A program made the position numbers and the translations under genes. Below, piece by piece: positions 1 through 64,000 of a stretch of 64,000 nt of DNA. A model generated the notes under the pieces. The model worked only from the letters and a program-made list of their open reading frames with translations. It was not told where the DNA came from and ran no database searches. Within the stretch, counting starts at the first letter, position 1. The number at the start of each line of letters is the position of its first letter. The stretch is from Streptomyces cinnamoneus. Lineage in GTDB: Bacteria; Actinomycetota; Actinomycetes; Streptomycetales; Streptomycetaceae. The stretch lies in the NCBI RefSeq assembly GCF_002939475.1, contig NZ_PKFQ01000001.1, forward strand, positions 4,089,001 through 4,153,000, written 5' to 3'.

Positions 1-512
1 GCTGCGAAGCCCGCGTCCTCGCCTACGTAGGTGGTGCCGGCCGGGGCGGCCAACGTGTCTTGGTGCCGTTCGAACAGTTCCCGCGAGCCGCTGTAGAAGA
101 CGTAACCGCCGGCCTCCGGGACGCCGATCATGGGAGGGACAGCCATGATCCCGCCGTCCAGGTAGCGGGCGCCGCGGTCGCCGGCCCAGGCGGCGCGGTC
201 CCGGGCCTGGGCAGGGGTGCTGGTGGTCAGATTGACCAAGTCCCTGCCGGCCAGGTCGGTGCCGGCCAGCGCCTCGCCGACCGAGGCGTCGTCCAGCAGA
301 CAGGTGACGACGAGCTTGTTCGCCGCGACCGCCTCAGCGGCGCTGTCCGCGACGTTCGCGCCCTCTGCGGCGAGCGCGTCGGCGCGGGCCGGCGTGCGGT
401 TCCAGACGGTGAGCGGGTGACCGGCGGCAAGCCAGGTACGGGCCAGCGCGCTGCCCATCGCGCCGAGCCCCAGCAGTGTGACGGGGGTCTTTTCAACGGA
501 GTTCTGTGCCAT
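1..512 (-). CDS. NAD(P)-binding oxidoreductase, 6PGDH/imine-reductase-like (partial)
   Basis: The gene runs off the left edge, so only about 170 N-terminal residues are visible. They begin MAQNSVEKTPVTLLGLGAMG and form a Rossmann fold with the GxGxxG motif (GLGAMG, about residues 15-20), followed by VWNRTPARA, typical of the NADPH-binding half of 6-phosphogluconate/3-hydroxyisobutyrate dehydrogenase relatives and imine reductases. Later strands (VVTCLLDD, VNLTTSTP, YLDGGIMAVP) fit that family. The catalytic C-terminal helical domain lies outside the window, so the substrate cannot be given. The ATG at 512-510 is the only good start before the divergent HxlR gene. The HxlR protein probably controls it from the shared 96-bp intergenic region. 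Confidence 0.85.
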   Translation of the reverse strand, partial: MAQNSVEKTPVTLLGLGAMGSALARTWLAAGHPLTVWNRTPARADALAAEGANVADSAAEAVAANKLVVTCLLDDASVGEALAGTDLAGRDLVNLTTSTPAQARDRAAWAGDRGARYLDGGIMAVPPMIGVPEAGGYVFYSGSRELFERHQDTLAAPAGTTYVGEDAGFA

Positions 513-544
513 GCCGATTAGGCTCGTCGCAGACCCCGGGGTGA

Positions 545-562
545 TCAAGTACGCACTTCTGA
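545..562. promoter_or_regulatory. Candidate HxlR operator in divergent intergenic region
   Basis: AAGT at 547-550 and ACTT at 555-558 form a short inverted repeat (spacer ACGC), followed by a related half-site, GAGTGGGT. It sits midway between the divergent starts at 512 and 609. HxlR-family proteins often bind such sites and control themselves and the divergent oxidoreductase. This rests only on position and short symmetry. Confidence 0.3.
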
Positions 563-608
563 GTGGGTGGTTACCGCGGGGTGAGCGAGCACGTCAGAAG
601 GGGTGGGC

Positions 609-947
609 ATGACGACGCTGAACCGGCCGGGGGCACCAGGCGGACACGTCTGCGGGATCGACACCGCGATGGAGGTGATCGGCGGCAAATGGAAGGTGCT
701 GATTCTCTGGGCACTTCACGAGCACCCCCACCGCCGCTTCGGCGAGCTGCGCCGACTGCTTCCGGGGGTCACCGAGAAGGTGCTGGCCTCTCATCTACGG
801 GAGATGGAGTCAGACGGCGTCGTGCACCGCTTCTCCTACGACGAGGTGCCGCCCCGCGTCGAGTACTCGCTCACCGAGGACGGCACGCGCCTCAACGCCG
901 CGCTCGAGCCGCTGGCTGCCTGGGGGCGCGAGCGGCGAACCGCCTGA
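609..947 (+). CDS. HxlR-family winged-helix transcriptional regulator
   Basis: This 112-residue protein is nearly all one HxlR (DUF24) winged-helix domain: AMEVIGGKWKVLILWAL, the recognition helix region FGELRRLLPGVTEKVLASHL, and the wing YSLTEDG. One cysteine lies just before the first helix (GGHVCGID), the position used as a redox or electrophile switch in YodB/HypR-type members, so quinone or aldehyde sensing is possible but unproven. The ATG at 609 is preferred over the in-frame GTG at 603 because AGAAGGGG lies at the right distance upstream. It is divergent from the oxidoreductase at 1-512, the usual arrangement for a local regulator and its target. Confidence 0.88.
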   Translation: MTTLNRPGAPGGHVCGIDTAMEVIGGKWKVLILWALHEHPHRRFGELRRLLPGVTEKVLASHLREMESDGVVHRFSYDEVPPRVEYSLTEDGTRLNAALEPLAAWGRERRTA

Positions 948-1255
948 GCGACTGAATCGAGGGTGGGGGTAGGCCTTGTGGCACGTGCTGGTCGTAGAGG
1001 CACCCTGATCACCTCCAGGACCGGTTCGCCCGGATCGCCTCCAGGGCCGGCTCGCGCTGTCGCTGCGCTCGTCAGCGGAGACGGCCACCGTCCCGAGCGC
1101 CGGGCCGGCCTTTCGGTCGCGCAGCGGCCGGGCCTCAGGCCGTAGCCCGCCGCTTCGTGCCGTGCAGCGGCGAAACCGCGGCGGTGGTGCGGGCAGTACG
1201 GCCCGCAGCGTCCGCTCACACGGTCCGCCGGACAAGCCTTAGGGCAGCGCCGTGG
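948..1255. other. Intergenic region with a short tandem repeat
   Basis: No convincing gene. Two imperfect direct copies of a 23-bp unit start at 1007 and 1033 (both begin GATC, then CCTCCAGG and CCGG), matching at about 20 of 23 bases with a 26-bp period. The region is between the 3' ends of convergent genes, so a transcription-end role is possible, but there is no clear hairpin. Confidence 0.5.
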
Positions 1256-1783
1256 TCACCACACCAAGGCGTCCGAGGCGTTGGACTGCCAGTAGGTGAC
1301 GGCCGCGCTGTCGTCGATCCACGTGCCCTTCGGGAGGGCGATCGAGTCGGGTCCGCCCTCGGAGCCGTCACCGCTGTCGAGGAAGACGTGCACGGTCCGG
1401 ACGTCACGCCCGTTCTCCCCGGAGCCGTCGGCGGACGACAGCCGGATGCCCGCGTAGGCGGACTGGCCCGGCGCGAGCGTCACGACCGACTGCGGCGCCG
1501 ACTCCTCGATCGCCTGGGCGCCGACGTACGTGTCGTTGTCGAAGCCCAGGAGCGGGGCCTTGACGAGGGTGCAGGACTCGGAGCCGGTGTTGGTGACGGT
1601 CAGCAGCTGGTGGTTGATCGGGCGGCTCACGTTCCGCACGGTGAAGTCGGCGGACGAGGTGGAGCAGAGCGCCTGGACCGGGCCGCGGTCCGCCTGCGGG
1701 GCGGCCTGGGCGGGAACGGCCGCCGTCGCCAGAACGGCGGCGCCGGACAGGGCGGCGGAAGCGATGAGACGTGCGAAGCGCAT
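1256..1783 (-). CDS. Secreted DUF4232 protein
   Basis: A 175-residue exported protein. The Sec signal peptide covers about residues 1-28 (MRFARLIASAALSGAAVLAT, then AAVPAQA-AP, an AxA cleavage site). The rest is one DUF4232 domain, an actinobacterial beta-sandwich of unknown function: LCSTSSADFTVRNV near the start, LLTVTNTGSESCTL, and the closing AVTYWQSNASDALVW. The two cysteines (CST and SCT) probably form a disulfide outside the cell. AGGAGC precedes the ATG at 1783. It is paralogous to the lipoprotein at 3528-4238: both have a 'RP(I/L)NH.LLT(V/I)TNTGS' segment and end near 'VTYW..S..DAL'. Ligand and role are unknown. Confidence 0.85.
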   Translation of the reverse strand: MRFARLIASAALSGAAVLATAAVPAQAAPQADRGPVQALCSTSSADFTVRNVSRPINHQLLTVTNTGSESCTLVKAPLLGFDNDTYVGAQAIEESAPQSVVTLAPGQSAYAGIRLSSADGSGENGRDVRTVHVFLDSGDGSEGGPDSIALPKGTWIDDSAAVTYWQSNASDALVW

Positions 1784-1969
1784 GGGGATGCTCCTGATGA
1801 GAGTCAGTGGCCGCTTGTCGCCCCGGTGTTCCCCGAGGCCTGATCAGCCTGCGGCGGTGCCCGTGCCCGCTTCAAGACTCATCCGGCATTCCGGCACGCC
1901 GGGACGGCCACACACGGCCTGACCTGCGCACATGCCAGGCCGTGGAACGCCTTGGTGGAACGCCGGCGG

Positions 1970-3340
1970 TCAGCCCTGGGGGGCGGGCGACCACCGGGCG
2001 GCCCCCGGCGGCTGCTGATAGGAGGGCCTGCCCGTGGAACCGCTGGTGCGGAAGGGTCTGCCCTGGTCGTCGATCCTGAGCACCCCGCGCCGGCTGCCGC
2101 TGGACCACTGCACTTCCAGATGCCATCGCACATCGTGCCGCCTGGCGTCGGCCTTGACGTAGAAGACCTCGGGGTCGGTCCGGCTGACCTTGTACGGGAA
2201 CGCGCGCTGGCCGGCGATCGGGGTGAGGGCGGGTGCCCCGGCGTCGAGGTCGACGCCGAAGGACCGCGTCGCCACGTCACCGCCGCATCCGACGCCTGTG
2301 GCGTAGGCGTTCCAGGCGAGCGGCGCGTTCGTGCCGTCCACCCGGACGTGCAGTTCTTCGAGCACGACCGTGTTCGTGCCGGTCCCCTGCAAGGTGACCT
2401 TGACGAACTGGTTCTCGGCGCTGACGGCTCCGAGCTCGGACACCCAGGCGGGAGCGTCCTGCTCGATGGGAGGTTTCGGCATCTGGCCGGGGCTCCGGTT
2501 GACCAGGAAGCTCTGGGAACAGGGGCTTTCGTAGGCGTAGGGCCGGGTGTGGACGGTCAGCGGAGCGTCGCCCTGGTCGTCGCCGCCCTTGTCGCCACCG
2601 GCGTCCTGCTTGCCGGCGGATGAAGGGGACGTGGTGCCGTCCGGCCCGGCGGAGGCGGTGGGTTCGCCGCCCCCCTTCTCCTCTTCCTCCTCCGGGGAGG
2701 AGGACGGCGTGGCGACCGGGCTCGTCCCGGGCTCTCCGGGCTTGCCGGGCCCGCTCACCTCGGCGCCCCGGGGAGAGGAGGCTCCAGCGGGCCGGGTCCT
2801 TGTGCCGTCGTCGCCGCCGTCGGCGAGGCTGACGGCGAGCACGGTGGAGCCCATCACACAGGTGACGGCCAGGGCGGCCAGGGCGACCTTCCGGGACCGC
2901 CGTTCCCGCTGTGGGCGGCCCTTCGACGAGGCCGGGGGAGTCGGCCCGCCCGACCCCGTGCCGGTGGGAATGAGGGGTGCGTCCGCCACGCCGGATACCG
3001 GTGTCGTCGCCTCCTCCTCTGCCGGAGCCGTGGGTTCCGGCTGGGCGGCATCGGCTGGTGCTCCGTCCGCCCGCGGCTTACGGCCCCGCGCCGCGTCCGC
3101 GAGGATCCACTGCCGGTGGACCTGGATCAGCTCTTCCGGAGTGGCCTTGCACAGGCGCGCCAACCGCTCGACCGGAGCGAACTCCGTCGGCACGGCGGAC
3201 CCGTTGCAGTACCGGTGCAAGGTCGACGTACTGACGTGCAGCCGCTTGGCCAGCACTCCGTAACTCAGGCCGGACCGCTCCTTCAGCGATCGCAGCGACT
3301 CCGCGAGATCGCTTGCCCCCACGCCACTCCTCCGTCCCAT
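1970..3340 (-). CDS. Membrane-spanning XRE-type HTH protein with extracytoplasmic domain
   Basis: Of about 456 residues, the first ~65 form a Cro/C1 helix-turn-helix (LAESLRSLKERSGLSYGVLA, STSTLHRYCNG). A linker rich in Pro/Ala/Glu leads to one membrane helix at about residues 148-171 (VALAALAVTCVMGSTVLAVS). After it come a low-complexity Ser/Gly/Glu stretch and a roughly 190-residue outer domain with three cysteines (SPCSQS, GVGCGG). This suggests a one-component transmembrane regulator: DNA binding inside, sensing outside. An in-frame ATG at 3364 would add eight residues; 3340 is chosen because the conserved part begins MGRRSGVG. The two DUF4232 proteins beside it could be its targets or partners. 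The outer domain matches nothing I can name. Confidence 0.8.
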   Translation of the reverse strand: MGRRSGVGASDLAESLRSLKERSGLSYGVLAKRLHVSTSTLHRYCNGSAVPTEFAPVERLARLCKATPEELIQVHRQWILADAARGRKPRADGAPADAAQPEPTAPAEEEATTPVSGVADAPLIPTGTGSGGPTPPASSKGRPQRERRSRKVALAALAVTCVMGSTVLAVSLADGGDDGTRTRPAGASSPRGAEVSGPGKPGEPGTSPVATPSSSPEEEEEKGGGEPTASAGPDGTTSPSSAGKQDAGGDKGGDDQGDAPLTVHTRPYAYESPCSQSFLVNRSPGQMPKPPIEQDAPAWVSELGAVSAENQFVKVTLQGTGTNTVVLEELHVRVDGTNAPLAWNAYATGVGCGGDVATRSFGVDLDAGAPALTPIAGQRAFPYKVSRTDPEVFYVKADARRHDVRWHLEVQWSSGSRRGVLRIDDQGRPFRTSGSTGRPSYQQPPGAARWSPAPQG

Positions 3341-3527
3341 GTCCTCGTTCCAGAGAACACCCATTCCCCCAGGTCAGAGCCGGTGTCAACGTTCCAGCGT
3401 CCCTAACCGGCCAGCGGAGCTGGCGCCCGGGACACGGTGTCGCACAAGCTTTCGTCATCCAAGCACGCCGCTCCCGGGTCCGGTCGAGCGGCGCTCCGCT
3501 GCCCGCCCGTGAAGAAAGAGATCCGCC

Positions 3528-4238
3528 ATGCGCGCCTCCGTCCGCCGGCCCCGTCTGCTCGCCGTCGCCTCCCTCGCGCTCGCCCTGACGGCGTGTGAGA
3601 AGGGAGGGGGCGTCCGCGAGGAGGGCGCCGCCTCGGAGCCCGTCGCCTCGGAGCCCACCCAGTCCCCGCAGACGCCGGCCCAGGACAAGCCAGCCGCCAC
3701 GCCCGGCGGGACGGCCACCGCCAAGGCCCCCGCCACGAAGGCCACGAAGGGGACGGGTGGGTCGGGCACCGGCAAGGGAGGGGGTCGCGCGTCGGCGCCG
3801 GCCGCCGGCGCCGACCCGGACGCCCCGGCGAACCGCGTGCCCTGCACCGCCGACAACACCGAGGTCGTGGCCACCCCGGTCTCCCGCCCCCTCAACCACA
3901 TGCTGCTCACGATCACCAACACGGGTTCCACGATGTGCGACCTGGCGGGCTACCCCGTCGTCAAGTTCGAGGGCGCCCAGTCCGTCCCGCCGGTCATGGA
4001 GCACACCAAGCCGCAAGCGGTCACCTCGCTCCGCCCCGGCAAGAAGGGCTACGCGGGCGTGATCCTGTCCGCCGGGGACGGTCGGGGTGGCGAGGGCTGC
4101 ACGGCCCAGAGTCTGGAGATCGGCTTCCAGGGCAGCGACAAGATGACCGAAGCCGCCCTCCAGGCCAAGGGGGTGCACATCGACGACTCGCTGCGCGTCA
4201 CGTACTGGCTGACCTCGGTTGAGGACGCCCTGTCCTGA
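3528..4238 (+). CDS. DUF4232 lipoprotein
   Basis: A 236-residue predicted lipoprotein. The signal peptide ends in the lipobox LTAC (cysteine at about residue 23, within ALALTACEKGG). An 80-residue Pro/Ala/Thr/Lys-rich wall-spanning linker follows. The C-terminal ~135 residues are a DUF4232 domain (RVPCTADN, LLTITNTGSTMCDL, then RVTYWLTSVEDALS). AAGAAAGAGAT lies upstream of the ATG at 3528. It is divergent from the membrane HTH protein and paralogous to the DUF4232 protein at 1256-1783, so all three may form one envelope-related locus. No enzymatic motif is visible; a structural or ligand-binding role is the most that can be inferred. Confidence 0.87.
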   Translation: MRASVRRPRLLAVASLALALTACEKGGGVREEGAASEPVASEPTQSPQTPAQDKPAATPGGTATAKAPATKATKGTGGSGTGKGGGRASAPAAGADPDAPANRVPCTADNTEVVATPVSRPLNHMLLTITNTGSTMCDLAGYPVVKFEGAQSVPPVMEHTKPQAVTSLRPGKKGYAGVILSAGDGRGGEGCTAQSLEIGFQGSDKMTEAALQAKGVHIDDSLRVTYWLTSVEDALS

Positions 4239-4451
4239 GCGCGGAGTGTCCGCTGCGCCGCGGCGTGGGCTGCTGCCGCCGTCCTCCCGCCGGTCAGCTG
4301 TCGCCGTGCCGGAGGAGGACCTCGGCCCTGTCGAGACGTGACGCGCCGTCCGGTCGCCGGCCTGGGGCGCGGTGTCGCCGGGCTGGGCCGGTGGCAGAAC
4401 GAGTACGGGTTCGGGAGATCGCTGACGACGAGGACCAGCGCCTGCTGCGCA

Positions 4452-4679
4452 TCAGTCGGCGGGGTCGTGGGTGATCAGGTCGCCCGGCTGGCAGCGGAGG
4501 ACATCGCAGATCCTCGACAGGGTCGAGAAGCGGATGGCCTTGGCCCGCCCGTTCTTGAGGACGGACAGGTTGACGACGGTGATGCCCACGTGTGCGGACA
4601 GCTCGGTGAGCGTCATGCCGCGCTCGGCGAGGATCCGGTCGAGGTGGATCCGGATCGAGTGGAGTTCCTCTTCGGGCAT
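4452..4679 (-). CDS. Small XRE/YozG-like HTH regulator
   Basis: The 75-residue protein is a single Cro/C1-type HTH domain: IRIHLDRILAERGMTLTELS, then ITVVNLSVLKNGRAKAI and the last helix LSRICDVLRCQPGDLI. This is the compact YozG-like form usually encoded next to DUF2975 membrane proteins. Its ATG overlaps the stop codon of the upstream DUF2975 gene by one base, so the two are translationally coupled. It likely regulates its own operon through the palindrome at 5285-5315. Confidence 0.88.
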   Translation of the reverse strand: MPEEELHSIRIHLDRILAERGMTLTELSAHVGITVVNLSVLKNGRAKAIRFSTLSRICDVLRCQPGDLITHDPAD

Positions 4680-5263
4680 CAGATGGTCCCTTCGAGGTCC
4701 TCTCGCATGCGCACGCCGTCACGCATGATCTTCCCCCAGATCACTGCGGCGAGGCCGGCGAGGATGAGCACCATCGGTCCGGAGACCGTCGGCCCGGAAC
4801 CCACGACCGGCGCCATGCTCCCGACGAGCCAGGACTGCGACCAGCCGACGACGAGGCCGGCCAGAGGGGCGCCCAAGGCGACGAACCAGCCGAGAACGGA
4901 CAGCCGCCGCGACACCGTGTCGGTGAACGGGCCCTGCCGCAGGACGGCCTTGAGCAGCCGGGAGAAGAGCAGCAGCGCGAGGGAGCCGAACAGCAGCCAG
5001 GGCAGTTCGCCCCCGAGGTCGGCGGCGCGCTGACCCGTGGAGGGGCCGTCCTGGCACAGGCGCGTGGCGCTGCTGGACGCCTTCACGCCCTTGCCGATCG
5101 GCAGGCCTTCCCCGATGGAGGCGTTGCGCCAGAAGTCCGTCTGCACGCAGACCGCCCCGTCGTCGAGCATGTGGGTGACCGCTGTGCCGACGAATGCGAG
5201 CCCACAGAGCACCGCCAGCACGAAGGTCACCGAGGCCAGGGTCCTTGTGAGTCGCGTGTTCAT
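4679..5263 (-). CDS. DUF2975 membrane protein
   Basis: The 194-residue protein has four predicted membrane helices: residues ~8-32 (LASVTFVLAVLCGLAFVGTA), ~84-105 (LPWLLFGSLALLLFSRLL), ~120-145 and ~155-178 (GPMVLILAGLAAVIWGKIM). An extracytoplasmic loop between helices 1 and 2 has two cysteines (AVCVQT, TRLCQDG). The arrangement and the 'LF.RLLK.....GPF' junction are typical of DUF2975. These proteins are paired with small HTH regulators and may pass a membrane signal to them, but no member has a firmly known function that I can cite. It is the first gene of a two-gene operon; GGGGAGAA precedes the ATG at 5263. Confidence 0.88.
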   Translation of the reverse strand: MNTRLTRTLASVTFVLAVLCGLAFVGTAVTHMLDDGAVCVQTDFWRNASIGEGLPIGKGVKASSSATRLCQDGPSTGQRAADLGGELPWLLFGSLALLLFSRLLKAVLRQGPFTDTVSRRLSVLGWFVALGAPLAGLVVGWSQSWLVGSMAPVVGSGPTVSGPMVLILAGLAAVIWGKIMRDGVRMREDLEGTI

Positions 5264-5284
5264 CCCATTCTCCCCTATCGATTG

Positions 5285-5315
5285 TCGATATGCCTCAGGC
5301 TAGGCGGCATATCGA
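5285..5315. promoter_or_regulatory. Palindromic operator/promoter of the DUF2975-HTH operon
   Basis: TCGATATGCC (5285-5294) and GGCATATCGA (5306-5315) are perfect inverted 10-mers with an 11-bp spacer. More TCGATA-like copies flank them (TATCGATTGTCGATA on the left, ATATTCGACAA on the right). On the minus strand TTGTCG and TAGCCT lie 17 bp apart, plausible -35 and -10 elements within the palindrome. It is 22 bp upstream of the start at 5263 and AT-rich against the background. Autoregulation by the operon's HTH protein is inferred. Confidence 0.55.
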
Positions 5316-5364
5316 TATTCGACAAGTGCGACCCGGCGCCGGGCGCGCCCTCTGGTCGCGCGGC

Positions 5365-5393
5365 GGCGCAGTCGCACGTCGTGCGACTGCGCC
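5365..5393. terminator. Hairpin between two minus-strand genes
   Basis: GGCGCAGTCGCAC (5365-5377) and its exact complement GTGCGACTGCGCC (5381-5393) are separated by GTC, a 13-bp stem. It lies 58 bp past the stop of the membrane gene at 5452-6045. No T-run follows, which is usual in Streptomyces. An operator is the alternative. Confidence 0.5.
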
Positions 5394-5451
5394 AACGGTC
5401 CGGCTCGCTTGCTTGAGCACGCGTCGGGGGCTGGGGCGGCGGCCCGTCGGC

Positions 5452-6045
5452 TCACCGAAAGGCCTTCCGGCTGCGCCCCCGCGTCACAGCGCGGCGGCTC
5501 GCCCGCGTACCAGGACGTTCTGCGCGTTCGGCCGCCCTGCCGGCCACCCACGCGATCACCACCGCCACGGCGACGGCCGCAAGCAACAGCACCAGGCACA
5601 GCCGCCCGGAGAGCTCAGCGCCGTACGGTCCTCCGGTCACTGCCTGGCCCAGGACGACGTACATCGCCAGGCCGAGGACCCCCGCCACGGCGACCGGCAC
5701 GCCGAGTGCCCACACCGCCGTCGTCCTGAAGATGCGACCGTTTCCCGTGAGCACGGCCAGCGGTGCCAACGACCGCGCGAAGCGCAGGAACTCGGAGAAC
5801 GCCGCGAAGACCATGGCCACGGCCAGTACGACCGTGCCGACGGCTCCCAGGAACGGCAGCCAGCGCGACTGGTAGCCCAGGGTGAAGGACTTGTTTCCCT
5901 CCAGCATGGGCTTGATGTTCGCGTCCGTGCTCAGTGCCAGACGAGCGGCCTTCTTCACCGCCGGGATGTCCAGGGCCTCGTCGGCGGCCGTGAAGACGAC
6001 GTACCAGGCGTCGTCCCGGTCGAGCTTCGCCGTCTGCCCGTGCAT
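5452..6045 (-). CDS. Hypothetical three-helix membrane protein
   Basis: A 197-residue protein I cannot assign. The N-terminal ~55 residues are soluble (MHGQTAKLDRDDAWYVVFTA, then DEALDIPAVKKAARLALS). Three long hydrophobic helices follow, around WLPFLGAVGTVVLAVAMVF, TTAVWALGVPVAVAGVLGLA and LCLVLLLAAVAVAVVIAWVA. The tail is strongly basic (TRASRRAVTRGRSRKAFR). The ATG at 6045 is chosen because GGGGGACCGGG lies directly upstream; the frame stays open further 5' but loses coding character. A perfect hairpin at 6065-6093 lies in its 5' region. Confidence 0.7.
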   Translation of the reverse strand: MHGQTAKLDRDDAWYVVFTAADEALDIPAVKKAARLALSTDANIKPMLEGNKSFTLGYQSRWLPFLGAVGTVVLAVAMVFAAFSEFLRFARSLAPLAVLTGNGRIFRTTAVWALGVPVAVAGVLGLAMYVVLGQAVTGGPYGAELSGRLCLVLLLAAVAVAVVIAWVAGRAAERAERPGTRASRRAVTRGRSRKAFR

Positions 6046-6493
6046 CCCGGTCCCCCGTACTGCGGGCCCCGCCGACACGCGATCGGCGGGGCCTCCCCCC
6101 GTACAGCACCCCCGTCCCCCCGTGACAGCCCCCGTCGGTGGGCAGCGCGTACGCACCTGGTGGCCGTCGCGCCGGGCCTGGGGGGACCCTGTCCGCCGAC
6201 CGGGGCTGACGAGGGACAGTCCAGCCCGAGCCGGGGCCGCCGGTCGAGACGTTTCCCGGTTTCCTCTCCGCGCGGGCGACTGGGAAACCGGCCCTGACCT
6301 GCGTGGACGTCCGTCGCGGTGGCCGGTCTCGCCGAGTGCCCGCCGGCGGGCGCCCGCAGCCCGCGGCTTCCTGCCGGGGCCGTCTTCGAGCCCCGGACTG
6401 CGACCTGAAGTGCGATTGATCCTTTCCGGCCCCCGCTGAAAGGATCTTCGGGGGTGTGGACCGGCACCCGGGAAAGCGTGAGGGGACCGATCA
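6046..6493. other. Divergent intergenic region, 448 bp, with several inverted repeats
   Basis: No gene seen. It holds a perfect 11-bp stem at 6065-6075/6083-6093 (GGCCCCGCCGA and its complement, 7-nt loop) 20 nt upstream of the membrane gene. CGGTTTCC (6257-6264) pairs with GGAAACCG (6283-6290), with overlapping alternatives. A 9-bp palindrome at 6418-6446 is listed separately. Confidence 0.6.
6418..6446. promoter_or_regulatory. Palindromic candidate operator upstream of the HTH-STAND-WD40 gene
   Basis: GATCCTTTC (6418-6426) and GAAAGGATC (6438-6446) are perfect inverted 9-mers with an 11-bp GC-rich spacer, 47 bp before the GTG at 6494. The gene downstream begins with an HTH domain, so autoregulation is a natural guess. 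A transcript hairpin is the alternative. Confidence 0.45.
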
Positions 6494-9400
6494 GTGGAAG
6501 ACAGACGCCGCGACGTCGACGGCGCAACCGTCGGGGCGCCACCCTCGGGCACGGACCCGGCCGGGGAGCAGCTACGGCGGTTACGTCGCGAACGCGGTGT
6601 ATCACTGGTCAAGCTCGCCCGCTCGGCGTTCTACAGCAAGGGATATCTGAGCAAGGTCGAAAACGGTGAGAAGCCGCTGACTCTGGAACTCGCGCGCGCC
6701 TGCGATCAGGCGCTGGAAACCGGCGGCGCACTCGAACGCATCGTTCTCCATCCGACCGCCGGCGGTGAAAGGCCCCGGCGGCGGGAGGACGATGAGGCGT
6801 GCCCGTACCAAGGGCTCTCGCCGTTCGAGCAGGAAGACGCCCGCTGGTATTTCGGGCGGGAGGAGACCGTCGCGCACCTGGCGTCCCGACTCGCCCAGCA
6901 TCTCCACCGTCCGGGCCCCCTCGTGCTCACCGCTCCCTCCGGCGCGGGAAAGTCGTCCCTCCTGCGAGCCGGACTGATCACGGCGCTGCGCCGGGGGGTT
7001 CTGCCCGTCGACGGATCGCGGAACTGGCCGGTGAGCCTCTTCACGCCCGGGGAACAACCCGTGGCGGCACTCCTGGAACAGCTGGCCGCGACGACCGGGG
7101 CGAGCCGGCGGGCACTTGAGAAGTCCCTCCAGCGGGGGCCCGGGGAACTCGCGGCGATGGTGCGGGCGGAAGTGACCGAGCGGTTCGCCCGAGCCCCGGA
7201 ACCGGAGACGGAGCACACCGGGCCGGCGGAAACTCCCGCCGCCGCCCCGCGCACGGCCGCGGTCGTCGTCATAGTCGACCAGTTCGAGGAGGTCTTCACC
7301 CTCTGCCAGGACGCCGCCGAGCGGTCGTCGTTCATCGAGACGCTGACCGCCCTGACCGAGCCCCCGGCGCCGGAGGACGACGGGCTGCCCACCGCCGTGG
7401 TCGTCCTGGGCATGCGGGCCGACTTCTACGACCGCTGTCTGGCCTTCCCCGGACTGGCCTCCTCGCTCCAGGACGGTCACGTCGCACTGGGTCCCCTGAG
7501 CGACGCCGCGTTGCGCGAGGTCATCGTGGGTCCGGCCCGGGCGGCCGGGCTGACGGTCGGGCCCGGGCTCGTCGAGGTGCTGTGCCGCGACCTCGGCCGG
7601 GCACCGACGGGCGAGGCGGCCGGAAACCCCTCCCGGACCAGCGTGCTGCCCTTCCTCTCGCACGCGCTCCTGGGCACCTGGCAGCACCGTGAGGGCACGG
7701 CCCTGACGGTCGCGGGCTACCAGCGGACCGGGGGCATCTGCGAGGCCGTCGCCGCCACCGCGGAACAGGCCTACGTCTCGCTGCCCGCGGAACTGCGTCC
7801 CATCGCCCGCCGCGTGCTGCTCCAGCTCGTCCGCATCGGCGAGGACCACGAGGCCAGCCGCCGGGCCGCCCGTTCGAACCTCCTGGAGGGCGGCACCACA
7901 CGGGAGGCCGTCGAGGCCGTCCTGGGGGTGTTCATCCAGGCGCGCATGCTGACGGCGGACACCGACCACGTGGGGCTGGCCCACGAGGTCCTGCTGCACG
8001 CCTGGCCCCGGCTGCGCCAGTGGATCGACGAGGACCGGGCCGACCTCCACGCCCACCAGCTCCTCGCCGAGGCCGCCGCGTTGTGGGACCAGAGCGGGCG
8101 CGACCCCAGCATGCTGTACCGGGGGAACCGTCTGTCCGCGGCCCGGGACCGGCAGGGCGACCCCGGCCCCGCCATCGCCCTGCCGGCCGTCGTCCGGCGG
8201 TTTCTCGAAGCGAGCGCCGAGCTTGAGGCCACCGAGGAACGCAGGGACCGTGACCGTGTGAAGCGGCTGCGGCTGCTGGTTTCCGGGCTCGCCACCCTGC
8301 TCGTGCTCACGCTCGTGGCGGGCACGTCCGCCTTCGTGGAGAAGCGGTCGGCCGAGGAACAGCGCCGCATGGCGGCGTCCCGCGAACTGTCCGCCCGGGC
8401 CGACCTGCTCAACCGCGACGCGCCCGAGGCGGCGACGCTCTCCGCGCTCAGCGCCTACCGGCAGGCGCACACCGGCCAGGCGCGCGGGAGCATCATCAGC
8501 GCCTACGCGCGTTACCGGGCGAACGAGTTCACCGGCCACGACAAGCCCGTCAACGCCGTCGCCTACTCGCCCGACGGCCGGACGCTGGCGACCGCGAGCG
8601 ACGACCACACGGTCAAGCTGTGGAACGTCACCTCGAAGCGCCTGATCACCACCTTGCGCGGGCACACCCGGGGCGTCGACGCCCTGGCCTTCTCGCCCGA
8701 CGGCAAGGTCCTCGCCAGCGGAGGGGAGGACGGCAGCGCGAAGCTGTGGCACCTGCCGACGAACACGGTGATCGCCACGCTTGCGGGGCACCGGGGCGCC
8801 GTCCTGACCGTCGTCTTCAGCCGCGACGGCGGGACCCTGGTCACGGCCGGCCACGACAGGGACGTCAAGCTGTGGGACACCGTCACGCACCAGCTCACGG
8901 CCACCCTCAGCGGCCACACCCAACAGGTCATGGGAGCCGCCTTCTCGGCCGACGGCCGGACGCTGGCCACCGTCTGCAACGACCACACGGTCAAGCTGTG
9001 GGACACCGCCACGCGCAAGGAGACGGGCACCCTCACGGGCCACTCCGACTCCGTCATGGCCGTGGCCTTCTCCGCGGACGACCGGATCCTGGCCACCGCG
9101 AGCGCGGACCGGACCACGATGCTGTGGGAGACCGCGACGAACCGCCCGCTGGCCGTTCTCACCGGTCACACCGACCAGGTGATGGACCTCGCCTTCTCCC
9201 CCACGGACCGCCGGCTGGCCACCGCCTCCTACGACGGCACGGTGCGCCTGTGGGACCCGGCCACGGGGGAGTCCACCACCACGCTGCGCATCGGACAACC
9301 CGTCCAGGCCCTGGCCTTCTCGCCGGACGGCCGTCACCTCGCCACCGCCCTGCTCTCCTCCCGCGGCTCCCTCCCGCCCACCGCCGGCGGGCAGGCGGGA

Positions 9401-10399
9401 CGGGCGGACGGGACCAGGATCTGGGACGTCTCCTCCGGGCAGGCCGTCGCCACCTTCCCCAACGGGACGACGCCCCCGACGTCGGCCGTCGTCTCGCCCG
9501 ACGGCCGGACGCTGGCGGTCGGCGACACCGACGGTCTGGTGACGCTGTGGAACCTCGCCGACGACCAGCCCATCGTGACGCTGACCGGTCATTCCGCCGC
9601 CGTCACGCAGCTGGCGTTCGCACCGGACGGCCGGACACTGGCCAGCGGCTCCGCCGACCGGACCGTACGGCAGTGGAATCTCTCGACCTTCGCGGAGGAC
9701 GCCGTCTTCACGGGGCACGGCCAGGCCGTCCTCGGCGTGGCGTTCAGCCCCGACGGGCAGCTCCTGGCGGCGGCGGGGGCCGACCACACCACCCGGCTGT
9801 GGGACACGCGCTCCCGCCGGCTCGTGGACACCATCATCGGTGACACCGACAGCGCGGCCACGGTGGCGTTCAGCCCGGACGGCCGGACCCTGGCCAGCGG
9901 CAACTACAACGGATCCGTGCGGCTGTGGGACGTCCCCGCGCGCCGGACCACCACGGTCCTGCGCGGGCAGAACGCCACCACCTGGGCGGTCGCCTTCAGT
10001 CACGACGGCCGGCTGCTCGCCACGGCCGGGGCCGACGGGGACATCCGGCTGTGGGACGCCGCCACCCACAGGCCCGTCACCACGCTCACCGGCCACACCG
10101 GCGAGGTGCGGGCCCTGGCGTTCAGCCCGGACGGCCGGACCCTGGCCAGCGGCGGCGCCGACCGGACCGTGCGGCTCTGGGACACCACCGGGCGCCGGAC
10201 GGAGGCGACGCTGACGGGCCACGAGGGTGACGTCACCTCCGTGGCGTTCGCTCCTGACGGCCACACCCTGGCCACCACGAGCGCGGACCGGACCGTACGG
10301 CTGTGGGAACTCGACGCGGACGCCGTGGCCACCCGGATCTGCCAGATCAGCGCCACCCACCAGTGGCCCGCCAAGGGGTGCCCGGGGGCCGGCCGATAG
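6494..10399 (+). CDS. HTH - nSTAND1 NTPase - transmembrane - WD40 (14 repeats) protein
   Basis: A 1301-residue signalling protein. Residues ~22-80 are an XRE helix-turn-helix (GEQLRRLRRERGVSLVKLAR, YLSKVENGEKPLTLELA). Residues ~95-560 are a novel-STAND NTPase that opens with the hallmark CPYQGLSPFEQEDARWYFGR, then Walker A GAGKSSLL (~residue 153) and Walker B VVVIVDQFEEVF (~257-268). A basic stretch precedes one membrane helix at ~594-614 (LVSGLATLLVLTLVAG). From ~678 come 14 WD40 repeats (LTGHTxxVxxLAFSPDGRTLA ... LWD type), enough for two seven-blade propellers; repeats 7 and 11-12 are degenerate. STAND proteins oligomerise on ligand binding; with one helix the propellers would lie outside and the HTH inside. 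Codon 30 is TTA (6581-6583), a possible bldA dependence. GAGGGG precedes the GTG. Ligand and targets are unknown. Confidence 0.93.
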   Translation: MEDRRRDVDGATVGAPPSGTDPAGEQLRRLRRERGVSLVKLARSAFYSKGYLSKVENGEKPLTLELARACDQALETGGALERIVLHPTAGGERPRRREDDEACPYQGLSPFEQEDARWYFGREETVAHLASRLAQHLHRPGPLVLTAPSGAGKSSLLRAGLITALRRGVLPVDGSRNWPVSLFTPGEQPVAALLEQLAATTGASRRALEKSLQRGPGELAAMVRAEVTERFARAPEPETEHTGPAETPAAAPRTAAVVVIVDQFEEVFTLCQDAAERSSFIETLTALTEPPAPEDDGLPTAVVVLGMRADFYDRCLAFPGLASSLQDGHVALGPLSDAALREVIVGPARAAGLTVGPGLVEVLCRDLGRAPTGEAAGNPSRTSVLPFLSHALLGTWQHREGTALTVAGYQRTGGICEAVAATAEQAYVSLPAELRPIARRVLLQLVRIGEDHEASRRAARSNLLEGGTTREAVEAVLGVFIQARMLTADTDHVGLAHEVLLHAWPRLRQWIDEDRADLHAHQLLAEAAALWDQSGRDPSMLYRGNRLSAARDRQGDPGPAIALPAVVRRFLEASAELEATEERRDRDRVKRLRLLVSGLATLLVLTLVAGTSAFVEKRSAEEQRRMAASRELSARADLLNRDAPEAATLSALSAYRQAHTGQARGSIISAYARYRANEFTGHDKPVNAVAYSPDGRTLATASDDHTVKLWNVTSKRLITTLRGHTRGVDALAFSPDGKVLASGGEDGSAKLWHLPTNTVIATLAGHRGAVLTVVFSRDGGTLVTAGHDRDVKLWDTVTHQLTATLSGHTQQVMGAAFSADGRTLATVCNDHTVKLWDTATRKETGTLTGHSDSVMAVAFSADDRILATASADRTTMLWETATNRPLAVLTGHTDQVMDLAFSPTDRRLATASYDGTVRLWDPATGESTTTLRIGQPVQALAFSPDGRHLATALLSSRGSLPPTAGGQAGRADGTRIWDVSSGQAVATFPNGTTPPTSAVVSPDGRTLAVGDTDGLVTLWNLADDQPIVTLTGHSAAVTQLAFAPDGRTLASGSADRTVRQWNLSTFAEDAVFTGHGQAVLGVAFSPDGQLLAAAGADHTTRLWDTRSRRLVDTIIGDTDSAATVAFSPDGRTLASGNYNGSVRLWDVPARRTTTVLRGQNATTWAVAFSHDGRLLATAGADGDIRLWDAATHRPVTTLTGHTGEVRALAFSPDGRTLASGGADRTVRLWDTTGRRTEATLTGHEGDVTSVAFAPDGHTLATTSADRTVRLWELDADAVATRICQISATHQWPAKGCPGAGR

Positions 10400-10725
10400 C
10401 CGCACCCCGGCCGGGCCGGTGCCGGTCTCCCCTCACCGCACCGGCCGAGGCCCCCGCCGCCATGCGCGCCGACGGGCGCGCCTCGGTGCCGGGGGCCGGG
10501 GGAGCCGGGTGTCTCTCCCCGCGCCCGGTGACCGTTCGGCCGCGCACCGGCGGGCCGCGTCGAACGACCCGGCGACGGATCCGTGCGTCGCCGTCCCCGG
10601 CTGCGGGCCGGAGGCAACGCCCCGGGCCGCAAGCCGGAGGAACCACCCCGGCCCGTCGCCTGTGCTTCGGCGCACACGAGTGGCCGTTGCACCCGAATCC
10701 CCGGGGGAGATGGCAGGCTTGGGCC
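10400..10725. other. Intergenic region, 326 bp
   Basis: No gene, tRNA or clear operator seen. The first ~50 bases are a run of GGCC/CCGG elements that could fold and end transcription of the STAND gene. The last ~40 bases hold the GGGGGAGA ribosome-binding region of the next gene. Confidence 0.5.
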
Positions 10726-11781
10726 ATGCGCCCGTGTCTTCCTGGTCTTGCCGGCTCCGGAATCGCCGCCGCCCTGATCGCGATGTCCGTCGCCGTGCCC
10801 GCCGTCGCCGACGAGGGCACCGCCGCCGACACCCCCTCCGCGTTCACCATCGAGGACGCCCGCGTCAAGGAGTCCAGCGGGCTCGCCGCCAGCCGCGCGC
10901 ACCCCGGGATCTACTGGACGCACAACGACAGCGGCGACGGCGCGTACGTCTTCGCCGTCGACAGCCGCACCGGGCGCACCGTCGCCAGGGTCACCCTCGA
11001 AGGCGTCGACCCGCGGGACGTCGAGGCGATCTCCCTCGGGCCCGACGGGAACCTCTACCTCGGCGACACCGGTGACAACCTCGGCGGCACGTGGCCCGAG
11101 GTGTGGATCTACCGCTTCGCCGAACCCAAGGAACTCAAGGGCGAGATCACCGTCACCCCCACCCGCTACACCGTGCGCTACGACGACGGCCCCCGTGACG
11201 CCGAGTCGCTGATGGTGCACCCCAAGACCGGGCGGGTGTACATCGTCAGCAAGAAGAAATCCGGCAAGGGCGCGCTGTACGAGGCGCCCGAGACCCTCTC
11301 CGCCTCCGGCGTGAACACCTTCCGGCGGGTGGCCGACATCAACACCTGGGCCACGGACGCCGCGTTCTCCCCCGACGGCACACGGCTTGTCGTCCGCAGC
11401 TACTTCGAGGCCCGCGAGTACCTCTGGAAGGACGGCCGTCCCGTCAAGGAGCTCGGGCGGCCGACCGTGCCCCTCCAGCGACAGGGCGAGTCGGTGACGT
11501 TCACCCTCGACGGGCGGTACCTGATGTACGGGAGCGAGGGCGCCCGCAGCCGCGTGACGCCCGTCAAGCTGACCGGTGAACTCCTGCCCGACAGCGCCCC
11601 CGAGGGGGACAAGGGCGCCGGCCGGTCCGGCAGGGGCGGGGACCAGGCCGCCAGCGGGGACGACGGCGGGGGCGGCCACGACCGTGACCCCGACCTCGCC
11701 GTGGGAGCCGGCCTGATCGCGGTGGTCACCGCCCTGATCGTCGCGCTGCGCCGACTGCTGCGGGGGAAGAAGACCGGTTAG
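10726..11781 (+). CDS. Secreted beta-propeller-like protein with C-terminal membrane anchor
   Basis: A 351-residue exported protein. The signal peptide runs to about residue 28 (MRPCLPGLAGSGIAAALIAM, cleavage after AVA). The body has propeller-like blades (SSGLAASRAHPGIYWTHNDS, YVFAVDSRTGRTVARV, ESLMVHPKTGRVYIVS, DAAFSPDGTRLVVRSY) resembling WD40/NHL-like or SdiA-regulated families. A Gly/Asp-rich linker and one C-terminal helix (LAVGAGLIAVVTALIVALR) then basic RRLLRGKKTG anchor it in the membrane. No catalytic residues are recognisable. The ATG at 10726 is chosen because it begins the signal peptide. It follows the WD40 STAND gene and may be its partner, but the 326-bp gap makes one transcript uncertain. 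Confidence 0.82.
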   Translation: MRPCLPGLAGSGIAAALIAMSVAVPAVADEGTAADTPSAFTIEDARVKESSGLAASRAHPGIYWTHNDSGDGAYVFAVDSRTGRTVARVTLEGVDPRDVEAISLGPDGNLYLGDTGDNLGGTWPEVWIYRFAEPKELKGEITVTPTRYTVRYDDGPRDAESLMVHPKTGRVYIVSKKKSGKGALYEAPETLSASGVNTFRRVADINTWATDAAFSPDGTRLVVRSYFEAREYLWKDGRPVKELGRPTVPLQRQGESVTFTLDGRYLMYGSEGARSRVTPVKLTGELLPDSAPEGDKGAGRSGRGGDQAASGDDGGGGHDRDPDLAVGAGLIAVVTALIVALRRLLRGKKTG

Positions 11782-11838
11782 GCTTCCGTCCCTCCTCCCC
11801 GCTTCCCACAGGTCCCGTCTCCTGCACGTCCCTGTTTC

Positions 11839-12966
<1,128 letters not shown>

Positions 12967-13059
12967 CTAGTGCCTGACCGCCGGTATCCGGCCAGCGGAT
13001 TTCACTCTGTGAGACGTCGACGTCCACCTCTTCCCCCCGTCGCGGTGGACGATGGGCCC

Positions 13060-15924
13060 ATGGCCGATCACGAACGACGGGACGGGGACCTGAGCCGGGC
13101 CCTGGCGCGCGCCCTGCGCCCGGTGGTCCGCGGCGAGGTCGCCTTCGACGCCGGGAGCCGTGCCCTGGTGACCATGGACGCCTCGAACTACCGCCGCGTC
13201 CCCCTCGGCGTCGTCGCCCCGCGCGACGCCGACGACGTCGCGGCGGCCCTCGCCGTCTGCCGCGCGCACGGGGTGCCGGTGGTGCCCCGCGGCGGCGGCA
13301 CCTCGGTGGCCGGGCAGGCCACGGGGGAGGGCGTCGTCCTCGACTTCACCCGGCACATGAACACCCTCGTGCGCGTCGACCCGGAAGCGCACACGGCCGT
13401 CGTCCAGCCGGGACTGGTGCTGGACGGGCTGCGCGCGGCGGCCGCCGCGCACGGGCTGACGTTCGGGCCGGACCCCTCCACGCACGGGCGGTGCACGCTC
13501 GGCGGGATGATCGGGAACAACGCCTGCGGCTCCCACTCCGTGGCCTGGGGGACCACGGCCGACAACGTGTGCGCGCTCGAGGTCCTCACGTACGGCGGCG
13601 AGCACGCACGTCTGTCCCGGGGCACCGAGGGCCTGCCGCCGCGCCTCGCCGACGGGCTGCGCGCCCTCACCGCGGAGAACCTCGCCCTCCTGCGCACCCG
13701 CTTCCCCCGCCTGCCGCGCCGCATCTCCGGCTACGCCCTGGACGCCCTCCTCCCCGAACGGGGCACGGACGTGGCCCGGGCGTTCACCGGCGGCGAGGGC
13801 ACCCTCGGGGTGGTCACCGAGGCGACCGTCCGCCTCGTCGAGGCGCCCCCCGCCCGGGCGCTGGTCGTGCTCGGCTACCCCGACGAGGGCGCGGCGGCCG
13901 ACGCCGCCCCGTCGCTGCTGCCGCACGGGCCGTTGACGGTCGAGGGCATGGCCACCGACCTGGTGGGCCGCGTCGCCGGGCTCCCCGAGGGCGGCGCCTG
14001 GCTGTTCGCCGAGGTCGGCGGCGCCACGCCGGCCGAGGCGGCGGACCGGGCCGCGGCACTCGTCCGCGCGGCCCGCGACGGCGGCCCCACCGGCCACCTG
14101 GTGCTCACCGAGCCCGGCGCCCAGCGCGCCCTGTGGCGCGTACGGGAGGACGCGGCCGGCTTCGCCACGCGGCTGCCCGACGGCGGCGAGGCGTGGCCCG
14201 GCTGGGAGGACTGCGCGGTCCCGCCGGAGCGCCTCGGGGCGTACCTGCGCGACTTCCGGGCCCTGCTGGGCCGCTACGGACTGCGGGGTGCGCCCTACGG
14301 GCACTTCGGCGACGGCTGTGTGCACGTACGCCTCGACGTCGACCTGCTGACGTCCGAAGGCGTGCGCCGCTACCGGCGGTTCTCCGGCGACATGGCCGAC
14401 CTGGTGGTCGCGCACGGCGGTTCGCTGTCCGGCGAGCACGGTGACGGACAGGCGCGGGCGGAGCTGCTTCCGCGCATGTACGGGCCGCAGGCCGTCGCGC
14501 TCTTCGAACGCTTCAAGGACCTGTGGGACCCGCTCGGCGGTCTGAACCCCGGGATGGTCGTCCGCCCCTACCCCCTCGACGCGAACCTGCGCTTCGCCGT
14601 CCTGCCCGGGAAGCCGGTCGACGTGGAGTTCGGCTACCGCGACGACGGCGGGGACTTCGGCGCGGCGGTGCGGCGCTGCGTCGGCGTCGCCAAGTGCCGT
14701 CAGACGACGGTGGACACGGGCGTGATGTGCCCGTCGTACCGGGTCACCGGCGAGGAACGGCACTCCACGCGCGGCCGGGCCCGGCTGCTGCACGAGATGC
14801 TCGCCGGTGAGGTCGTGACCGGCGGATGGCGCTCGCAGGAGGTGCGCGAGGCCCTGGACCTGTGCCTGGCCTGCAAGGGGTGCCGCAGCGACTGCCCGGT
14901 GGGGGTCGACATGGCCACCTACAAGGCGGAGTTCCTGCACCACCACTACGCCGGCCGGGTGCGGCCCGCCGCCCACTACGCGCTGGGATGGCTGCCGCTG
15001 TGGCTGCGGGCCGCGGCGGCGGTGCGGGCCGCGCCCGTGCTCAACGCCGCCGCCCGCACCCCCCTCGCCGCGCTCGCCAAGCGGCTGGGCGGCCTGGCCG
15101 CGGACCGGACGATCCCCGAGCTGCCCGGCGAGCCGTTCACCCGCTGGTGGCGGGCCCGCGGGCCCGGGCGGCCGGCCGGGGACGGTGTGCCCGTCGTGCT
15201 GTGGCCCGACACGCTCACCACCCATCTCTCCCCGGAGACCGGCCGGGCCGCCGTCGCCGTCCTGGAGGACGCGGGACTGCGCGTGATCGTGCCGCCCCGG
15301 CCCGTCTGCTGCGGGCTCACCTGGGTCTCGACCGGGCAGCTCACCCGCGCCCGCGCCGTCCTGCGCCGCACCCTCGACGTCATGGCCCCCGCCCTCGCGG
15401 CAGGCCTGCCCGTCGTCGGCCTGGAGCCGAGCTGTACGGCCGCCCTGCGCACCGACCTGCCGGAGCTGCTGCCCGACGACCCGCGCGCCGCCCGACTCGC
15501 CGCCGCCGTCCGCACCTTCGCGCGGACCGTCGAGGAGTACGCGCCCCACTGGACGCCGCCGCGCGTCGGCCGGCCCGTCGCCGGGCAGACGCACTGCCAC
15601 CAGCACGCGGTGCTCGGCGACGCCGCCGAGCGGCGCCTGCGGGAGAAGGCCGGGCTGACCGGGCCGCTCAGCGGCGGCTGCTGCGGCCTGGCCGGCGACT
15701 TCGGCTTCACGCGGGGCCACGAGGAGGTGTCCCGGGCGTGCGCCGAGGAGCAGCTGCTGCCGTCCCTGCGGCAGGCGCCGGAGGGCGCCGAGATCCTCGC
15801 CGACGGCTTCTCCTGCCGCACCCAGATCGGCCAGCTCGCCGGCGTGCGCGCCCGGCACCTCGCCGAAGTGCTGGCCCAGGCGCTGCGGGAGAGGAACGAC
15901 CCGGCGCCGCCCGGCCGAAAATAA
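13060..15924 (+). CDS. FAD-linked oxidase / Fe-S dehydrogenase fusion (D-lactate/glycolate dehydrogenase-like)
   Basis: A 954-residue protein that fuses a GlcD-like and a GlpC-like half. Residues ~40-250 are an FAD_binding_4 domain (VVPRGGGTSVAGQATGEGVV, then CTLGGMIGNNACGSHSVAWG). Residues ~260-530 are the FAD-oxidase C domain (YGHFGDGCVHVRLDVD, SLSGEHGDGQARAELL). Cysteine clusters follow: CVGVAKCRQ...MCPSYR and CLACKGCRSDCPVGVD for [4Fe-4S] binding, then CCGL motifs (VCCGLTWVSTGQ, GGCCGLAGDFGF). Such proteins oxidise D-2-hydroxy acids at the membrane; the substrate here is not fixed by sequence. In-frame GTG at 13045 is an alternative start. Its stop lies one base from the operator-like palindrome of the AtuA operon. 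Confidence 0.92.
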   Translation: MADHERRDGDLSRALARALRPVVRGEVAFDAGSRALVTMDASNYRRVPLGVVAPRDADDVAAALAVCRAHGVPVVPRGGGTSVAGQATGEGVVLDFTRHMNTLVRVDPEAHTAVVQPGLVLDGLRAAAAAHGLTFGPDPSTHGRCTLGGMIGNNACGSHSVAWGTTADNVCALEVLTYGGEHARLSRGTEGLPPRLADGLRALTAENLALLRTRFPRLPRRISGYALDALLPERGTDVARAFTGGEGTLGVVTEATVRLVEAPPARALVVLGYPDEGAAADAAPSLLPHGPLTVEGMATDLVGRVAGLPEGGAWLFAEVGGATPAEAADRAAALVRAARDGGPTGHLVLTEPGAQRALWRVREDAAGFATRLPDGGEAWPGWEDCAVPPERLGAYLRDFRALLGRYGLRGAPYGHFGDGCVHVRLDVDLLTSEGVRRYRRFSGDMADLVVAHGGSLSGEHGDGQARAELLPRMYGPQAVALFERFKDLWDPLGGLNPGMVVRPYPLDANLRFAVLPGKPVDVEFGYRDDGGDFGAAVRRCVGVAKCRQTTVDTGVMCPSYRVTGEERHSTRGRARLLHEMLAGEVVTGGWRSQEVREALDLCLACKGCRSDCPVGVDMATYKAEFLHHHYAGRVRPAAHYALGWLPLWLRAAAAVRAAPVLNAAARTPLAALAKRLGGLAADRTIPELPGEPFTRWWRARGPGRPAGDGVPVVLWPDTLTTHLSPETGRAAVAVLEDAGLRVIVPPRPVCCGLTWVSTGQLTRARAVLRRTLDVMAPALAAGLPVVGLEPSCTAALRTDLPELLPDDPRAARLAAAVRTFARTVEEYAPHWTPPRVGRPVAGQTHCHQHAVLGDAAERRLREKAGLTGPLSGGCCGLAGDFGFTRGHEEVSRACAEEQLLPSLRQAPEGAEILADGFSCRTQIGQLAGVRARHLAEVLAQALRERNDPAPPGRK

Positions 15925-15925
15925 T

Positions 15926-15939
15926 GCAAGCACGCTTGC
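15926..15939. promoter_or_regulatory. TetR-type operator candidate at head of the AtuA-carboxylase operon
   Basis: GCAAGC and GCTTGC are perfect inverted 6-mers around AC. The site starts two bases after the dehydrogenase stop and ends 33 bp before the atuA start. CAAGC/GCTTG palindromes are common for TetR-family regulators of acyl-CoA and sterol catabolism (for example KstR2-like sites). The TetR gene at 22358-22984 ending this operon is the obvious candidate ligand. Confidence 0.5.
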
Positions 15940-15972
15940 TTGTTTCTCCGGGCGCTGTCACCCTCCGGTGGC

Positions 15973-17664
15973 ATGCCCGTGCCCTTACTCCGAATCGGCA
16001 ACGCCTCAGGCTTCTACGGCGACCGCTTCGACGCGCTGCGCGAGATGCTCACCGGCGGCCCTCTCGACGTCCTGACGGGTGACTACCTGGCCGAGCTGAC
16101 CATGCTGATCCTCGGCCGGGACCGGCTGAAGGACCCCGGTCGCGGCTACGCCCGCACGTTCCTGGGCCAGTTGGAGGAGGGGCTGGGCCTGGCGACCGAC
16201 CGCGGCGTGAAGATCGTCACCAACGCCGGGGGGCTGAACCCGGCCGGGCTCGCCGAGCGCATCACCGAACTCGCCGACCGCCTGGGGATCCGCGCCCGCG
16301 TCGCCCACGTCACCGGCGACGACCTGATCGGCGAGGGCACCTGGGCGCCCGGCACCCTCACCGCCAACGCCTACCTCGGCGGCGCCGGCATCGCCGAGTG
16401 CCTGCGGGCGGGCGCGGACGTGGTCGTCACGGGCCGCGTCACCGACGCGGCGCTCGTCTCCGGGCCCGCCGCCGCGCACTTCGGCTGGCGGGCGGACGAC
16501 CTGGACCCGCTGGCGGGAGCGGTCGTCGCCGGGCACGTCCTGGAGTGCGGCACCCAGGCCACGGGCGGCAACTACGCCTTCTTCGGCGAGCACGACGTGC
16601 GCCACCCCGGCTTCCCGATCGCCGAGATCCACCCCGACGGCTCGGCCGTCATCACCAAGCACCCCGGCACCGGCGGCGCCGTCACCGTCTCCACCGTCAC
16701 CGCGCAGCTGCTGTACGAGACGGCGGGCGCCCGCTACCTCGGGCCGGACGTGACGGCCCGGCTGGACTCGGTGCGGCTCACGCCCGACGGCCCCGACCGG
16801 GTGCGGATCAGCGGAGTACGCGGCGAGGCACCGCCGGCGACCCTCAAGGTCGGGCTCACCCGGCCCGGGGGCTGGCGGCACGAGGTCGTCTTCGTGCTGA
16901 CCGGCCTCGACGTCGAGGCCAAGGCCCGGCTCGTGCGCGCCCAGCTCGACGGCGTCCTCGCCACCCACCGGCCGGCCGAGGTGCGGTGGACCCTCGCCCG
17001 CACCGACCGGGCCGACGCGCCCGTCCAGGAGGAGGCGAGCGCGCTGCTGAGGCTGGTGGTGCGCGACCGCGACCCGGAGGTGGGGCGCGCCGTCAACGCC
17101 GCCTGCGTGGAACTGGCCCTGGCCAGCTACCCCGGCTTCCACGTGACGGCGGCGCCCGGGAAGGGCACGCAGTACGGGGTGTTCGAGGCGGCGTACGTCG
17201 ACGCGGACGCCGTGCGGCACGTGGCGGTGCTGCCGTGCGGCAACCGGGTGCCGGTGCTCCCGGCGCCCCCGGTGCGGGGGACGGCCGCGCCGCCGCCCCG
17301 GCCCGTGCTGCCGGAGCCGCTGCCGGCCGGGCCGGTGCGCAGTGCCCCGCTCGGGCTGGTCGCCGGGGCGCGCAGCGGCGACAAGGGCGGCGACGCCAAC
17401 GTGGGGGTGTGGGTGCGCGACGACGACGCCTGGCGGTGGCTCGCGCACGCCCTGACCGTCGACCGGTTCCGGCAGTTGCTGCCCGAGACGGTCGGCTACC
17501 GCGTCGAACGGCACGTGCTGCCGAACCTGCGGGCGCTGAACTTCGTCGTCGACGGGCTGCTCGGCGAGGGCGTCGCCTCCCAGTCCCGCTTCGACCCCCA
17601 GGCCAAGGCCGTCGGCGAATGGCTGCGCGCCCGCCACCTGGAGATACCGGAGGTCCTGCTGTGA
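15973..17664 (+). CDS. atuA: AtuA-family (DUF1446) acyclic terpene/acyl-CoA utilisation protein
   Basis: A 563-residue AtuA-family protein. The large N-terminal DUF1446 domain begins LLRIGNASGFYGDRFDALRE and contains GVKIVTNAGGLNPAGLAERI, GGAGIAECLRAGADVVVTGR and VTDAALVSGPAA. The last ~100 residues form the AtuA C-terminal domain (LVAGARSGDKGGDANVGVWV, then HVLPNLRALNFVVDGLLG). AtuA is needed for citronellol/geraniol breakdown in Pseudomonas, but its reaction is not settled. Here it leads a carboxylase operon, supporting a role with branched or isoprenoid acyl-CoA. Codon 5 is TTA (15985-15987), suggesting bldA-dependent translation of the operon head. Its TGA overlaps the next gene's GTG. 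Confidence 0.87.
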   Translation: MPVPLLRIGNASGFYGDRFDALREMLTGGPLDVLTGDYLAELTMLILGRDRLKDPGRGYARTFLGQLEEGLGLATDRGVKIVTNAGGLNPAGLAERITELADRLGIRARVAHVTGDDLIGEGTWAPGTLTANAYLGGAGIAECLRAGADVVVTGRVTDAALVSGPAAAHFGWRADDLDPLAGAVVAGHVLECGTQATGGNYAFFGEHDVRHPGFPIAEIHPDGSAVITKHPGTGGAVTVSTVTAQLLYETAGARYLGPDVTARLDSVRLTPDGPDRVRISGVRGEAPPATLKVGLTRPGGWRHEVVFVLTGLDVEAKARLVRAQLDGVLATHRPAEVRWTLARTDRADAPVQEEASALLRLVVRDRDPEVGRAVNAACVELALASYPGFHVTAAPGKGTQYGVFEAAYVDADAVRHVAVLPCGNRVPVLPAPPVRGTAAPPPRPVLPEPLPAGPVRSAPLGLVAGARSGDKGGDANVGVWVRDDDAWRWLAHALTVDRFRQLLPETVGYRVERHVLPNLRALNFVVDGLLGEGVASQSRFDPQAKAVGEWLRARHLEIPEVLL

Positions 17665-19259
17665 CCGTCCTGGCGTCCGCGCTCGACACGGCCGGCCCCG
17701 GGTACGCCGCCAACCGGGCCGCGATGCTCGACAAGCTGGCCGCGATCGAGGCCGAGCACGCCAAGGCGGTGGCCGGAGGCGGGGAGAGGTACACCGCCCG
17801 GCACCGGGCGCGCGGCAAGCTGACGGCCCGCGAGCGTGTCGAACTGCTCCTGGACCCCGACACCCCGTTCCTGGAACTGTCCCCGCTGGCCGCGTGGGGC
17901 AGCGAGTACCCCGTCGGCGCCTCCCTCGTGACCGGCGTCGGCGTCGTCGAGGGCGTTGAGTGCGTGGTGACCGCCAACGACCCGACGGTGCGGGGCGGCG
18001 CCAGCAATCCCTGGACGCTGAAGAAGGCCCTGCGCGCCAACGAGATCGCCTTCGCCAACCGCCTGCCCGTCGTCTCGCTCGTCGAGTCCGGCGGCGCCGA
18101 CCTGCCCGGCCAGAAGGAGGTCTTCATCCCCGGCGGCGGGCTCTTCAGGGACCTCACCCGGCTGTCGGCCGCAGGGATCCCCACGGTGGCCGTCGTCTTC
18201 GGCAACTCGACGGCGGGCGGCGCGTACGTCCCCGGCATGTCCGACCACGTCGTCATGGTCAAGGAGCGGGCCAAGGTCTTCCTCGGCGGCCCGCCGCTGG
18301 TGAAGATGGCCACCGGGGAGGAGAGCGACGACGAGTCGCTGGGCGGCGCCGCCATGCACGCGCGCGTGTCGGGCCTCGCGGACCACTTCGCCGTCGACGA
18401 GCCGGACGCGCTGCGCCAGGCCCGGCGCGTCGTCGCCCGGCTCAACTGGCGCAAGGCGCACCCCGCGCCGGGCCCTTTCGCGGACCCGCTGTACGACCCG
18501 GAGGAACTCCTCGGCGTCGTGCCCGGCGACCTCAAAGTGCCCTTCGACCCGCGCGAGGTGCTCGCCCGCGTCGTCGACGGTTCGGACTTCGACGAGTTCA
18601 AGCCGTTGTACGGGCCGAGCCTGGTCACCGGCTGGGCGCGCCTGCACGGCTATCCCGTGGGCGTCCTCGCCAACGCCCGGGGGGTGTTGTTCAGCGCCGA
18701 GTCCCAGAAGGCCGCCCAGTTCATCCAGCTCGCCAACCAGCGCGACATCCCCCTGCTGTTCCTGCACCACACCACCGGCTACATGGTCGGCCGCGACTAC
18801 GAACAGGGCGGCATCGTCAAGCACGGCGCCATGATGATCAACGCGGTGGCGAACTCGCGGGTCCCGCACCTGTCCGTGCTCATGGGCGCCTCCTACGGTG
18901 CCGGGCACTACGGCATGTGCGGGCGGGCCTTCGACCCGCGCTTCCTCTTCGCCTGGCCGAGCGCGAAGTCCGCCGTCATGGGCCCTCAGCAGCTCGCCGG
19001 CGTCCTGTCGATCGTCGCGCGGGCGTCGGCGGCCGCGAAGGGCCGGCCCTACGACGAGGAGGCCGACGCCGGGCTGCGCGCGATGGTCGAGCAGCAGATC
19101 GAGGCGGAGTCGCTGCCGGCGTTCCTGTCCGGGCGGCTGTACGACGACGGGGTCATCGACCCGCGCGACACGCGGACGGTGCTCGGGATGTGCCTGTCCG
19201 CCGTCCACACCGCGCCGGTGGAGGGCACCAGGGGCGGGTTCGGCGTCTTCCGGATGTGA
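17661..19259 (+). CDS. Acyl-CoA carboxylase beta (carboxyltransferase) subunit
   Basis: A 532-residue carboxyltransferase of the methylcrotonyl/geranyl-CoA carboxylase type; it moves CO2 from biotin to an acyl-CoA. Features: YTARHRARGKLTARERVELL near the start, the first oxyanion region VVFGNSTAGGAYVPGMSDHV, VFLGGPPLVKMATGEESDDE, and in the second half LLFLHHTTGYMVGRDYEQGG and MGASYGAGHYGMCGRAFDPR. 'FLGGPPLVK' and 'HHTTGYMVG' favour the MCC/GCC branch over propionyl-CoA carboxylase. The GTG at 17661 overlaps the atuA stop; starting later would lose the N-terminal helices. It works with the biotin-bearing subunit six bases downstream. Confidence 0.93.
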   Translation: MTVLASALDTAGPGYAANRAAMLDKLAAIEAEHAKAVAGGGERYTARHRARGKLTARERVELLLDPDTPFLELSPLAAWGSEYPVGASLVTGVGVVEGVECVVTANDPTVRGGASNPWTLKKALRANEIAFANRLPVVSLVESGGADLPGQKEVFIPGGGLFRDLTRLSAAGIPTVAVVFGNSTAGGAYVPGMSDHVVMVKERAKVFLGGPPLVKMATGEESDDESLGGAAMHARVSGLADHFAVDEPDALRQARRVVARLNWRKAHPAPGPFADPLYDPEELLGVVPGDLKVPFDPREVLARVVDGSDFDEFKPLYGPSLVTGWARLHGYPVGVLANARGVLFSAESQKAAQFIQLANQRDIPLLFLHHTTGYMVGRDYEQGGIVKHGAMMINAVANSRVPHLSVLMGASYGAGHYGMCGRAFDPRFLFAWPSAKSAVMGPQQLAGVLSIVARASAAAKGRPYDEEADAGLRAMVEQQIEAESLPAFLSGRLYDDGVIDPRDTRTVLGMCLSAVHTAPVEGTRGGFGVFRM

Positions 19260-19265
19260 GGGCTG

Positions 19266-21172
<1,907 letters not shown>

Positions 21173-21176
<4 letters not shown>

Positions 21177-22342
21177 ACGCCGTGAGCACCCTGACCGAAC
21201 CCCCCGAACACCGCGCGCTGCGCACCGCCGTCGCGGCCCTGGGGCGACGCTACGGCCGCGCGTACTTCGCGTCGGTGGTCCGCGAGGGCGCCCAGACCGA
21301 CGAGCTGTGGGCCGAGGCCGGCAAGCTCGGCTACCTCGGCGTCAACCTCCCCGCGGAGTACGGCGGAGGCGGCGGCGGGATCACCGAACTGGCCATCGTC
21401 CTGGAGGAGCTGGGCGCCGCCGGCTGCCCGCTGCTCCTCCTGGTCGTCTCGCCCGCCATCTGCGGGACCGTGATCGCGCGCTTCGGCACGGACGAGCAGA
21501 AGCGCACGTGGCTGCCGGGCCTGGCGGCGGGCACGCTGAAGATGGCGTTCGGCATCACCGAGCCCGACGCGGGGTCGAACTCCCACCGACTCACCACCAC
21601 CGCCCGGCGCGACGGCGACGACTGGCTGCTCACCGGCCGGAAGGTGTTCATCTCGGGTGTGGACACCGCCGACGCGACCCTCGTGGTCGGCCGGACGGAG
21701 GACTCCCGCACCGGCCGGCTCAAGCCCTGCCTGTTCGTCGTCGGCCGCGACGCGCCCGGCTTCTCGTACCGGCGCATCCCCATGGAGGTCTCCGCCCCGG
21801 AGAAACAGTTCGAGCTGGTGCTGGACGACGTTCGGCTGCCCTCCGGCGCGCTCGTCGGCGACGAGGACGCCGGTCTGCTGCAGCTGTTCGCGGGTCTCAA
21901 CCCCGAGCGCGTCATGACGGCGGCGTTCGCGCTCGGCATGGGCCGCTACGCGCTGGACCGGGCCGTGGACTACGCCCGTACCCGCCGGGTGTGGGACGAG
22001 CCGATCGGCGCCCACCAGGCCGTCGCCCATCCGCTCGCCCGGTCGCACATCGAGATCGAGCTGGCCCGGCTGATGACGTACCGGGCCGCCCACCTCTACG
22101 ACGCGGGGGACGACGCCGGCGCGGGCGAGGCGGCCAACATGGCCAAGTACGCGGCCGGTGAGGCCGCCGTCCACGCCGTCGACCACGCGGTCCACACCCT
22201 CGGCGGCAACGGCCTCACCACGGAGTACGGGCTGGCCTCGCTGATCACGGCGGCGCGGGTGGCGAGGGTCGCCCCCGTCAGCAGGGAGATGATCCTCAAC
22301 TACGTGTCGCACCACACCCTCGGCCTTCCCAAGTCCTACTGA
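21173..22342 (+). CDS. Acyl-CoA dehydrogenase
   Basis: A 389-residue flavoenzyme that introduces the alpha-beta double bond in acyl-CoA. The N-terminal helical part ends with LGYLGVNLPAEYGGGGGGIT. The FAD-binding strands hold KMAFGITEPDAGSNSHRLTT and WLLTGRKVFISGVDTADATL. The C-terminal helical domain has RVMTAAFALGMGRYALDRAV and HTLGGNGLTTEYGLA. The catalytic glutamate usual in this family would lie near GNGLTTEYGL. The gene overlaps biotin carboxylase by ATGA, so the operon runs AtuA - CT - BC - ACAD, consistent with oxidation followed by carboxylation of a beta-methyl acyl-CoA. No hydratase or lyase gene is present, so the pathway must finish elsewhere. Confidence 0.93.
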
Positions 22343-22357
22343 GATGCAGGAGACGTC

Positions 22358-22984
22358 GTGGACGCGGTGACCGTGCCCAAGCAGGACCGCAGCCGGGCCA
22401 CGCGGCGGCGGCTGCTGGAGGCCGCCATCGCGTGCCTGGCGGAGCACGGGTGGGCGGGCTCCACGGTGTCCGTGGTGGCCGCCCGCGCGGGCGTGTCCCG
22501 GGGTGCCGCGCAGCACCATTTCCGCACCCGGGACGACCTGTTCACCGCCGCCGTGGAGCACGTCGCCGAGGAGCGGCAGGCGGCGCTGCGCACCCTGATG
22601 GCGGCGACGTCGCCGCTGCCGGGGCCGGCGCGCCGGCACGTGATCGTCACCGAGCTCGTGGAGCTGTACACCGGGCCGTTGTTCCGGGCGGCGCTGCAAC
22701 TGTGGGTGGCCGCGTCCCACGACCACGCGCAGCTGCGCCGGCGCGTGGTGGACCTGGAGGCGCGGGTGGGCCGGGAGACGCACCGGATGGCCGTCGAGCT
22801 GCTGCGGGCGGACGAGACGGCGCCGGGGGTGCGCGAGACCGTCCAGGGCCTGCTGGACATGGCGCGCGGACTGGGGCTGGCGACGCTGCTGACGGACGAC
22901 GGGGCGCGGCGGCGCCGCGTGGTGGAGCAGTGGGTGCGGATCCTGGACGGGGTCCTGGACGTGCCGGTGCGCGACGGTCGTTGA
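22358..22984 (+). CDS. TetR-family regulator of the carboxylase operon
   Basis: A 208-residue TetR repressor. The N-terminal HTH is clear: RSRATRRRLLEAAIACLAEH, then VVAARAGVSRGAAQHHFRTR. The C-terminal ligand domain is all-helical, with the TetR_C-like VELYTGPLFRAALQLWVAAS. It starts with GTG 15 bp after the acyl-CoA dehydrogenase stop behind GCAGGAGAC, so it is very likely the last gene of the operon. Inference: an acyl-CoA thioester is the effector and GCAAGC-N2-GCTTGC at 15926-15939 is the operator. Confidence 0.9.
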   Translation: MDAVTVPKQDRSRATRRRLLEAAIACLAEHGWAGSTVSVVAARAGVSRGAAQHHFRTRDDLFTAAVEHVAEERQAALRTLMAATSPLPGPARRHVIVTELVELYTGPLFRAALQLWVAASHDHAQLRRRVVDLEARVGRETHRMAVELLRADETAPGVRETVQGLLDMARGLGLATLLTDDGARRRRVVEQWVRILDGVLDVPVRDGR

Positions 22985-23011
22985 GGGTGCCGGTCGCCGG
23001 TCACGGTGACG

Positions 23012-23041
23012 CGGCGGCCGGCTGCCCGGCGCGGGCCGCCG
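23012..23041. terminator. GC-rich hairpin between convergent TetR genes
   Basis: CGGCGGCC (23012-23019) pairs with GGCCGCCG (23034-23041), and neighbouring CCGG elements can extend the stem. It lies midway in the 73-bp gap between two converging genes, fitting a bidirectional terminator without a T-run. Confidence 0.4.
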
Positions 23042-23057
23042 GCCGGGCGCGCCGTCG

Positions 23058-23714
23058 TCAGACGGACGCCGGGTCCGTGGCCGCGAAGCCCGCCAGCAGC
23101 GCCTCGACCGCGAAGCGGAACCTGCGGGCGTCGTCCGTGCCGGCTCCCGTGGCGGCGGCCTCGACGACGAGGGGATGGCGTTCGGCGTCCAGTCCGGTCA
23201 GCCACGCCGCCGAGCCGGGGGCGTCGGCCGGGGGGCCGGCGGCCTCGGCGGCGGTGTGGCCGATGACGAAGAGCGACAGGGAGTTGAGGGCGTCGACGGC
23301 CGGCCCGAGGGGGAAGCCCGCCGAGGTCAGCGCCCCCAGTCCGCGCTCCACGGCGTCCAGCGTCGCGGGCGTCACCGCGGGGCGTCCCGCGACGAGGGGC
23401 AGCACACCGGGGTGGCGCAGCAGGGCCTCGCGCAGGGAGAAGGCGTAGGTCCGCAGCAGGGTGCGCCAGTCGGCGTCCTCGTCGGCGAGGGGCAGCGCCT
23501 CGGCGAAGACGCGCTCCACGAGGCCGTCCAGCAGCGCGTCCTTGTTGGGCACGTGGTGGTAGAGGGTCATGGCCTCCACGCCCAGTTCGGTGCCCAGCCG
23601 GCGCATCGTCAGCGCCGTGCGTCCCTCGCGGTCGACGAGCTCCAGGGCGGCGTCGAGGATGCGGTGCCTGGTCAGGCCCGCGCGCTCGCCCCGTGTCCGC
23701 TTCTTCGCGACCAT
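23058..23714 (-). CDS. TetR-family regulator (TetR_C class)
   Basis: A 218-residue protein of the TetR/AcrR group with a Tn10-TetR-like C-terminal domain. The HTH is RHRILDAALELVDREGRTAL then LGTELGVEAMTLYHHVPNKD; the sequence VEAMTLYHHVPNK is diagnostic of this subgroup. The C-terminal part (VLPLVAGRPAVTPATLDAVE, LNSLSLFVIGHTAAEA) forms the ligand pocket. It is divergent from the SnoaL-like gene; two near-identical palindromes between them are probably its operators. The ligand is unknown. Confidence 0.92.
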   Translation of the reverse strand: MVAKKRTRGERAGLTRHRILDAALELVDREGRTALTMRRLGTELGVEAMTLYHHVPNKDALLDGLVERVFAEALPLADEDADWRTLLRTYAFSLREALLRHPGVLPLVAGRPAVTPATLDAVERGLGALTSAGFPLGPAVDALNSLSLFVIGHTAAEAAGPPADAPGSAAWLTGLDAERHPLVVEAAATGAGTDDARRFRFAVEALLAGFAATDPASV

Positions 23715-23739
23715 GCCGGATCCACCGCCCTTGACTTTT

Positions 23740-23752
23740 CTTACAACGTAAG
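23740..23752. promoter_or_regulatory. TetR operator O1 (CTTAC-N3-GTAAG)
   Basis: CTTACAACGTAAG is an inverted repeat with arms CTTAC and GTAAG. It is 25 bp upstream of the TetR start and follows a -35-like TTGACT (23731-23736) on the plus strand. The same core occurs at 23773-23791. Confidence 0.7.
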
Positions 23753-23772
23753 TGCATCGTATCCCCCGACGG

Positions 23773-23791
23773 ATTCTTACGTCGTAAGAAT
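23773..23791. promoter_or_regulatory. TetR operator O2 (perfect 19-bp palindrome)
   Basis: ATTCTTACGTCGTAAGAAT is perfectly symmetrical about one central base and contains the CTTAC/GTAAG core of O1, with centres 36 bp apart. It lies 21 bp before the SnoaL-like gene's ATG, so a bound repressor would block its initiation while O1 covers the tetR side. Confidence 0.75.
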
Positions 23792-23812
23792 ACTGAGAGC
23801 GCGGAGGCGGGC

Positions 23813-24235
23813 ATGGAGAGCGGCAAGCAGGTCGTGGGGGACTTCTTCCAAGCGGTCAACGAGCGGCGGGTCGCCGACTTCGGCCGGTACCTGGCGGCCG
23901 ACGTCGTCGACCACAACAAAATCATTCACGGTGAGGCCGACGAACCCGGCGCGGCCTTCGACGGCTTCCGCCAGCAGCTCGACGCCTTCGGCGAGTTCAC
24001 GGTGGTGCCGCGGCAGCTCGTCGCCGAGGGCGACACGGTCGTGGCCCGCGTCGTGGCCGCCGGCACCCACACCGGCCACCACCCGCGGATGCCCGAGCCG
24101 ACGGGGCGCTCGTTCGAGGTCGAGCAGATATGGATCTTCACCGTGCGGGCGGGGAGGATCGCCGAGATCCGCGCGGTCAGCGACCGGCTCGGCATGTTCC
24201 TGCAGCTGGGCTGGGACTGGCCCACCGCCGGCTGA
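23813..24235 (+). CDS. SnoaL-like ester cyclase / NTF2-fold protein
   Basis: A 140-residue single-domain NTF2-like protein of the SnoaL group: VGDFFQAVNERRVADFGRYL, VVDHNKIIHGEADEPGAAF, and the closing strand VEQIWIFTVRAGRIAEIRAV. Such folds act as polyketide cyclases or, more often outside antibiotic clusters, as uncharacterised isomerase- or hydrolase-like proteins. No polyketide genes are nearby, so a cyclase role is unlikely. It is divergent from the TetR gene and most likely the repressor's target. GCGGAGGCGGGC precedes the ATG. Confidence 0.85.
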   Translation: MESGKQVVGDFFQAVNERRVADFGRYLAADVVDHNKIIHGEADEPGAAFDGFRQQLDAFGEFTVVPRQLVAEGDTVVARVVAAGTHTGHHPRMPEPTGRSFEVEQIWIFTVRAGRIAEIRAVSDRLGMFLQLGWDWPTAG

Positions 24236-24304
24236 ACCGGCCGCGAACCGCCGCGACGCGCCCCCGCCGGAGGGGAACGCGCCGCAGGCCGTGCATGGGG
24301 AAGG

Positions 24305-25405
24305 TCAGCGCGCGATGTCCGGGTAGCCCGTGACCTCGCGGGGGTCGCGCGGGCCCGGTCCGACGTAGCGGGCCGAGGGACGGACCAGGCGGCCGGTGCG
24401 CTTCTGCTCCAGGATGTGGGCGCTCCAGCCCGCCGTCCGGGCACACGTGAACATCGACGTGAACATGTGCGCCGGCACCTCGGCGAAGTCCAGCACGATG
24501 GCGGCCCAGAACTCCACGTTCGTGGCCAGGACCCGGTCCGGGCGGCGGTTGTGCAGCTCCTCCAGCGCCGCCTTCTCCAGCGCCTCCGCGACCTCGAAAC
24601 GCGGCGCGGCCAGCTCCTTCGCCGTGCGGCGCAGGACGCGGGCCCGGGGGTCCTCGGCGCGGTAGACGCGGTGGCCGAAGCCCATGAGGCGCTCGCCGCG
24701 GTCGAGGGCGTGCCTGACGTAGGCCGCGGCGTCGCCGGTGCGCTCGATCTCCTCGATCATGCCGAGGACGCGGGAGGGCGCGCCGCCGTGCAGCGGGCCG
24801 GACATGGCGCCCACGGCGCCCGACAGGGCCGCCGCCACGTCCGCGCCGGTCGACGCGATGACGCGGGCGGTGAACGTGGAGGCGTTCATGCCGTGTTCGG
24901 CGGCCGAGGTCCAGTAGGCGTCGACGGCCTTGACGTGCTTGGGGTCCGGCTCGCCGCGCCAGCGCTTCATGAAGCGCTCGACGACGGTCTCCGCCTTGTC
25001 GATCTCCCGCTGCGGCACCATCGGCAGCCCCTGGCCGCGCGCCGACTGGGCCACGTACGACAGCGCCATGACCGCCGCCCGCGCCAGGTTGTCACGGGCC
25101 GTGGCCTCGTCGATGTCCAGGAGCGGTTTCAGTCCCCAGACCGGCGCGAGCATCGCCAGCGCCGACTGCACGTCGACGCGGATGTCACCGGAGTGCACGG
25201 GGATGGGGAACGGCTCGGCCGGCGGCAGGCCGGGGTTGAAGGCGCCGTCGACCAGCAGTCCCCACACGTTCCCGAAGGACACGTTGCCGACCAAGTCCTC
25301 GATGTCGACGCCGCGGTAGCGGAGGGCGCCGCCTTCCTTGTCGGGTTCGGCGATCTCCGTCTCGAACGCGACGACTCCCTCGAGTCCGGGTACGAAGTCG
25401 GACAT
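24305..25405 (-). CDS. citA: Citrate synthase (CitA / citrate synthase 2 type)
   Basis: Condenses acetyl-CoA with oxaloacetate (or, in methylcitrate-capable members, propionyl-CoA). The 366 residues match the short actinobacterial CitA branch: ALRYRGVDIEDLVGNVSFGN at the start, GAVGAMSGPLHGGAPSRVLG with the first active-site histidine, GFGHRVYRAEDPRARVLRRT with the second, and MFTCARTAGWSAHILEQK. The usual catalytic aspartate (VDFYSG in GltA) aligns with Glu298 here (NVEFWAA); to my recollection mycobacterial CitA shares this. The start at 25405 (MSDFVPGLEGV) has GAGGAG upstream; the frame extends 5' but lacks conservation. It is divergent from pdxH. Confidence 0.93.
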   Translation of the reverse strand: MSDFVPGLEGVVAFETEIAEPDKEGGALRYRGVDIEDLVGNVSFGNVWGLLVDGAFNPGLPPAEPFPIPVHSGDIRVDVQSALAMLAPVWGLKPLLDIDEATARDNLARAAVMALSYVAQSARGQGLPMVPQREIDKAETVVERFMKRWRGEPDPKHVKAVDAYWTSAAEHGMNASTFTARVIASTGADVAAALSGAVGAMSGPLHGGAPSRVLGMIEEIERTGDAAAYVRHALDRGERLMGFGHRVYRAEDPRARVLRRTAKELAAPRFEVAEALEKAALEELHNRRPDRVLATNVEFWAAIVLDFAEVPAHMFTSMFTCARTAGWSAHILEQKRTGRLVRPSARYVGPGPRDPREVTGYPDIAR

Positions 25406-25863
25406 CAGGCGGCTCCTCAGGGTGGGTTCGACAAGCGACTGCCGTCGGCCGGGCCGGGGTTCTCGGCCCGCCCGGCTGATGGCTGACGGCTCCTGGCTGA
25501 CGGGTGGTGCGGTGGCGCCGGTGCGGTTACACGGCCGTGGACGCGGCTCGCGGTCCGTTCCGGTCAACCCGGTCATGCCCCGGGCGGCGGTACTTCACCC
25601 GGTGCGTCGTCCGGCCCCGCGGGGGCCGGGGTCCGCTTGCCGGGGCGGGACACGATAGCCGGTCACCTGCGGGTCCCACAGTTCTCCACCTGGCGATTCT
25701 GGGGGGTTGGCCTCGTGCGGGGGAAGGTGATGTCCGGCACACGCGCTTTCCGCGGCGTAAGGGTTACGAACACCCGATCGATGGGAAGAAGAGTTGATCG
25801 GATGTTCGCCCGGCCGGCCCTCCCCGGCCGCACTTCTCCTGCGGCCGCCCCCTCCTGCAAGAT
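25406..25863. other. Divergent promoter region citA / pdxH, 458 bp
   Basis: No gene seen. The least GC-rich part is ~25750-25800 (GTAAGGGTTACGAACACCC, then GATCGATGGGAAGAAGAG and TTGATCGGATG), the likeliest promoter zone for pdxH. No strong palindrome or riboswitch-like fold was found; the pdxH start itself has only a weak ribosome-binding site. Confidence 0.5.
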
Positions 25864-26556
25864 GTGGCCGTGTCCGATTCCGACGATCGCGCGTTCCCCG
25901 GGGAGCACCACCACGACCCCGCCGCCATGCGCGCCCACTACAAGTCCGAGGGCCTCGCCGAGAACGACCTGGCGGAAGGCCCGTTCGAGCAGTTCGCGCT
26001 GTGGTTCGCGGCAGCCGTCGCCGGAGAGCTGCACGAACCCAACGCCATGGTCGTCTCCACGGCGGACGCCGCCGGCCGCCCCAGTTCGCGGTCCGTCCTG
26101 CTGAAGGGCTACGACACGCGCGGCTTCGTCTTCTACACCAACTACGGTTCCCGCAAGGCCCGGGAGATCGCGGAGAACCCGCACGTCTCCCTGCTCTTCC
26201 CCTGGTACCCGCTCGCCCGCCAGATCGTCGTCACCGGCAGGGCCTCCCGCGTGGACCCCGAGGAGACGGCCGTGTACTTCCGCTCCCGCCCGCACGGCTC
26301 CCAGATCGGGGCCTGGGCGAGCGAGCAGTCCACGGTGGTGGCCTCGCGCGCGGAACTGGACGCGGCGTACGACCGGATGGCGGCCCGCCACCCGCTCGGC
26401 GAGCCCGTGCCCGTGCCGCCGCACTGGGGCGGCTTCCGCGTGGTGCCCGACATGGTGGAGTTCTGGCAGGGGCGCGCGAACCGGCTCCACGACCGGCTGC
26501 GGTACGTGCGCGACGGGGAGGGCGAGGAGTGGCGCGTGGAGCGCCTGTGCCCGTAG
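25864..26556 (+). CDS. pdxH: Pyridoxamine 5'-phosphate oxidase
   Basis: FMN enzyme that oxidises pyridoxine/pyridoxamine 5'-phosphate to PLP, the cofactor used by SerC in this window. The 230 residues contain [20 protein letters not shown], the FMN-binding [59 protein letters not shown], and the C-terminal dimerisation segment [20 protein letters not shown] with LHDRLRY. GTG at 25864 is used; GTG at 25870 is an equal alternative. Monocistronic and divergent from citA. Confidence 0.95.
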
Positions 26557-26989
26557 CCACCAGGGGCCCGTGAGGGCCCGCCACGGCGGAACGGGCCGGA
26601 AAGCAGACGATCCGTGGGCTGCTACCGCCACGCCGCCGGATGGCGGCGCGGCGGTGCCGAGCGGACGACTCGGCGGCCCACGGATCGGGTGACTGCCTGG
26701 GATTGGGCCGGCGATCGCCCCGGGGCCGAAACGGCCCGGGTGGTGACCCCGGCGCTGCGCTGTGCGCGACGACGGGCGCTAGCCCGCAGTCACCTCACGC
26801 GTCCGGAAAGAAATCATGTCCCGAACCACCTCCCTTCTCGTGTGCTCCACAGCCTAGGAACCGCCCCTCGGGACCGGCAAGCGAATATCCGTGGGCATCG
26901 ATTTCGCCGAAGACGGTGTGGTCCCCGCCGGCGTCGAGTTGAATGCCGGTCGTGCAGGACACGCAGACGCGGCCGGCAGGGGGTATCTC
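26557..26989. other. Intergenic region, 433 bp, with a possible micro-ORF
   Basis: Mostly featureless. At 26816-26857 a 13-codon ORF (MSRTTSLLVCSTA, stop TAG) follows GGAAAG at good spacing; it might be a leader peptide, but its residues suggest no amino-acid sensor. An in-frame GTG at 26891 would extend the PAS protein by 33 residues and lacks a ribosome-binding site. Confidence 0.4.
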
Positions 26990-28360
26990 GTGACGGCTCC
27001 ACACCAGTCCGGCCCCGCCCGCCAGGGAGCGGCCCCGGACACCGACGACCACGACCTCCTCGCGGCCCTCCTCGACGGCATGGACGCCGCGCTGTGCGCC
27101 TTCGACGCGGACGGCACGGTCACCCACTGGAACCGCGAGGCCGAGCGGATACTGGGCTGGTCCGCCGCCGAGGCGGTCGGCCGGCACGGCCTCACGGGAT
27201 GGGCGGTGCGCGAGGCCGACGCCCAGGAGGTCACCGCCCGGCTGCTGGGCGCGATGACGGCACCGGGCCGGCAGGTGGACGAGTTCGCGCTGCTCACCAA
27301 GGACGGCGGCAGGGTGCTCGTGCGCGTCCAGTCCTCCGCGGTGCCGGGCGCGGACGGCAGACCGGCCGGGGTGTACTGCGCGTTCAGCGAGGTGCACACG
27401 CAGATCGACCTGGAGCGGTCGGTCGCGCTGAGCGAGGCGCTGTTCGGGGAGGCCTCGGCGTGGGGCGTGGTGCTGGTCGACGCGGACCTGCGCCCGGCGC
27501 TGGCCAACGCCCACGCCGCGCGTGCCCTGCGCACCAGCCGCACGGCCCTGCTGGGACGCCCCCTGGGCGACCTCCTCGAACAGGGCGTGGAGGAACTGGA
27601 AGGGGCGATCCAGCACGTGCTGGCCGCGGGGACGCCCCCGGAACCCAGCGAGCTGTGGGTGACCGTGCGCGACCCGCGCGGCGGCACGCTGCCGCCCGAG
27701 CGGCGCTGCTGGCGCAGCGGCTTCCTGCGGCTGGCCAGTCCGCTGGCCGAGGAGCCCGTGCCGCTGGGCGTGGCCTGGCTGTTCCTGGACGTGACGAAGA
27801 CGCGCCTGGCCGAGCAGGAGAGCGCGCGGCTGCGCTTCCGGGGCAGTCAGCTGCACCGCGCGGGGCGGGCGGTCGCGGAGTGCGAGGACCCCATGGAGGC
27901 GGCGGTCCTCTACATGGACTTCGCCCTCGCGGGCTTCGCCGACCACGCCCTGATCGACCTGCTGCCGGAGCCGGAGGCGGCGCCGGAGGGCCCGGTCCGG
28001 CTGGTCCGCGCGGCCACGACCCCCGCGGGGGTACCGGGCCCGGGCGCGCTGCCGGTCGGCGGGGGCCTGCCGGTGGCGTACCGGGAGGGCCATCCGGCCC
28101 TCCAGGCGGTCGAGCGCTGCGGCTCGGTGCGGGCGGCCACGGACCGCTCGGTCTCGTGGGCCGCCGACCACAAGTGGCCGGACGGCACCCGGCACGGCCT
28201 CGCGACGGCCCTGCGGAGCCGGGGGCGCACGATGGGCGCGGTCACCTTCCTGCGCGGGGCGTCGCGGCGGCCCTTCGACCGGGCGGACGCCGCCTACGCG
28301 GAGGACATCGCGTCCCGGGTCGCGGCGGCGATCGACCTGGCGGCGGCGGTGGGGGGATAG
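26990..28360 (+). CDS. PAS-PAS-GAF sensor protein without output domain
   Basis: A 456-residue cytoplasmic sensor. Residues ~20-135 are a PAS domain (GMDAALCAFDADGTVTHWNR, EAERILGWSAAEAVGRHGLT, then GRVLVRVQSSAVPG). A second PAS follows (ASAWGVVLVDADLRPALANA, LLGRPLGDLLEQG). The C-terminal ~170 residues resemble the GAF module of Streptomyces PAS-GAF-PP2C proteins (RLRFRGSQLHRAGRAVAECE, AYAEDIASRVAAAIDLA). The phosphatase or kinase domain usually after them is absent, so it may act as a stand-alone partner of an anti-sigma or phosphatase system. The GTG at 26990 is chosen for the strong AGGGGG just upstream. Confidence 0.8.
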   Translation: MTAPHQSGPARQGAAPDTDDHDLLAALLDGMDAALCAFDADGTVTHWNREAERILGWSAAEAVGRHGLTGWAVREADAQEVTARLLGAMTAPGRQVDEFALLTKDGGRVLVRVQSSAVPGADGRPAGVYCAFSEVHTQIDLERSVALSEALFGEASAWGVVLVDADLRPALANAHAARALRTSRTALLGRPLGDLLEQGVEELEGAIQHVLAAGTPPEPSELWVTVRDPRGGTLPPERRCWRSGFLRLASPLAEEPVPLGVAWLFLDVTKTRLAEQESARLRFRGSQLHRAGRAVAECEDPMEAAVLYMDFALAGFADHALIDLLPEPEAAPEGPVRLVRAATTPAGVPGPGALPVGGGLPVAYREGHPALQAVERCGSVRAATDRSVSWAADHKWPDGTRHGLATALRSRGRTMGAVTFLRGASRRPFDRADAAYAEDIASRVAAAIDLAAAVGG

Positions 28361-28379
28361 CCTCCCGGCCGGACGGGCC

Positions 28380-29135
28380 TCAGTGCCGGAAGAAGATCCG
28401 GTCCCCGTACTCCTCCAGCACCCGCCCGTTCCACTCGTGGCCCCCGTCCACGTTCCCGGACCGGAGCATCGGGGGCTCGACGCCCCGGGACGCGAGCTCG
28501 CCGGCCGCGGCCGCGACGACGGCCTGCATGACGGCGCTGGTGACGACCGTCGACGCGGGCGCGAACGGCGCCGCGATCCCCTCGGCCGCCAGCTCCGCGT
28601 CCCCGACCGCGATCTTGCTGTCGATCACGATGTCGCAGTGGTCGCGCAGGAACGTCCCCGACGCGTGCCGTGACTTCGTCTCGCGCGCGTACGCCAGCGA
28701 CGTGACGCCGACGACCTTGAGCCCGAGCGCCCGGGCGTTCAGGGCCATCTCCACGGGCAGGGAGTTGCGGCCGGACAGCGAGACCACGACCAGGACGTCG
28801 CCGGCCTGGACGGGACTGGTGTCCAGCACGGCCCCGGCCAGGCCGTCCACGCGCTCCAGCGCGCTGCCCAGCGTGGCCGGCATGACGTCGACGCCGATGA
28901 CGCCGGGCACCACCAGGAGGTTCACCAGCGCCAGGCCCCCGGCGCGGTAGACCACGTCCTGGGCGGGGAGCGAGGAGTGACCGGCGCCGAAGACGAAGAG
29001 CCGGCCGCCGGCCGCCACCGCGTCGGCCATCGCGGCACCGGCGGCCGCGATGTTCCCGGCCTCCTCGTCGCGGACCCGGCGCAGCAGCTCGATCGCGGCG
29101 TCGAAGAACTGGCCGGCCAGCTTGTTCTCGCTCAT
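28380..29135 (-). CDS. SIS-domain sugar-phosphate-binding protein
   Basis: A 251-residue single SIS-domain protein of the DUF2529/GmhA-like type. It starts MSENKLAGQFFDAAIELLRR and has GGRLFVFGAGHSSLPAQDVV, VLVVVSLSGRNSLPVEMALN (the Ser-rich phosphosugar loop), LKVVGVTSLAYARETKSRHA and, near the end, RSGNVDGGHEWNGRVLEEYG. SIS domains bind phosphosugars as isomerases or regulators; the exact substrate is not readable. GAGGAGAC precedes the ATG at 29135. It is divergent from dmdR1, an arrangement I recall from other Streptomyces. Confidence 0.88.
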   Translation of the reverse strand: MSENKLAGQFFDAAIELLRRVRDEEAGNIAAAGAAMADAVAAGGRLFVFGAGHSSLPAQDVVYRAGGLALVNLLVVPGVIGVDVMPATLGSALERVDGLAGAVLDTSPVQAGDVLVVVSLSGRNSLPVEMALNARALGLKVVGVTSLAYARETKSRHASGTFLRDHCDIVIDSKIAVGDAELAAEGIAAPFAPASTVVTSAVMQAVVAAAAGELASRGVEPPMLRSGNVDGGHEWNGRVLEEYGDRIFFRH

Positions 29136-29332
29136 CGCTGCGGGTCTCCTCGGCTCGGTCCGGCGGGGGCGCGCGGCCTCGCCGCCCCTCTCGTGGCGCG
29201 GATCACGTTGCGGTGTGGACGGCGGCCGTGTCAATACGGGGAGTGGCGGCGCGGGCGTACGCGGCCCGGTTGTCGGTGCCATGCGTCAGAATTGAGTCCA
29301 GGGCCAGCGCACGACTTATCGAGGGGCACCGC

Positions 29333-30025
29333 ATGTCCGGACTGATCGACACCACGGAGATGTATCTCCGCACCATCCTTGAGCTGGAAGAGGAAGGTGT
29401 GGTCCCCATGCGCGCCCGCATCGCCGAGCGGCTCGACCAGAGCGGGCCGACGGTGAGCCAGACGGTGGCCCGCATGGAGCGCGACGGCCTGGTCACGGTG
29501 GCCGGCGACCGTCACCTGGAGCTGACCGAGGAGGGCCGCCAGCTGGCCACGCGCGTGATGCGCAAGCACCGTCTGGCCGAGTGCCTGCTGGTCGACGTGA
29601 TCGGTCTGGAGTGGGAGCAGGTGCACGCCGAGGCCTGCCGCTGGGAGCACGTGATGAGCGAGGCCGTGGAGCGCCGCGTCCTGGAGCTCCTGCGCCACCC
29701 CACCGAGTCGCCGTACGGCAACCCGATCCCGGGCCTGGAGGAGCTGGGCGAGAAGGCCGAGGCCGACCCCTTCCTCAACGACGGCATGGTCAGCCTGATG
29801 GACCTGGAGCCGGGCACCGAGGGCAAGACGGTGGTCGTGCGCCGGATCGGCGAGCCGATTCAGACGGACGCCCAGCTGATGTACACGCTGCGCCGTGCCG
29901 GGGTCCAGCCGGGCGCCGTCGTCAGCGTGACCGAGTCGCCCGGCGGGGTGATGGTGGGCAGCAGTGGCGAGGCCGCCGAGCTGGTCTCGGACATCGCCGC
30001 CCACGTCTTCGTGGCCAAGCGCTGA
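29333..30025 (+). CDS. dmdR1: DtxR-family iron-dependent repressor DmdR1
   Basis: A 230-residue ferrous-iron-sensing repressor of siderophore and iron genes. The winged HTH is residues ~1-65 (TEMYLRTILELEEEGVVPMR, SGPTVSQTVARMERDGLV). Metal ligands of DtxR are all conserved: Met10, then KHRLAECLL (His79, Glu83) and VHAEACRWEHVM (His98, Cys102, Glu105, His106). The C-terminal SH3-like domain follows (VVVRRIGEPI ... VSVTESPGGVMVG). ATG at 29333 has GAGGGG upstream. In S. coelicolor a gene, adm, is reported antisense to dmdR1; here the minus strand is also open across nearly the whole gene (29231-30004), see findings. Confidence 0.94.
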   Translation: MSGLIDTTEMYLRTILELEEEGVVPMRARIAERLDQSGPTVSQTVARMERDGLVTVAGDRHLELTEEGRQLATRVMRKHRLAECLLVDVIGLEWEQVHAEACRWEHVMSEAVERRVLELLRHPTESPYGNPIPGLEELGEKAEADPFLNDGMVSLMDLEPGTEGKTVVVRRIGEPIQTDAQLMYTLRRAGVQPGAVVSVTESPGGVMVGSSGEAAELVSDIAAHVFVAKR

Positions 30026-30503
30026 CCGGCCTCGACGGAGGCCCGCGGCCCGGCGGCGCCGGGTACGTATCCCGCCTTACGTAAACCTGCCGAGCCCCCG
30101 CGGAAACGGCGCGCCCGGAGCCCGGCCGTGCCACGCTGGCGCTGAGGACCGGACCGCATATGCGCGCCGTCGAGCGGGGGAGGGGGCCGGGGATGTCGGG
30201 TCAGCGGGCCCGGGGCCGCGGGGCCCTCGCACGACGTCGAAGGGCCCCGGCGCCCTCACGGGCGGCCGGGGCCCCGCCTCCCCGTTCTCCCCCGTGGCGA
30301 CCCGGAGCCCCGAGCTCCCAGGGTGCGCCTCGCGGACCTTCTTCCCCGAGCGGTCCGCGCCCAGGTCGATTTCTCCCCTGGGCGCGAACGACCAACCCTG
30401 CCGGTTGGTCACTCGAACGAGGGGTGTTGCGCGCGACAGCGGTTCATTCGAATGGAAGTTCCATAGGCTTCCGTAGGTAGAGCTGCTCGGGGGAGATGAG
30501 GGG
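30026..30503. other. Intergenic region dmdR1 / alpha-beta hydrolase, 478 bp
   Basis: No gene seen. CGGGGCCCT (30219-30227) pairs with AGGGCCCCG (30241-30249), a 9-bp stem that may end the dmdR1 transcript. An 8-bp palindrome (30390-30410) is listed separately. CATTCGAATG (30445-30454) is a perfect 10-bp palindrome in the AT-richer stretch just before the next gene, probably in its promoter. Confidence 0.5.
30390..30410. promoter_or_regulatory. Operator-like palindrome upstream of the alpha/beta-hydrolase gene
   Basis: GACCAACC (30390-30397) and GGTTGGTC (30403-30410) are perfect inverted 8-mers around CTGCC, 94 bp before the GTG at 30504. ACCAAC/GTTGGT arms suit TetR- or MarR-type repressors. 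No adjacent gene encodes one, so the regulator must act from elsewhere. Confidence 0.5.
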
Positions 30504-31430
30504 GTGCCAGGGCTCATGGTGCGGCGTATCGAGGTGACCGGAAGCGGCGGAGTGCGGCTCGCCGCCTGGGAGTTCGCCGAGCCGTCCAGGACGGGCGGCG
30601 CCGGTGGCCGGTGCGGTGGCCGGTCCGGGGCGGGCGGCGCCGGGCGGGCCGGCGGCGGGGGGCGGGGCGGAGTGCTGCTGCTGCACGGCCTGCTGGGCCG
30701 GGCCGTGCACTGGGCGGACACGGCCCGCTGGCTCTCCGGCCGCTACCGCACGGTGGCCCTCGACCAGCGCGGCCACGGCCGCAGTGACAAGCCCGTCAGC
30801 GGTCCCTACGTCCGCGAGGCATATGTCGCCGACGCCGAGGCCGCCGTCGAGCAGCTCGGCCTCGCCCCCGTCACCCTCATCGGCCACGCCATGGGCGCCC
30901 TCACCGCCTGGCAGCTGGCGGCCCGCCGGCCCGACCTGGTCCGCGCGCTGGTGATCTGCGACATGCGGGCCTCCGCCCTGGGCGCGGCCACCCAGCGCGA
31001 GTGGAGCGAGTGGTTCAAGTCCTGGCCCGTGCCGTTCACCACGCTGGCGGACGTCCGCAAGTGGTTCGGCGAGGACGATCCCACGCTGGAGCGGCCCGCC
31101 CCCGCCCGCGGCGACTTCTACGCCGAGGTGATGGCCGAGCGCGCCGACGGCTGGCGCCCGCTGTTCTTCCGCCGGCAGATGCTCCAGGCCCGCGAGGCCT
31201 ACGCCCATGACGCGCACTGGGAGGAGCTGGCCCTGGTCGAGTGCCCCACCTTGGTCGTGCGCGGCTTGGACGGCGCGCTGGGCCGGGCCGAGGCCCAGGA
31301 GATGGTCCGCGTCCTGCCCCGCGGCCGCTACGCCGAGATCCCCGACGCCGGGCACCTCGCCCACTACGACCAGCCGGACGGCTGGCGCCGGGCCGCCGAG
31401 CCCTTCCTGAAGGCGGCGGTGCCGGCCTAG
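30504..31430 (+). CDS. Alpha/beta-hydrolase-fold protein with Ser-to-Ala at the nucleophile
   Basis: A 308-residue alpha/beta-hydrolase fold. Oxyanion motif GVLLLHGLLGRAVHW, VALDQRGHGRSDKPVSGPY and the C-terminal histidine loop DAGHLAHYDQPDGW are all present. The nucleophile elbow, normally GHSMG, reads GHAMGAL, so residue 129 is alanine (codon GCC at 30888-30890). Without the serine, classical ester hydrolysis is not expected; a lyase-like, cofactor-free or binding role is possible. A Gly/Arg-rich insert (~residues 31-54) separates the first two strands. GGGGAG precedes the GTG; ATG 30516 is an alternative. It follows dmdR1 in the same direction but with 478 bp between. Confidence 0.88.
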   Translation: MPGLMVRRIEVTGSGGVRLAAWEFAEPSRTGGAGGRCGGRSGAGGAGRAGGGGRGGVLLLHGLLGRAVHWADTARWLSGRYRTVALDQRGHGRSDKPVSGPYVREAYVADAEAAVEQLGLAPVTLIGHAMGALTAWQLAARRPDLVRALVICDMRASALGAATQREWSEWFKSWPVPFTTLADVRKWFGEDDPTLERPAPARGDFYAEVMAERADGWRPLFFRRQMLQAREAYAHDAHWEELALVECPTLVVRGLDGALGRAEAQEMVRVLPRGRYAEIPDAGHLAHYDQPDGWRRAAEPFLKAAVPA

Positions 31431-31450
31431 GGGGTGTCCGAGGGGTGGCC

Positions 31451-31474
31451 GAATTAATTCAACAGGCGTTGACA
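31451..31474. promoter_or_regulatory. Promoter/operator of the FAD monooxygenase gene
   Basis: GAATTAATTC (31451-31460) is a perfect palindrome; overlapping it, TCAAC (31459-31463) and GTTGA (31468-31472) form an inverted repeat with spacer AGGC. TTGACA at 31469-31474 is a consensus -35 inside the second arm. TCAAC-N4-GTTGA suits a MarR-family repressor. The start codon is 90 bp downstream. Confidence 0.5.
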
Positions 31475-31563
31475 TAGGTGGGCGCCGGGTGTCCACTGGA
31501 ACTACGCAGACCAGTGCGCGACACCCCCGCGCAGCCACGCGGACGCACCCACCGGGAGCCGCC

Positions 31564-33006
31564 ATGTCACCCCCTACCGGTCCTGAGGCCGACGCCGACG
31601 TCCTGGTCGTCGGAGCCGGCCCCACCGGCCTGCTGCTCGCGGGCGACCTCGCCGCCGCCGGCGTGCGGGTCGTCCTGCTGGAGCGGCGCGACCAGGAGTC
31701 CAACCTCACCCGCGCCTTCGCCGTCCACGCCCGCACCCTTGAGGTGCTCGACATCCGCTCAGTCGCCGAGAAGCTCATGGAGACGGGCACCTTCCTCCCG
31801 GGCCTGCGCCTCTTCGGCCCCGCCCGGATCGATCTGACCGGTCTGCCCACCCGCTTCGCCGGCGTCCTGATGACGCCGCAGTACGAGACCGAACGGGTCC
31901 TCCAGGACCGGGCCGTGCGGCACGGCGTGGAGATCCGCCGCGGCGCCCGGGTGACCGGGCTGCGGCAGGACGCCCACGGCGTGAGCGTCGACGTCGGCCC
32001 GGGCCCCGGCACCGACGGGGCGTCGTACACCCTGCGCGCCCGGTACGCCGTGGGCGCCGACGGCGTGCACAGCGCCGTGCGCGAGGCGCTCGGCATGCCC
32101 TTCCCCGGCCACAGCGTCGTGCGGTCCGTCATGCTCGCCGACGTGCGGCTGGACTCCGCGCCCGCCCAGACGCCCACCGTGCGGACCGGGGACGAGGGCT
32201 TCGTGTTCCTCGCCTCCTTCGGCGACGGCTGGTACCGCGTCATCGCCTGGGAGCGGGGCTGTGACCTGCCGTCCGACGCACCGGTCGACATGGAGGGCCT
32301 GCGGGCCCTCGTCCGCGCCTGCTACGGCACCGACTTCGGCATGCGCGACGCCCGCTGGACCTCCCGCTTCCACAGCGACGAGCGCCAGGTGCCCCGCTAC
32401 CGGGACGGACGGGTCTTCCTGGCGGGCGACGCCGCGCACGTCCACTCCCCGGCCGGCGGCATGGGGATGAACACCGGCCTGCAGGACGCCGCCAACCTCG
32501 GCTGGAAGCTGGCCGCCGTCGTCCACGGCCAGGCGTCGGACGACCTGCTGGACAGCTACGACGCGGAGCGCCACCCCGTGGGCCGGGGCGTCCTGCGGCT
32601 GAGCGGCGGCCTGGTGCGCGCGGCCCTCGCGGGCTCGCGCGTGAAGCGGGGCCTGCGCAACGCCGCCATCGCCGGGGCGTTCGCCGCGCCCGGGGTCGTC
32701 CGCCGCGGCGCGCTCTTCGTCTCCGGCATCGGCATCTCCTACCCCGCCCCGCGCGGCTCCCATCCGCTGACCGGCCACCGGGCCCCCGACCTGCCGCTGG
32801 CCGAGACCGGCGACGGCAAGGGCCCCACGCGGCTGTACGAGGCCCTGCGCGGCGGCACGTACGTCCGCGTCCTGCCGCGCGGTGCGAAGGCCCCTGCGGA
32901 CGGCGGCGGCATGCCCGTCACCACCGTCACCCGCGCCGACGCGAGCGGGACGAGCCTCCTCGTGCGGCCCGACGCCTATGTGGAGCGGGCCGCGGAGACG
33001 GTCTGA
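31564..33006 (+). CDS. FAD-dependent aromatic monooxygenase (PheA/TetX-like)
   Basis: A 480-residue group A flavoprotein monooxygenase that hydroxylates aromatic or polyketide-like substrates with NAD(P)H and O2. Dinucleotide motif VLVVGAGPTGLLLAGDLAAA near the start, the DG motif YAVGADGVHSAVREAL (~residue 160), and the second FAD motif GRVFLAGDAAHVHSPAGGMG with MNTGLQDAANLGWKLA (~285). The short thioredoxin-like C-terminal part is reduced. The ATG at 31564 has GGGAG upstream; an in-frame ATG at 31489 lies over the promoter. It meets the ABC permease tail to tail with 7 bp between. The substrate is not predictable; the MarR-like operator suggests an aromatic inducer. Confidence 0.9.
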   Translation: MSPPTGPEADADVLVVGAGPTGLLLAGDLAAAGVRVVLLERRDQESNLTRAFAVHARTLEVLDIRSVAEKLMETGTFLPGLRLFGPARIDLTGLPTRFAGVLMTPQYETERVLQDRAVRHGVEIRRGARVTGLRQDAHGVSVDVGPGPGTDGASYTLRARYAVGADGVHSAVREALGMPFPGHSVVRSVMLADVRLDSAPAQTPTVRTGDEGFVFLASFGDGWYRVIAWERGCDLPSDAPVDMEGLRALVRACYGTDFGMRDARWTSRFHSDERQVPRYRDGRVFLAGDAAHVHSPAGGMGMNTGLQDAANLGWKLAAVVHGQASDDLLDSYDAERHPVGRGVLRLSGGLVRAALAGSRVKRGLRNAAIAGAFAAPGVVRRGALFVSGIGISYPAPRGSHPLTGHRAPDLPLAETGDGKGPTRLYEALRGGTYVRVLPRGAKAPADGGGMPVTTVTRADASGTSLLVRPDAYVERAAETV

Positions 33007-33013
33007 GCGGGAG

Positions 33014-34627
33014 TCAGCCCTTGTTCACCGCCGCCAGGATCTCCGGCAGCCGGGCGGCGGTCCGCGGGGCGGCGACGCGCAGCCCCGCCCAGGTGACCGA
33101 CAGGCCGTAGGCGGCGCCGACCGGCACGAGGGCCCACAGCGCCGCGGCGGAGCCCAGCGAGTGCAGCCACACCGCCAGTCCCACGACCGGCGCGCACAGG
33201 GCCGCGCTCACCAGGGCGCCGAGGAACAGGCTCATCCAGGCGATGCCGCCCTGGCCGGGCGCGACGTTCTTGAACGCCCCCTCCTGCGGGACGGAGTAGG
33301 GGTAGTGCGTGGACGCCAGCGCGCCCGTCGCGAACAGCGCGCCGACCAGCGCCAGGCAGAGCCCCCACACGGTCGGCAGGGCCCGCCAGTCACCGGCGAT
33401 CGCGGCCGAGACGAGCGCCACCAGCGTCACGTACGGCACCGCGATGACCGCCAGGGCCACCGTGCGCGAGCGCAGCTCCAGATAGGCGTCGCGGGGCGAG
33501 GCGATCGTCTGGAGGACCATCCAGAACGCCGAACCGTCCTGGCCGAACTGGTTGTACGTCTGCATGCCGAGCATGGTGGCCGCGAAGAACGACCAGTAGA
33601 CGCTGGCGTTGCCCTGCGCCGCGTTGACGGCGGGCACCACGAGGCCGACCAGCAGCGCGGACGTCCACGCCATCCGCGTCTTGGGGTCGCGGCCGATGTA
33701 GCGCAGCGAGCGGAAGACGACCGCGCCGGGTCGCCCCGGAGGCAGCCAGCCGGGCAGGCCGCCGGTGGCGCCGGCCCGGGAGCCGCCCTTGCCGGCGGGC
33801 GAGGCGGCGGGGAGCGTCGAGGCGTCCCCCGAGGTCATGACCTTGGTCAGGCCGCGCTGCCACCACCACAGCACCGCGGCGAGCACGGCGGCCGTCAGGG
33901 CCAGTTCGGCCGCCGCCTGCCCGTAGGCGCCCTCCCCGGCCGCCCGCACGGCGTCCAGGGCCGAGCCCGGCGGCACCCAGCGCAGCACGTCCGCGGCCGG
34001 CTCCAGCCGGGCGAGGCCGCCGACGGCGTTGACCTTGGACATGCCGAGGTTCACGAGCTGCATGCCGACGGCGATGATCACGCCGCTGAGGAGGGCCATC
34101 TCCTTGCCCTTGCGGCTGGTCAGCAGCCGGACGTTCGCGGTCGCGACCGCCCGGGCCAGTGCCAGGCACAGCAGCAGCGCCATCACCGAGGCGGGGAGGC
34201 CGACGGCCCATGCCGCGGCGCCGTGCGCCGTCGCGACGACCGAGCCGAGGAAGAGGACCAGGGTGAAGGCCGGGCCGATGCCGACCAGGGAGGCCGCGAG
34301 CAGGGCGACCACCAGGGGCGTCGTGCGCAACGGCAGCATCACGAGCTTGGACGCGTCGAGCGTCTCGTCCCCGCCGGGGAAGAACAGGGGGACGAACGCC
34401 CAGCCGAGCGCCGTCAGCGCCGCGAGCGGCACGGTGAGGGCCGCGGCGTGCTCCTCGCCGCGCAGCGCCCACAGGCCGAGGAACTGGAGCGCCGCGAAGA
34501 GGCCGGTGAGGACGATCGCGGTGACGAAGACCGCCCTGCGGCCCGAGGACTGGCGCAGGCCGTTCCGCAGGAGCGAGAGCTTGAGGCGGACGAAGGTGGC
34601 GAGGAGGGTGGGTGCCGGGGCGCTCAT
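33014..34627 (-). CDS. ABC transporter permease (exporter type)
   Basis: A 537-residue integral membrane protein with about 12 hydrophobic segments, for example AVFVTAIVLTGLFAALQFLG, LLAASLVGIGPAFTLVLFLG, MALLSGVIIAVGMQLVNLGM, MAWTSALLVGLVVPAVNAA and SLFLGALVSAALCAPVVGLA. A Gly/Ser-rich cytoplasmic loop splits it in two halves. This long 'Streptomyces ABC-2-like' permease pairs with a single ATPase; the substrate is unknown. Its ATG lies in an ATGA overlap with the ATPase stop, so the two are translationally coupled. Confidence 0.88.
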   Translation of the reverse strand: MSAPAPTLLATFVRLKLSLLRNGLRQSSGRRAVFVTAIVLTGLFAALQFLGLWALRGEEHAAALTVPLAALTALGWAFVPLFFPGGDETLDASKLVMLPLRTTPLVVALLAASLVGIGPAFTLVLFLGSVVATAHGAAAWAVGLPASVMALLLCLALARAVATANVRLLTSRKGKEMALLSGVIIAVGMQLVNLGMSKVNAVGGLARLEPAADVLRWVPPGSALDAVRAAGEGAYGQAAAELALTAAVLAAVLWWWQRGLTKVMTSGDASTLPAASPAGKGGSRAGATGGLPGWLPPGRPGAVVFRSLRYIGRDPKTRMAWTSALLVGLVVPAVNAAQGNASVYWSFFAATMLGMQTYNQFGQDGSAFWMVLQTIASPRDAYLELRSRTVALAVIAVPYVTLVALVSAAIAGDWRALPTVWGLCLALVGALFATGALASTHYPYSVPQEGAFKNVAPGQGGIAWMSLFLGALVSAALCAPVVGLAVWLHSLGSAAALWALVPVGAAYGLSVTWAGLRVAAPRTAARLPEILAAVNKG

Positions 34628-35412
34628 CGGGCGCCGCCGAGCCAGTCGAGGCTGTCGTCCTGGGCCCGGCCCCGGGCGCCGACCAGGGCGAGGAACGCCT
34701 CCTGGAGGGAGGCGGCGTCCCCGCGCACCTCGGCGAGCGGCCCCTGGGCGCGGATGCGGCCCCCGGCCATCACCGCGACCCAGGAGCACAGCGACTCGAC
34801 CAGTTCCATGACGTGGCTGGAGAAGACGACCGTGGCGCCCGAGGCGGTGTAGCGCTCCAGCACGGTGCGGATGGTCTGGGCCGAGACGGGATCCACGCCT
34901 TCGAACGGTTCGTCGAGGAAGAGGACTTCGGGGTTGTGGAGCAGTGCGGCGGCGAGGCCGATCTTCTTGCGCATGCCGGTGGAGTAGTCGATGACGAGCT
35001 TGTGCTGGGCGCCCGCGAGGTCGAGGACGTCCAGGAGCTGGGTGGCGCGCTGGTCCACCTCGTCGCCGGGCAGCCCGCGCAGCCGGCCCGTGTACGCGAG
35101 CAGTTCGCGCCCCGAGAGGCGCTCGAACATCCGCAAGCCCTCGGGGAGTACACCGATGCGCGCCTTGACGGCGGCCGGATCCTGCCATACGTCGTGGCCG
35201 GCGATCTCGACCCGACCGGAGTCGGGCCGCAGCAGCCCGGTGATCATCGAGAGGGTCGTGGTCTTGCCGGCGCCGTTGGGGCCCACCAGCCCGACGAACC
35301 GGCCCGCGGGCAGTTCCAGGTCGATGCCGGCGACCGCGACCTGCTCGCCGAACCGCTTCCACAGACCCTCGATGCGTACGGCCGCCGCCGCGGATATGTC
35401 GTCCTGTCCCAC
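34624..35412 (-). CDS. ABC transporter ATP-binding protein
   Basis: A 262-residue ATPase that powers the downstream permease. Walker A GLVGPNGAGKTTTLS, Q-loop region GVLPEGLRMFERLSGRELL, signature YSTGMRKKIGLAAALLHNPE, Walker B VLFLDEPFEGVD and switch histidine VVFSSHVMELVE are all intact. The signature reads YSTGM rather than LSGGQ, common in CcmA/ABC-2 type exporters. The GTG at 35412 is used since conserved sequence begins there; an in-frame ATG at 35466 would add 18 residues. It lies 110 bp downstream of the prim-pol gene and may be read with it. Confidence 0.93.
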   Translation of the reverse strand: MGQDDISAAAAVRIEGLWKRFGEQVAVAGIDLELPAGRFVGLVGPNGAGKTTTLSMITGLLRPDSGRVEIAGHDVWQDPAAVKARIGVLPEGLRMFERLSGRELLAYTGRLRGLPGDEVDQRATQLLDVLDLAGAQHKLVIDYSTGMRKKIGLAAALLHNPEVLFLDEPFEGVDPVSAQTIRTVLERYTASGATVVFSSHVMELVESLCSWVAVMAGGRIRAQGPLAEVRGDAASLQEAFLALVGARGRAQDDSLDWLGGAR

Positions 35413-35522
35413 TGCTTGCCCCGATCCCCGTTGGTCGTGCTCGATGACGTGTTGGGGACGGAACACACCCCCGCCCCCCGGGCCACCCTAGGGCTTCGAG
35501 GGGCGGGGACAGAGCGGCGCAG

Positions 35523-36197
35523 TCACCGGCTCCGGGTCAGTGCCGCCTCGCGGCCGCAGGCGTAGGACAGGGCGCTGACCAGCTCCTGCGCGTCCGGCAG
35601 CCAGCGGTTGGCGGCGGTGGGCTGGCGCGCCCACTGCACCCGGCCGCGGCTGCCGATGCGGGTCGGGGGAGCGACCACGTAGTCACCCTCGCCCCGGGCG
35701 ACGAGGTCGAGCGAGGAGGGCGCCCAGCCCAGCTTGCGCACCTCGTCGGCGACCTTGAGCGCCCCGCCGGGCAGCACGAAGAACAGCATCCTGCGGAACG
35801 GCGTGCACGTGATGGGCCCCAGCTGGATCTCCATGCGCTCCATGCGCGCCAGCGCCAGGAACCCGGCCGACTCGGAGACGTCGAGCGCGTCGAACGTGCG
35901 GCCGGTCGGCAGCAGGATCGACGCCCGGGGCTGCTTGGCCCACATCCGGCGCGCGGTGGACGCGCTGCCCGTGGCCTGGGCGGCCCAGTCGGGCCGGGCC
36001 GGATGGGCGCCCGGGGCAGGGCAGTCGAGGTCACCGCACGAGCAGCGCTCCCTTCCCTCCACGGCTTCCAGCCAGGTGCCGGCGAATACGTCCCAGTGAC
36101 GGTCCTCCGCGTACCTCGCCGCGGCGTCGAGCACGTGCTCGGCGCGCTGTTGGGGGATGTGCGGGGCTCCAACTCCGATGGTCTCTTCCACGTTCAT
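35523..36197 (-). CDS. Bifunctional DNA primase/polymerase N-terminal (prim-pol) domain protein
   Basis: A 224-residue protein. The segment AARYAEDRHWDVFAGTWLEA followed by a cysteine/histidine cluster CSCGDLDCPAPGAHPARPDW matches the Zn-bearing start of prim-pol domains of actinobacterial plasmids and phages; later motifs include PTGRTFDALDVSESAGFLAL and YVVAPPTRIGSRGRVQW, where active-site acidic residues (DALD) and histidine-poor strands are seen. It is short: no helicase domain follows. Such stand-alone copies are chromosomal and conserved in Streptomyces, so replication of a mobile element is not implied. GGGGAG precedes the ATG. It is divergent from the TPR regulator across a 28-bp palindrome. 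Confidence 0.8.
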   Translation of the reverse strand: MNVEETIGVGAPHIPQQRAEHVLDAAARYAEDRHWDVFAGTWLEAVEGRERCSCGDLDCPAPGAHPARPDWAAQATGSASTARRMWAKQPRASILLPTGRTFDALDVSESAGFLALARMERMEIQLGPITCTPFRRMLFFVLPGGALKVADEVRKLGWAPSSLDLVARGEGDYVVAPPTRIGSRGRVQWARQPTAANRWLPDAQELVSALSYACGREAALTRSR

Positions 36198-36507
36198 CAC
36201 AACTCCCCTTGTCACCAGGGGTTACGGCTCTGGCGCACGCTCGTCGCAACGGCCGGTGACAGCACACGGGGCGCACGGATGCATGGACGGGGGCGCAGGC
36301 GGGGGTTCGCCGCCGCGAAGGGGTAGCCACCTGGGCGGCGGACGCTGACTTAGGTCATTGCCGCTATTGATGTCAATACCGGCAAGTCCTGCATTCTCCG
36401 CATATCAGGGGGGCAAAGATCACGGGAGAAGGCGTTCACAGCTGGCTCAGCACTTCCGCATCTCGCGGTTCTCATCGCGAACGCATAGCAGTCTCAGGGG
36501 GTAAGCC
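36198..36507. other. Divergent intergenic region, 310 bp
   Basis: Apart from the palindrome at 36358-36385, nothing with a recognisable role is seen. The stretch 36340-36420 is clearly less GC-rich than its surroundings and probably holds both promoters. CAGGGGG lies 13 bp before the ATG at 36508. Confidence 0.5.
36358..36385. promoter_or_regulatory. 28-bp near-perfect palindrome in the prim-pol / regulator intergenic region
   Basis: The left half starts TTGCCGCTATTGA and the right half ends TCAATACCGGCAA; the halves are complementary at all but one position pair plus the two central bases. It is AT-rich for this genome, 160 bp from the prim-pol start and 122 bp from the regulator start. The size and symmetry suit a dimeric or tetrameric repressor; the adjacent NsdA-like regulator is the first candidate. 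Confidence 0.6.
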
Positions 36508-37896
36508 ATGGCCGCACGGCCACTCGTCGCGCGGCAGCCGAACGAACGGCTGCAAGCGCTCATCCAGGAAGCCGGCTGTTCCAACGCCGGGTTGGCCCGC
36601 CGAGTCAATATGTGCGGCGCCGAGCACGGTCTGGACCTGCGGTACGACAAGACTTCCGTAGCCCGCTGGCTGCGCGGTCAGCAGCCGAGGGGCCGGGCGC
36701 CGGCCGTCATCGCCGAGGCCCTCGGCCGCAAGCTGGGCCGCTCGGTGACGATCGACGAGATCGGCATGGCCAACGGCAAGAACCTCGCCTCGGGCGTGGG
36801 ACTCCAGTTCTCCCCGACCGTCCTGGGCGCCATCGAGCAGGTCTGCGAACTGTGGCGCAGCGACGTCGGCCGCCGCGACTTCCTCAGCGGCACGTCGGTG
36901 GCCTCCTCGGCCCTCGTCGAGCCCAGCCGCGACTGGCTGATCACCGCCGCCGACCCCCAGGTCGCCCGGAACGCGGGCGCCCGCGTCGGCCCGTCCGACG
37001 TCGAGGCCGTGCGGGCCACCACGGAGGCGCTGGTCGAACTCGACCACCGCTACGGCAGCGGCCACGTGCGCCCCGTGGTGGTGCACTACCTCAACAGCGT
37101 CGTCTCCGGGCTGCTGGCCGGCTCGTACCGGGAGGCCGTCGGCAGGGACCTCTTCGCCGCCGTCGCCCGGCTGACCGAACTGGCGGGCTACATGGCCGTC
37201 GACACCGGCCAGCCGGGCCTGGCCCAGCGCTACTACATCCAGGCGCTGCGCCTGGCCCAGGCCGCCGGCGACCGTGGCTACGGCGGCTACGTCCTGGCCG
37301 CCAGCATGAGCCACCTCGCCGCGTCCCTGGGCAACCCCCGGGAGATCGCACAACTGGCCAAGGCGGCGCAGGAGGGGGCGCGGGGCCATGTGACGCCCCG
37401 GGCGGAGGCGATGTTCTACGCGGCCGAGGCGCGCGGCCACGCGCTGCTCGGTGACGCACGCTCCTGCCAGGTGGTGGCCTCCCGGGCCGTCACGCGGCTC
37501 GAAGCCGCGGACAACGGCACGGACTCCGGCGACGACCCGCCGTGGATCCGCCACTTCGACCGGGCCTACCTCTCGGACGAACTGGCGCACTGTCACCGCG
37601 ACCTCGGCCAGGCGGAACCCGCGCGGCGGCACGCCGAGGACGCGCTGGCGGCCCACCCCCGGGGCAGGGTGCGCCGGCGGGCGATCGACCTGCTGCTGCT
37701 GGCCACCGCGCACGTCCAGCAGCGTGAGGTGGAGGAGGCCTGTGTGACGGGCACGCGGGCCCTGGAACTCCTGGGCACCCTGCGCTCCAACCGGGGGTCG
37801 GAGTACCTCGACGACTTCCAGCAGCGGCTGGAGCCGTACCGGGACGAGCCGGTGGTGCGGGAGTTCGGCGCGCGGATGGAGATGCAGGCGGCGTGA
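36508..37896 (+). CDS. NsdA-like HTH-TPR regulator
   Basis: A 462-residue regulator. The N-terminal ~110 residues form an unusual long HTH (LIQEAGCSNAGLARRVNMCG, YDKTSVARWLRGQQPRGRAP). The remainder is helical TPR-like repeats (YMAVDTGQPGLAQRYYIQAL, DELAHCHRDLGQAEPARRHA). Overall it resembles NsdA, a negative regulator of Streptomyces differentiation and antibiotic synthesis, but identity to nsdA itself is not claimed. Between HTH and TPR lies RRDFLSGTSVASSAL, which mimics a twin-arginine signal although internal. GGTAAGCC precedes the ATG. It probably binds the palindrome at 36358-36385 and controls itself and the prim-pol operon. Confidence 0.82.
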   Translation: MAARPLVARQPNERLQALIQEAGCSNAGLARRVNMCGAEHGLDLRYDKTSVARWLRGQQPRGRAPAVIAEALGRKLGRSVTIDEIGMANGKNLASGVGLQFSPTVLGAIEQVCELWRSDVGRRDFLSGTSVASSALVEPSRDWLITAADPQVARNAGARVGPSDVEAVRATTEALVELDHRYGSGHVRPVVVHYLNSVVSGLLAGSYREAVGRDLFAAVARLTELAGYMAVDTGQPGLAQRYYIQALRLAQAAGDRGYGGYVLAASMSHLAASLGNPREIAQLAKAAQEGARGHVTPRAEAMFYAAEARGHALLGDARSCQVVASRAVTRLEAADNGTDSGDDPPWIRHFDRAYLSDELAHCHRDLGQAEPARRHAEDALAAHPRGRVRRRAIDLLLLATAHVQQREVEEACVTGTRALELLGTLRSNRGSEYLDDFQQRLEPYRDEPVVREFGARMEMQAA

Positions 37897-38060
37897 GGAG
37901 GCCGCCCCGGGGTCCGGAACGTCCGGTCCGGGGTCCGGGGCGGCCCGGGACGATCCGTGCTGCGGGCGGGGTGATGCGGCGGTGCTTGGCCGAGGGCCGG
38001 GGCGACCCGGTAGCGTGAGCCGCCGGTCACGTAAGTCCCGTTACAGCATGAGGAGTCCCG

Positions 38061-39611
38061 GTGACGCAGAGCGGACAGGGAAACGAGCCGCGGGTGCCTG
38101 CGGCCCCGCCCGAGCCGCCGGCGCGGCCCGCGCCGGAGTGGGGTGCCCCCTGGCAGCCCGCCGCCGGGCGCGCTCCGCTGCCGCCGGAGAACCCGCCGGG
38201 CGACTCGGAGGCCACCCAGTACCTGCCGCCCGTGGGCGGGGCGCCCATGCCGGGCACCCCGCTGCCGCCCCGGCCGTACGCGGCGCCGCCGGCCCCGCCC
38301 GGCGCGGGCGTCGGGGGCACGGGCGGCGGCATACCTCCCATACCCGGCATAGCGGATTCGGCCTCCGAGGCCACGCAGTTGCTGTCCCCGCCGCCGGCGG
38401 ACGCACCGGCGACGCAGTACCTTCCGCCCGTGGTCAACGCGGACGAGTACCGTCCGGCACCGCAGCGCACGAGCGACGCGGAGGCGACCGCCTTCCTGCC
38501 GCCGGTGAGCGGTGGCGCGGGCCCCTCGCGCCCGGGTGACGCCGACGCGACGGCGTTCCTGCCGCCCGTGGGTGGCGGCGCGGGCCCCGCCCGCCCGGGT
38601 GACGCGGAGGCGACGGCGTTCCTGCCGCCGGTGGGCGGTGGCGCGGTCCCCGCCGGTCCGGGTGACGCCGAGGCGACCGCCTTCCTGCCGCCGGTGGGCG
38701 GGCCCGGTGCGGGCGCCGGGAGCGGCCCGGGCGCCGCGACGCCCTTCACCGTGATGGCCCGGGAGGGCGAGCGGCCGCCGCCCGCCGAGTTCGACACGCT
38801 GTTCCGCGCCGCCGCGCCGACACAGCACCTGCCCCCCGTGCCGCCGGCCCGGCCCGCGGCCCCGTCGCCGATGGCGGCCGCCCCGCCGCCACCCCCGCCC
38901 GCTTCCCGGGCCGCGGCACCGGCGGCGTCGCGCCGCCCGAGGAAGAAGCCGCCCGCGCTGGTGATCACCGCTGTGGTCGCGGGCTGCGCCGTGGCCGGAC
39001 TCGGGGCCGGCGCCCTGCTCAGCGGCGGGGACGACGACAAGAGCGGCAAGGAGAACACCGCCGTGGCCAGCCCGGCGCCGAGCGAGGGGGCGAAGGACAA
39101 GGGCAAGGACCCCGCCCAGCCCACACCGGACGGCTCGGCGAAGCCCGCCGACCCGGCCGAGGCGCAGGCCAAGGCGCTGGACGCGCTGCTGAAGGACAGC
39201 AACAACAGCCGGGACGCCGTCATCAAGGCCGTCGACTCCACCCGGAACTGCAAGGACCTGGACAAGTCCGCCGCCGACCTCCGCGACGCCGCGGGCCAGC
39301 GCAACGCCCTCGTGGGCCGCCTGGACCAGACGGCGGTCGACAAGCTGCCGGGCGACAACGCGGAGCTCAAGGCCCAGCTGGCGAAGGCGTGGAAGTCGTC
39401 GGCAGCGGCGGACAGCCACTACGCGGCGTGGGCGCGCCAGACGGACGGCAAGAAGGGCTGCGCCGGAGGGCACGCCCGCCCCAGCAAGGACAGCGTCCTC
39501 GGGGACCGGGCCAGCGCGGACGCCACGACCGCGAAGAAGAAGGCGGCGGACCTGTGGAACCCGATCGCGAAGCAATACGGGCTGACGACGCACGAGTGGA
39601 CGCAGCTGTGA
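38061..39611 (+). CDS. Pro/Ala-rich membrane protein with repeated (E/D)AT(Q/A)(Y/F)LPPV motifs
   Basis: A 516-residue protein. The first ~290 residues are disordered, Pro/Ala/Gly-rich and carry about eight copies of a short motif: EATQYLPPV, EATQLLSPP, PATQYLPPV, EATAFLPPV (three times), DATAFLPPV and PTQHLPPV. RRPRKKPP then a single membrane helix (ALVITAVVAGCAVAGLGAGA, ~residues 306-327) follow. The outer ~180 residues have a Lys/Glu/Pro linker and a helical domain with two cysteines (TRNCKDL, KKGCAGG), no known family. N-in topology is suggested by the basic stretch. The Thr motifs look like kinase/FHA docking sites. AGGAG precedes the GTG. It lies 164 bp after the NsdA-like gene. Confidence 0.8.
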   Translation: MTQSGQGNEPRVPAAPPEPPARPAPEWGAPWQPAAGRAPLPPENPPGDSEATQYLPPVGGAPMPGTPLPPRPYAAPPAPPGAGVGGTGGGIPPIPGIADSASEATQLLSPPPADAPATQYLPPVVNADEYRPAPQRTSDAEATAFLPPVSGGAGPSRPGDADATAFLPPVGGGAGPARPGDAEATAFLPPVGGGAVPAGPGDAEATAFLPPVGGPGAGAGSGPGAATPFTVMAREGERPPPAEFDTLFRAAAPTQHLPPVPPARPAAPSPMAAAPPPPPPASRAAAPAASRRPRKKPPALVITAVVAGCAVAGLGAGALLSGGDDDKSGKENTAVASPAPSEGAKDKGKDPAQPTPDGSAKPADPAEAQAKALDALLKDSNNSRDAVIKAVDSTRNCKDLDKSAADLRDAAGQRNALVGRLDQTAVDKLPGDNAELKAQLAKAWKSSAAADSHYAAWARQTDGKKGCAGGHARPSKDSVLGDRASADATTAKKKAADLWNPIAKQYGLTTHEWTQL

Positions 39612-39721
39612 CGCCGTGAGGCACGGTGGGGCCGGGCGCGGCCCCCGCCGGGGGGAACGTACGATCGATCGCTGTGCAAGGTTCGGAGAAGTCTTCCCGT
39701 CGCGGCCGCCGCTCGACCACC

Positions 39722-40165
39722 ATGGACGGCATGCCGTTCAATGACATGCCGTGGTGGCGCTGGCGTGCGAACGTACGCTCCGCGCTGCACATGCTTTCGG
39801 ACCCGGTCTTCCAGACGGAGTGCTGGCTCGCCGGGCACGAGGGGTACGGCGATGTGACCGACGCCGTCTACCGCCTGGTCGAGGACACCTGGCTGGACAA
39901 CTGGTCGGCCGAGAAATACGTCGGCACGGTCTTCCGGGACTCCGGGGAGGCCGCGCTCGTCGACGTCGCCGTGCTGCGGGTCCTGCGGATCATGCACCAG
40001 GTCGGGGCGGACGCGCCCGTCTCCGCGTACCTCGAGCACCACGGATGGGCGGAGGCCGTACGGGCCGCCCGGGAGGCACACGTAAGGCTGGCGCTGAACG
40101 ACGGCGACGACCCCGAGGCGCGGCCCCGCCCGCTCGCCGTGCTGGCGCGGCTGACCGCGTTCTGA
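39722..40165 (+). CDS. SCO4402-family conserved protein
   Basis: A 147-residue soluble protein beginning MDGMPFNDMPWWRWRANVRS, then LHMLSDPVFQTECWLAGHEG, YGDVTDAVYRLVEDTWLDNW and VDVAVLRVLRIMHQVGADAP. I recall it as the family named after SCO4402 of S. coelicolor; no function is known. Tryptophan- and acid-rich helices suggest a protein-protein interaction module. In-frame GTG at 39674 would add 16 residues (start QGSEKSSRRGRRS); neither start has a clear ribosome-binding site. It sits 52 bp before purU in the same direction. Confidence 0.75.
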   Translation: MDGMPFNDMPWWRWRANVRSALHMLSDPVFQTECWLAGHEGYGDVTDAVYRLVEDTWLDNWSAEKYVGTVFRDSGEAALVDVAVLRVLRIMHQVGADAPVSAYLEHHGWAEAVRAAREAHVRLALNDGDDPEARPRPLAVLARLTAF

Positions 40166-40217
40166 GGGGTGGCCGTGCGGTCCGGACGGGTCCGCGGGTA
40201 TGCGACGCTATTGGGCT

Positions 40218-41081
40218 ATGACCACCGAACAGCCACAGCAGTACGTCCTCACTCTCTCCTGCCCGGACAAGCAGGGCATCGTGCACGCGGTGTCCAGCTA
40301 CCTCTTCATGACCGGCTGCAACATCGAGGACAGCCAGCAGTTCGGTGACCGCGACACGGGCCTGTTCTTCATGCGCGTGCACTTCGGCGCCGAGGCGCCG
40401 GTGACGCTGGAGAAGCTGCGGGCCAGCTTCGCGGCGGTCGGGGACTCCTTCCACATGGACTGGCAGATCCATCTGGCCGACGACAAGATGCGGATCGTGC
40501 TGATGGTGTCCAAGTTCGGGCACTGCCTCAACGACCTGCTCTTCCGCTCGCGGATCGGTGCGCTCCCGGTGGAGATCGCGGCGGTCGTCTCCAACCACAC
40601 GGACTTCGCCGAGCTGGTGGGCTCCTACGGCGTCCCCTTCCATCACATTCCGGTGACGAAGGAGACCAAGCCGGAGGCGGAGGCGCGGCTGCTGGAGCTG
40701 GTGCAGGCGGAGAACGTCGAGCTGGTCGTGCTCGCCCGCTACATGCAGGTCCTCTCCGACGACCTCTGCAAGGCGCTGTCAGGGCGGATCATCAACATCC
40801 ACCACTCCTTCCTGCCGAGCTTCAAGGGCGCGAAGCCGTACCACCAGGCGCACGAGCGCGGCGTGAAGCTGATCGGTGCCACGGCGCACTACGTGACCGC
40901 GGACCTCGACGAGGGCCCGATCATCGAGCAGGAGGTCGAGCGGGTGGGCCACGACCTCACCCCCGAGCAGCTGGTGGCGGTGGGCCGCGACGTGGAGTGC
41001 CAGGCGCTGGCGCGAGCGGTGAAGTGGCACAGCGAGCACCGGGTGCTGCTGAACGGCAAGCGCACGGTGGTCTTCGCGTAG
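40218..41081 (+). CDS. purU: Formyltetrahydrofolate deformylase
   Basis: Hydrolyses 10-formyl-THF to THF and formate, balancing one-carbon units and feeding formate to PurT. The 287 residues comprise an N-terminal ACT domain (YVLTLSCPDKQGIVHAVSSY) for methionine/glycine sensing and a formyltransferase-like catalytic domain (~residues 95-280): RIVLMVSKFGHCLNDLLFRS, VVLARYMQVLSDDLC, the catalytic RIINIHHSFLPSFKGAKPYH and the aspartate in VTADLDEGPIIEQ. The ATG at 40218 is the natural start. A hairpin at 41092-41113 follows. Confidence 0.96.
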   Translation: MTTEQPQQYVLTLSCPDKQGIVHAVSSYLFMTGCNIEDSQQFGDRDTGLFFMRVHFGAEAPVTLEKLRASFAAVGDSFHMDWQIHLADDKMRIVLMVSKFGHCLNDLLFRSRIGALPVEIAAVVSNHTDFAELVGSYGVPFHHIPVTKETKPEAEARLLELVQAENVELVVLARYMQVLSDDLCKALSGRIINIHHSFLPSFKGAKPYHQAHERGVKLIGATAHYVTADLDEGPIIEQEVERVGHDLTPEQLVAVGRDVECQALARAVKWHSEHRVLLNGKRTVVFA

Positions 41082-41091
41082 GGGGTTCCCA

Positions 41092-41113
41092 CGAGGGGGC
41101 TCGCGCCCCCTCG
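41092..41113. terminator. Bidirectional terminator between purU and the ZAS fusion gene
   Basis: CGAGGGGGC (41092-41100) pairs with GCCCCCTCG (41105-41113) around TCGC, a perfect 9-bp stem 10 bp after the purU stop and 16 bp from the end of the opposing gene. No T-run. Confidence 0.65.
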
Positions 41114-41128
41114 CCCCCGGAGGGGCGC

Positions 41129-42202
41129 CTACGGGCGGGACAGTGACGCCGTCGCGTACAGGACGTCCTGGACGGCCTCCTCGTCGCCCAGCGAGCCCGC
41201 CGCCGCTTCGCCCGGGGAGACGTGGCCCGCGGCCAGGCGGCAGAACTCCACGCCGTCCAGGGCCACATGCGCCACCTCGCCCTCCGGCGTGCCCAGGGCC
41301 GCCGGGGAGTCCAGGGGGATGTACCAGTGCCCGCCGCCGCGGCCCTCGATCTCCAGGTGCAGGGCACGGCCCGGGGCGCCCACCGGGACCAGGCCGCGGG
41401 CCGGGGGTGCCAGGCCCGCCCGGCGTCGGGTCGCGATGACCGTCGGCAGCAGCCTCGCCGCCAGGTCGATCATGTGGTGCAGATGGGACGACGCCGGCGG
41501 CTCGTACGGATAGTCGACCGCCACCGCGATGTCCTCCGCGTGCACCCAGCACTCGAAGGCCCGGTCCAGGAAGGAGTCGCGCAGCGGCAGGCTGAGGGGC
41601 CCGTACGCCACGGGCACGCCGGCCACCTCGCCGCCCGCGAAGGACACGGCCCGCACCAGCGCCCGGCCCTGGTCGCGCCAGGCGGAGCGGACCTCGCCCG
41701 GCACCCCGTCCGCCGGTGGCGGCGACGGCGGCGGCAGGTCCAGGGCGCCCGCCAGGCGACCGTCCACCTCCGTCAGATGGCCGATCACCCCCGCCACCGT
41801 CACCTCGCGCTCCACCGGCTGCCTGCCGTCGAACCACGACAGCCGCACCGGCGCCCGCCACTCCGAGTCGCCGAAGTCGCGCAGCAGCGCGTCCAGCCGG
41901 GCGGTCTCCGCCTCGTAGGGCGCGGCCCAGTCGGGCACCGGCACCCGGGCGGGCCGGCGGCCCAGGGCGCCCGCGAGGACGCGGGAGCGCAGCGTGGGGT
42001 CGAGGTCCAGGCTGTCCTCGGGGTGCAGCAGCGCGACGGCGTCCCGCAGCCGCACGGCCTCGTCCGCGCAGGCGGCGCAGTCGGTCAGGTGCTCCTCGAC
42101 GGCCGCGGTCTCCTCGGCCGAGCACGCGGCCAGCGCCCAGGCCCCGAGCAGGGACTTGAGCACGGGGTGGGGCGGCCGGGCCCCGGGGCGCGGCGCGCTC
42201 AC
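41129..42202 (-). CDS. Anti-sigma zinc-finger (ZAS) fused to mycothiol-dependent maleylpyruvate-isomerase-like domain
   Basis: A 357-residue fusion. Residues ~12-55 carry the ZAS signature Hx3Cx2C (His38, Cys42, Cys45 in VEEHLTDCAACADEA) with an extra Cys27, typical of redox- or zinc-responsive anti-sigma factors. The rest is an MDMPI/DinB-like mycothiol-dependent domain: VAGVIGHLTEVDGRLAGAL with the first metal His, and FECWVHAEDIAVAV with the Glu-x3-His pair, so the metal site looks intact. The GTG overlaps the sigma gene stop (GTGA), so it is made with the sigma factor and is very likely its cognate anti-sigma factor. No membrane segment: it is cytoplasmic. Confidence 0.88.
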   Translation of the reverse strand: MSAPRPGARPPHPVLKSLLGAWALAACSAEETAAVEEHLTDCAACADEAVRLRDAVALLHPEDSLDLDPTLRSRVLAGALGRRPARVPVPDWAAPYEAETARLDALLRDFGDSEWRAPVRLSWFDGRQPVEREVTVAGVIGHLTEVDGRLAGALDLPPPSPPPADGVPGEVRSAWRDQGRALVRAVSFAGGEVAGVPVAYGPLSLPLRDSFLDRAFECWVHAEDIAVAVDYPYEPPASSHLHHMIDLAARLLPTVIATRRRAGLAPPARGLVPVGAPGRALHLEIEGRGGGHWYIPLDSPAALGTPEGEVAHVALDGVEFCRLAAGHVSPGEAAAGSLGDEEAVQDVLYATASLSRP

Positions 42203-42765
42203 CGGTGCGCCCCGCAGCCGCCCGGCGGGGAGACGGCCCGCGGGCCGTCGTGCGCGGTCGACAGCAGTTGTAAGCCGAGCCGCAGCCGGCGGCGCGCCTC
42301 GTCCTCCGTGACCCCCAGCCGCGCGGCGGCCTGGCGGTAGTCCAGGCGCCGGAAGTAGGCGAGGTCGAGCGCCGCCCGCAGGGGCGCCGGCATGGACGTG
42401 ACGATGTAGTCCGCGCGGGCCGCGGCGCTCGCCGCGCGGACCTGCTCCTCGATCTCCTCGGGCGAGCGCTCCCCGTCGTCCGCCGCCCGCCGCAGCCGGC
42501 CGACGGCGTACCGGTGGGCGAGCCCGGCGATCCACGAGCGCAGCGGGCCGTGCCGGGGGTCGAACTCCTCGGGGTGCTCCCACACGTGGGCGAAGACCTC
42601 GCGCGTGACGCCGTCGGCGCCGCCCTCGTCGCCGAGGACGCGGTGGGCGAGGCCGTGCACGAGCGAGCCGAAGCGGTCGTACAGCTCGCCGAGCGCGGCG
42701 GCCTCGCCGTGCGCGAGCCGCTGCCGCATCTTGCGGTCCCACCGCGCCGGCGCGTCGTGAGTCAT
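42199..42765 (-). CDS. ECF-type sigma factor
   Basis: A 188-residue sigma-70 family protein with regions 2 and 4 only. Region 2: LGELYDRFGSLVHGLAHRVL, VTREVFAHVWEHPEEFDPRH and LRSWIAGLAHRYAVGRLRR. Region 4: MPAPLRAALDLAYFRRLDYR, QAAARLGVTEDEARRRLRLG. It directs RNA polymerase to a stress or development regulon that cannot be named here. Codon 165 is TTA (42271-42273 on the forward strand as TAA), so full translation may need the bldA tRNA. Its stop overlaps the start of the ZAS-MDMPI gene. AGGGGGC lies upstream of the ATG at 42765. Confidence 0.9.
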   Translation of the reverse strand: MTHDAPARWDRKMRQRLAHGEAAALGELYDRFGSLVHGLAHRVLGDEGGADGVTREVFAHVWEHPEEFDPRHGPLRSWIAGLAHRYAVGRLRRAADDGERSPEEIEEQVRAASAAARADYIVTSMPAPLRAALDLAYFRRLDYRQAAARLGVTEDEARRRLRLGLQLLSTAHDGPRAVSPPGGCGAHR

Positions 42766-43180
42766 CCCGGCCTGCCCCCTGTCGCACGCGCTGTCGTACG
42801 TCTGTCCGCCGCCCCACCGCCGAATGTATCGGCCGGGTCCGACGGCGCACGAGCGAATGAGGAGAAAGCCGGAAAGGTGGACCTCCGAGACGGCCCCGCA
42901 TGGTAGAGGTCTGGTCACTTCGGGTGGATATCCGGCCAAGACGTCCGATCGGTCCTGACCGGTCATGGTCATGGCTGAGCGAATGTGCCGATGTGTTATG
43001 CGGGTGTGACCGGATCTATGGGGATTAGGGGTCCGGGCTGGGCATAGGGTCATCAGCGGTCGGCTTATGCCGCGTCCTTGACTGCGGCGTTTCACATCAC
43101 GCCCGACGGGGGAAGCGCCAGGCAGCCCGCACCGCGGAAGGGTCCATTCCATAGCAGTCCGAGTGAAGGGGCTCGAGCGC
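42766..43180. other. Divergent intergenic region sigma factor / STAS gene, 415 bp
   Basis: No gene seen. Short repeats GGTCATGGTCATGG (~42961) and GACCGGTC lie mid-region, and TTATG-containing stretches at ~42996 and ~43064 are less GC-rich, so at least two promoters are plausible; I could not assign them to sigma types. AAGGGG at 43166 is the ribosome-binding site of the STAS gene. Confidence 0.45.
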
Positions 43181-43555
43181 GTGACGTTGAAGGTGTTGGA
43201 GCACGAACAGGGGGACTGGGCCGTGCTCCAGGTCTGCGGCGAGATGGATCTGGTGACCTCGCCGTCGGTCCGGCAGCACGTGCACGACGCTGTCGCGGAC
43301 GGGCGGCGCAGTCTGGTGCTCGACCTCGGGGAAGTCCGCTTCTGCGACTCCAGCGGCGTGGGGGTGCTGATCGCCGCCCGCCGCCTGATGCGCTCGTGCC
43401 AGGGGCGGCTGCGGCTGATCCTGCCCGAGCGCGGCGCCGTGGAGGGCTCGCACGTCAACAGGGTGCTGGGCGCCCTGGGGGTGCGCAGGCTCTTCGACGT
43501 CTACCCCGACCTCGACAGCGCGACCGCGGAGAGCACCGACCCGCTGTCGGCCTAG
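43181..43555 (+). CDS. STAS-domain anti-sigma factor antagonist
   Basis: A 124-residue SpoIIAA/BldG-like protein: GDWAVLQVCGEMDLVTSPSV, then VLDLGEVRFCDSSGVGVLIA with the phosphorylatable serine (DSSG), and VLGALGVRRLFDVYPDLDSA. When unphosphorylated such proteins bind an anti-sigma kinase and free its sigma factor. The start GTG at 43181 is supported by AAGGGG; GTG at 43163 would add six residues without a site. Its TAG overlaps the stop codon of the opposing kinase gene (CTAG). No HATPase anti-sigma kinase is next to it, so its partner is elsewhere. Confidence 0.9.
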   Translation: MTLKVLEHEQGDWAVLQVCGEMDLVTSPSVRQHVHDAVADGRRSLVLDLGEVRFCDSSGVGVLIAARRLMRSCQGRLRLILPERGAVEGSHVNRVLGALGVRRLFDVYPDLDSATAESTDPLSA

Positions 43556-44709
43556 GCCGGCTCCCCGCCGTTCTCCCGCGGCGTCTCCCGGGGGAAGCGG
43601 GCCCGTACGACGAACCCGCCCTCCCGCGTCGCGTGCGCCTCCAGCGTCCCGCCCAGGCTCTGCGCCCGTTCCCTCAGCCCCACCAGGCCGTGCCCCCCGC
43701 CGGGCAGCTCCGGCGCCGGCACGGCCGCGTCCGCCGGACCGTTGCGGACCTCCACCACCAGCCCCGCCGGCTCCTCGCCGACCCGCACCCGCACCTTCGA
43801 ACCGGGCGCGTGCTTGCGCACGTTGGTCAGCGCCTCCTGCACCGTGCGGAAGGCGGCCCGCTCCACGGCCTCCGAGCGCTCGGCGTCCGGCTCGCAGCGG
43901 TTCTCGTAGCTCACGTCGAGCGCGCTGAGCTCGATGAGCCGGGGCAGGTCCGCGAGGCGGGGCTGCGGCGTGAGCTCCTCGGTGTCGGCCCCCGCGGCGC
44001 GCAGGATGCCGACCATGTGACGCAGCTCGTCGAGGGTCCGCACGGACAGCTCGCGGATCGTCCGGGCGCCGGCCCTCGCCCGGGTGTCGTCGGTGCTGAT
44101 CTGCACCGCACCCGCCTGCAGGCTGATCAGGCTGACCTGGTGGGCGACGACGTCGTGCATCTCGCGGGCCAGCCGGGCCCGCTCGGTGGCCAGCACCCGG
44201 TCGGCCAGCAGCCGGTCCTCGCGGGCCCGGCTGCGGGTCAGCTCGTCGAGCCGCTCGGCCAGTTCGCGGCGGGTGCGGGTGAGCAGGCCCAGCGCGATGG
44301 GGGTGGCCGCCACGACGAAGGCGTCGACCAGGTTGACGGCCGTCTCGCGCCGGTGCGACAGCGACAGGTCCGAGAGCGGGTACGGCACGAACTGGGCGGC
44401 CGCCATCAGCAGGCCCGTACAGGCGAGCAGCCACCGCCGCGGCCGCCGGGCCGCCACCGTGTACAGCGCGATCATGGGCGCGAGCCAGATGTACGAGAGG
44501 TACATGCCCGGCAGCCCCGCCAGGAACGCCGTGACGGGGAACCGGAGCCGCCACAGCAGCGCCACCGCGGCCAGCAGCGACACCCACAGCTGGAGTCCCG
44601 GCTCGACGCCGTTGACCAGCAGGGCGTCCCCGGCCGCCAGCAGCGCGGGCGCGACCACCGCCGCCCAGCCCGGCATCCGCGGGGGCGGCGAGGCGCGCCG
44701 GAAGGTCAT
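43552..44709 (-). CDS. Two-component sensor histidine kinase (HisKA_3, NarL-type)
   Basis: A 385-residue membrane kinase. The first ~170 residues contain about five hydrophobic helices (WAAVVAPALLAAGDALLVN, LWVSLLAAVALLWRL, LPGMYLSYIWLAPMIALYTV, LLACTGLLMAAAQFV, LVDAFVVAATPIALGLL). A coiled coil leads to the HisKA_3 box LAREMHDVVAHQVSLISLQA with the phosphorylated His, then the HATPase_c domain (FRTVQEALTNVRKHAPGSKV, GGGHGLVGLRERAQSLGGTL). No extracellular sensor domain: the signal is likely intramembrane. It overlaps the response-regulator gene by ATGA and is the second gene of the pair. Confidence 0.93.
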   Translation of the reverse strand: MTFRRASPPPRMPGWAAVVAPALLAAGDALLVNGVEPGLQLWVSLLAAVALLWRLRFPVTAFLAGLPGMYLSYIWLAPMIALYTVAARRPRRWLLACTGLLMAAAQFVPYPLSDLSLSHRRETAVNLVDAFVVAATPIALGLLTRTRRELAERLDELTRSRAREDRLLADRVLATERARLAREMHDVVAHQVSLISLQAGAVQISTDDTRARAGARTIRELSVRTLDELRHMVGILRAAGADTEELTPQPRLADLPRLIELSALDVSYENRCEPDAERSEAVERAAFRTVQEALTNVRKHAPGSKVRVRVGEEPAGLVVEVRNGPADAAVPAPELPGGGHGLVGLRERAQSLGGTLEAHATREGGFVVRARFPRETPRENGGEPA

Positions 44710-45371
44710 CGGGTGCCGCCGCAGCGGCGCGCCGTCACCAGGCCCGCCCGGTCGGCGACGACCGCGGCCTGCACGCGGTTGAGCCCGCCCAGCTTGCCGA
44801 GCACCGCCCGGACGTGGTCCTTGACCGTGCTGGGCGCGAGCCCCATGCGTTCGGCGATCTGCGGGTTGGCCAGGCCCTCGCCGAGGTGGGCCAGCACCTC
44901 GCGCTCGCGCGGGGTCAGCGCCTGGACGGCCCGCGCGGCCGTGTTCTCCGCCTCGGCGGCCAGGTAACCCCCGATGACCGCGCGGGTGACGCCCGGGTCG
45001 AGGACGCTGCCGCCCGCCGCGAGGGTGCGCACGGCCCGTACGAGCTGTTCGGGGTCGGTGTCCTTGAGCAGGAAGCCGGCGGCGCCGTCGCGCAGCGCGG
45101 CGGCGAGGTACTCGTCGGTGTCGAAGGTGGTGAGCATGGCGACGGCGGGCGGGTGCGCGAGGGCCCGCAGCGCCCGCAGCACCGTCAGGCCGTCGACGTC
45201 GGGCATGCGCACGTCCAAGAGGACGACGTCGGGCGCGTGGCCGGTCACGGTGGCCACGGCGGCGCCGCCCCCGCAGTCCGCGACCACCTCGATGTCGGGG
45301 GCCGTGCCCAGGATCATGCGCAGCCCGGACCTGACGAGCTGCTCGTCGTCCACCACCGCTACACGGATCAC
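44706..45371 (-). CDS. LuxR/NarL-type response regulator
   Basis: A 221-residue response regulator. Receiver domain: IRVAVVDDEQLVRSGLRMIL with the acidic pair, the phosphorylated Asp in DVVLLDVRMPDVDGL, and the Lys in GFLLKDTDPEQLV. C-terminal LuxR HTH: LTPREREVLAHLGEGLANPQ, IAERMGLAPSTVKDHVRAVL. It is co-transcribed with the kinase through a 4-bp overlap. The GTG at 45371 has GGGAG at correct spacing. The likely targets are unknown; the divergent lipoprotein metallopeptidase is the nearest candidate. Confidence 0.94.
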   Translation of the reverse strand: MIRVAVVDDEQLVRSGLRMILGTAPDIEVVADCGGGAAVATVTGHAPDVVLLDVRMPDVDGLTVLRALRALAHPPAVAMLTTFDTDEYLAAALRDGAAGFLLKDTDPEQLVRAVRTLAAGGSVLDPGVTRAVIGGYLAAEAENTAARAVQALTPREREVLAHLGEGLANPQIAERMGLAPSTVKDHVRAVLGKLGGLNRVQAAVVADRAGLVTARRCGGTR

Positions 45372-45564
45372 CGCCCGCTCCCTCTTCCCTTGGTCACCGG
45401 AGCCCCCGGCGGCCTCCCTGACCCCTCCAGCGTGCCGCACCGGCGGGGCAAAGCGGAGTCTGTCACTCCACCCCTGGCAGGGCCCACCCCCGCCGACCGG
45501 CGGGGGTCGGCCGGGACCCACGACGGATTTCCGAACGAGTGTCCCGACCGGCAGAGTGCTGTCC

Positions 45565-46416
45565 ATGCTGCACCATGCGGGGACCGGCCCCCGGATTACC
45601 GCCCGCGCGTGGCGCGCCCGCGCCCTCGTCGCGGCCGGTGTCCTCGCGGCCACCGTCCTCGCCACCGGGTGCGGCCCCGGATCGCAGGCCGCCGCGTCCC
45701 CCACACGCGGCGGTCTGTCCGTCTCCTACGAGGCCCCCGAGGGCGGCGGCGCCGGCGAGCGGGCCGCGCGGGCCTTCCTGACGGACCGCAGGCTCGCCGA
45801 GCAGGTCGCCCAGGACGTCAACGCCTCCGTGCGGCTGCCGAAGGGCGTCGAGATCGTCGGCCGCTCCTGCGACAAGGACGACACCCCCGAGTACCACCCG
45901 CAGACGGGCCGGATCGCCCTCTGCTACGGCTTCGTCGGCGAGGTCCGCCGGATGTTCGCGGCCGACCCCTCCTCCGGCGCGGGCGACCCCGACGAGCGCA
46001 CCGCGGGCGTGATCACCGAGACGCTCTACCACGAGGCCGCCCACGCCCTCCTGGACAAGCTGGACCTGCCCTTCACCGGCCGCGAGGAGGACGTCGCGGA
46101 CCAGTTCGCGGCCTACCGCCTGCTGCGGCAGGGGAAGAAGGGCCGCGCGGCGCTGCTGGCCGCCGCCGACAACTACGACCAGTACGCGCGCGAGAGCGGC
46201 CCCGACGACTTCGACCCCTCCGACGAGCACGCCCCCGACTCCGTCCGCAGCGTCAACTACCGCTGCTACCTCTACGGCTCGGCTCCCGACGCGTCCCGCG
46301 ACATGGTCGGCCGCCAGGGCCTCACCGAGGAGCGGGCGGAGCTGTGCGAGGAGGAGTACGACGCCCTGCGGCGCGGCTGGAACACCCTCCTGCGCCCCTA
46401 CGCCACCGGCCGCTGA
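45565..46416 (+). CDS. DUF4344 lipoprotein metallopeptidase
   Basis: A 283-residue exported protein. The signal ends in the lipobox VLATGC (cysteine ~residue 32). The mature part is a DUF4344 metallopeptidase-like domain: GVEIVGRSCDKDDTPEYHPQ, GRIALCYGFVGEVRRMF, and the zinc motif ETLYHEAAHALLDKLDLPFT (HExxH, ~residue 157), followed by the third ligand region GREEDVADQFAAYRLLRQ. Substrate unknown. The ATG at 45565 begins the signal peptide. It is divergent from the two-component system and convergent, 3 bp apart, with the XRE-TPR gene. Confidence 0.88.
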   Translation: MLHHAGTGPRITARAWRARALVAAGVLAATVLATGCGPGSQAAASPTRGGLSVSYEAPEGGGAGERAARAFLTDRRLAEQVAQDVNASVRLPKGVEIVGRSCDKDDTPEYHPQTGRIALCYGFVGEVRRMFAADPSSGAGDPDERTAGVITETLYHEAAHALLDKLDLPFTGREEDVADQFAAYRLLRQGKKGRAALLAAADNYDQYARESGPDDFDPSDEHAPDSVRSVNYRCYLYGSAPDASRDMVGRQGLTEERAELCEEEYDALRRGWNTLLRPYATGR

Positions 46417-46419
46417 CCC

Positions 46420-47802
46420 TCACGGCCGGGGCCAGGGCGGCGGCGCGGCCGGCGCCGGGCCCAGCGTCGTGGTCCCGGGCGCGGCGCGGTGGCCCAGCCC
46501 CGTGCGGTAGGCGTCCAGGGCGGCCTCCGTGCGGCCCGTGCGCCGCAGCAGGTCGCCCAGCAGCCGGCACAGGTCGGCCAGGTCGCCGGCGGCCCCGGTG
46601 CGCTCCAGCAGGGACAGGGCGGCGCAGTAGTGCTCCTCCGCGGCCTCCGTGTCGCCGCGGTCCTCGGCGATGAGCCCCAGCAGCCGGTGCGCCCCGCCCG
46701 CGTGGACGGCGCCGCGTTCGGCGCCCAGCGCGGTGGGGGCCAGCAGCGGGCGCAGCAGCTCCTCTGCCTCGGCCGCCTTGCCCCGGCGCCGCAGCACGTC
46801 CGCCAGCTCGACCTCCACCTGCACGGTGAACAGCGTGGCGCGTTTGGAGGCCAGCATGTCGCGGGCCGTGCGCAGCTCGCTCTCGGCCTTCTTCAGATTG
46901 CCGTCCTGCGCGTGGACGTAGCCGCGCATCCAGTGGCAGTGGGCGAGCTCGGTGCGGATGTGCAGCTGCTGGTAGAGCTCCTGGGCCTTGGCGAGGGAGG
47001 CGTCGGCGTCGGCGATGCGCCCCTCGGCGATCAGCGTGCGGGCCACGCCGCGGTGCATGCCCGCCACGAGTGCCGGATTGTCCACCTGGGGTGCGAGCGC
47101 CAGCGCCAGCTCGGCAGCGTGCGCGGCCCGGGCGTGCGCCCCCATGTCCATGTACGGGGCGATGGAGGCGGTGTAGAGCAGCAGCAGGGCGTCGGGGTCG
47201 TGCAGCCCGGCGGCGTTCAGCTCGTCGACCGCCGTCTCCAGCAGGTAGCAGGCGTAGCGCAGTTCGCCCGCCAGCAGATGGGCGGTCGCGCGTCCGCGCA
47301 GGGCCGGCACGCGGCGCGGCAGCGGCTCGTGGGCCAGCAGCGCCTCGGCCTCGGCGAAGAGGTCGCGGGCGTCGGTGAGGTCTCCGGTCTCCAGCGCACA
47401 GTCGCCGAGCCCCAGCAGGGCGCCGAACTCCTCGGCCACCAGGGCGAAGGAGGCGGCCTCGTCCCGCAGGGCGCCGAAGAGGGCGGCGGCGTCCTCGGCG
47501 GCGCCGGTGGCCAGGGTCCGCCGGGCGTCGGTCAGCCGCATGCGCAGCACGGTCGCCAGGTGCGGCGGACGGCCGGTCGCCAGCTCGTCGACAGTGGTGC
47601 CCAGCCGGCCGGCGAGGTACCGCAGGGCGGTCTCGGAGGGCCGTACCCTGCCCGACTCCAGGGTGGAGATGTAGGCGGCGGTGTAGGCGGGTTCGGCGAG
47701 CTGTTTCTGGGTGAGCCCTCTTTCGGTGCGCAGCCGCAGGACGCGCCGCCCGATGTCGGCGGGCTCGTCCGCCCGTATGTCGTGGGTGCTGTTCTCCGCC
47801 AC
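46420..47802 (-). CDS. XRE-family HTH regulator with TPR domain
   Basis: A 460-residue regulator with an N-terminal Cro/C1 HTH (IGRRVLRLRTERGLTQKQLA, AYISTLESGRVRPSETALRY, residues ~15-75) and a long TPR array (FGALLGLGDCALETGDLTDA, LAGELRYACYLLETAVDELN, AELALALAPQVDNPALVAGM, LAHCHWMRGYVHAQDGNLKK, ALSLLERTGAAGDLADLCRL). The plan resembles peptide-responsive (RRNPP-like) regulators, though Streptomyces members are largely uncharacterised. GTG 47802 has AAGGGG upstream. It is divergent, across 568 bp, from a secreted M64 peptidase and may control it. Confidence 0.88.
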   Translation of the reverse strand: MAENSTHDIRADEPADIGRRVLRLRTERGLTQKQLAEPAYTAAYISTLESGRVRPSETALRYLAGRLGTTVDELATGRPPHLATVLRMRLTDARRTLATGAAEDAAALFGALRDEAASFALVAEEFGALLGLGDCALETGDLTDARDLFAEAEALLAHEPLPRRVPALRGRATAHLLAGELRYACYLLETAVDELNAAGLHDPDALLLLYTASIAPYMDMGAHARAAHAAELALALAPQVDNPALVAGMHRGVARTLIAEGRIADADASLAKAQELYQQLHIRTELAHCHWMRGYVHAQDGNLKKAESELRTARDMLASKRATLFTVQVEVELADVLRRRGKAAEAEELLRPLLAPTALGAERGAVHAGGAHRLLGLIAEDRGDTEAAEEHYCAALSLLERTGAAGDLADLCRLLGDLLRRTGRTEAALDAYRTGLGHRAAPGTTTLGPAPAAPPPWPRP

Positions 47803-48370
47803 TTCCGCCCCTTGTACTTCGCGCCGTGGTTCAAACCCTGGGTTGAGTGCGTTGACGTGAGGATGCGACCGCGTCGTCCCGGTCCCGTCCGTACGGGCCT
47901 CAAGGACCGTGCGGGGCGGGGCCGCCGGAGTCGGCTCAGCCCGTCGGCCGGGCCGGGCACTGCGGACCGCCTCTCCCGCGTACCGCTCGACCATAAGGCC
48001 CCGGGGGACGGGGCCGTCCGCCCCGCCCGGCCGGCGGCCGGGCCCGGACCGTACTGAGGGGGACTCCGGGGACGACGCCGAGCGTGCGTGCGCCGGGAGC
48101 CCTTGGTACACGCTGCTCCATGGGGCCACTTATGCCCAGGACGGCCACCCTGCGCACAGGGCCGCGGACCGTGTGCGAGAGGAATTCCCGCAGTTCGAAA
48201 GGCATTTCGACCCCGCGCGGCGCATTTCCGTTCGCCGGCACGGCGGTTGCCGCACCTTTCTGCACGCGAACCATTGCCCCGCGACCTCCCGAACCCCTAC
48301 GTTGATCCGCACCTTAACTCGACTTAACCCACCGCTTAATCGGTGGGTTCGGTTATGGGAGGAACCCCCC
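47803..48370. other. Long divergent intergenic region, 568 bp
   Basis: No real gene; open frames here lack coding character. The part next to the regulator is GC-rich. The part nearest the M64 gene (48160-48360) is less GC-rich and holds the inverted repeat at 48326-48349 and probably the promoter. A long leader or an unrecognised small RNA is possible but not shown. Confidence 0.45.
48326..48349. promoter_or_regulatory. Inverted repeat just upstream of the M64 peptidase start
   Basis: AACCCACCG (48326-48334) and CGGTGGGTT (48341-48349) are perfect 9-mers around CTTAAT, ending 7 bp before GGGAGGAA. As DNA it could be an operator; as RNA it is a hairpin that could control access to the ribosome-binding site. 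TTAA repeats flank it. Confidence 0.5.
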
Positions 48371-49684
48371 ATGCACAGACGAATACCCTTCGTGGCGGGT
48401 GCGGCCGCCGCGACGCTCACGACCGTGCTCGCCACCGTCCTCGCGGCCGCCCCCGGCGCCTTCGCCGCCGGGCCGGACCCGCACGGAGGATCCACCCAGA
48501 GGGTGGAGTACTTCACCGAACCCGGTGGTCACCCCCACCACACCACCGTCCCGGCCGCCCCGCGCACCCCCGTCCAGGCCCTGCGCCCCTGGGTCAAGGG
48601 CGACGGCACGGTCACCTCCGTCGTCGACAACGGTCCCGTCGGCGCGAAGCTCGACGTCGTCTTCGTCGGCGACGGCTACACGGCCACCGAGCAGGAGGCC
48701 TTCCACGCGGCCGTCCGCGCCAAGTGGGCGAAGATGTCCGCGGTCGAGCCCTACGCCTCCAACCGGGGGCTGTTCAACGTCTGGGCCGTCGACGCCGTGT
48801 CGAGCGACTCGGGCGTCTCCGGCGACCCGGTCCAGGGCGTCGTGAAGAACACCGCCCTGGGCTCCCGCTTCTTCTGCGACGGCGTCGAGCGCCTGCTGTG
48901 CGTCGACACGGCCAAGGTCGAGTCGTACGCCGCCAAGGCCCCCGCCGCCGACCTGGTGGTCGTCCTCTCCCACTCCGCCAAGTACGGCGGCGCGGGCTAC
49001 AACGACGTGGTGTCGAAGGTGGGTTACGACGGCATCGCCACCGCCTCGTCGGACCACGACAAGTCCGACCAGGTGGCGGTCCACGAGACCGGCCACTCGC
49101 TGGGCAAGCTCGCCGACGAGTACCAGTACGACGAGTACGGCACCTACACCGGCGACGAGCCCCGGGACGTCAACGTCAGCACGTTCGAGTCGGGCGCGAT
49201 GAACGACCGGCGGCAGAAGTGGTACCGCTGGCTCGGCCAGACCTCGCCGGACGGCGGCACGGTCGGGTCCTTCGAAGGCGGCGGCTACTACCCGAAGGGC
49301 CTGTTCCGCCCGACCGAGAACTCGATCATGCGGTCGCTGGGCCGCGAGTTCAACCTGCCCGGGCGCGAGGCCATGGTCGCCGGTTTCTACCGGCACGCGC
49401 GCGTGCTCAGCAGCGACAGCGGCCCGGACGGCAAGGTCTCGCGCTGGGAGCGGGTGGTCGTGCGGCCCGCCGCGGCCCGCGTGGACCTGCGCTGGTACGT
49501 CGACGGCCGCGAGGTCGTCCAGGCCCGCGGGCACACCGACGTGCTGCCGCGCCAGATGGGCGTCCCTGCCGACGGCCGTCCGCACACGCTGACGGCGCGG
49601 GCGACCGACACCACGGACGCGGTGCGCGACCCGGAGCTGCGCAAGCGGCTGACGACCACGCTGTCCTGGCGGATCGCCGGCTGA
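48371..49684 (+). CDS. Secreted M64-family (IgA-peptidase-like) metallopeptidase
   Basis: A 437-residue exported protease. The signal peptide is residues ~1-33 (MHRRIPFVAGAAAATLTTVL, cleavage at AFA). The M64 catalytic domain has LDVVFVGDGYTATEQEAFHA, FFCDGVERLLCVDTAKVES and the zinc motif VAVHETGHSLGKLADEYQYD (HExxHxxGxxxDE), then IMRSLGREFNLPGREAM. A C-terminal Ig-like beta domain (~last 85 residues, VDLRWYVDGREVVQARGHTD) follows. Family members cleave extracellular proteins; actual substrate unknown. GGGAGGAA precedes the ATG. Confidence 0.92.
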   Translation: MHRRIPFVAGAAAATLTTVLATVLAAAPGAFAAGPDPHGGSTQRVEYFTEPGGHPHHTTVPAAPRTPVQALRPWVKGDGTVTSVVDNGPVGAKLDVVFVGDGYTATEQEAFHAAVRAKWAKMSAVEPYASNRGLFNVWAVDAVSSDSGVSGDPVQGVVKNTALGSRFFCDGVERLLCVDTAKVESYAAKAPAADLVVVLSHSAKYGGAGYNDVVSKVGYDGIATASSDHDKSDQVAVHETGHSLGKLADEYQYDEYGTYTGDEPRDVNVSTFESGAMNDRRQKWYRWLGQTSPDGGTVGSFEGGGYYPKGLFRPTENSIMRSLGREFNLPGREAMVAGFYRHARVLSSDSGPDGKVSRWERVVVRPAAARVDLRWYVDGREVVQARGHTDVLPRQMGVPADGRPHTLTARATDTTDAVRDPELRKRLTTTLSWRIAG

Positions 49685-49694
49685 TCCGCCCCGG

Positions 49695-50375
49695 CTACGC
49701 GGGCTCGGCGTCCAGCACGTCCGAGCCCTCGTAGGCCCGGGCCAGCCGGTCGAAGCCCCGCGCCAGAGCGGCCCCCACCGCCGCCCGGACGACGTCGGCC
49801 GGCTCGCCCTCGGACAGCGCCCGGTGCATGGCGCCGAACACCGCCTCGCCGGCCGCCATGACCAGCCCGGCGAACAGTTCCAGCTCCGCCCGCTCACCGC
49901 GGCACCCCGGCCGCTCGGCGAGCCGCTCCGCGAGCAACCGCCTGCGCTCCTGCACGATCGGCAGGTAGCTGCGCCCGAGGGCGGGGCTCTCCAGCAGCAC
50001 GCGGGCGAACACCCGGGCGTTGTCGACGGACTCCGCAGCGATCACGAGGTCGCACGCGTCGGCGTAGAACCGGCGCAGCCCGTCGAGGACCTCGGCACCG
50101 GTCGCCTTGTCCGCCACGGCCGCCGTGACACCCTCCCGGAACTGCTCGCGGCGGCTGAAGAAGATCTCCTCTTTGGACGCGAAGTGCGTGAAGACCGTGG
50201 CGGGGGCCACCTCCGCCGCCGCCGCGATCCGCGTCAGCGTGACCGCCTCGAAGCCCTCCTCGGCGAAGAGCCGGAAGGCCGCGTCGGAGATCGCGCGGCG
50301 GGTGCGCTCGCGCTTGCGGCCGCGCAGACCCGGGGCGGGGGCGGCCGCGGCGGTGCCGGTGGGGGACGACGTCAT
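49695..50375 (-). CDS. TetR-family repressor of the adjacent MFS pump
   Basis: A 226-residue TetR protein: RERTRRAISDAAFRLFAEEG, then LTRIAAAAEVAPATVFTHFA in the HTH, and a helical C-terminal domain with VFARVLLESPALGRSYLPIV. A Pro/Ala-rich 20-residue tail precedes the HTH. It is divergent from the MFS transporter, with two copies of TAGAGC-N-GCT-N-TA between them, so it very likely represses both until a pump substrate binds. Confidence 0.93.
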   Translation of the reverse strand: MTSSPTGTAAAAPAPGLRGRKRERTRRAISDAAFRLFAEEGFEAVTLTRIAAAAEVAPATVFTHFASKEEIFFSRREQFREGVTAAVADKATGAEVLDGLRRFYADACDLVIAAESVDNARVFARVLLESPALGRSYLPIVQERRRLLAERLAERPGCRGERAELELFAGLVMAAGEAVFGAMHRALSEGEPADVVRAAVGAALARGFDRLARAYEGSDVLDAEPA

Positions 50376-50407
50376 GGCCCCCAGGATAGCGACTCCCCGG
50401 CGAGAAA

Positions 50408-50420
50408 TAGAGCTGCTATA
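50408..50420. promoter_or_regulatory. TetR operator 1 (TAGAGCTGCTATA)
   Basis: A 13-bp imperfect palindrome matching TAGAGCNGCTNTA. Its centre is 17 bp from that of the second copy at 50425-50437. It lies 33 bp from the TetR start in an AT-rich strip that also holds promoter-like TATATT. Confidence 0.7.
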
Positions 50421-50423
50421 TTT

Positions 50424-50438
50424 TTAGAGCCGCTCTAA
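50424..50438. promoter_or_regulatory. TetR operator 2 (TTAGAGCCGCTCTAA)
   Basis: A perfect 15-bp palindrome with arms TTAGAG and CTCTAA around CCG, 56 bp before the MFS start. Together with operator 1 it suggests cooperative binding on adjacent helical faces. Confidence 0.75.
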
Positions 50439-50494
50439 TTCTGGCCCGCGGTCGCCGCCGCGGATTCCGCTCCGTGAGGATGTGAGGACGCCCC

Positions 50495-51961
50495 ATGCCC
50501 ACCGGTACGTCACCCGCGCGCACCGCACCCGGCCGGGTCCCCGTCCCACCGCCCGCCCCGGGCTCCCGGTCCGCCGCCGCCGTCCTGGCCATCGCCTGCG
50601 CGGCGCAGTTCATGGTCATCCTGGACGTGTCGATCGTGAACGTGGCGCTGCCCTCCATGCGCGCCGAGCTGCACCTGAGCGGGGCGGGCCAGCAGTGGAT
50701 CGTCAACGCCTACACCCTCGGCTTCGCCGGGCTGTTGCTGCTCGGCGGCCGGATGGCCGACCTGATAGGCACCCGGCGCGCCTTCCTCGGCGGCCTCACC
50801 GTCTTCACCCTCGCCTCCCTCGCCGGCGGCTTCGCCACCAACGGGGCCTGGCTGATCGGCGCCCGCGCCGCCCAGGGCGTCGGCGGCGCGGTCCTCGCCC
50901 CGGCGACCCTGACGCTGATCATGACGACCTTCACCGAACCCGCCGCCCGCACCCGGGCGATGGGTGCGTGGAGCGCGGTCATGGCGGCGGGCGGCGCGGC
51001 GGGCGCGGTCGTCGGCGGGGTGCTCACGCAGTACGCCGGCTGGCGGTGGGTCCTGTTCGTCAACGTCCCCCTGGGTGCCGTGCTGCTGGCCGCCGCCCTG
51101 GTCTGCGTACGGGCCGGAGCCGTGCGCGAGGGCGGGCTGCGGCGCCTGGACCTGCCGGGCGCGGTGACGGTGACGGCGGGGCTGACCTCGCTCGTCTACG
51201 GCATCATCGCGAGCGAGACGCACGGCTGGGGCTCGCTCGCCGTGTGGGGGCCGGTCGCGGCGGCGGTGGTGCTGCTCGCGGCGTTCGTGGCCGTCGAGGC
51301 CCGGGCCGCCCATCCGCTCGTACCCCTGGCGATCTTCCGCCGCCGGACCCTCGCGACCGCCAACATGGTGGTCGTCGCGATCAGCGCGGCGATGTTCTCG
51401 ATGTGGTTCCTGCTCTCGCTCTACCTCCAGCAGGCCCTCGGCTACAGCGCCGTCCGGGCCGGCCTGTGCTTCCTGCCGGGCTCCCTCGCGATCATCGTGG
51501 CCTCCCGGATCGCCACCCGGCTCCTGGGCCGCACCGGCGCCCGGCCGCTGCTGCTGACCGGCCTGGCCCTCAGCACCGCCGGCTTCGCCTGGCTCTCGCT
51601 CGTCGGCGGCCACGGCAGCTACGCGACCGACGTCGTGGCCCCCTTCGTGCTGGCCGCGTTCGGTACGGGACTGGCGACCATGCCCACGACGGTCACCGCC
51701 ACCAGCGGCACCGCGCCCGGCGAGGCCGGTCTCGCCTCGGGCCTGGTCAACACCTCCCGGCAGGTCGGCGGCGCGCTCGGCCTCGCCCTGCTGGGCACGA
51801 TCGCCTCCCACACCACGGCGGCCCGGCTGGCCGCCCACCCCGGGGACGTCCGGGACGCGCTGGCCGCGGGCTACGGCCGCGGGCTGCTGGTCGCGGCGGT
51901 CTGCACCGCCGTCGCCGCGCTGATCGGCCTGGCCCTGCCGCGCCGCCGCCCGGCCTCCTGA
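50495..51961 (+). CDS. MFS drug efflux transporter, DHA2 (EmrB/QacA) type
   Basis: A 488-residue pump with about 14 membrane helices; a proton-driven exporter of drugs or antibiotics. Motif D1 in helix 1 (FMVILDVSIVNVALPSMRAE), motif A (GGRMADLIGTRRAFLGGLTV), and motif C in helix 5 (AAGGAAGAVVGGVLTQYAGW) with WRWVLFVNVPLGAVLLAAAL mark the DHA2 family. The first ~30 residues are a Pro-rich cytoplasmic tail. GTGAGGATGTGAGGA precedes the ATG. Controlled by the divergent TetR gene. Confidence 0.94.
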   Translation: MPTGTSPARTAPGRVPVPPPAPGSRSAAAVLAIACAAQFMVILDVSIVNVALPSMRAELHLSGAGQQWIVNAYTLGFAGLLLLGGRMADLIGTRRAFLGGLTVFTLASLAGGFATNGAWLIGARAAQGVGGAVLAPATLTLIMTTFTEPAARTRAMGAWSAVMAAGGAAGAVVGGVLTQYAGWRWVLFVNVPLGAVLLAAALVCVRAGAVREGGLRRLDLPGAVTVTAGLTSLVYGIIASETHGWGSLAVWGPVAAAVVLLAAFVAVEARAAHPLVPLAIFRRRTLATANMVVVAISAAMFSMWFLLSLYLQQALGYSAVRAGLCFLPGSLAIIVASRIATRLLGRTGARPLLLTGLALSTAGFAWLSLVGGHGSYATDVVAPFVLAAFGTGLATMPTTVTATSGTAPGEAGLASGLVNTSRQVGGALGLALLGTIASHTTAARLAAHPGDVRDALAAGYGRGLLVAAVCTAVAALIGLALPRRRPAS

Positions 51962-52123
51962 CGGCGGCGGACGCCGGGGCGGGCCCGCAAAGCCCGGCCC
52001 GGCCCGGGCCGCCTGGCAACGCACACTCGCCGCGTCGTCGGGGTGGCGCCGTGCGCCCAAGCCGTGCGCCCAAAGAGGGCGTGGCCCGGGCCGCGCCCGT
52101 GGCCCGCGGTGCCCGCCAGCCGC

Positions 52124-53284
52124 TCAGCGCACCAGCTCCCGCTCCAGCGGGGTGCGGAACCGGGGCGTGACGCGGACCGCGCCCAGCCAGTCCGCCAGCC
52201 GGCCGGCCTCCGCCTCGACGGCCGCCACGGCCTCGCGGCCCACGTCCGCGAGGGCCCGCCACACGATCTCGCCGTCCGCGCGCTGGGCCCAGCCGCCGAC
52301 GATCCGGCCGTTCCACCAGACGGTCGGGCCCACGTTGCCGGCCCGGTCGAAGAGGAAGGGGACGTGGTCGGGGGACAGGTACCAGTCGCGCTCGCGCCAG
52401 CCCATGGCCGTCGGGTCCAGCCCCGGCAGCAGCGCCGCCCAGTCGCCCGCCGGCTCCACGGGGCCGGTGTCGCCGGGCAGCGCGAAGCCGGGCCCGTGGC
52501 CGAGCCGCACGGCCTCGGCCCCGGCGTCCGCGAGCGCGGTGCGCGTGTCGCGCACCCCCCAGCCCGTCCACCACTTCAGGTCCGCCTCGGACGAGGGCCC
52601 GTACGAGGCGAGCCAGCGGCGCGCCAGCTCGGCCTTCGCCTCCCGCTCCGGCATCTCCGGCAGGCTCGGGGCGGGCGCCCAGGGGTACAGGCTGCTCGTC
52701 CACGACCCCCGGGGCCGGCCGCGCCGCACGTGGCCGTCGGACGCCAGCAGCCGCAACACCCGGCTGCCCACGCTCTGTCGCCCCTCGTACGGCTTGCCGG
52801 GCGAGGAGACGAGGGTCTCCTGGAGGTCGGGGACGTCCGCCGTCAGCTCGGCCGTCGTCGCCTCGCCCCGCGCGGCGAGCGCGTCGAGCGCCGCCCGCTC
52901 GGCCTCGGCGAGCCGTCGCCCGTCCCACGAGCCGCCCAGGCTCTTGAGCAGCGCGGCCCGTTCGCGGCGGGCGATCGTGCGGGCCGTGGAGGAGTTGACG
53001 CACGGGGCGACCTCGGTGCTCACGGCGAAGATCGTGCGCCGCATGGAGAGCAGCTTCACCACGGTCACGTCCTCGTACAGCCCCCGCTCGACCTCGGCCG
53101 GCGACGGCTCGGCGAGCCGGGCGCAGGCGGAGAGGAAGACGGTCGCGGGGTCGGTGGCGTGCAGCCCGACCAGCGCGTCGGCCACGGCCTCGACGGACGT
53201 GGCGCGCAGGGCGGGGGCGAGGAGGTGCCGGCGGCCGAGGCGGGCGCGGCGGTCGTCGTCACTGATGCGGGGGCCGGTGGTCAT
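52124..53284 (-). CDS. Winged-helix DNA-binding (HTH_42 / AlkX-like) protein
   Basis: A 386-residue member of the HTH_42/DUF1006 family that includes YcaQ/AlkZ-type DNA glycosylases: RRARLGRRHLLAPALRATSV, ALVGLHATDPATVFLSACAR, RTIFAVSTEVAPCVNSSTAR, and FLFDRAGNVGPTVWWNGRIV near the end. AlkZ enzymes have a catalytic QxQ motif at the position where this protein reads GLHATDP; the motif is absent, so interstrand cross-link repair is not assumed. It could be an AlkX-like or antibiotic self-protection relative. It is convergent with the MFS gene. Confidence 0.85.
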   Translation of the reverse strand: MTTGPRISDDDRRARLGRRHLLAPALRATSVEAVADALVGLHATDPATVFLSACARLAEPSPAEVERGLYEDVTVVKLLSMRRTIFAVSTEVAPCVNSSTARTIARRERAALLKSLGGSWDGRRLAEAERAALDALAARGEATTAELTADVPDLQETLVSSPGKPYEGRQSVGSRVLRLLASDGHVRRGRPRGSWTSSLYPWAPAPSLPEMPEREAKAELARRWLASYGPSSEADLKWWTGWGVRDTRTALADAGAEAVRLGHGPGFALPGDTGPVEPAGDWAALLPGLDPTAMGWRERDWYLSPDHVPFLFDRAGNVGPTVWWNGRIVGGWAQRADGEIVWRALADVGREAVAAVEAEAGRLADWLGAVRVTPRFRTPLERELVR

Positions 53285-53393
53285 GGAGTGACGGTAGGGG
53301 CCCAGTAGGTCAGATCCCGGCCTCTGTCAGGGCCGGCGAGCCCGCCCGCGGAAGGAGGCGGCGGAGTTCTCCGGCGGGGCCGCCGACGAAGAA

Positions 53394-53426
53394 CGGGAGC
53401 CGGACGTCCATGACGTCCGACTCCCG
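53394..53426 (-). terminator. Terminator of tRNA-Arg
   Basis: CGGGAGCCGGACGTC (53394-53408) and GACGTCCGACTCCCG (53412-53426) pair over 15 bp with one mismatch and a CAT loop. It begins 11 nt after the tRNA 3' end in the direction of transcription. Confidence 0.75.
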
Positions 53427-53436
53427 TCGGAAAGTG

Positions 53437-53509
53437 TGCGCTCGGCAGGATTCGAACCTGCAACCTCTTGATCCGTAGTCAAGTGCTCTATCCGTTAAGC
53501 TACGAGCGC
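53437..53509 (-). tRNA. tRNA-Arg (anticodon ACG)
   Basis: A 73-nt cloverleaf: acceptor arms GCGCTCG and CGAGCGC, D stem GCTT/GAGC, anticodon stem CTTGA/TCAAG around CTACGGA (anticodon ACG, A34 read as inosine for CGU/CGC/CGA), T arm GCAGG-TTCGAAT-CCTGC. The discriminator is A; CCA is not encoded. No integrase or direct repeat marks it as an attachment site in this window. Confidence 0.97.
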
Positions 53510-53689
53510 TCGGCTCCCGGCAGTCCCTCAGGATCGGCCGGTCGGCGTTGCGGGAACAACTGTACATGAAGTATTCCGGTGCTTTTCCCCCGCTCCCGGC
53601 GACACCCCGGCGGCCGGCCGTACGATCCGGCGAGTGAAGCGACCGGTACGGGCCCGGTCGGGTGGGGGGTTGTGGGGCAATATGGCCTC

Positions 53690-55255
53690 ATGGGCACCTA
53701 CGCTGCACACGGCGGCCTGATTGCCGGGCGGTACCGGCTCGGCCGGAAGATCGGGCGCGGCGGCATGGGCACCGTATGGCGTGCCACGGACGAGCTGTTG
53801 GCCCGCGAGGTCGCGGTCAAAGAGCTCCACATGGACGAGCAGCAGTCGGCCCAGGAGGCCCAGGCCCAGCGTGACCGGATGCTGCGCGAGGCCCGCGCGG
53901 TCGCGCTGATCAAGCACCCGAACGTGATCGTCATGCACGACATCGTCGAGCAGGACGGCCGCCCCTGGATCGTGATGGAGCTCGTCGACGGCCGCTCGCT
54001 GTCGAGCCTGCTGGCCGCGGAGGGGCCCATCACCCCGCGGGAGGCGGCCCGCATCGGCGTGGCCATGCTGGGCGCGCTGCGCGCCGCCCACGCGCGCGGG
54101 GTGCTGCACCGGGACATCAAGCCCCCCAACGTCCTGCTGGAGAGCGGCACCGGGCGCGTCGTCCTCACCGACTTCGGCATCGCCCAGGTCTCGGGCGCCA
54201 CGACGATCACCGAGACGGGGGCGTTCGTCGGCTCGCCCGAGTACACGGCCCCCGAGCGGATGTCGGGCGGGCCGGCGGGGCCGGAATCCGACCTGTGGTC
54301 GCTGGGGGTGCTGTTGTGCACCGCGATGAACGGTGAATCACCGTTCCACCGGGACTCGTTGGGCGGCATCCTGCACGCGGTGGTGTACGACGAGATCCGG
54401 CCACCGGGCACCGCCGGGCCCCTGCTCCCGGTCGTCCGCGGCCTGCTGGAGCGCGACCCCGCGCACCGCATGTCCGCCGACGAGGCGGAACGCCTGCTGA
54501 CCGGCTATCTGGAGTCCAGGCGCGCGCCGGTCCCGGTGGCGTACACCCCGACGCGGACCGACCTGCCGGCGGGACGGCGGCAGACGCATGAGATCACCCG
54601 GGCCCGGAGCGCCCTGCTGGCGGCGATCACGATCGTCGCCCTGGCCGGCATGGGCGCGGGCGCCGCCGCGCTGCTCATGGACCGCGGGGGCACGCAGGCC
54701 GACGGCAGGACCCCGGCGCGCTCCAGCACCCTGAACACGCCCTCGGCCGTCCCCGAGCCGCCCGCCAGCGCCTCCGTCACCGCGCCCCCCGGCTACCGCT
54801 CCGTCCAGGACCCGGCCGGTTTCGCCCTGGCCGTGCCCGAGGGCTTCACCCGCTCCTTCGAGCCGCCGCGGATCTTCTACTACTCGCCTGGCAAGGAGTT
54901 CCGCATCGGCGTCCTCATCCAGGACCTCCAGGAGGGCGGCCCGATCGGCGTGATGCGCAGCTCCGCCGCCCTGGCCCCGGACCGCTACCCCGGCTACCGC
55001 GACGGCACGGTGGAGCGGGCCGAGCACAAGGGCCACCGCGCCGCCGTCTGGGAGTTCACCTGGGACGGCTTCGAGGAGAGCGAGAACAAGGCGCCGCAGG
55101 GCAGCCGCCACACGTACGACATCGCCTGGGACGAGGGGGAGAAGATGTACGACGTGTGGGTGTCGGCGCCGGCCGGGAAGGCCGAGGAGGGGCGGCGGTA
55201 CTTCGACGCGGCCGTGTCGACGTTCGTCAGGACGAAGCCCGTCTCCTCCCCGTGA
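53690..55255 (+). CDS. Membrane Ser/Thr protein kinase (PknB-like)
   Basis: A kinase of about 521 residues. Residues ~12-275 are the kinase domain: glycine loop LGRKIGRGGMGTVWRATDEL, the lysine in EVAVKELHMD, catalytic loop GVLHRDIKPPNVLLE, VVLTDFGIAQVSGATTITET, and the activation segment GAFVGSPEYTAPERMSGGPA. After a linker, one membrane helix (ALLAAITIVALAGMGAGAAA, ~residues 305-326) leads to an outer domain of ~190 residues (PPGYRSVQDPAGFALAVPEG, WEFTWDGFEESENKAPQGSR) found in Streptomyces kinases but not PASTA. GTG 53672 would add six residues. Its Thr/Pro-rich linker may be autophosphorylated. Confidence 0.92.
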   Translation: MGTYAAHGGLIAGRYRLGRKIGRGGMGTVWRATDELLAREVAVKELHMDEQQSAQEAQAQRDRMLREARAVALIKHPNVIVMHDIVEQDGRPWIVMELVDGRSLSSLLAAEGPITPREAARIGVAMLGALRAAHARGVLHRDIKPPNVLLESGTGRVVLTDFGIAQVSGATTITETGAFVGSPEYTAPERMSGGPAGPESDLWSLGVLLCTAMNGESPFHRDSLGGILHAVVYDEIRPPGTAGPLLPVVRGLLERDPAHRMSADEAERLLTGYLESRRAPVPVAYTPTRTDLPAGRRQTHEITRARSALLAAITIVALAGMGAGAAALLMDRGGTQADGRTPARSSTLNTPSAVPEPPASASVTAPPGYRSVQDPAGFALAVPEGFTRSFEPPRIFYYSPGKEFRIGVLIQDLQEGGPIGVMRSSAALAPDRYPGYRDGTVERAEHKGHRAAVWEFTWDGFEESENKAPQGSRHTYDIAWDEGEKMYDVWVSAPAGKAEEGRRYFDAAVSTFVRTKPVSSP

Positions 55256-55394
55256 GGCGGGAGCGTCACAGAGGGGCGCCCGCGGCGGGCGGGGCCGCGG
55301 AGAACGCCTCGGGCGCCCGGCGGTCCGGGGCTCGTGACATCAGTGGGTTACCGATGGGTACCCAAAGCGGCCCACCCGGCATACGCTCACCCGC

Positions 55395-57017
55395 ATGACG
55401 GACCCGCAGGACACTGGAACAGTCACCGATGGCAACTCCCGTAACCCCGCAGTCCCGGCGGGCGCCCGCGGCGCCGCCGACGTGGTCACCCCCGGCCTCG
55501 TCGACCGCCTGACCCGCTGCGTCGTCAGCACGGGCGGCACGACGACCAGCCGTACGCCGCTCACCGGCGACGTCCTGGCCGAACTGCCGGTCTCCACCCC
55601 CGAGGACGTCGCCGGGGCCTTCGCGCGGGCCCGGCAGGCGCAGCGCGCCTGGGCCGCCACGCCGGTGCGCCGGCGGGCGGCCGTGCTGCTGCGCTTCCAC
55701 GACCTCGTGCTCGCCCGCCAGTCGGAGGTGCTGGACCTCATCCAGCTGGAGACCGGCAAGGCCCGGCTGCACGCGCACGAGGAGGTCCAGGCCGTCGCCG
55801 TCGCCGCCCGCCACTACGGGCACGCCGCGCCCGCCCTCCTGCGCCCCAAGGGCCACACCGGCGTCCTGCCCCTCCTGACCAAGGCCACCGAGCTGCGCCG
55901 GCCCCGCGGGGTCGTCGGCCAGATCGCGCCCTGGAACTACCCCTTCGAGCTGTCGGTCGGGGACGCCCTGCCCGCGTTCGCCGCGGGCAACGCGGTCGTG
56001 ATGAAGCCCGACACCCAGACGGCGCTCACCGCCCTGTGGGCCCGGCGACTGCTCGTCGAGGCCGGCCTCCCCGAGGGCGTCTGGCAGGTCGTGCTCGGCG
56101 ACGGCCCGGTCGTGGGGCCCGCCGTCGTGGCCCACGCCGACTACGTCTCCTTCACCGGCTCCACCCGCACCGGCCGCGAGGTCGCCCGGGGCGCGGCCGC
56201 CCGCCTGGTGGGCTGCTCGCTCGAACTGGGCGGCAAGAACGCCATGCTGGTGCTGCGCGACGCCGACGTGGAGAAGGCGGCGGCCGGCGCCGTCCGCGCC
56301 TGCTTCTCCTCCGCCGGTCAGCTGTGCGTCTCCATCGAGCGGCTGTACGTCCACTCCTCGCTGGCCGACGACTTCCTGCGCCGCTTCACCGCCCGCACCA
56401 AGGCGATGCGGCTCGGCACGGCCCTGGCGTACGGCGCCGACATGGGATCGCTCATATCCGCACGGCAGTTGGAGACCGTCACCCGCCACGTCGAGGAGGC
56501 CGTCGCCAAGGGCGCCACGGTCCTGGCGGGCGGCCGCCCCCGGCCCGACGTCGGCCCCTTCTTCCACGAGCCCACCATCCTGGACGGCGTGGAGCCGCCC
56601 ATGGCCGTGTGCGCGGAGGAGACGTTCGGCCCCGTGGTGTCCGTCTACCGCTTCGACGACGAGGACGAGGCGGTGCGGCGGGCCAACGCCACCCCGTACG
56701 GCCTCAACGCCAGCGTGTGGACCACGGACGGGCGCCGGGGGCGGGCCCTCGCGGCCCGGCTGGACGCCGGCACCGTCAACGTCAACGAAGGCTACGCGGC
56801 GGCCTACGGCAGCGCGCGGGCACCGATGGGCGGCATGGGCGACTCGGGCCTGGGCCGGCGGCACGGCTCGGAGGGCCTCCTCAAGTACACCGAGGCCCAG
56901 ACGGTCGCCCATCAGCGGATCATGCCGCTCGCACCGGCGTTCGGCCTGGACGACGAGCAGTACGCGCGCGTGATGACGCGCGGACTGCGCCTGCTGAAAG
57001 CGGTCCGCCTCCGCTGA
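55395..57017 (+). CDS. Succinic semialdehyde dehydrogenase (GabD2-like)
   Basis: A 540-residue NAD(P)-dependent aldehyde dehydrogenase; it oxidises succinic semialdehyde to succinate in GABA breakdown. Features: VVGQIAPWNYPFELSVGDAL, FAAGNAVVMKPDTQTALTAL, the cofactor loop DYVSFTGSTRTGREVARGAA, the base Glu in CSLELGGKNAMLVLRD, and the catalytic Cys in AVRACFSSAGQLCVSIERLY. The C-terminal GMGDSGLGRRHGSEGLLKYT is canonical. Overall it is closest, from memory, to the GabD2 branch of actinobacteria. It lies 43 bp before the GMC oxidoreductase and likely shares its transcript. Confidence 0.92.
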   Translation: MTDPQDTGTVTDGNSRNPAVPAGARGAADVVTPGLVDRLTRCVVSTGGTTTSRTPLTGDVLAELPVSTPEDVAGAFARARQAQRAWAATPVRRRAAVLLRFHDLVLARQSEVLDLIQLETGKARLHAHEEVQAVAVAARHYGHAAPALLRPKGHTGVLPLLTKATELRRPRGVVGQIAPWNYPFELSVGDALPAFAAGNAVVMKPDTQTALTALWARRLLVEAGLPEGVWQVVLGDGPVVGPAVVAHADYVSFTGSTRTGREVARGAAARLVGCSLELGGKNAMLVLRDADVEKAAAGAVRACFSSAGQLCVSIERLYVHSSLADDFLRRFTARTKAMRLGTALAYGADMGSLISARQLETVTRHVEEAVAKGATVLAGGRPRPDVGPFFHEPTILDGVEPPMAVCAEETFGPVVSVYRFDDEDEAVRRANATPYGLNASVWTTDGRRGRALAARLDAGTVNVNEGYAAAYGSARAPMGGMGDSGLGRRHGSEGLLKYTEAQTVAHQRIMPLAPAFGLDDEQYARVMTRGLRLLKAVRLR

Positions 57018-57060
57018 CCGGGGGAAGGATCCGGTGACCACGTCCGAACAGGAGGTACGG

Positions 57061-58878
57061 GTGACCCCGTCACAGACCGTGTCCAGCGCCGCGCGCGCCA
57101 CCTCGTACGACTACGACGTCATCGTCGTCGGCTCCGGCTTCGGCGGCTCCGTCGCCGCCCTCCGCCTCACGGAGAAGGGCTACCGCGTCGGCGTCCTCGA
57201 AGCCGGCCGGCGCTTCACCCGCGACAGCCTGCCGAAGAACTCCTGGGACCTGCGCAACTACCTGTGGGCACCCGCCCTCGGTCTCTACGGCATCCAGCGC
57301 GTCCACCTCCTCGGCAACGTGATGGTCCTCGCGGGCGCGGGCGTCGGCGGCGGGTCGCTCAACTACGCCAACACGCTGTACGTACCGCCGAAGGCGTTCT
57401 TCGAGGACCCCCAGTGGGCCGGCATCACCGACTGGGAGGACGAACTCCGCCCGCACTACGCGCAGGCACGGCGCATGCTCGGAGTGCGGCTCAACCCGAC
57501 CGTGACCGCCTCGGACGCGCACCTGAAGGCCGCCGCCGAGCGGATGGGCGTGGGCGACACCTTCCACATGGCGCCCGTCGGGGTCTTCTTCGGCGACGGC
57601 GACGACGCGGACGGCGCACGACGGGCCCGGCCCGGGGAGGAGGTCCCCGACCCCTACTTCGGCGGCGCCGGCCCGGCCCGCACGGCCTGCACCGAGTGCG
57701 GCGAGTGCATGACCGGCTGCCGGCACGGCGCGAAGAACACCCTCAACGAGAACTACCTCCACCTCGCCGAGCGCGCCGGGGCCGTCCTGCGCCCGATGAC
57801 CACGGTCGTGGCCGTGAGCGAGCACCGGGACGGTGGCTTCCGCGTCGTCACCGTCCCCACCGACCGGCGCCGCAAGGCCCGCCCGCGCGTCCTGCGCGCC
57901 GAACGCGTGGTGCTGGCCGCCGGAACGTACGGCACGCAGACGCTGCTGCACACCATGCGGGACAAGGGCCTGCTGCCGCGCGTCTGCGACCGCCTCGGCG
58001 TGCTGACCCGGACGAACTCCGAGGCCCTGGTGGGGGCCCAGACCACCGACCGCCGCTACCGCAAGGCCCACGGCGCGGCCCGGGCCGACTTCACGCGGGG
58101 CGTCGCGATCACCTCGTCCGTCCACCCCGACGCCGACACCCACATCGAACCCGTGCGCTACGGCAAGGGCTCCAACGCCATGGGCGTCCTGTCCATCCTC
58201 CAGGTGCCGGTGGGGACGCGGGCGCCGCGCGCGCTGGCCTTCGCGGCCCGCTGCGCGCTGCACCCGCTGCAACTGGTGATGTCCCTCTCCAACCACCGCT
58301 GGTCGGAGCGCACGATCATCGGCCTCGTCATGCAGTCGCTGGACAACTCCCTGACCACGTACCGCAGGCCCAAGGGCCCCGGTAAGGGCCTGCTCACCGC
58401 CCGCCAGGGCCACGGCGCGCCCAATCCGAAGCAGATCCCGCAGGCCGCCCGGGCGGCGGAGCTCATCGCCCGGGAGATCAACGGCTTTCCGGGCAGCAAC
58501 GTCGGCGAGCTGCTGGGCATGCCGCTGACCGCCCACTTCCTCGGCGGGTGCCCCATCGGCCCGGACCCCTCGCGGGGCGTCATCGACCCGTACCACCGGC
58601 TGTACGGCCATCCCGGCATCTCGGTGGTCGACGGCGCGGCCGTCTCGGCGAACCTGGGCGTCAACCCCTCCCTGACGATCACGGCGCAGGCGGAACGGGC
58701 GATGTCCCTCTGGCCGAACAAGGGGGACGCCGATCCCCGCCCGGCGCAGGGGAGCGCGTACGAGCGCGTGGCCGCGGTCGCGCCCCGTCAACCGGCGGTG
58801 CCCGAGGGGGCCTTCGGGGCACTGAGGCTGCCGATGCTGGATGTGCCGGTGGTCCCGAAGAAATCGGCAGAGGCGTAG
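57061..58878 (+). CDS. GMC oxidoreductase, cholesterol-oxidase (ChoD)-like, with ferredoxin-type Cys cluster
   Basis: A 605-residue FAD alcohol oxidase/dehydrogenase: VIVVGSGFGGSVAALRLTEK, then LAGAGVGGGSLNYANTLYVP, and the C-terminal VVDGAAVSANLGVNPSLTIT. Residues ~210-220 hold Cys-x2-Cys-x2-Cys-x3-Cys (CTECGECMTGC), as in ferredoxins and mycobacterial ChoD relatives. Substrate is not certain: a hydroxysteroid or long-chain alcohol. Two GTG codons are possible: the one at 57061 follows GGAGG at perfect spacing and is preferred; 57034 has GAAGGA and would add nine residues. It directly follows the semialdehyde dehydrogenase. Confidence 0.9.
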   Translation: MTPSQTVSSAARATSYDYDVIVVGSGFGGSVAALRLTEKGYRVGVLEAGRRFTRDSLPKNSWDLRNYLWAPALGLYGIQRVHLLGNVMVLAGAGVGGGSLNYANTLYVPPKAFFEDPQWAGITDWEDELRPHYAQARRMLGVRLNPTVTASDAHLKAAAERMGVGDTFHMAPVGVFFGDGDDADGARRARPGEEVPDPYFGGAGPARTACTECGECMTGCRHGAKNTLNENYLHLAERAGAVLRPMTTVVAVSEHRDGGFRVVTVPTDRRRKARPRVLRAERVVLAAGTYGTQTLLHTMRDKGLLPRVCDRLGVLTRTNSEALVGAQTTDRRYRKAHGAARADFTRGVAITSSVHPDADTHIEPVRYGKGSNAMGVLSILQVPVGTRAPRALAFAARCALHPLQLVMSLSNHRWSERTIIGLVMQSLDNSLTTYRRPKGPGKGLLTARQGHGAPNPKQIPQAARAAELIAREINGFPGSNVGELLGMPLTAHFLGGCPIGPDPSRGVIDPYHRLYGHPGISVVDGAAVSANLGVNPSLTITAQAERAMSLWPNKGDADPRPAQGSAYERVAAVAPRQPAVPEGAFGALRLPMLDVPVVPKKSAEA

Positions 58879-58888
58879 CTCACGGGCA

Positions 58889-58928
58889 CGTGTAAGGCCC
58901 GCGCTCCTTGGAACGCGGGCCTTACACG
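58889..58928. terminator. Strong bidirectional terminator
   Basis: A perfect 15-bp stem: CGTGTAAGGCCCGCG (58889-58903) pairs with CGCGGGCCTTACACG (58914-58928), loop CTCCTTGGAA. It lies between two convergent genes, 11 bp past the GMC stop and 16 bp before the end of the LAETG gene. Confidence 0.85.
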
Positions 58929-58943
58929 GCGCTGGTGGCGGGG

Positions 58944-60050
58944 TTACGCCGAGGCGTTGCCCTTGCGGCGCTTGACGAGGAAGAGCGCACCCGCGCCCGC
59001 GACCACGGCGGCACCGCCGATGCCCGCGACCACGGGCACGGCGGAGGACGAACCGGTCTCCGCGAGCTTGCCGGTGACGGGGATCTCGGCGCGCTCGCCC
59101 TGGGCGGTGGCCTTGTTCCCGGCAGCGGCCTGCTCGGCCTTGTGGGCCTGCTCGACGCTGCCCGGCTTCCCCGGCTTGCCCTTGGCGTCGCCGACCTTGC
59201 CGGGCTTGCTGCCGGGGGTGAGGACGGTGAAGTCGAACTGGCTGATCCCGTCGGAGCCGCACTTGCCGTCGGCACCGAAGGAGTGGCCGATGGTGAAGAA
59301 GTAGCCGGTTCCGGCCTGGGCCTTGTCGCCGGCCTTGATGCGCATCTTCGCGTCGGCGTACTCGCCCGGCTTGATGTTCTTCACGGTGGCGAAGTCGTAG
59401 TTGTCGAGGGCCCCGGCGCCGCCGCCCTCGATGGCCTTCCAGCTGCGGGTGGCCGGGTTGTACCACTCGACGGTCACGTCCAGCTGGGCGATGTCGTCGA
59501 GCTTGGGGTCGGCGGTGCCGAGCATCAGGGAGACGTCGGCCTCCACCACGGTGACCTTGGAGACGTTGGTCACCCGGTAGGTGAACTCGTGCCAGCCCGA
59601 GCCGGCGACGATCTTGCTCGGGAGGCCGCGCAGCCCGGTCTTGCCGCGGTCCTCGTCGAAGATCGGCGAGCAGGAGCCGGAGCGGCTGAACGAGGGCGAC
59701 GGCGTGACCTGCGGGGCCTTGGAGGGCTCGGCCGAAGGCGTGGACGGCGCGGCGGAGGGCTTGGCCGACGGGGCGGGCCGGCTGCCGTCCGTCGTCCCGC
59801 TGCCGGGCCCGGTGGACGGCCGGGTCTCCTCGCCGGGCCGGCCGATCGGCGAGGGAGCGGCCGAGGGGGCGGCGGAGGCCGCGGGCTTGCCGTCCGCCGC
59901 GGGCGCGTGCTCGGCCGCGTGGGCGGGCGAGGCCACCAGCTGCGACAGGGGCCCGAGGGAGGTCAGGACGGCGCCGGGGGCGGCGAGCAGGGCGACGGGC
60001 CCGACTGCGGCCATGACGGCGGCGGTCGCCAGGGTGCGGCGAAACTTCAT
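58944..60050 (-). CDS. Sortase-anchored surface protein (LAETG)
   Basis: A 368-residue cell-wall protein. The signal peptide ends near residue 46 (ASPAHA-AE). A ~75-residue Pro/Ser/Ala wall-spanning stretch follows. The folded part (~residues 125-285: GWHEFTYRVTNVSKVTVVEA, TVEWYNPATRSWKAIEGGGA, FFTIGHSFGADGKCGSDGIS) is a beta-rich domain with two cysteines. A second low-complexity stretch (Gly/Lys/Ala) ends with the sortase signal LAETG, a hydrophobic helix (VPVVAGIGGAAVVAGAGALF) and RRKG. LAxTG is the class E sortase signal in Streptomyces. Ligand unknown. Confidence 0.92.
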   Translation of the reverse strand: MKFRRTLATAAVMAAVGPVALLAAPGAVLTSLGPLSQLVASPAHAAEHAPAADGKPAASAAPSAAPSPIGRPGEETRPSTGPGSGTTDGSRPAPSAKPSAAPSTPSAEPSKAPQVTPSPSFSRSGSCSPIFDEDRGKTGLRGLPSKIVAGSGWHEFTYRVTNVSKVTVVEADVSLMLGTADPKLDDIAQLDVTVEWYNPATRSWKAIEGGGAGALDNYDFATVKNIKPGEYADAKMRIKAGDKAQAGTGYFFTIGHSFGADGKCGSDGISQFDFTVLTPGSKPGKVGDAKGKPGKPGSVEQAHKAEQAAAGNKATAQGERAEIPVTGKLAETGSSSAVPVVAGIGGAAVVAGAGALFLVKRRKGNASA

Positions 60051-60695
60051 CGATCCTCTTCCGGAAGCGAACGATTACGCGTACATGACCGGTCGCTCAC
60101 GGGAAAGGTTGTGGCTTACAGAGAAATGTCGGGCGCCGTGTGAGCGGACTCACTGCCGGCCCGCGGAGGGGTTGCGGCGGGACCACGGCGAAGGGCCCCG
60201 GGCCGGCTCCGCGGGGGCGTGCGGGCGGCCTCGGGGCCCTTGACTGCCGGCACCGAGGTCAGGGCAGAGTTCGGTGCCGCGGAGCGGCGCCGGGGGGAGC
60301 GCCGCGGGCTGAGAGATGGTTGAACCAATGGCGGTACGGGCCGGGGGGCTTGGCCTTCCCTTTGGCATCGTGCGGGATGAGCCGCGTCAAGCGCAACCGT
60401 TTCGACCGGATACGGTCGGTTCCAGGCGTCCCTGGAACCGACCGCCCCTTGGGTGGCGGCCGGGCTGCTGTCCCCTGCTGACCGGTCGCCTCGCCACCGG
60501 AGTGAGGTCCCACGACGCGCGTGCTCGCGCGTCACACACTCCGGTGGATCCGCCCTGTCGTTGCCGGGCGCCCAGATGAACAGGGACGGAAGCCACGCGT
60601 GGATCTCGGGGGCCGCTCCTGGCTGGTGCGGACACCGGGACCAACGAAGGCGGCCCGGGGCCGGTCACGCGCCGTACGGGTGACGGGCCCCGAAC
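60051..60695. other. Intergenic region, 645 bp
   Basis: No convincing gene in either strand. It contains the LAETG gene promoter zone (60055-60120, ACGATTACGCGTACATGACC), palindrome TGGTTGAACCA (60317-60327), a perfect 14-bp hairpin (60413-60444) and CCACGCGTGG near 60593. The length and the hairpin leave room for an unrecognised small RNA. Confidence 0.5.
60413..60444. terminator. Perfect 14-bp hairpin downstream of chorismate mutase
   Basis: CGGTCGGTTCCAGG (60413-60426) pairs exactly with CCTGGAACCGACCG (60431-60444) around CGTC. It is 250 bp past the chorismate mutase stop. Terminator is the default reading; an operator or small-RNA end is possible. Confidence 0.55.
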
Positions 60696-61010
60696 TCAGA
60701 TGCGCCCGCGGCACAGTTCGAGCAGGGTCATGGCCAGTGCCGTGCCGGGCCTGCCGAGCTGCTCGCTGTAGTGGCCGAGGACCTCCATCTCGCGGGAGAG
60801 GCTGACGCGGCGGCCGCCGGAGGCGATGCGCTCGCGCTGGATCACCGCGGACACGGCCATCCGTTCCTGCACGAGCCCGATGATCCGGCCGTCGAGATCG
60901 TCGATCCGGCCGCGGGCGTCCGTGATCACGTCGACGGCCTCGTCGGTGTGGGCCCCGGTGGCGGCGGGCCGGCGGGTCGCGGTGGCGGCGGGGCTCTCGG
61001 TGGCGCTCAT
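60696..61010 (-). CDS. Chorismate mutase (AroQ type)
   Basis: A 104-residue AroQ-fold enzyme converting chorismate to prephenate, the branch to phenylalanine and tyrosine. The ~20-residue N-terminal tail is Ala/Thr-rich and the helical domain reads AVDVITDARGRIDDLDGRII, GLVQERMAVSAVIQRERIAS, RVSLSREMEVLGHYSEQLG; the arginines and Glu of the active site (ARGRID, SREMEV) are in place. No signal peptide, so it is the cytoplasmic form. GGAG precedes the ATG. It lies behind a leader peptide and terminator (61057-61194), which would link expression to aromatic amino acids. Confidence 0.9.
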   Translation of the reverse strand: MSATESPAATATRRPAATGAHTDEAVDVITDARGRIDDLDGRIIGLVQERMAVSAVIQRERIASGGRRVSLSREMEVLGHYSEQLGRPGTALAMTLLELCRGRI

Positions 61011-61056
61011 GTGTGTTTCTCCAAAAAGGGCGCGGCCCCCGGAGCGGCAGGACCCG

Positions 61057-61101
61057 GGAAAAACGACAGGCGCCCCGGGCCTTGTCGGCCCGGGGCGCCT
61101 G
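61057..61101 (-). terminator. Attenuator terminator upstream of chorismate mutase
   Basis: A perfect 15-bp stem CAGGCGCCCCGGGCC / its complement (61067-61081 and 61087-61101, loop TTGTC), followed on the minus strand by TCGTTTTTCCC. A T-run after a GC stem is unusual in Streptomyces and marks an intrinsic terminator. It sits between the leader peptide stop (61114) and the mutase start (61010), so most transcripts would end there unless the leader ribosome stalls. Confidence 0.85.
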
Positions 61102-61113
61102 GGAAGTCGCTTG

Positions 61114-61194
61114 TCAGTTGCTCAAGCAGCACGACCATGGCAGCCGGACGGGCCCGGTGCCATAGGTAAAGACGAAGGTCAGGTGCTTGCGCAT
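61114..61194 (-). CDS. Aromatic amino-acid leader peptide of chorismate mutase
   Basis: A 26-codon ORF beginning MRKHLTFVFTYGTG and ending RLPWSCCLSN. Codons 7-11 spell Phe-Val-Phe-Thr-Tyr and codon 20 is Trp. Phe9 is TTT and Tyr11 is TAT, both rare in this genome where TTC and TAC dominate, consistent with ribosome stalling when charged tRNA is scarce. It ends 13 bp before the terminator hairpin. No ribosome-binding site; CATACT at 61202-61207 would start transcription at or next to the A of the ATG, giving a leaderless transcript, as known for other Streptomyces attenuators. Confidence 0.7.
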   Translation of the reverse strand: MRKHLTFVFTYGTGPVRLPWSCCLSN

Positions 61195-61201
61195 GGCCGA
61201 C

Positions 61202-61231
61202 AGTATGGCCCGTGCGCGGCCCCGGGGCCAA
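61202..61231 (-). promoter_or_regulatory. Promoter of the leader/chorismate mutase transcript
   Basis: On the minus strand TTGGCC (61226-61231) and CATACT (61202-61207) are 18 bp apart. The start point, seven or so bases after the -10 box, would fall on the leader ATG at 61194. Confidence 0.5.
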
Positions 61232-61286
61232 CGCGGACCCCGTCCGGGTTCGGATGGTGAGACAAAGGCAAGCGTCCGCGCCCCGG

Positions 61287-61292
61287 TAGAAT
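61287..61292 (+). promoter_or_regulatory. Probable -10 element of guaA
   Basis: TAGAAT matches the vegetative -10 consensus, 44 bp before the guaA GTG. No good -35 is present at 16-19 bp; AT-poor GACAAAGG lies further away. Confidence 0.4.
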
Positions 61293-61335
61293 CGACAAAT
61301 ACAGACCCCCTCTCGACCGCCGGAAGGCCGCTCCC

Positions 61336-62940
61336 GTGTCAGCAGCACCCCCCGCCGCCGTCCACGACAACACCGCGGAACCGGTGCTCGTTGTCGACTT
61401 CGGCGCGCAGTACGCCCAGCTCATCGCCCGCCGCGTCCGCGAGGCCCGGGTCTACAGCGAGATCGTCCCCAGCACCATGCCGGTGGCCGAGATGCTCGCG
61501 AAGAACCCGAAGGCGATCATCCTCTCCGGCGGCCCCTCGTCCGTGTACGAGGAGGGCGCCCCCCGCCTGGACGACGCCCGCGCCCTCTTCGAGGCCGGCG
61601 TCCCCGTCTTCGGCATGTGCTACGGCTTCCAGCTGATGGCCACCACGCTCGGCGGCACGGTCGACAACTCCGGCGCCCGCGAGTACGGCCGCACGCCGCT
61701 GGCCGTCACCAAGCCCGCCTCTACCCTCTTCGAGGGCACCCCGGTCGAGCAGTCGGTGTGGATGTCGCACGGCGACGCCTGCTCCGCCGCGCCCGAGGGC
61801 TTCACCGTCACCGCGTCCACGGACGTCGTGCCGGTCGCCGCCTTCGAGAACGACGAGAAGAAGCTCTACGGCGTGCAGTACCACCCCGAGGTGATGCACT
61901 CCACGCACGGCCAGCTGGTCCTGGAGCACTTCCTCTACCGCGGCGCGGGCATCGAGCCGACCTGGACCACGGGCAACGTGATCGAGGAGCAGGTCGAGGC
62001 CATCCGCGAGCAGGTCGGCAGCAAGCGCGCCATCTGCGGCCTGTCCGGCGGCGTGGACTCCGCCGTCGCCGCGGCCCTGGTGCAGAAGGCCATCGGCTCC
62101 CAGCTGACCTGCGTCTACGTCGACCACGGCCTGATGCGCAAGGGTGAGACCGAGCAGGTCGAGAAGGACTTCGTCGCGGCCACGGGCGTCCAGCTCAAGG
62201 TCGTGGACGCGCAGGAGCGGTTCCTCGCCGCGCTCGCCGGCGTCTCCGACCCGGAGACCAAGCGGAAGATCATCGGCCGGGAGTTCATCCGCGTCTTCGA
62301 GCAGGCGCAGGCCGAGATCGTCGCCGAGGGCGCGGCCGACGGCGAGGACGTCGCGTTCCTCGTCCAGGGCACGCTCTACCCGGACATCGTCGAGTCCGGC
62401 GGCGGCACCGGCACGGCCAACATCAAGTCCCACCACAACGTGGGCGGCCTCCCCGAGGACCTGGAGTTCGAGCTCGTCGAGCCGCTGCGCCAGCTGTTCA
62501 AGGACGAGGTCCGCATGGTCGGCCAGGAGCTGGGCCTGCCGGACGAGATCGTCCAGCGCCAGCCCTTCCCGGGCCCGGGCCTGGGCATCCGCATCGTCGG
62601 CGAGGTCACGCGCGAGCGCCTGGACCTGCTGCGCGAGGCCGACGCCATCGCCCGCGAGGAGCTCACCGCCGCCGGCCTGGACCGCGAGATCTGGCAGTGC
62701 CCGGTCGTCCTGCTGGCCGACGTCCGCAGCGTGGGCGTCCAGGGTGACGGCCGTACGTACGGCCACCCGATCGTGCTGCGCCCGGTCTCGTCCGAGGACG
62801 CCATGACGGCGGACTGGACCCGGATGCCGTACGAGGTGCTGGCGCGGATCTCCACGCGCATCACCAACGAGGTGCGTGACGTGAACCGCGTGGTGCTCGA
62901 CGTGACGAGCAAGCCGCCGGGGACGATCGAGTGGGAGTAG
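61336..62940 (+). CDS. guaA: GMP synthase (glutamine-hydrolysing)
   Basis: Converts XMP to GMP with ATP and glutamine. The 534 residues have a class I amidotransferase domain (~residues 15-205; nucleophile in [11 protein letters not shown], then [11 protein letters not shown]), the ATP pyrophosphatase domain with P-loop [16 protein letters not shown] (~residue 232), and the dimerisation domain ([40 protein letters not shown]). Start GTG 61336 with GGAAGG upstream. Divergent from the chorismate mutase transcript; a strong hairpin ends it. Confidence 0.97.
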
Positions 62941-62985
62941 TCCTACCGGTCCTCTCGTAGGGCCACAGGGCCACAGGGCCATCAG

Positions 62986-63037
62986 GCCAACGCCGCCGCC
63001 GTCGCTCATTCGTTTGAGCGGCGGCGGTGGCGTTGGC
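62986..63037. terminator. Terminator of guaA
   Basis: A 23-bp stem with two mismatches: the left arm 62986-63008 starts GCCAACGCC and ends CGCTCA; the right arm 63015-63037 starts TGAGCG and ends GGCGTTGGC; loop TTCGTT. It begins 46 bp past the stop. Just before it is a short tandem repeat, GGGCCACA twice plus GGGCCATCA. Confidence 0.85.
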
Positions 63038-63086
63038 GGTGGGTACGCTGACCGTACGGCCGAGAATCCCGTCCATGGGAGGAACC

Positions 63087-63671
63087 ATGACCGCTGAGCC
63101 CGCGCACGCCTGGCCGGTGCCGCCGCCGGACGGTTACACCGTGGCCGACCTGCTGACGCTGCCCGACCTCCCGCCGCACACGGAGTTGATCGACGGGAGC
63201 CTGGTTTTCGTGAGTCCTCAGCGGAACTTTCACAGCATCGTGATCGATTTGCTGGTCGAAGGCTTGCGCCGGACTGTGCCGCCCGGGCTGAAGGTCCGCC
63301 GTGAGATGACCGTTGTGATCGATCAGCACAACGCTCCGGAACCGGACATCTCTGTTCTGCGTGCCGCGTCGGTGCGAAGTTACGATCAGACCTACTACCC
63401 GGTGAGGGATGTTCTCCTTGCGGTCGAGGTGGTCTCCCCTGATTCCGTGTCCCGCGATTCCGTGACCAAACCGTTCAAATACGCTCTCGCGGGCATCCCT
63501 TACTTCTGGCGGGTCGAGATGGCGGGTGTCGAGGGCTATCCGGTCGTCCATGCCTTCGAGCTCGACAAGGAGACCCGTACATACGTACCGACCGGAACGT
63601 ACCGGGATGCACTCAAGTTCACCGCCCCCTTCGACATCGACATCGATCTGACCGAGATCGACAAGCTCTAG
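63087..63671 (+). CDS. Uma2-family (DUF820) nuclease-like protein
   Basis: A 194-residue PD-(D/E)xK-fold protein of the Uma2 family. The putative active site is visible: PEPDISVLR (Asp), VLLAVEVVSPDSVSRDSVTK (Glu, then Lys) and KYALAGIPYFWRVE. Uma2 proteins are very abundant in Actinobacteria and Cyanobacteria and their true function is unknown. Base and codon use are less GC-biased than in neighbours (for example GTTTTC, GTGATCGATTTG, TTCTTC-poor stretches with many A/T third bases), hinting at transfer. ATG 63087 has GGGAGGAA upstream; the frame stays open further 5' over the guaA terminator. Confidence 0.9.
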   Translation: MTAEPAHAWPVPPPDGYTVADLLTLPDLPPHTELIDGSLVFVSPQRNFHSIVIDLLVEGLRRTVPPGLKVRREMTVVIDQHNAPEPDISVLRAASVRSYDQTYYPVRDVLLAVEVVSPDSVSRDSVTKPFKYALAGIPYFWRVEMAGVEGYPVVHAFELDKETRTYVPTGTYRDALKFTAPFDIDIDLTEIDKL

Positions 63672-63762
63672 GCGTCCCGCGCGCAGCCCCTGGTCTCCCT
63701 CGGTACCCGGCGGTAGCTTCCGTGTCGTAGCCACGGACCACCGAAGCCGGAGGAGCTCCGCC

Positions 63763-64000
63763 ATGTCGCAGGCCACCGCCCCCGAGCCCGTACCCACCGA
63801 CCAGCTGCACTTCGCCATGCCGCCCAAGCACGACTCCGTCGAGGGCGAGCGGCGGTACCGCAAGGAGCGGCTCGCGGCCGCGCTCCGCCTCTTCGGGCGC
63901 TTCGGCTTCGAGGAGGGCGTCGCGGGGCACATCACCGCGCGCGACCCGGAGTTCACCGACCACTTCTGGGTCAACCCCTTCGGGATGTCCTTCAAGCACA
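63763..64000 (+). CDS. Class II aldolase/adducin family protein (partial)
   Basis: The first 79 residues of a protein running off the right edge. It begins MSQATAPEPVPTDQLHFAMP; the part KERLAAALRLFGRFGFEEGV, AGHITARDPEFTDHFWVNPF and GMSFKH matches the start of class II aldolase/adducin domains (GHITARxP holds the first zinc His). Such enzymes cleave sugar phosphates or decarboxylate similar substrates; the reaction cannot be told from this fragment. GGAGGAG precedes the ATG. Confidence 0.85.
   Translation, partial: MSQATAPEPVPTDQLHFAMPPKHDSVEGERRYRKERLAAALRLFGRFGFEEGVAGHITARDPEFTDHFWVNPFGMSFKH

Follow-up and report, generated by a model that had tools for sequence, protein, structure and literature searches.

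The pheL leader of Escherichia coli has a Shine-Dalgarno start and is not known to sense Tyr. It shares with the element proposed here a Phe leader linked to Phe-tRNA charging and a target enzyme with a chorismate mutase (CM) activity, although the pheA product is described as a bifunctional CM-prephenate dehydratase in the account given by PMC11802643. In the actinobacteria, the aroF (DAHP synthase) operon of Corynebacterium glutamicum is preceded by aroR, a leader with Phe-Tyr-Phe (PMC11802643; PMC4046766, after Neshat et al., 2014), which is comparable as an actinobacterial leader peptide that relies on ribosome stalling in the aromatic pathway. According to the passages of these sources on aroR, it differs in its target, which is DAHP synthase instead of CM, and in its response, which is reported for Phe and not for Tyr. 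The gene following the leader described below is a CM gene, which separates it from a leader of the aroR type.

Within Streptomyces, trpL, leuL and ilvL are likewise short ORFs before amino-acid genes, several of them leaderless and followed by a hairpin and a U stretch, but they concern other amino acids and genes (PMC8079986). The list of leader peptides in the same RNA-seq reannotation of S. lividans has eight entries, and a CM leader is not among them (PMC8079986). The uORFC-13-1 motif of Acholeplasma and environmental sequences, located before aroF, is similar in combining a Phe-coding uORF with a terminator at an aromatic-pathway gene, and differs in its organisms, its gene and its RBS start; the likeness is one of description (PMC8632094). 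A comparative survey of the Actinobacteria from 2005 states that it saw no conserved RNA structures ahead of the Phe and Tyr operons (PMC1262725), and the passages on leaders, small ORFs and attenuators in PMC4633059, PMC11133741, PMC13236596 and PMC1173090 do not show the element. In the open-access literature, we found no description of an attenuator or leader for CM, be it in Streptomyces or in the Actinobacteria at large, which leaves its absence in print unproven, and none of mycobacterial Rv0948c with a leader and terminator. The first-pass annotation of the locus, which knew of no Phe/Tyr case for a Streptomyces CM, agrees with this search, although aroR is an actinobacterial Phe/Tyr precedent. 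The attenuation mechanism is known from E. coli pheA and C. glutamicum aroR, and a member controlling CM in Streptomyces appears to be undescribed.

The leader region of the CM gene and its conservation in Streptomyces

The window, meaning the whole stretch of 64,000 nucleotides analysed, contains the following parts on its minus strand. A −10-like hexamer CATACT (61202–61207), read from the sequence and kept in position in 110 Streptomyces loci, marks a putative leaderless-type promoter. It is separated by 7 nt from the ATG at 61194, with which a leader ORF of 26 codons begins (61114–61194; MRKHLTFVFTYGTGPVRLPWSCCLSN, stop codon TGA), taken from the ORF list and matched by leaders in Streptomyces relatives. 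The codons TTC GTC TTT ACC TAT (61162–61176), encoding Phe-Val-Phe-Thr-Tyr, are the candidate sensing codons by their conservation. They are followed by a predicted leader hairpin (61137–61163), in which arm 1 pairs with arm 2 (AUGGCACCGG with CCGGCUGCCAU) and whose arm 1 overlaps the Tyr codon, by a predicted antiterminator (61087–61154), and by an intrinsic terminator hairpin of 15 bp (61067–61101) with the tail TCGTTTTT (61059–61066), recognised by reading and by a terminator scan. A Shine-Dalgarno-like GGAG (61019–61022) was identified by eye before the proposed regulated gene, which encodes a CM of 104 amino acids (60696–61010). In the protein profile search, the ORF 61010–60696 reached 117.5 bits with NF005894 (cut-off 73) and 24.8 bits with Pfam CM_2, just below the cut-off of 27. 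The first-pass annotation had reported the hexamer, the leaderless-type ORF with TTT and TAT, the 15-bp GC hairpin and the CM gene in this order, and all of them were recovered.

The upstream gene guaA is divergent and the same strand directly upstream of the leader is gene-free, and it should therefore be CM transcription that the terminator affects. A consensus scan of the region found no sigma-70 promoter, and the promoter is thus assigned from the conserved −10 alone. The sequence TTTACCTATGGC occurs once in the 64-kb window and in 0 of 100 shuffles, and the fold of the 184-nt leader has a z-score of −5.3, with equally good folds in 0 of 200 shuffles. A gene for a sortase-dependent surface protein with an LAETG motif lies about 650 bases downstream of the CM gene on the minus strand (58944–60050). 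Outside the window, the home genome contains a second, weak CM match (G000:C1:1791905-1792123) with 28.8 bits, below the family cut-off.

The leader was compared across 110 Streptomyces loci, consisting of the best 30 of the genus CM search, including that of the window, and the best 80 of at least 445 relatives. The selection was by closeness to the query, not at random; it contains 95 different leader segments among the 110, and some genomes may occur twice, once in each set. The second Phe codon is TTT and the Tyr codon TAT in 110/110, so that the loss of the leader ORF or of its Phe/Tyr codons, which had been named as grounds for giving up the attenuator reading, was not seen in close relatives. 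The first sensing position is TTC in 103 loci, TAC in five and TCC in two, and is thus aromatic in 108/110, the number in which the aromatic motif was also found automatically; in the two exceptions (L065 and L072), Ser (TCC) replaces the first Phe in an otherwise intact leader that keeps TTT and TAT. Codons for pathway products are therefore clustered within a short leader ORF in these loci. Both invariant codons are rare: TTT accounts for 8 of 344 Phe codons (2.3%) and TAT for 13 of 260 Tyr codons (5%) when 30 long frames with high GC3 in the window are counted from stop to stop, with untrimmed gene starts. Pairing does not explain the conservation of TTT, since it is unpaired in the predicted leader fold.

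The promoter region is similarly uniform. The hexamer is CATACT in 108 of the Streptomyces loci, CATAAT in one and TATACT in one; the gap from its end to the start codon is 6–7 nt in 110/110; the start codon is ATG in 107 and GTG in three; and none of the 110 has a Shine-Dalgarno-like sequence before the leader. A length of 26 codons holds for 17 of the loci, that of the window among them, and as a rule it has to be replaced by 23 codons (86/110; other lengths in seven).

Hairpins, antiterminator and modelled ribosome positions

The intrinsic terminator lies between the leader ORF and the CM gene (stem 61101–61067), and consists of 15 pairs, 14 of them GC, with a 5-nt loop and a tail containing five T. 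Two terminator-like sites were found in 1.2 kb, as opposed to a mean of 0.5 in shuffled sequences, and the other site has only 5 pairs. In the Streptomyces alignment (A1), RNAalifold identified only 3 of 30 pairs with both sides changed; conservation within the genus is too high to show more, and a diverse alignment (A2) was therefore used. It comprises 69 sequences, 57 of them further ones (four of the same genus) and 12 from the 110 loci, and leaves out 15 loci of the families f18, f16, f14 and f6 and one identical segment. On A2, 95% of the terminator cells are paired, and changes affecting both partners occur in 9 of the 15 pairs and in 85 cells; 0 of 500 shuffles were as good, and controls with slid columns reached at most 21 cells.

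The longest T run within 16 nt past the stem core is at least 3 in 65/110 Streptomyces loci and at most 2 in 45/110. Many of them thus lack a U-tract as good as that of the window, and termination at the T-poor loci may depend on a factor or on a mechanism that works with few U. L004, L008, L012, L014 and others keep the terminator stem with almost no T run after it.

For the leader hairpin, 90% of the cells on A2 are paired and 21 cells are changed on both sides (0/500 shuffles), with 23 such cells and only 22% pairing in the control slid by +2 columns. On A1, there are 14 both-side cells against 6.3 in shuffles (0/500), and 31 in the control slid by −3 columns. The compensatory stem changes that the first-pass annotation expected in relatives are present on A2, strongly for the terminator and less cleanly for the leader hairpin.

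The antiterminator predicted in the window pairs GGCCCG..GGC.GCC.TGG..GCTTG with CAAGC..CCA.GGC.GCC.CGGGCC and includes the terminator's 5′ arm, which makes the two predicted folds mutually exclusive. A pairing of leader with terminator arm had been proposed from GGGCCC and CGGGCC; the folds predict a much longer antiterminator than this, with inner helices formed around the stop codon. The antiterminator region folds as a single unbranched hairpin in 69/69 sequences of A2. Covariation in fixed columns was not above shuffles on A2 (cells paired 223/500, score 500/500) and weakly positive on A1 (4 both-side cells against 1.0, 2/500); we ascribe the negative result on A2 to inner helices and a pairing register that would vary among genera. 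A swap test was used in which native halves were compared with halves from other genera at fixed boundaries; an earlier version had been rejected as biased because its boundaries were derived from the native fold. The native halves reached a mean of −31.4 kcal/mol versus −27.2 kcal/mol for swapped halves and were better in 22/22 genus-level groups (Wilcoxon p 5e-7), while by single sequence only 9/69 beat 95% of the swaps. When the spacer from stop codon to terminator was shuffled, z was below −1.64 in only 25/69. In most folds, 3′ segments with the complete terminator are more stable than the antiterminator, so that the switch must be kinetic and decided during transcription.

The sensing codons lie in or just before arm 1, and the leader stop codon is located 36–48 nt past the Tyr codon, inside arm 2, in 69/69 sequences. 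Ribosome positions were modelled for 167 sequences (the 110 Streptomyces loci and 57 of A2) with a footprint assumed to reach 16 nt from the P-site codon and a probability threshold of >0.5. The 5′ arm of the terminator was held by upstream RNA in 167/167 with a modelled stall at the second Phe codon, in 143/167 with a stall at Tyr, in 102/167 without a ribosome, and in 6/167 with the ribosome at the stop codon, a value that is low partly by construction because most of the RNA upstream is then covered by the ribosome. For the window, the modelled probabilities are 0.90 (Phe stall), 0.68 (Tyr stall), 0.41 (no ribosome) and 0.29 (stop codon).

We interpret the locus, with a probability of roughly 80%, as a pheL/trpL-like, ribosome-mediated transcription attenuator, which senses the charging of Phe- and Tyr-tRNA and controls CM. 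Transcription would start at or beside the leader ATG, and the ribosome would load without a Shine-Dalgarno sequence. When charged tRNA is ample, it would pass TTC, TTT and TAT to reach the stop codon and cover arm 2, which would allow the terminator to form and yield a transcript of about 136 nt ending near 61059. When Phe-tRNA (or Tyr-tRNA) is scarce, the ribosome would stall on TTT or TAT and cover arm 1, leaving arm 2 to form the long antiterminator with the 5′ arm of the terminator, and RNA polymerase would enter the CM gene. Judging from these models, more CM appears to be made when Phe or Tyr run short. The attenuator reading put forward in the first-pass annotation is thus supported by conserved leader codons and promoter spacing, stems with compensatory changes and a long predicted antiterminator. 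Points that speak against it are the short T runs at 45 of the loci, the fixed-column result for the antiterminator on A2, the upstream pairing that the model favours in 102/167 even with no ribosome, and the missing entry in the S. lividans list.

The leader ORF could instead encode a functional, conserved micropeptide, with incidental RNA structures, and the conservation of the N-terminal half of the peptide in the genus would fit this. The C-terminal half, however, is translated in a different frame from that of the common leader of 23 codons in the window and nine further loci (L003, L032, L034, L035, L038, L040, L041, L046 and L047), in which the RNA CCGGCTGCCATGGTCGTGCTGCTTGA is kept. 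C-termini also vary among genera and families (GCHGRAA, GAIAAA, AVPVV), whereas the stems are kept by compensatory changes, which makes a micropeptide very improbable. We give equally little credence to a metabolite riboswitch or T-box that controls the terminator behind a fortuitous ORF. The leader is structured and has a terminator and antiterminator, as such a switch would, but all Rfam candidates were far below their gathering scores, at chance level, with no T-box among them. Conservation is moreover centred on in-frame, rare Phe/Tyr codons and the position of the stop codon, and the related element before DAHP synthase (see below) carries Phe/Trp/Tyr codons instead.

A variant compatible with attenuation deserves more weight, namely that the leader senses only Phe, or a general slowing of the ribosome, and that the Tyr codon is kept for pairing. 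TAT lies inside the stem of the leader hairpin, so pairing alone could maintain it; the modelled stall is weaker at Tyr than at Phe (143 versus 167 of 167); and the response reported for C. glutamicum aroR is to limitation of Phe, not of Tyr, in the passage concerned (PMC11802643). In other families, however, Tyr follows Phe in frame despite different stem sequences, and we consider this variant possible, at somewhat less than even odds.

Distribution of the element before CM

A covariance model (R1) was built from the 69 diverse sequences of A2. In the home genome, it gave one strong match of 118 bits; the next match (36 bits) covers this site on the complementary strand, and the remaining 22 rows, none above 27 bits, mostly match the terminator or hairpin in part. 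The element was detected in 195/199 genomes of the genus (E 1e-9), and CM matches also in 195/199 (E 1e-15). Two of the four genomes without the element are also without a CM match (G103, G152) and two have one (G008, G073); in G114 and G139, the element is present and the CM match absent at the threshold of the CM search (E 1e-15).

Beyond this set, the sequence upstream of CM was read at another 80 matches, 40 from a family search (37 of other genera, three of the same genus), 20 from order and family searches and 20 from families elsewhere in the class. A search for the Phe-Tyr motif was successful in 73/80; the other seven (L130, L139, L140, L193, L194, L216 and L217) lacked the motif or gave no CM hit on rescan, and L193 and L194 each represent a divergent second CM copy in the genome concerned. 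Of the 73 leaders, 72 have TTT as the codon preceding Tyr and 67 have TAT for Tyr itself, counts that are descriptive and not a test, as the motif pattern was written post hoc and asks for TT(T/C) and TA(T/C). The gap between the Phe and Tyr codons is 3 nt in 57, 0 nt in 15 and 4 nt in one, which is possibly misparsed. Examples of leaders beyond the genus are MFSTTHFAFTYGTGWSGCHGRAV, MLANRRFFYGYGPGSLAIVGC, MFDQRFFYYGTGSPAAVGRA and MLNMQRRFFYGYRPAVPVV.

Among the further loci of three class families, a leader was found in 14/19: 9/13 in f6, 4/4 in f18 and 1/2 in f16, where the contig of the locus counted as lacking one ends too soon. Including three earlier loci, an FFYGY-type leader precedes CM in 10/16 loci of f6 (L215, L240–L244, L246–L248 and L251, with FPYGY in L241). 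In f18 (L198–L209, L255–L258), Phe-Tyr leaders precede CM and most end in FYG(G/D)R.RSP..R, with L206 and L208 differing. Only short hairpins of 6–11 pairs follow the leader in this family, so the switch may work differently there. In the genus g14, which belongs to the family of the home genome, two of the genomes listed have a CM match and 14 have none (E 1e-10); L139 of this genus has no leader and L140 gave no hit on rescan. By sequence comparison, the element appears to be unusually well conserved across Streptomyces and to recur in related actinobacteria.

A related element before DAHP synthase

The class-wide RNA search with R1 also identified full-length elements in the families f17 and f26. 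Fourteen of the full-length matches were fetched, of which 10 precede DAHP synthase (L222, L223, L225–L229, L231, L232 and L234, in f17 and f26); L224 has a Phe/Tyr leader outside these 10, and L230, L233 and L235 look coincidental. Only L222 was run against NCBIfam, where a 155-residue piece reached 159.6 bits with NF006421, whose cut-off of 335 applies to the whole protein; the other nine were recognised by the match of their N-terminus. The DAHP synthase leaders include MRTAFWFWYGDGPESVRHLTLR and MQRNFWRFYGYRPISPVACKALR, and in 9/10 Trp stands within the cluster of Phe/Trp/Tyr codons, as opposed to only L021 and L102 of the 110 Streptomyces CM leaders. In many CM leaders from other genera, a Trp codon stands four positions past Tyr (GTGWSG), and Trp may therefore play a role in them. 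With reservation as to this Trp, the leader content seems to follow the place of the enzyme in the pathway. In the home genome, a crude check saw no Phe/Tyr cluster upstream of prephenate dehydratase and of the main type II DAHP synthase. The genome also has another match to type II DAHP synthase, which is partial.

Since the sequences are similar and FYGYRP is found in both f6 and f17 leaders, the elements before CM and DAHP synthase probably share descent. We consider it an even chance that they represent an old aromatic attenuator family, spread through the class Actinomycetes, that moved between CM and DAHP synthase and had its leader re-coded to fit. If this is true, a Phe/Tyr leader would precede CM, the enzyme of the Phe/Tyr branch, and a Phe/Trp/Tyr leader would precede DAHP synthase, with which the route to all three amino acids begins.

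The finding of a near-universal candidate in Streptomyces contrasts with the outcome of the 2005 survey, and its switch can be defined and mutated part by part. The flux through chorismate supplies many natural products, so that removal of the terminator would be a simple handle for engineering. The way in which the leader seems to have been re-coded before DAHP synthase would illustrate clearly how attenuators evolve.
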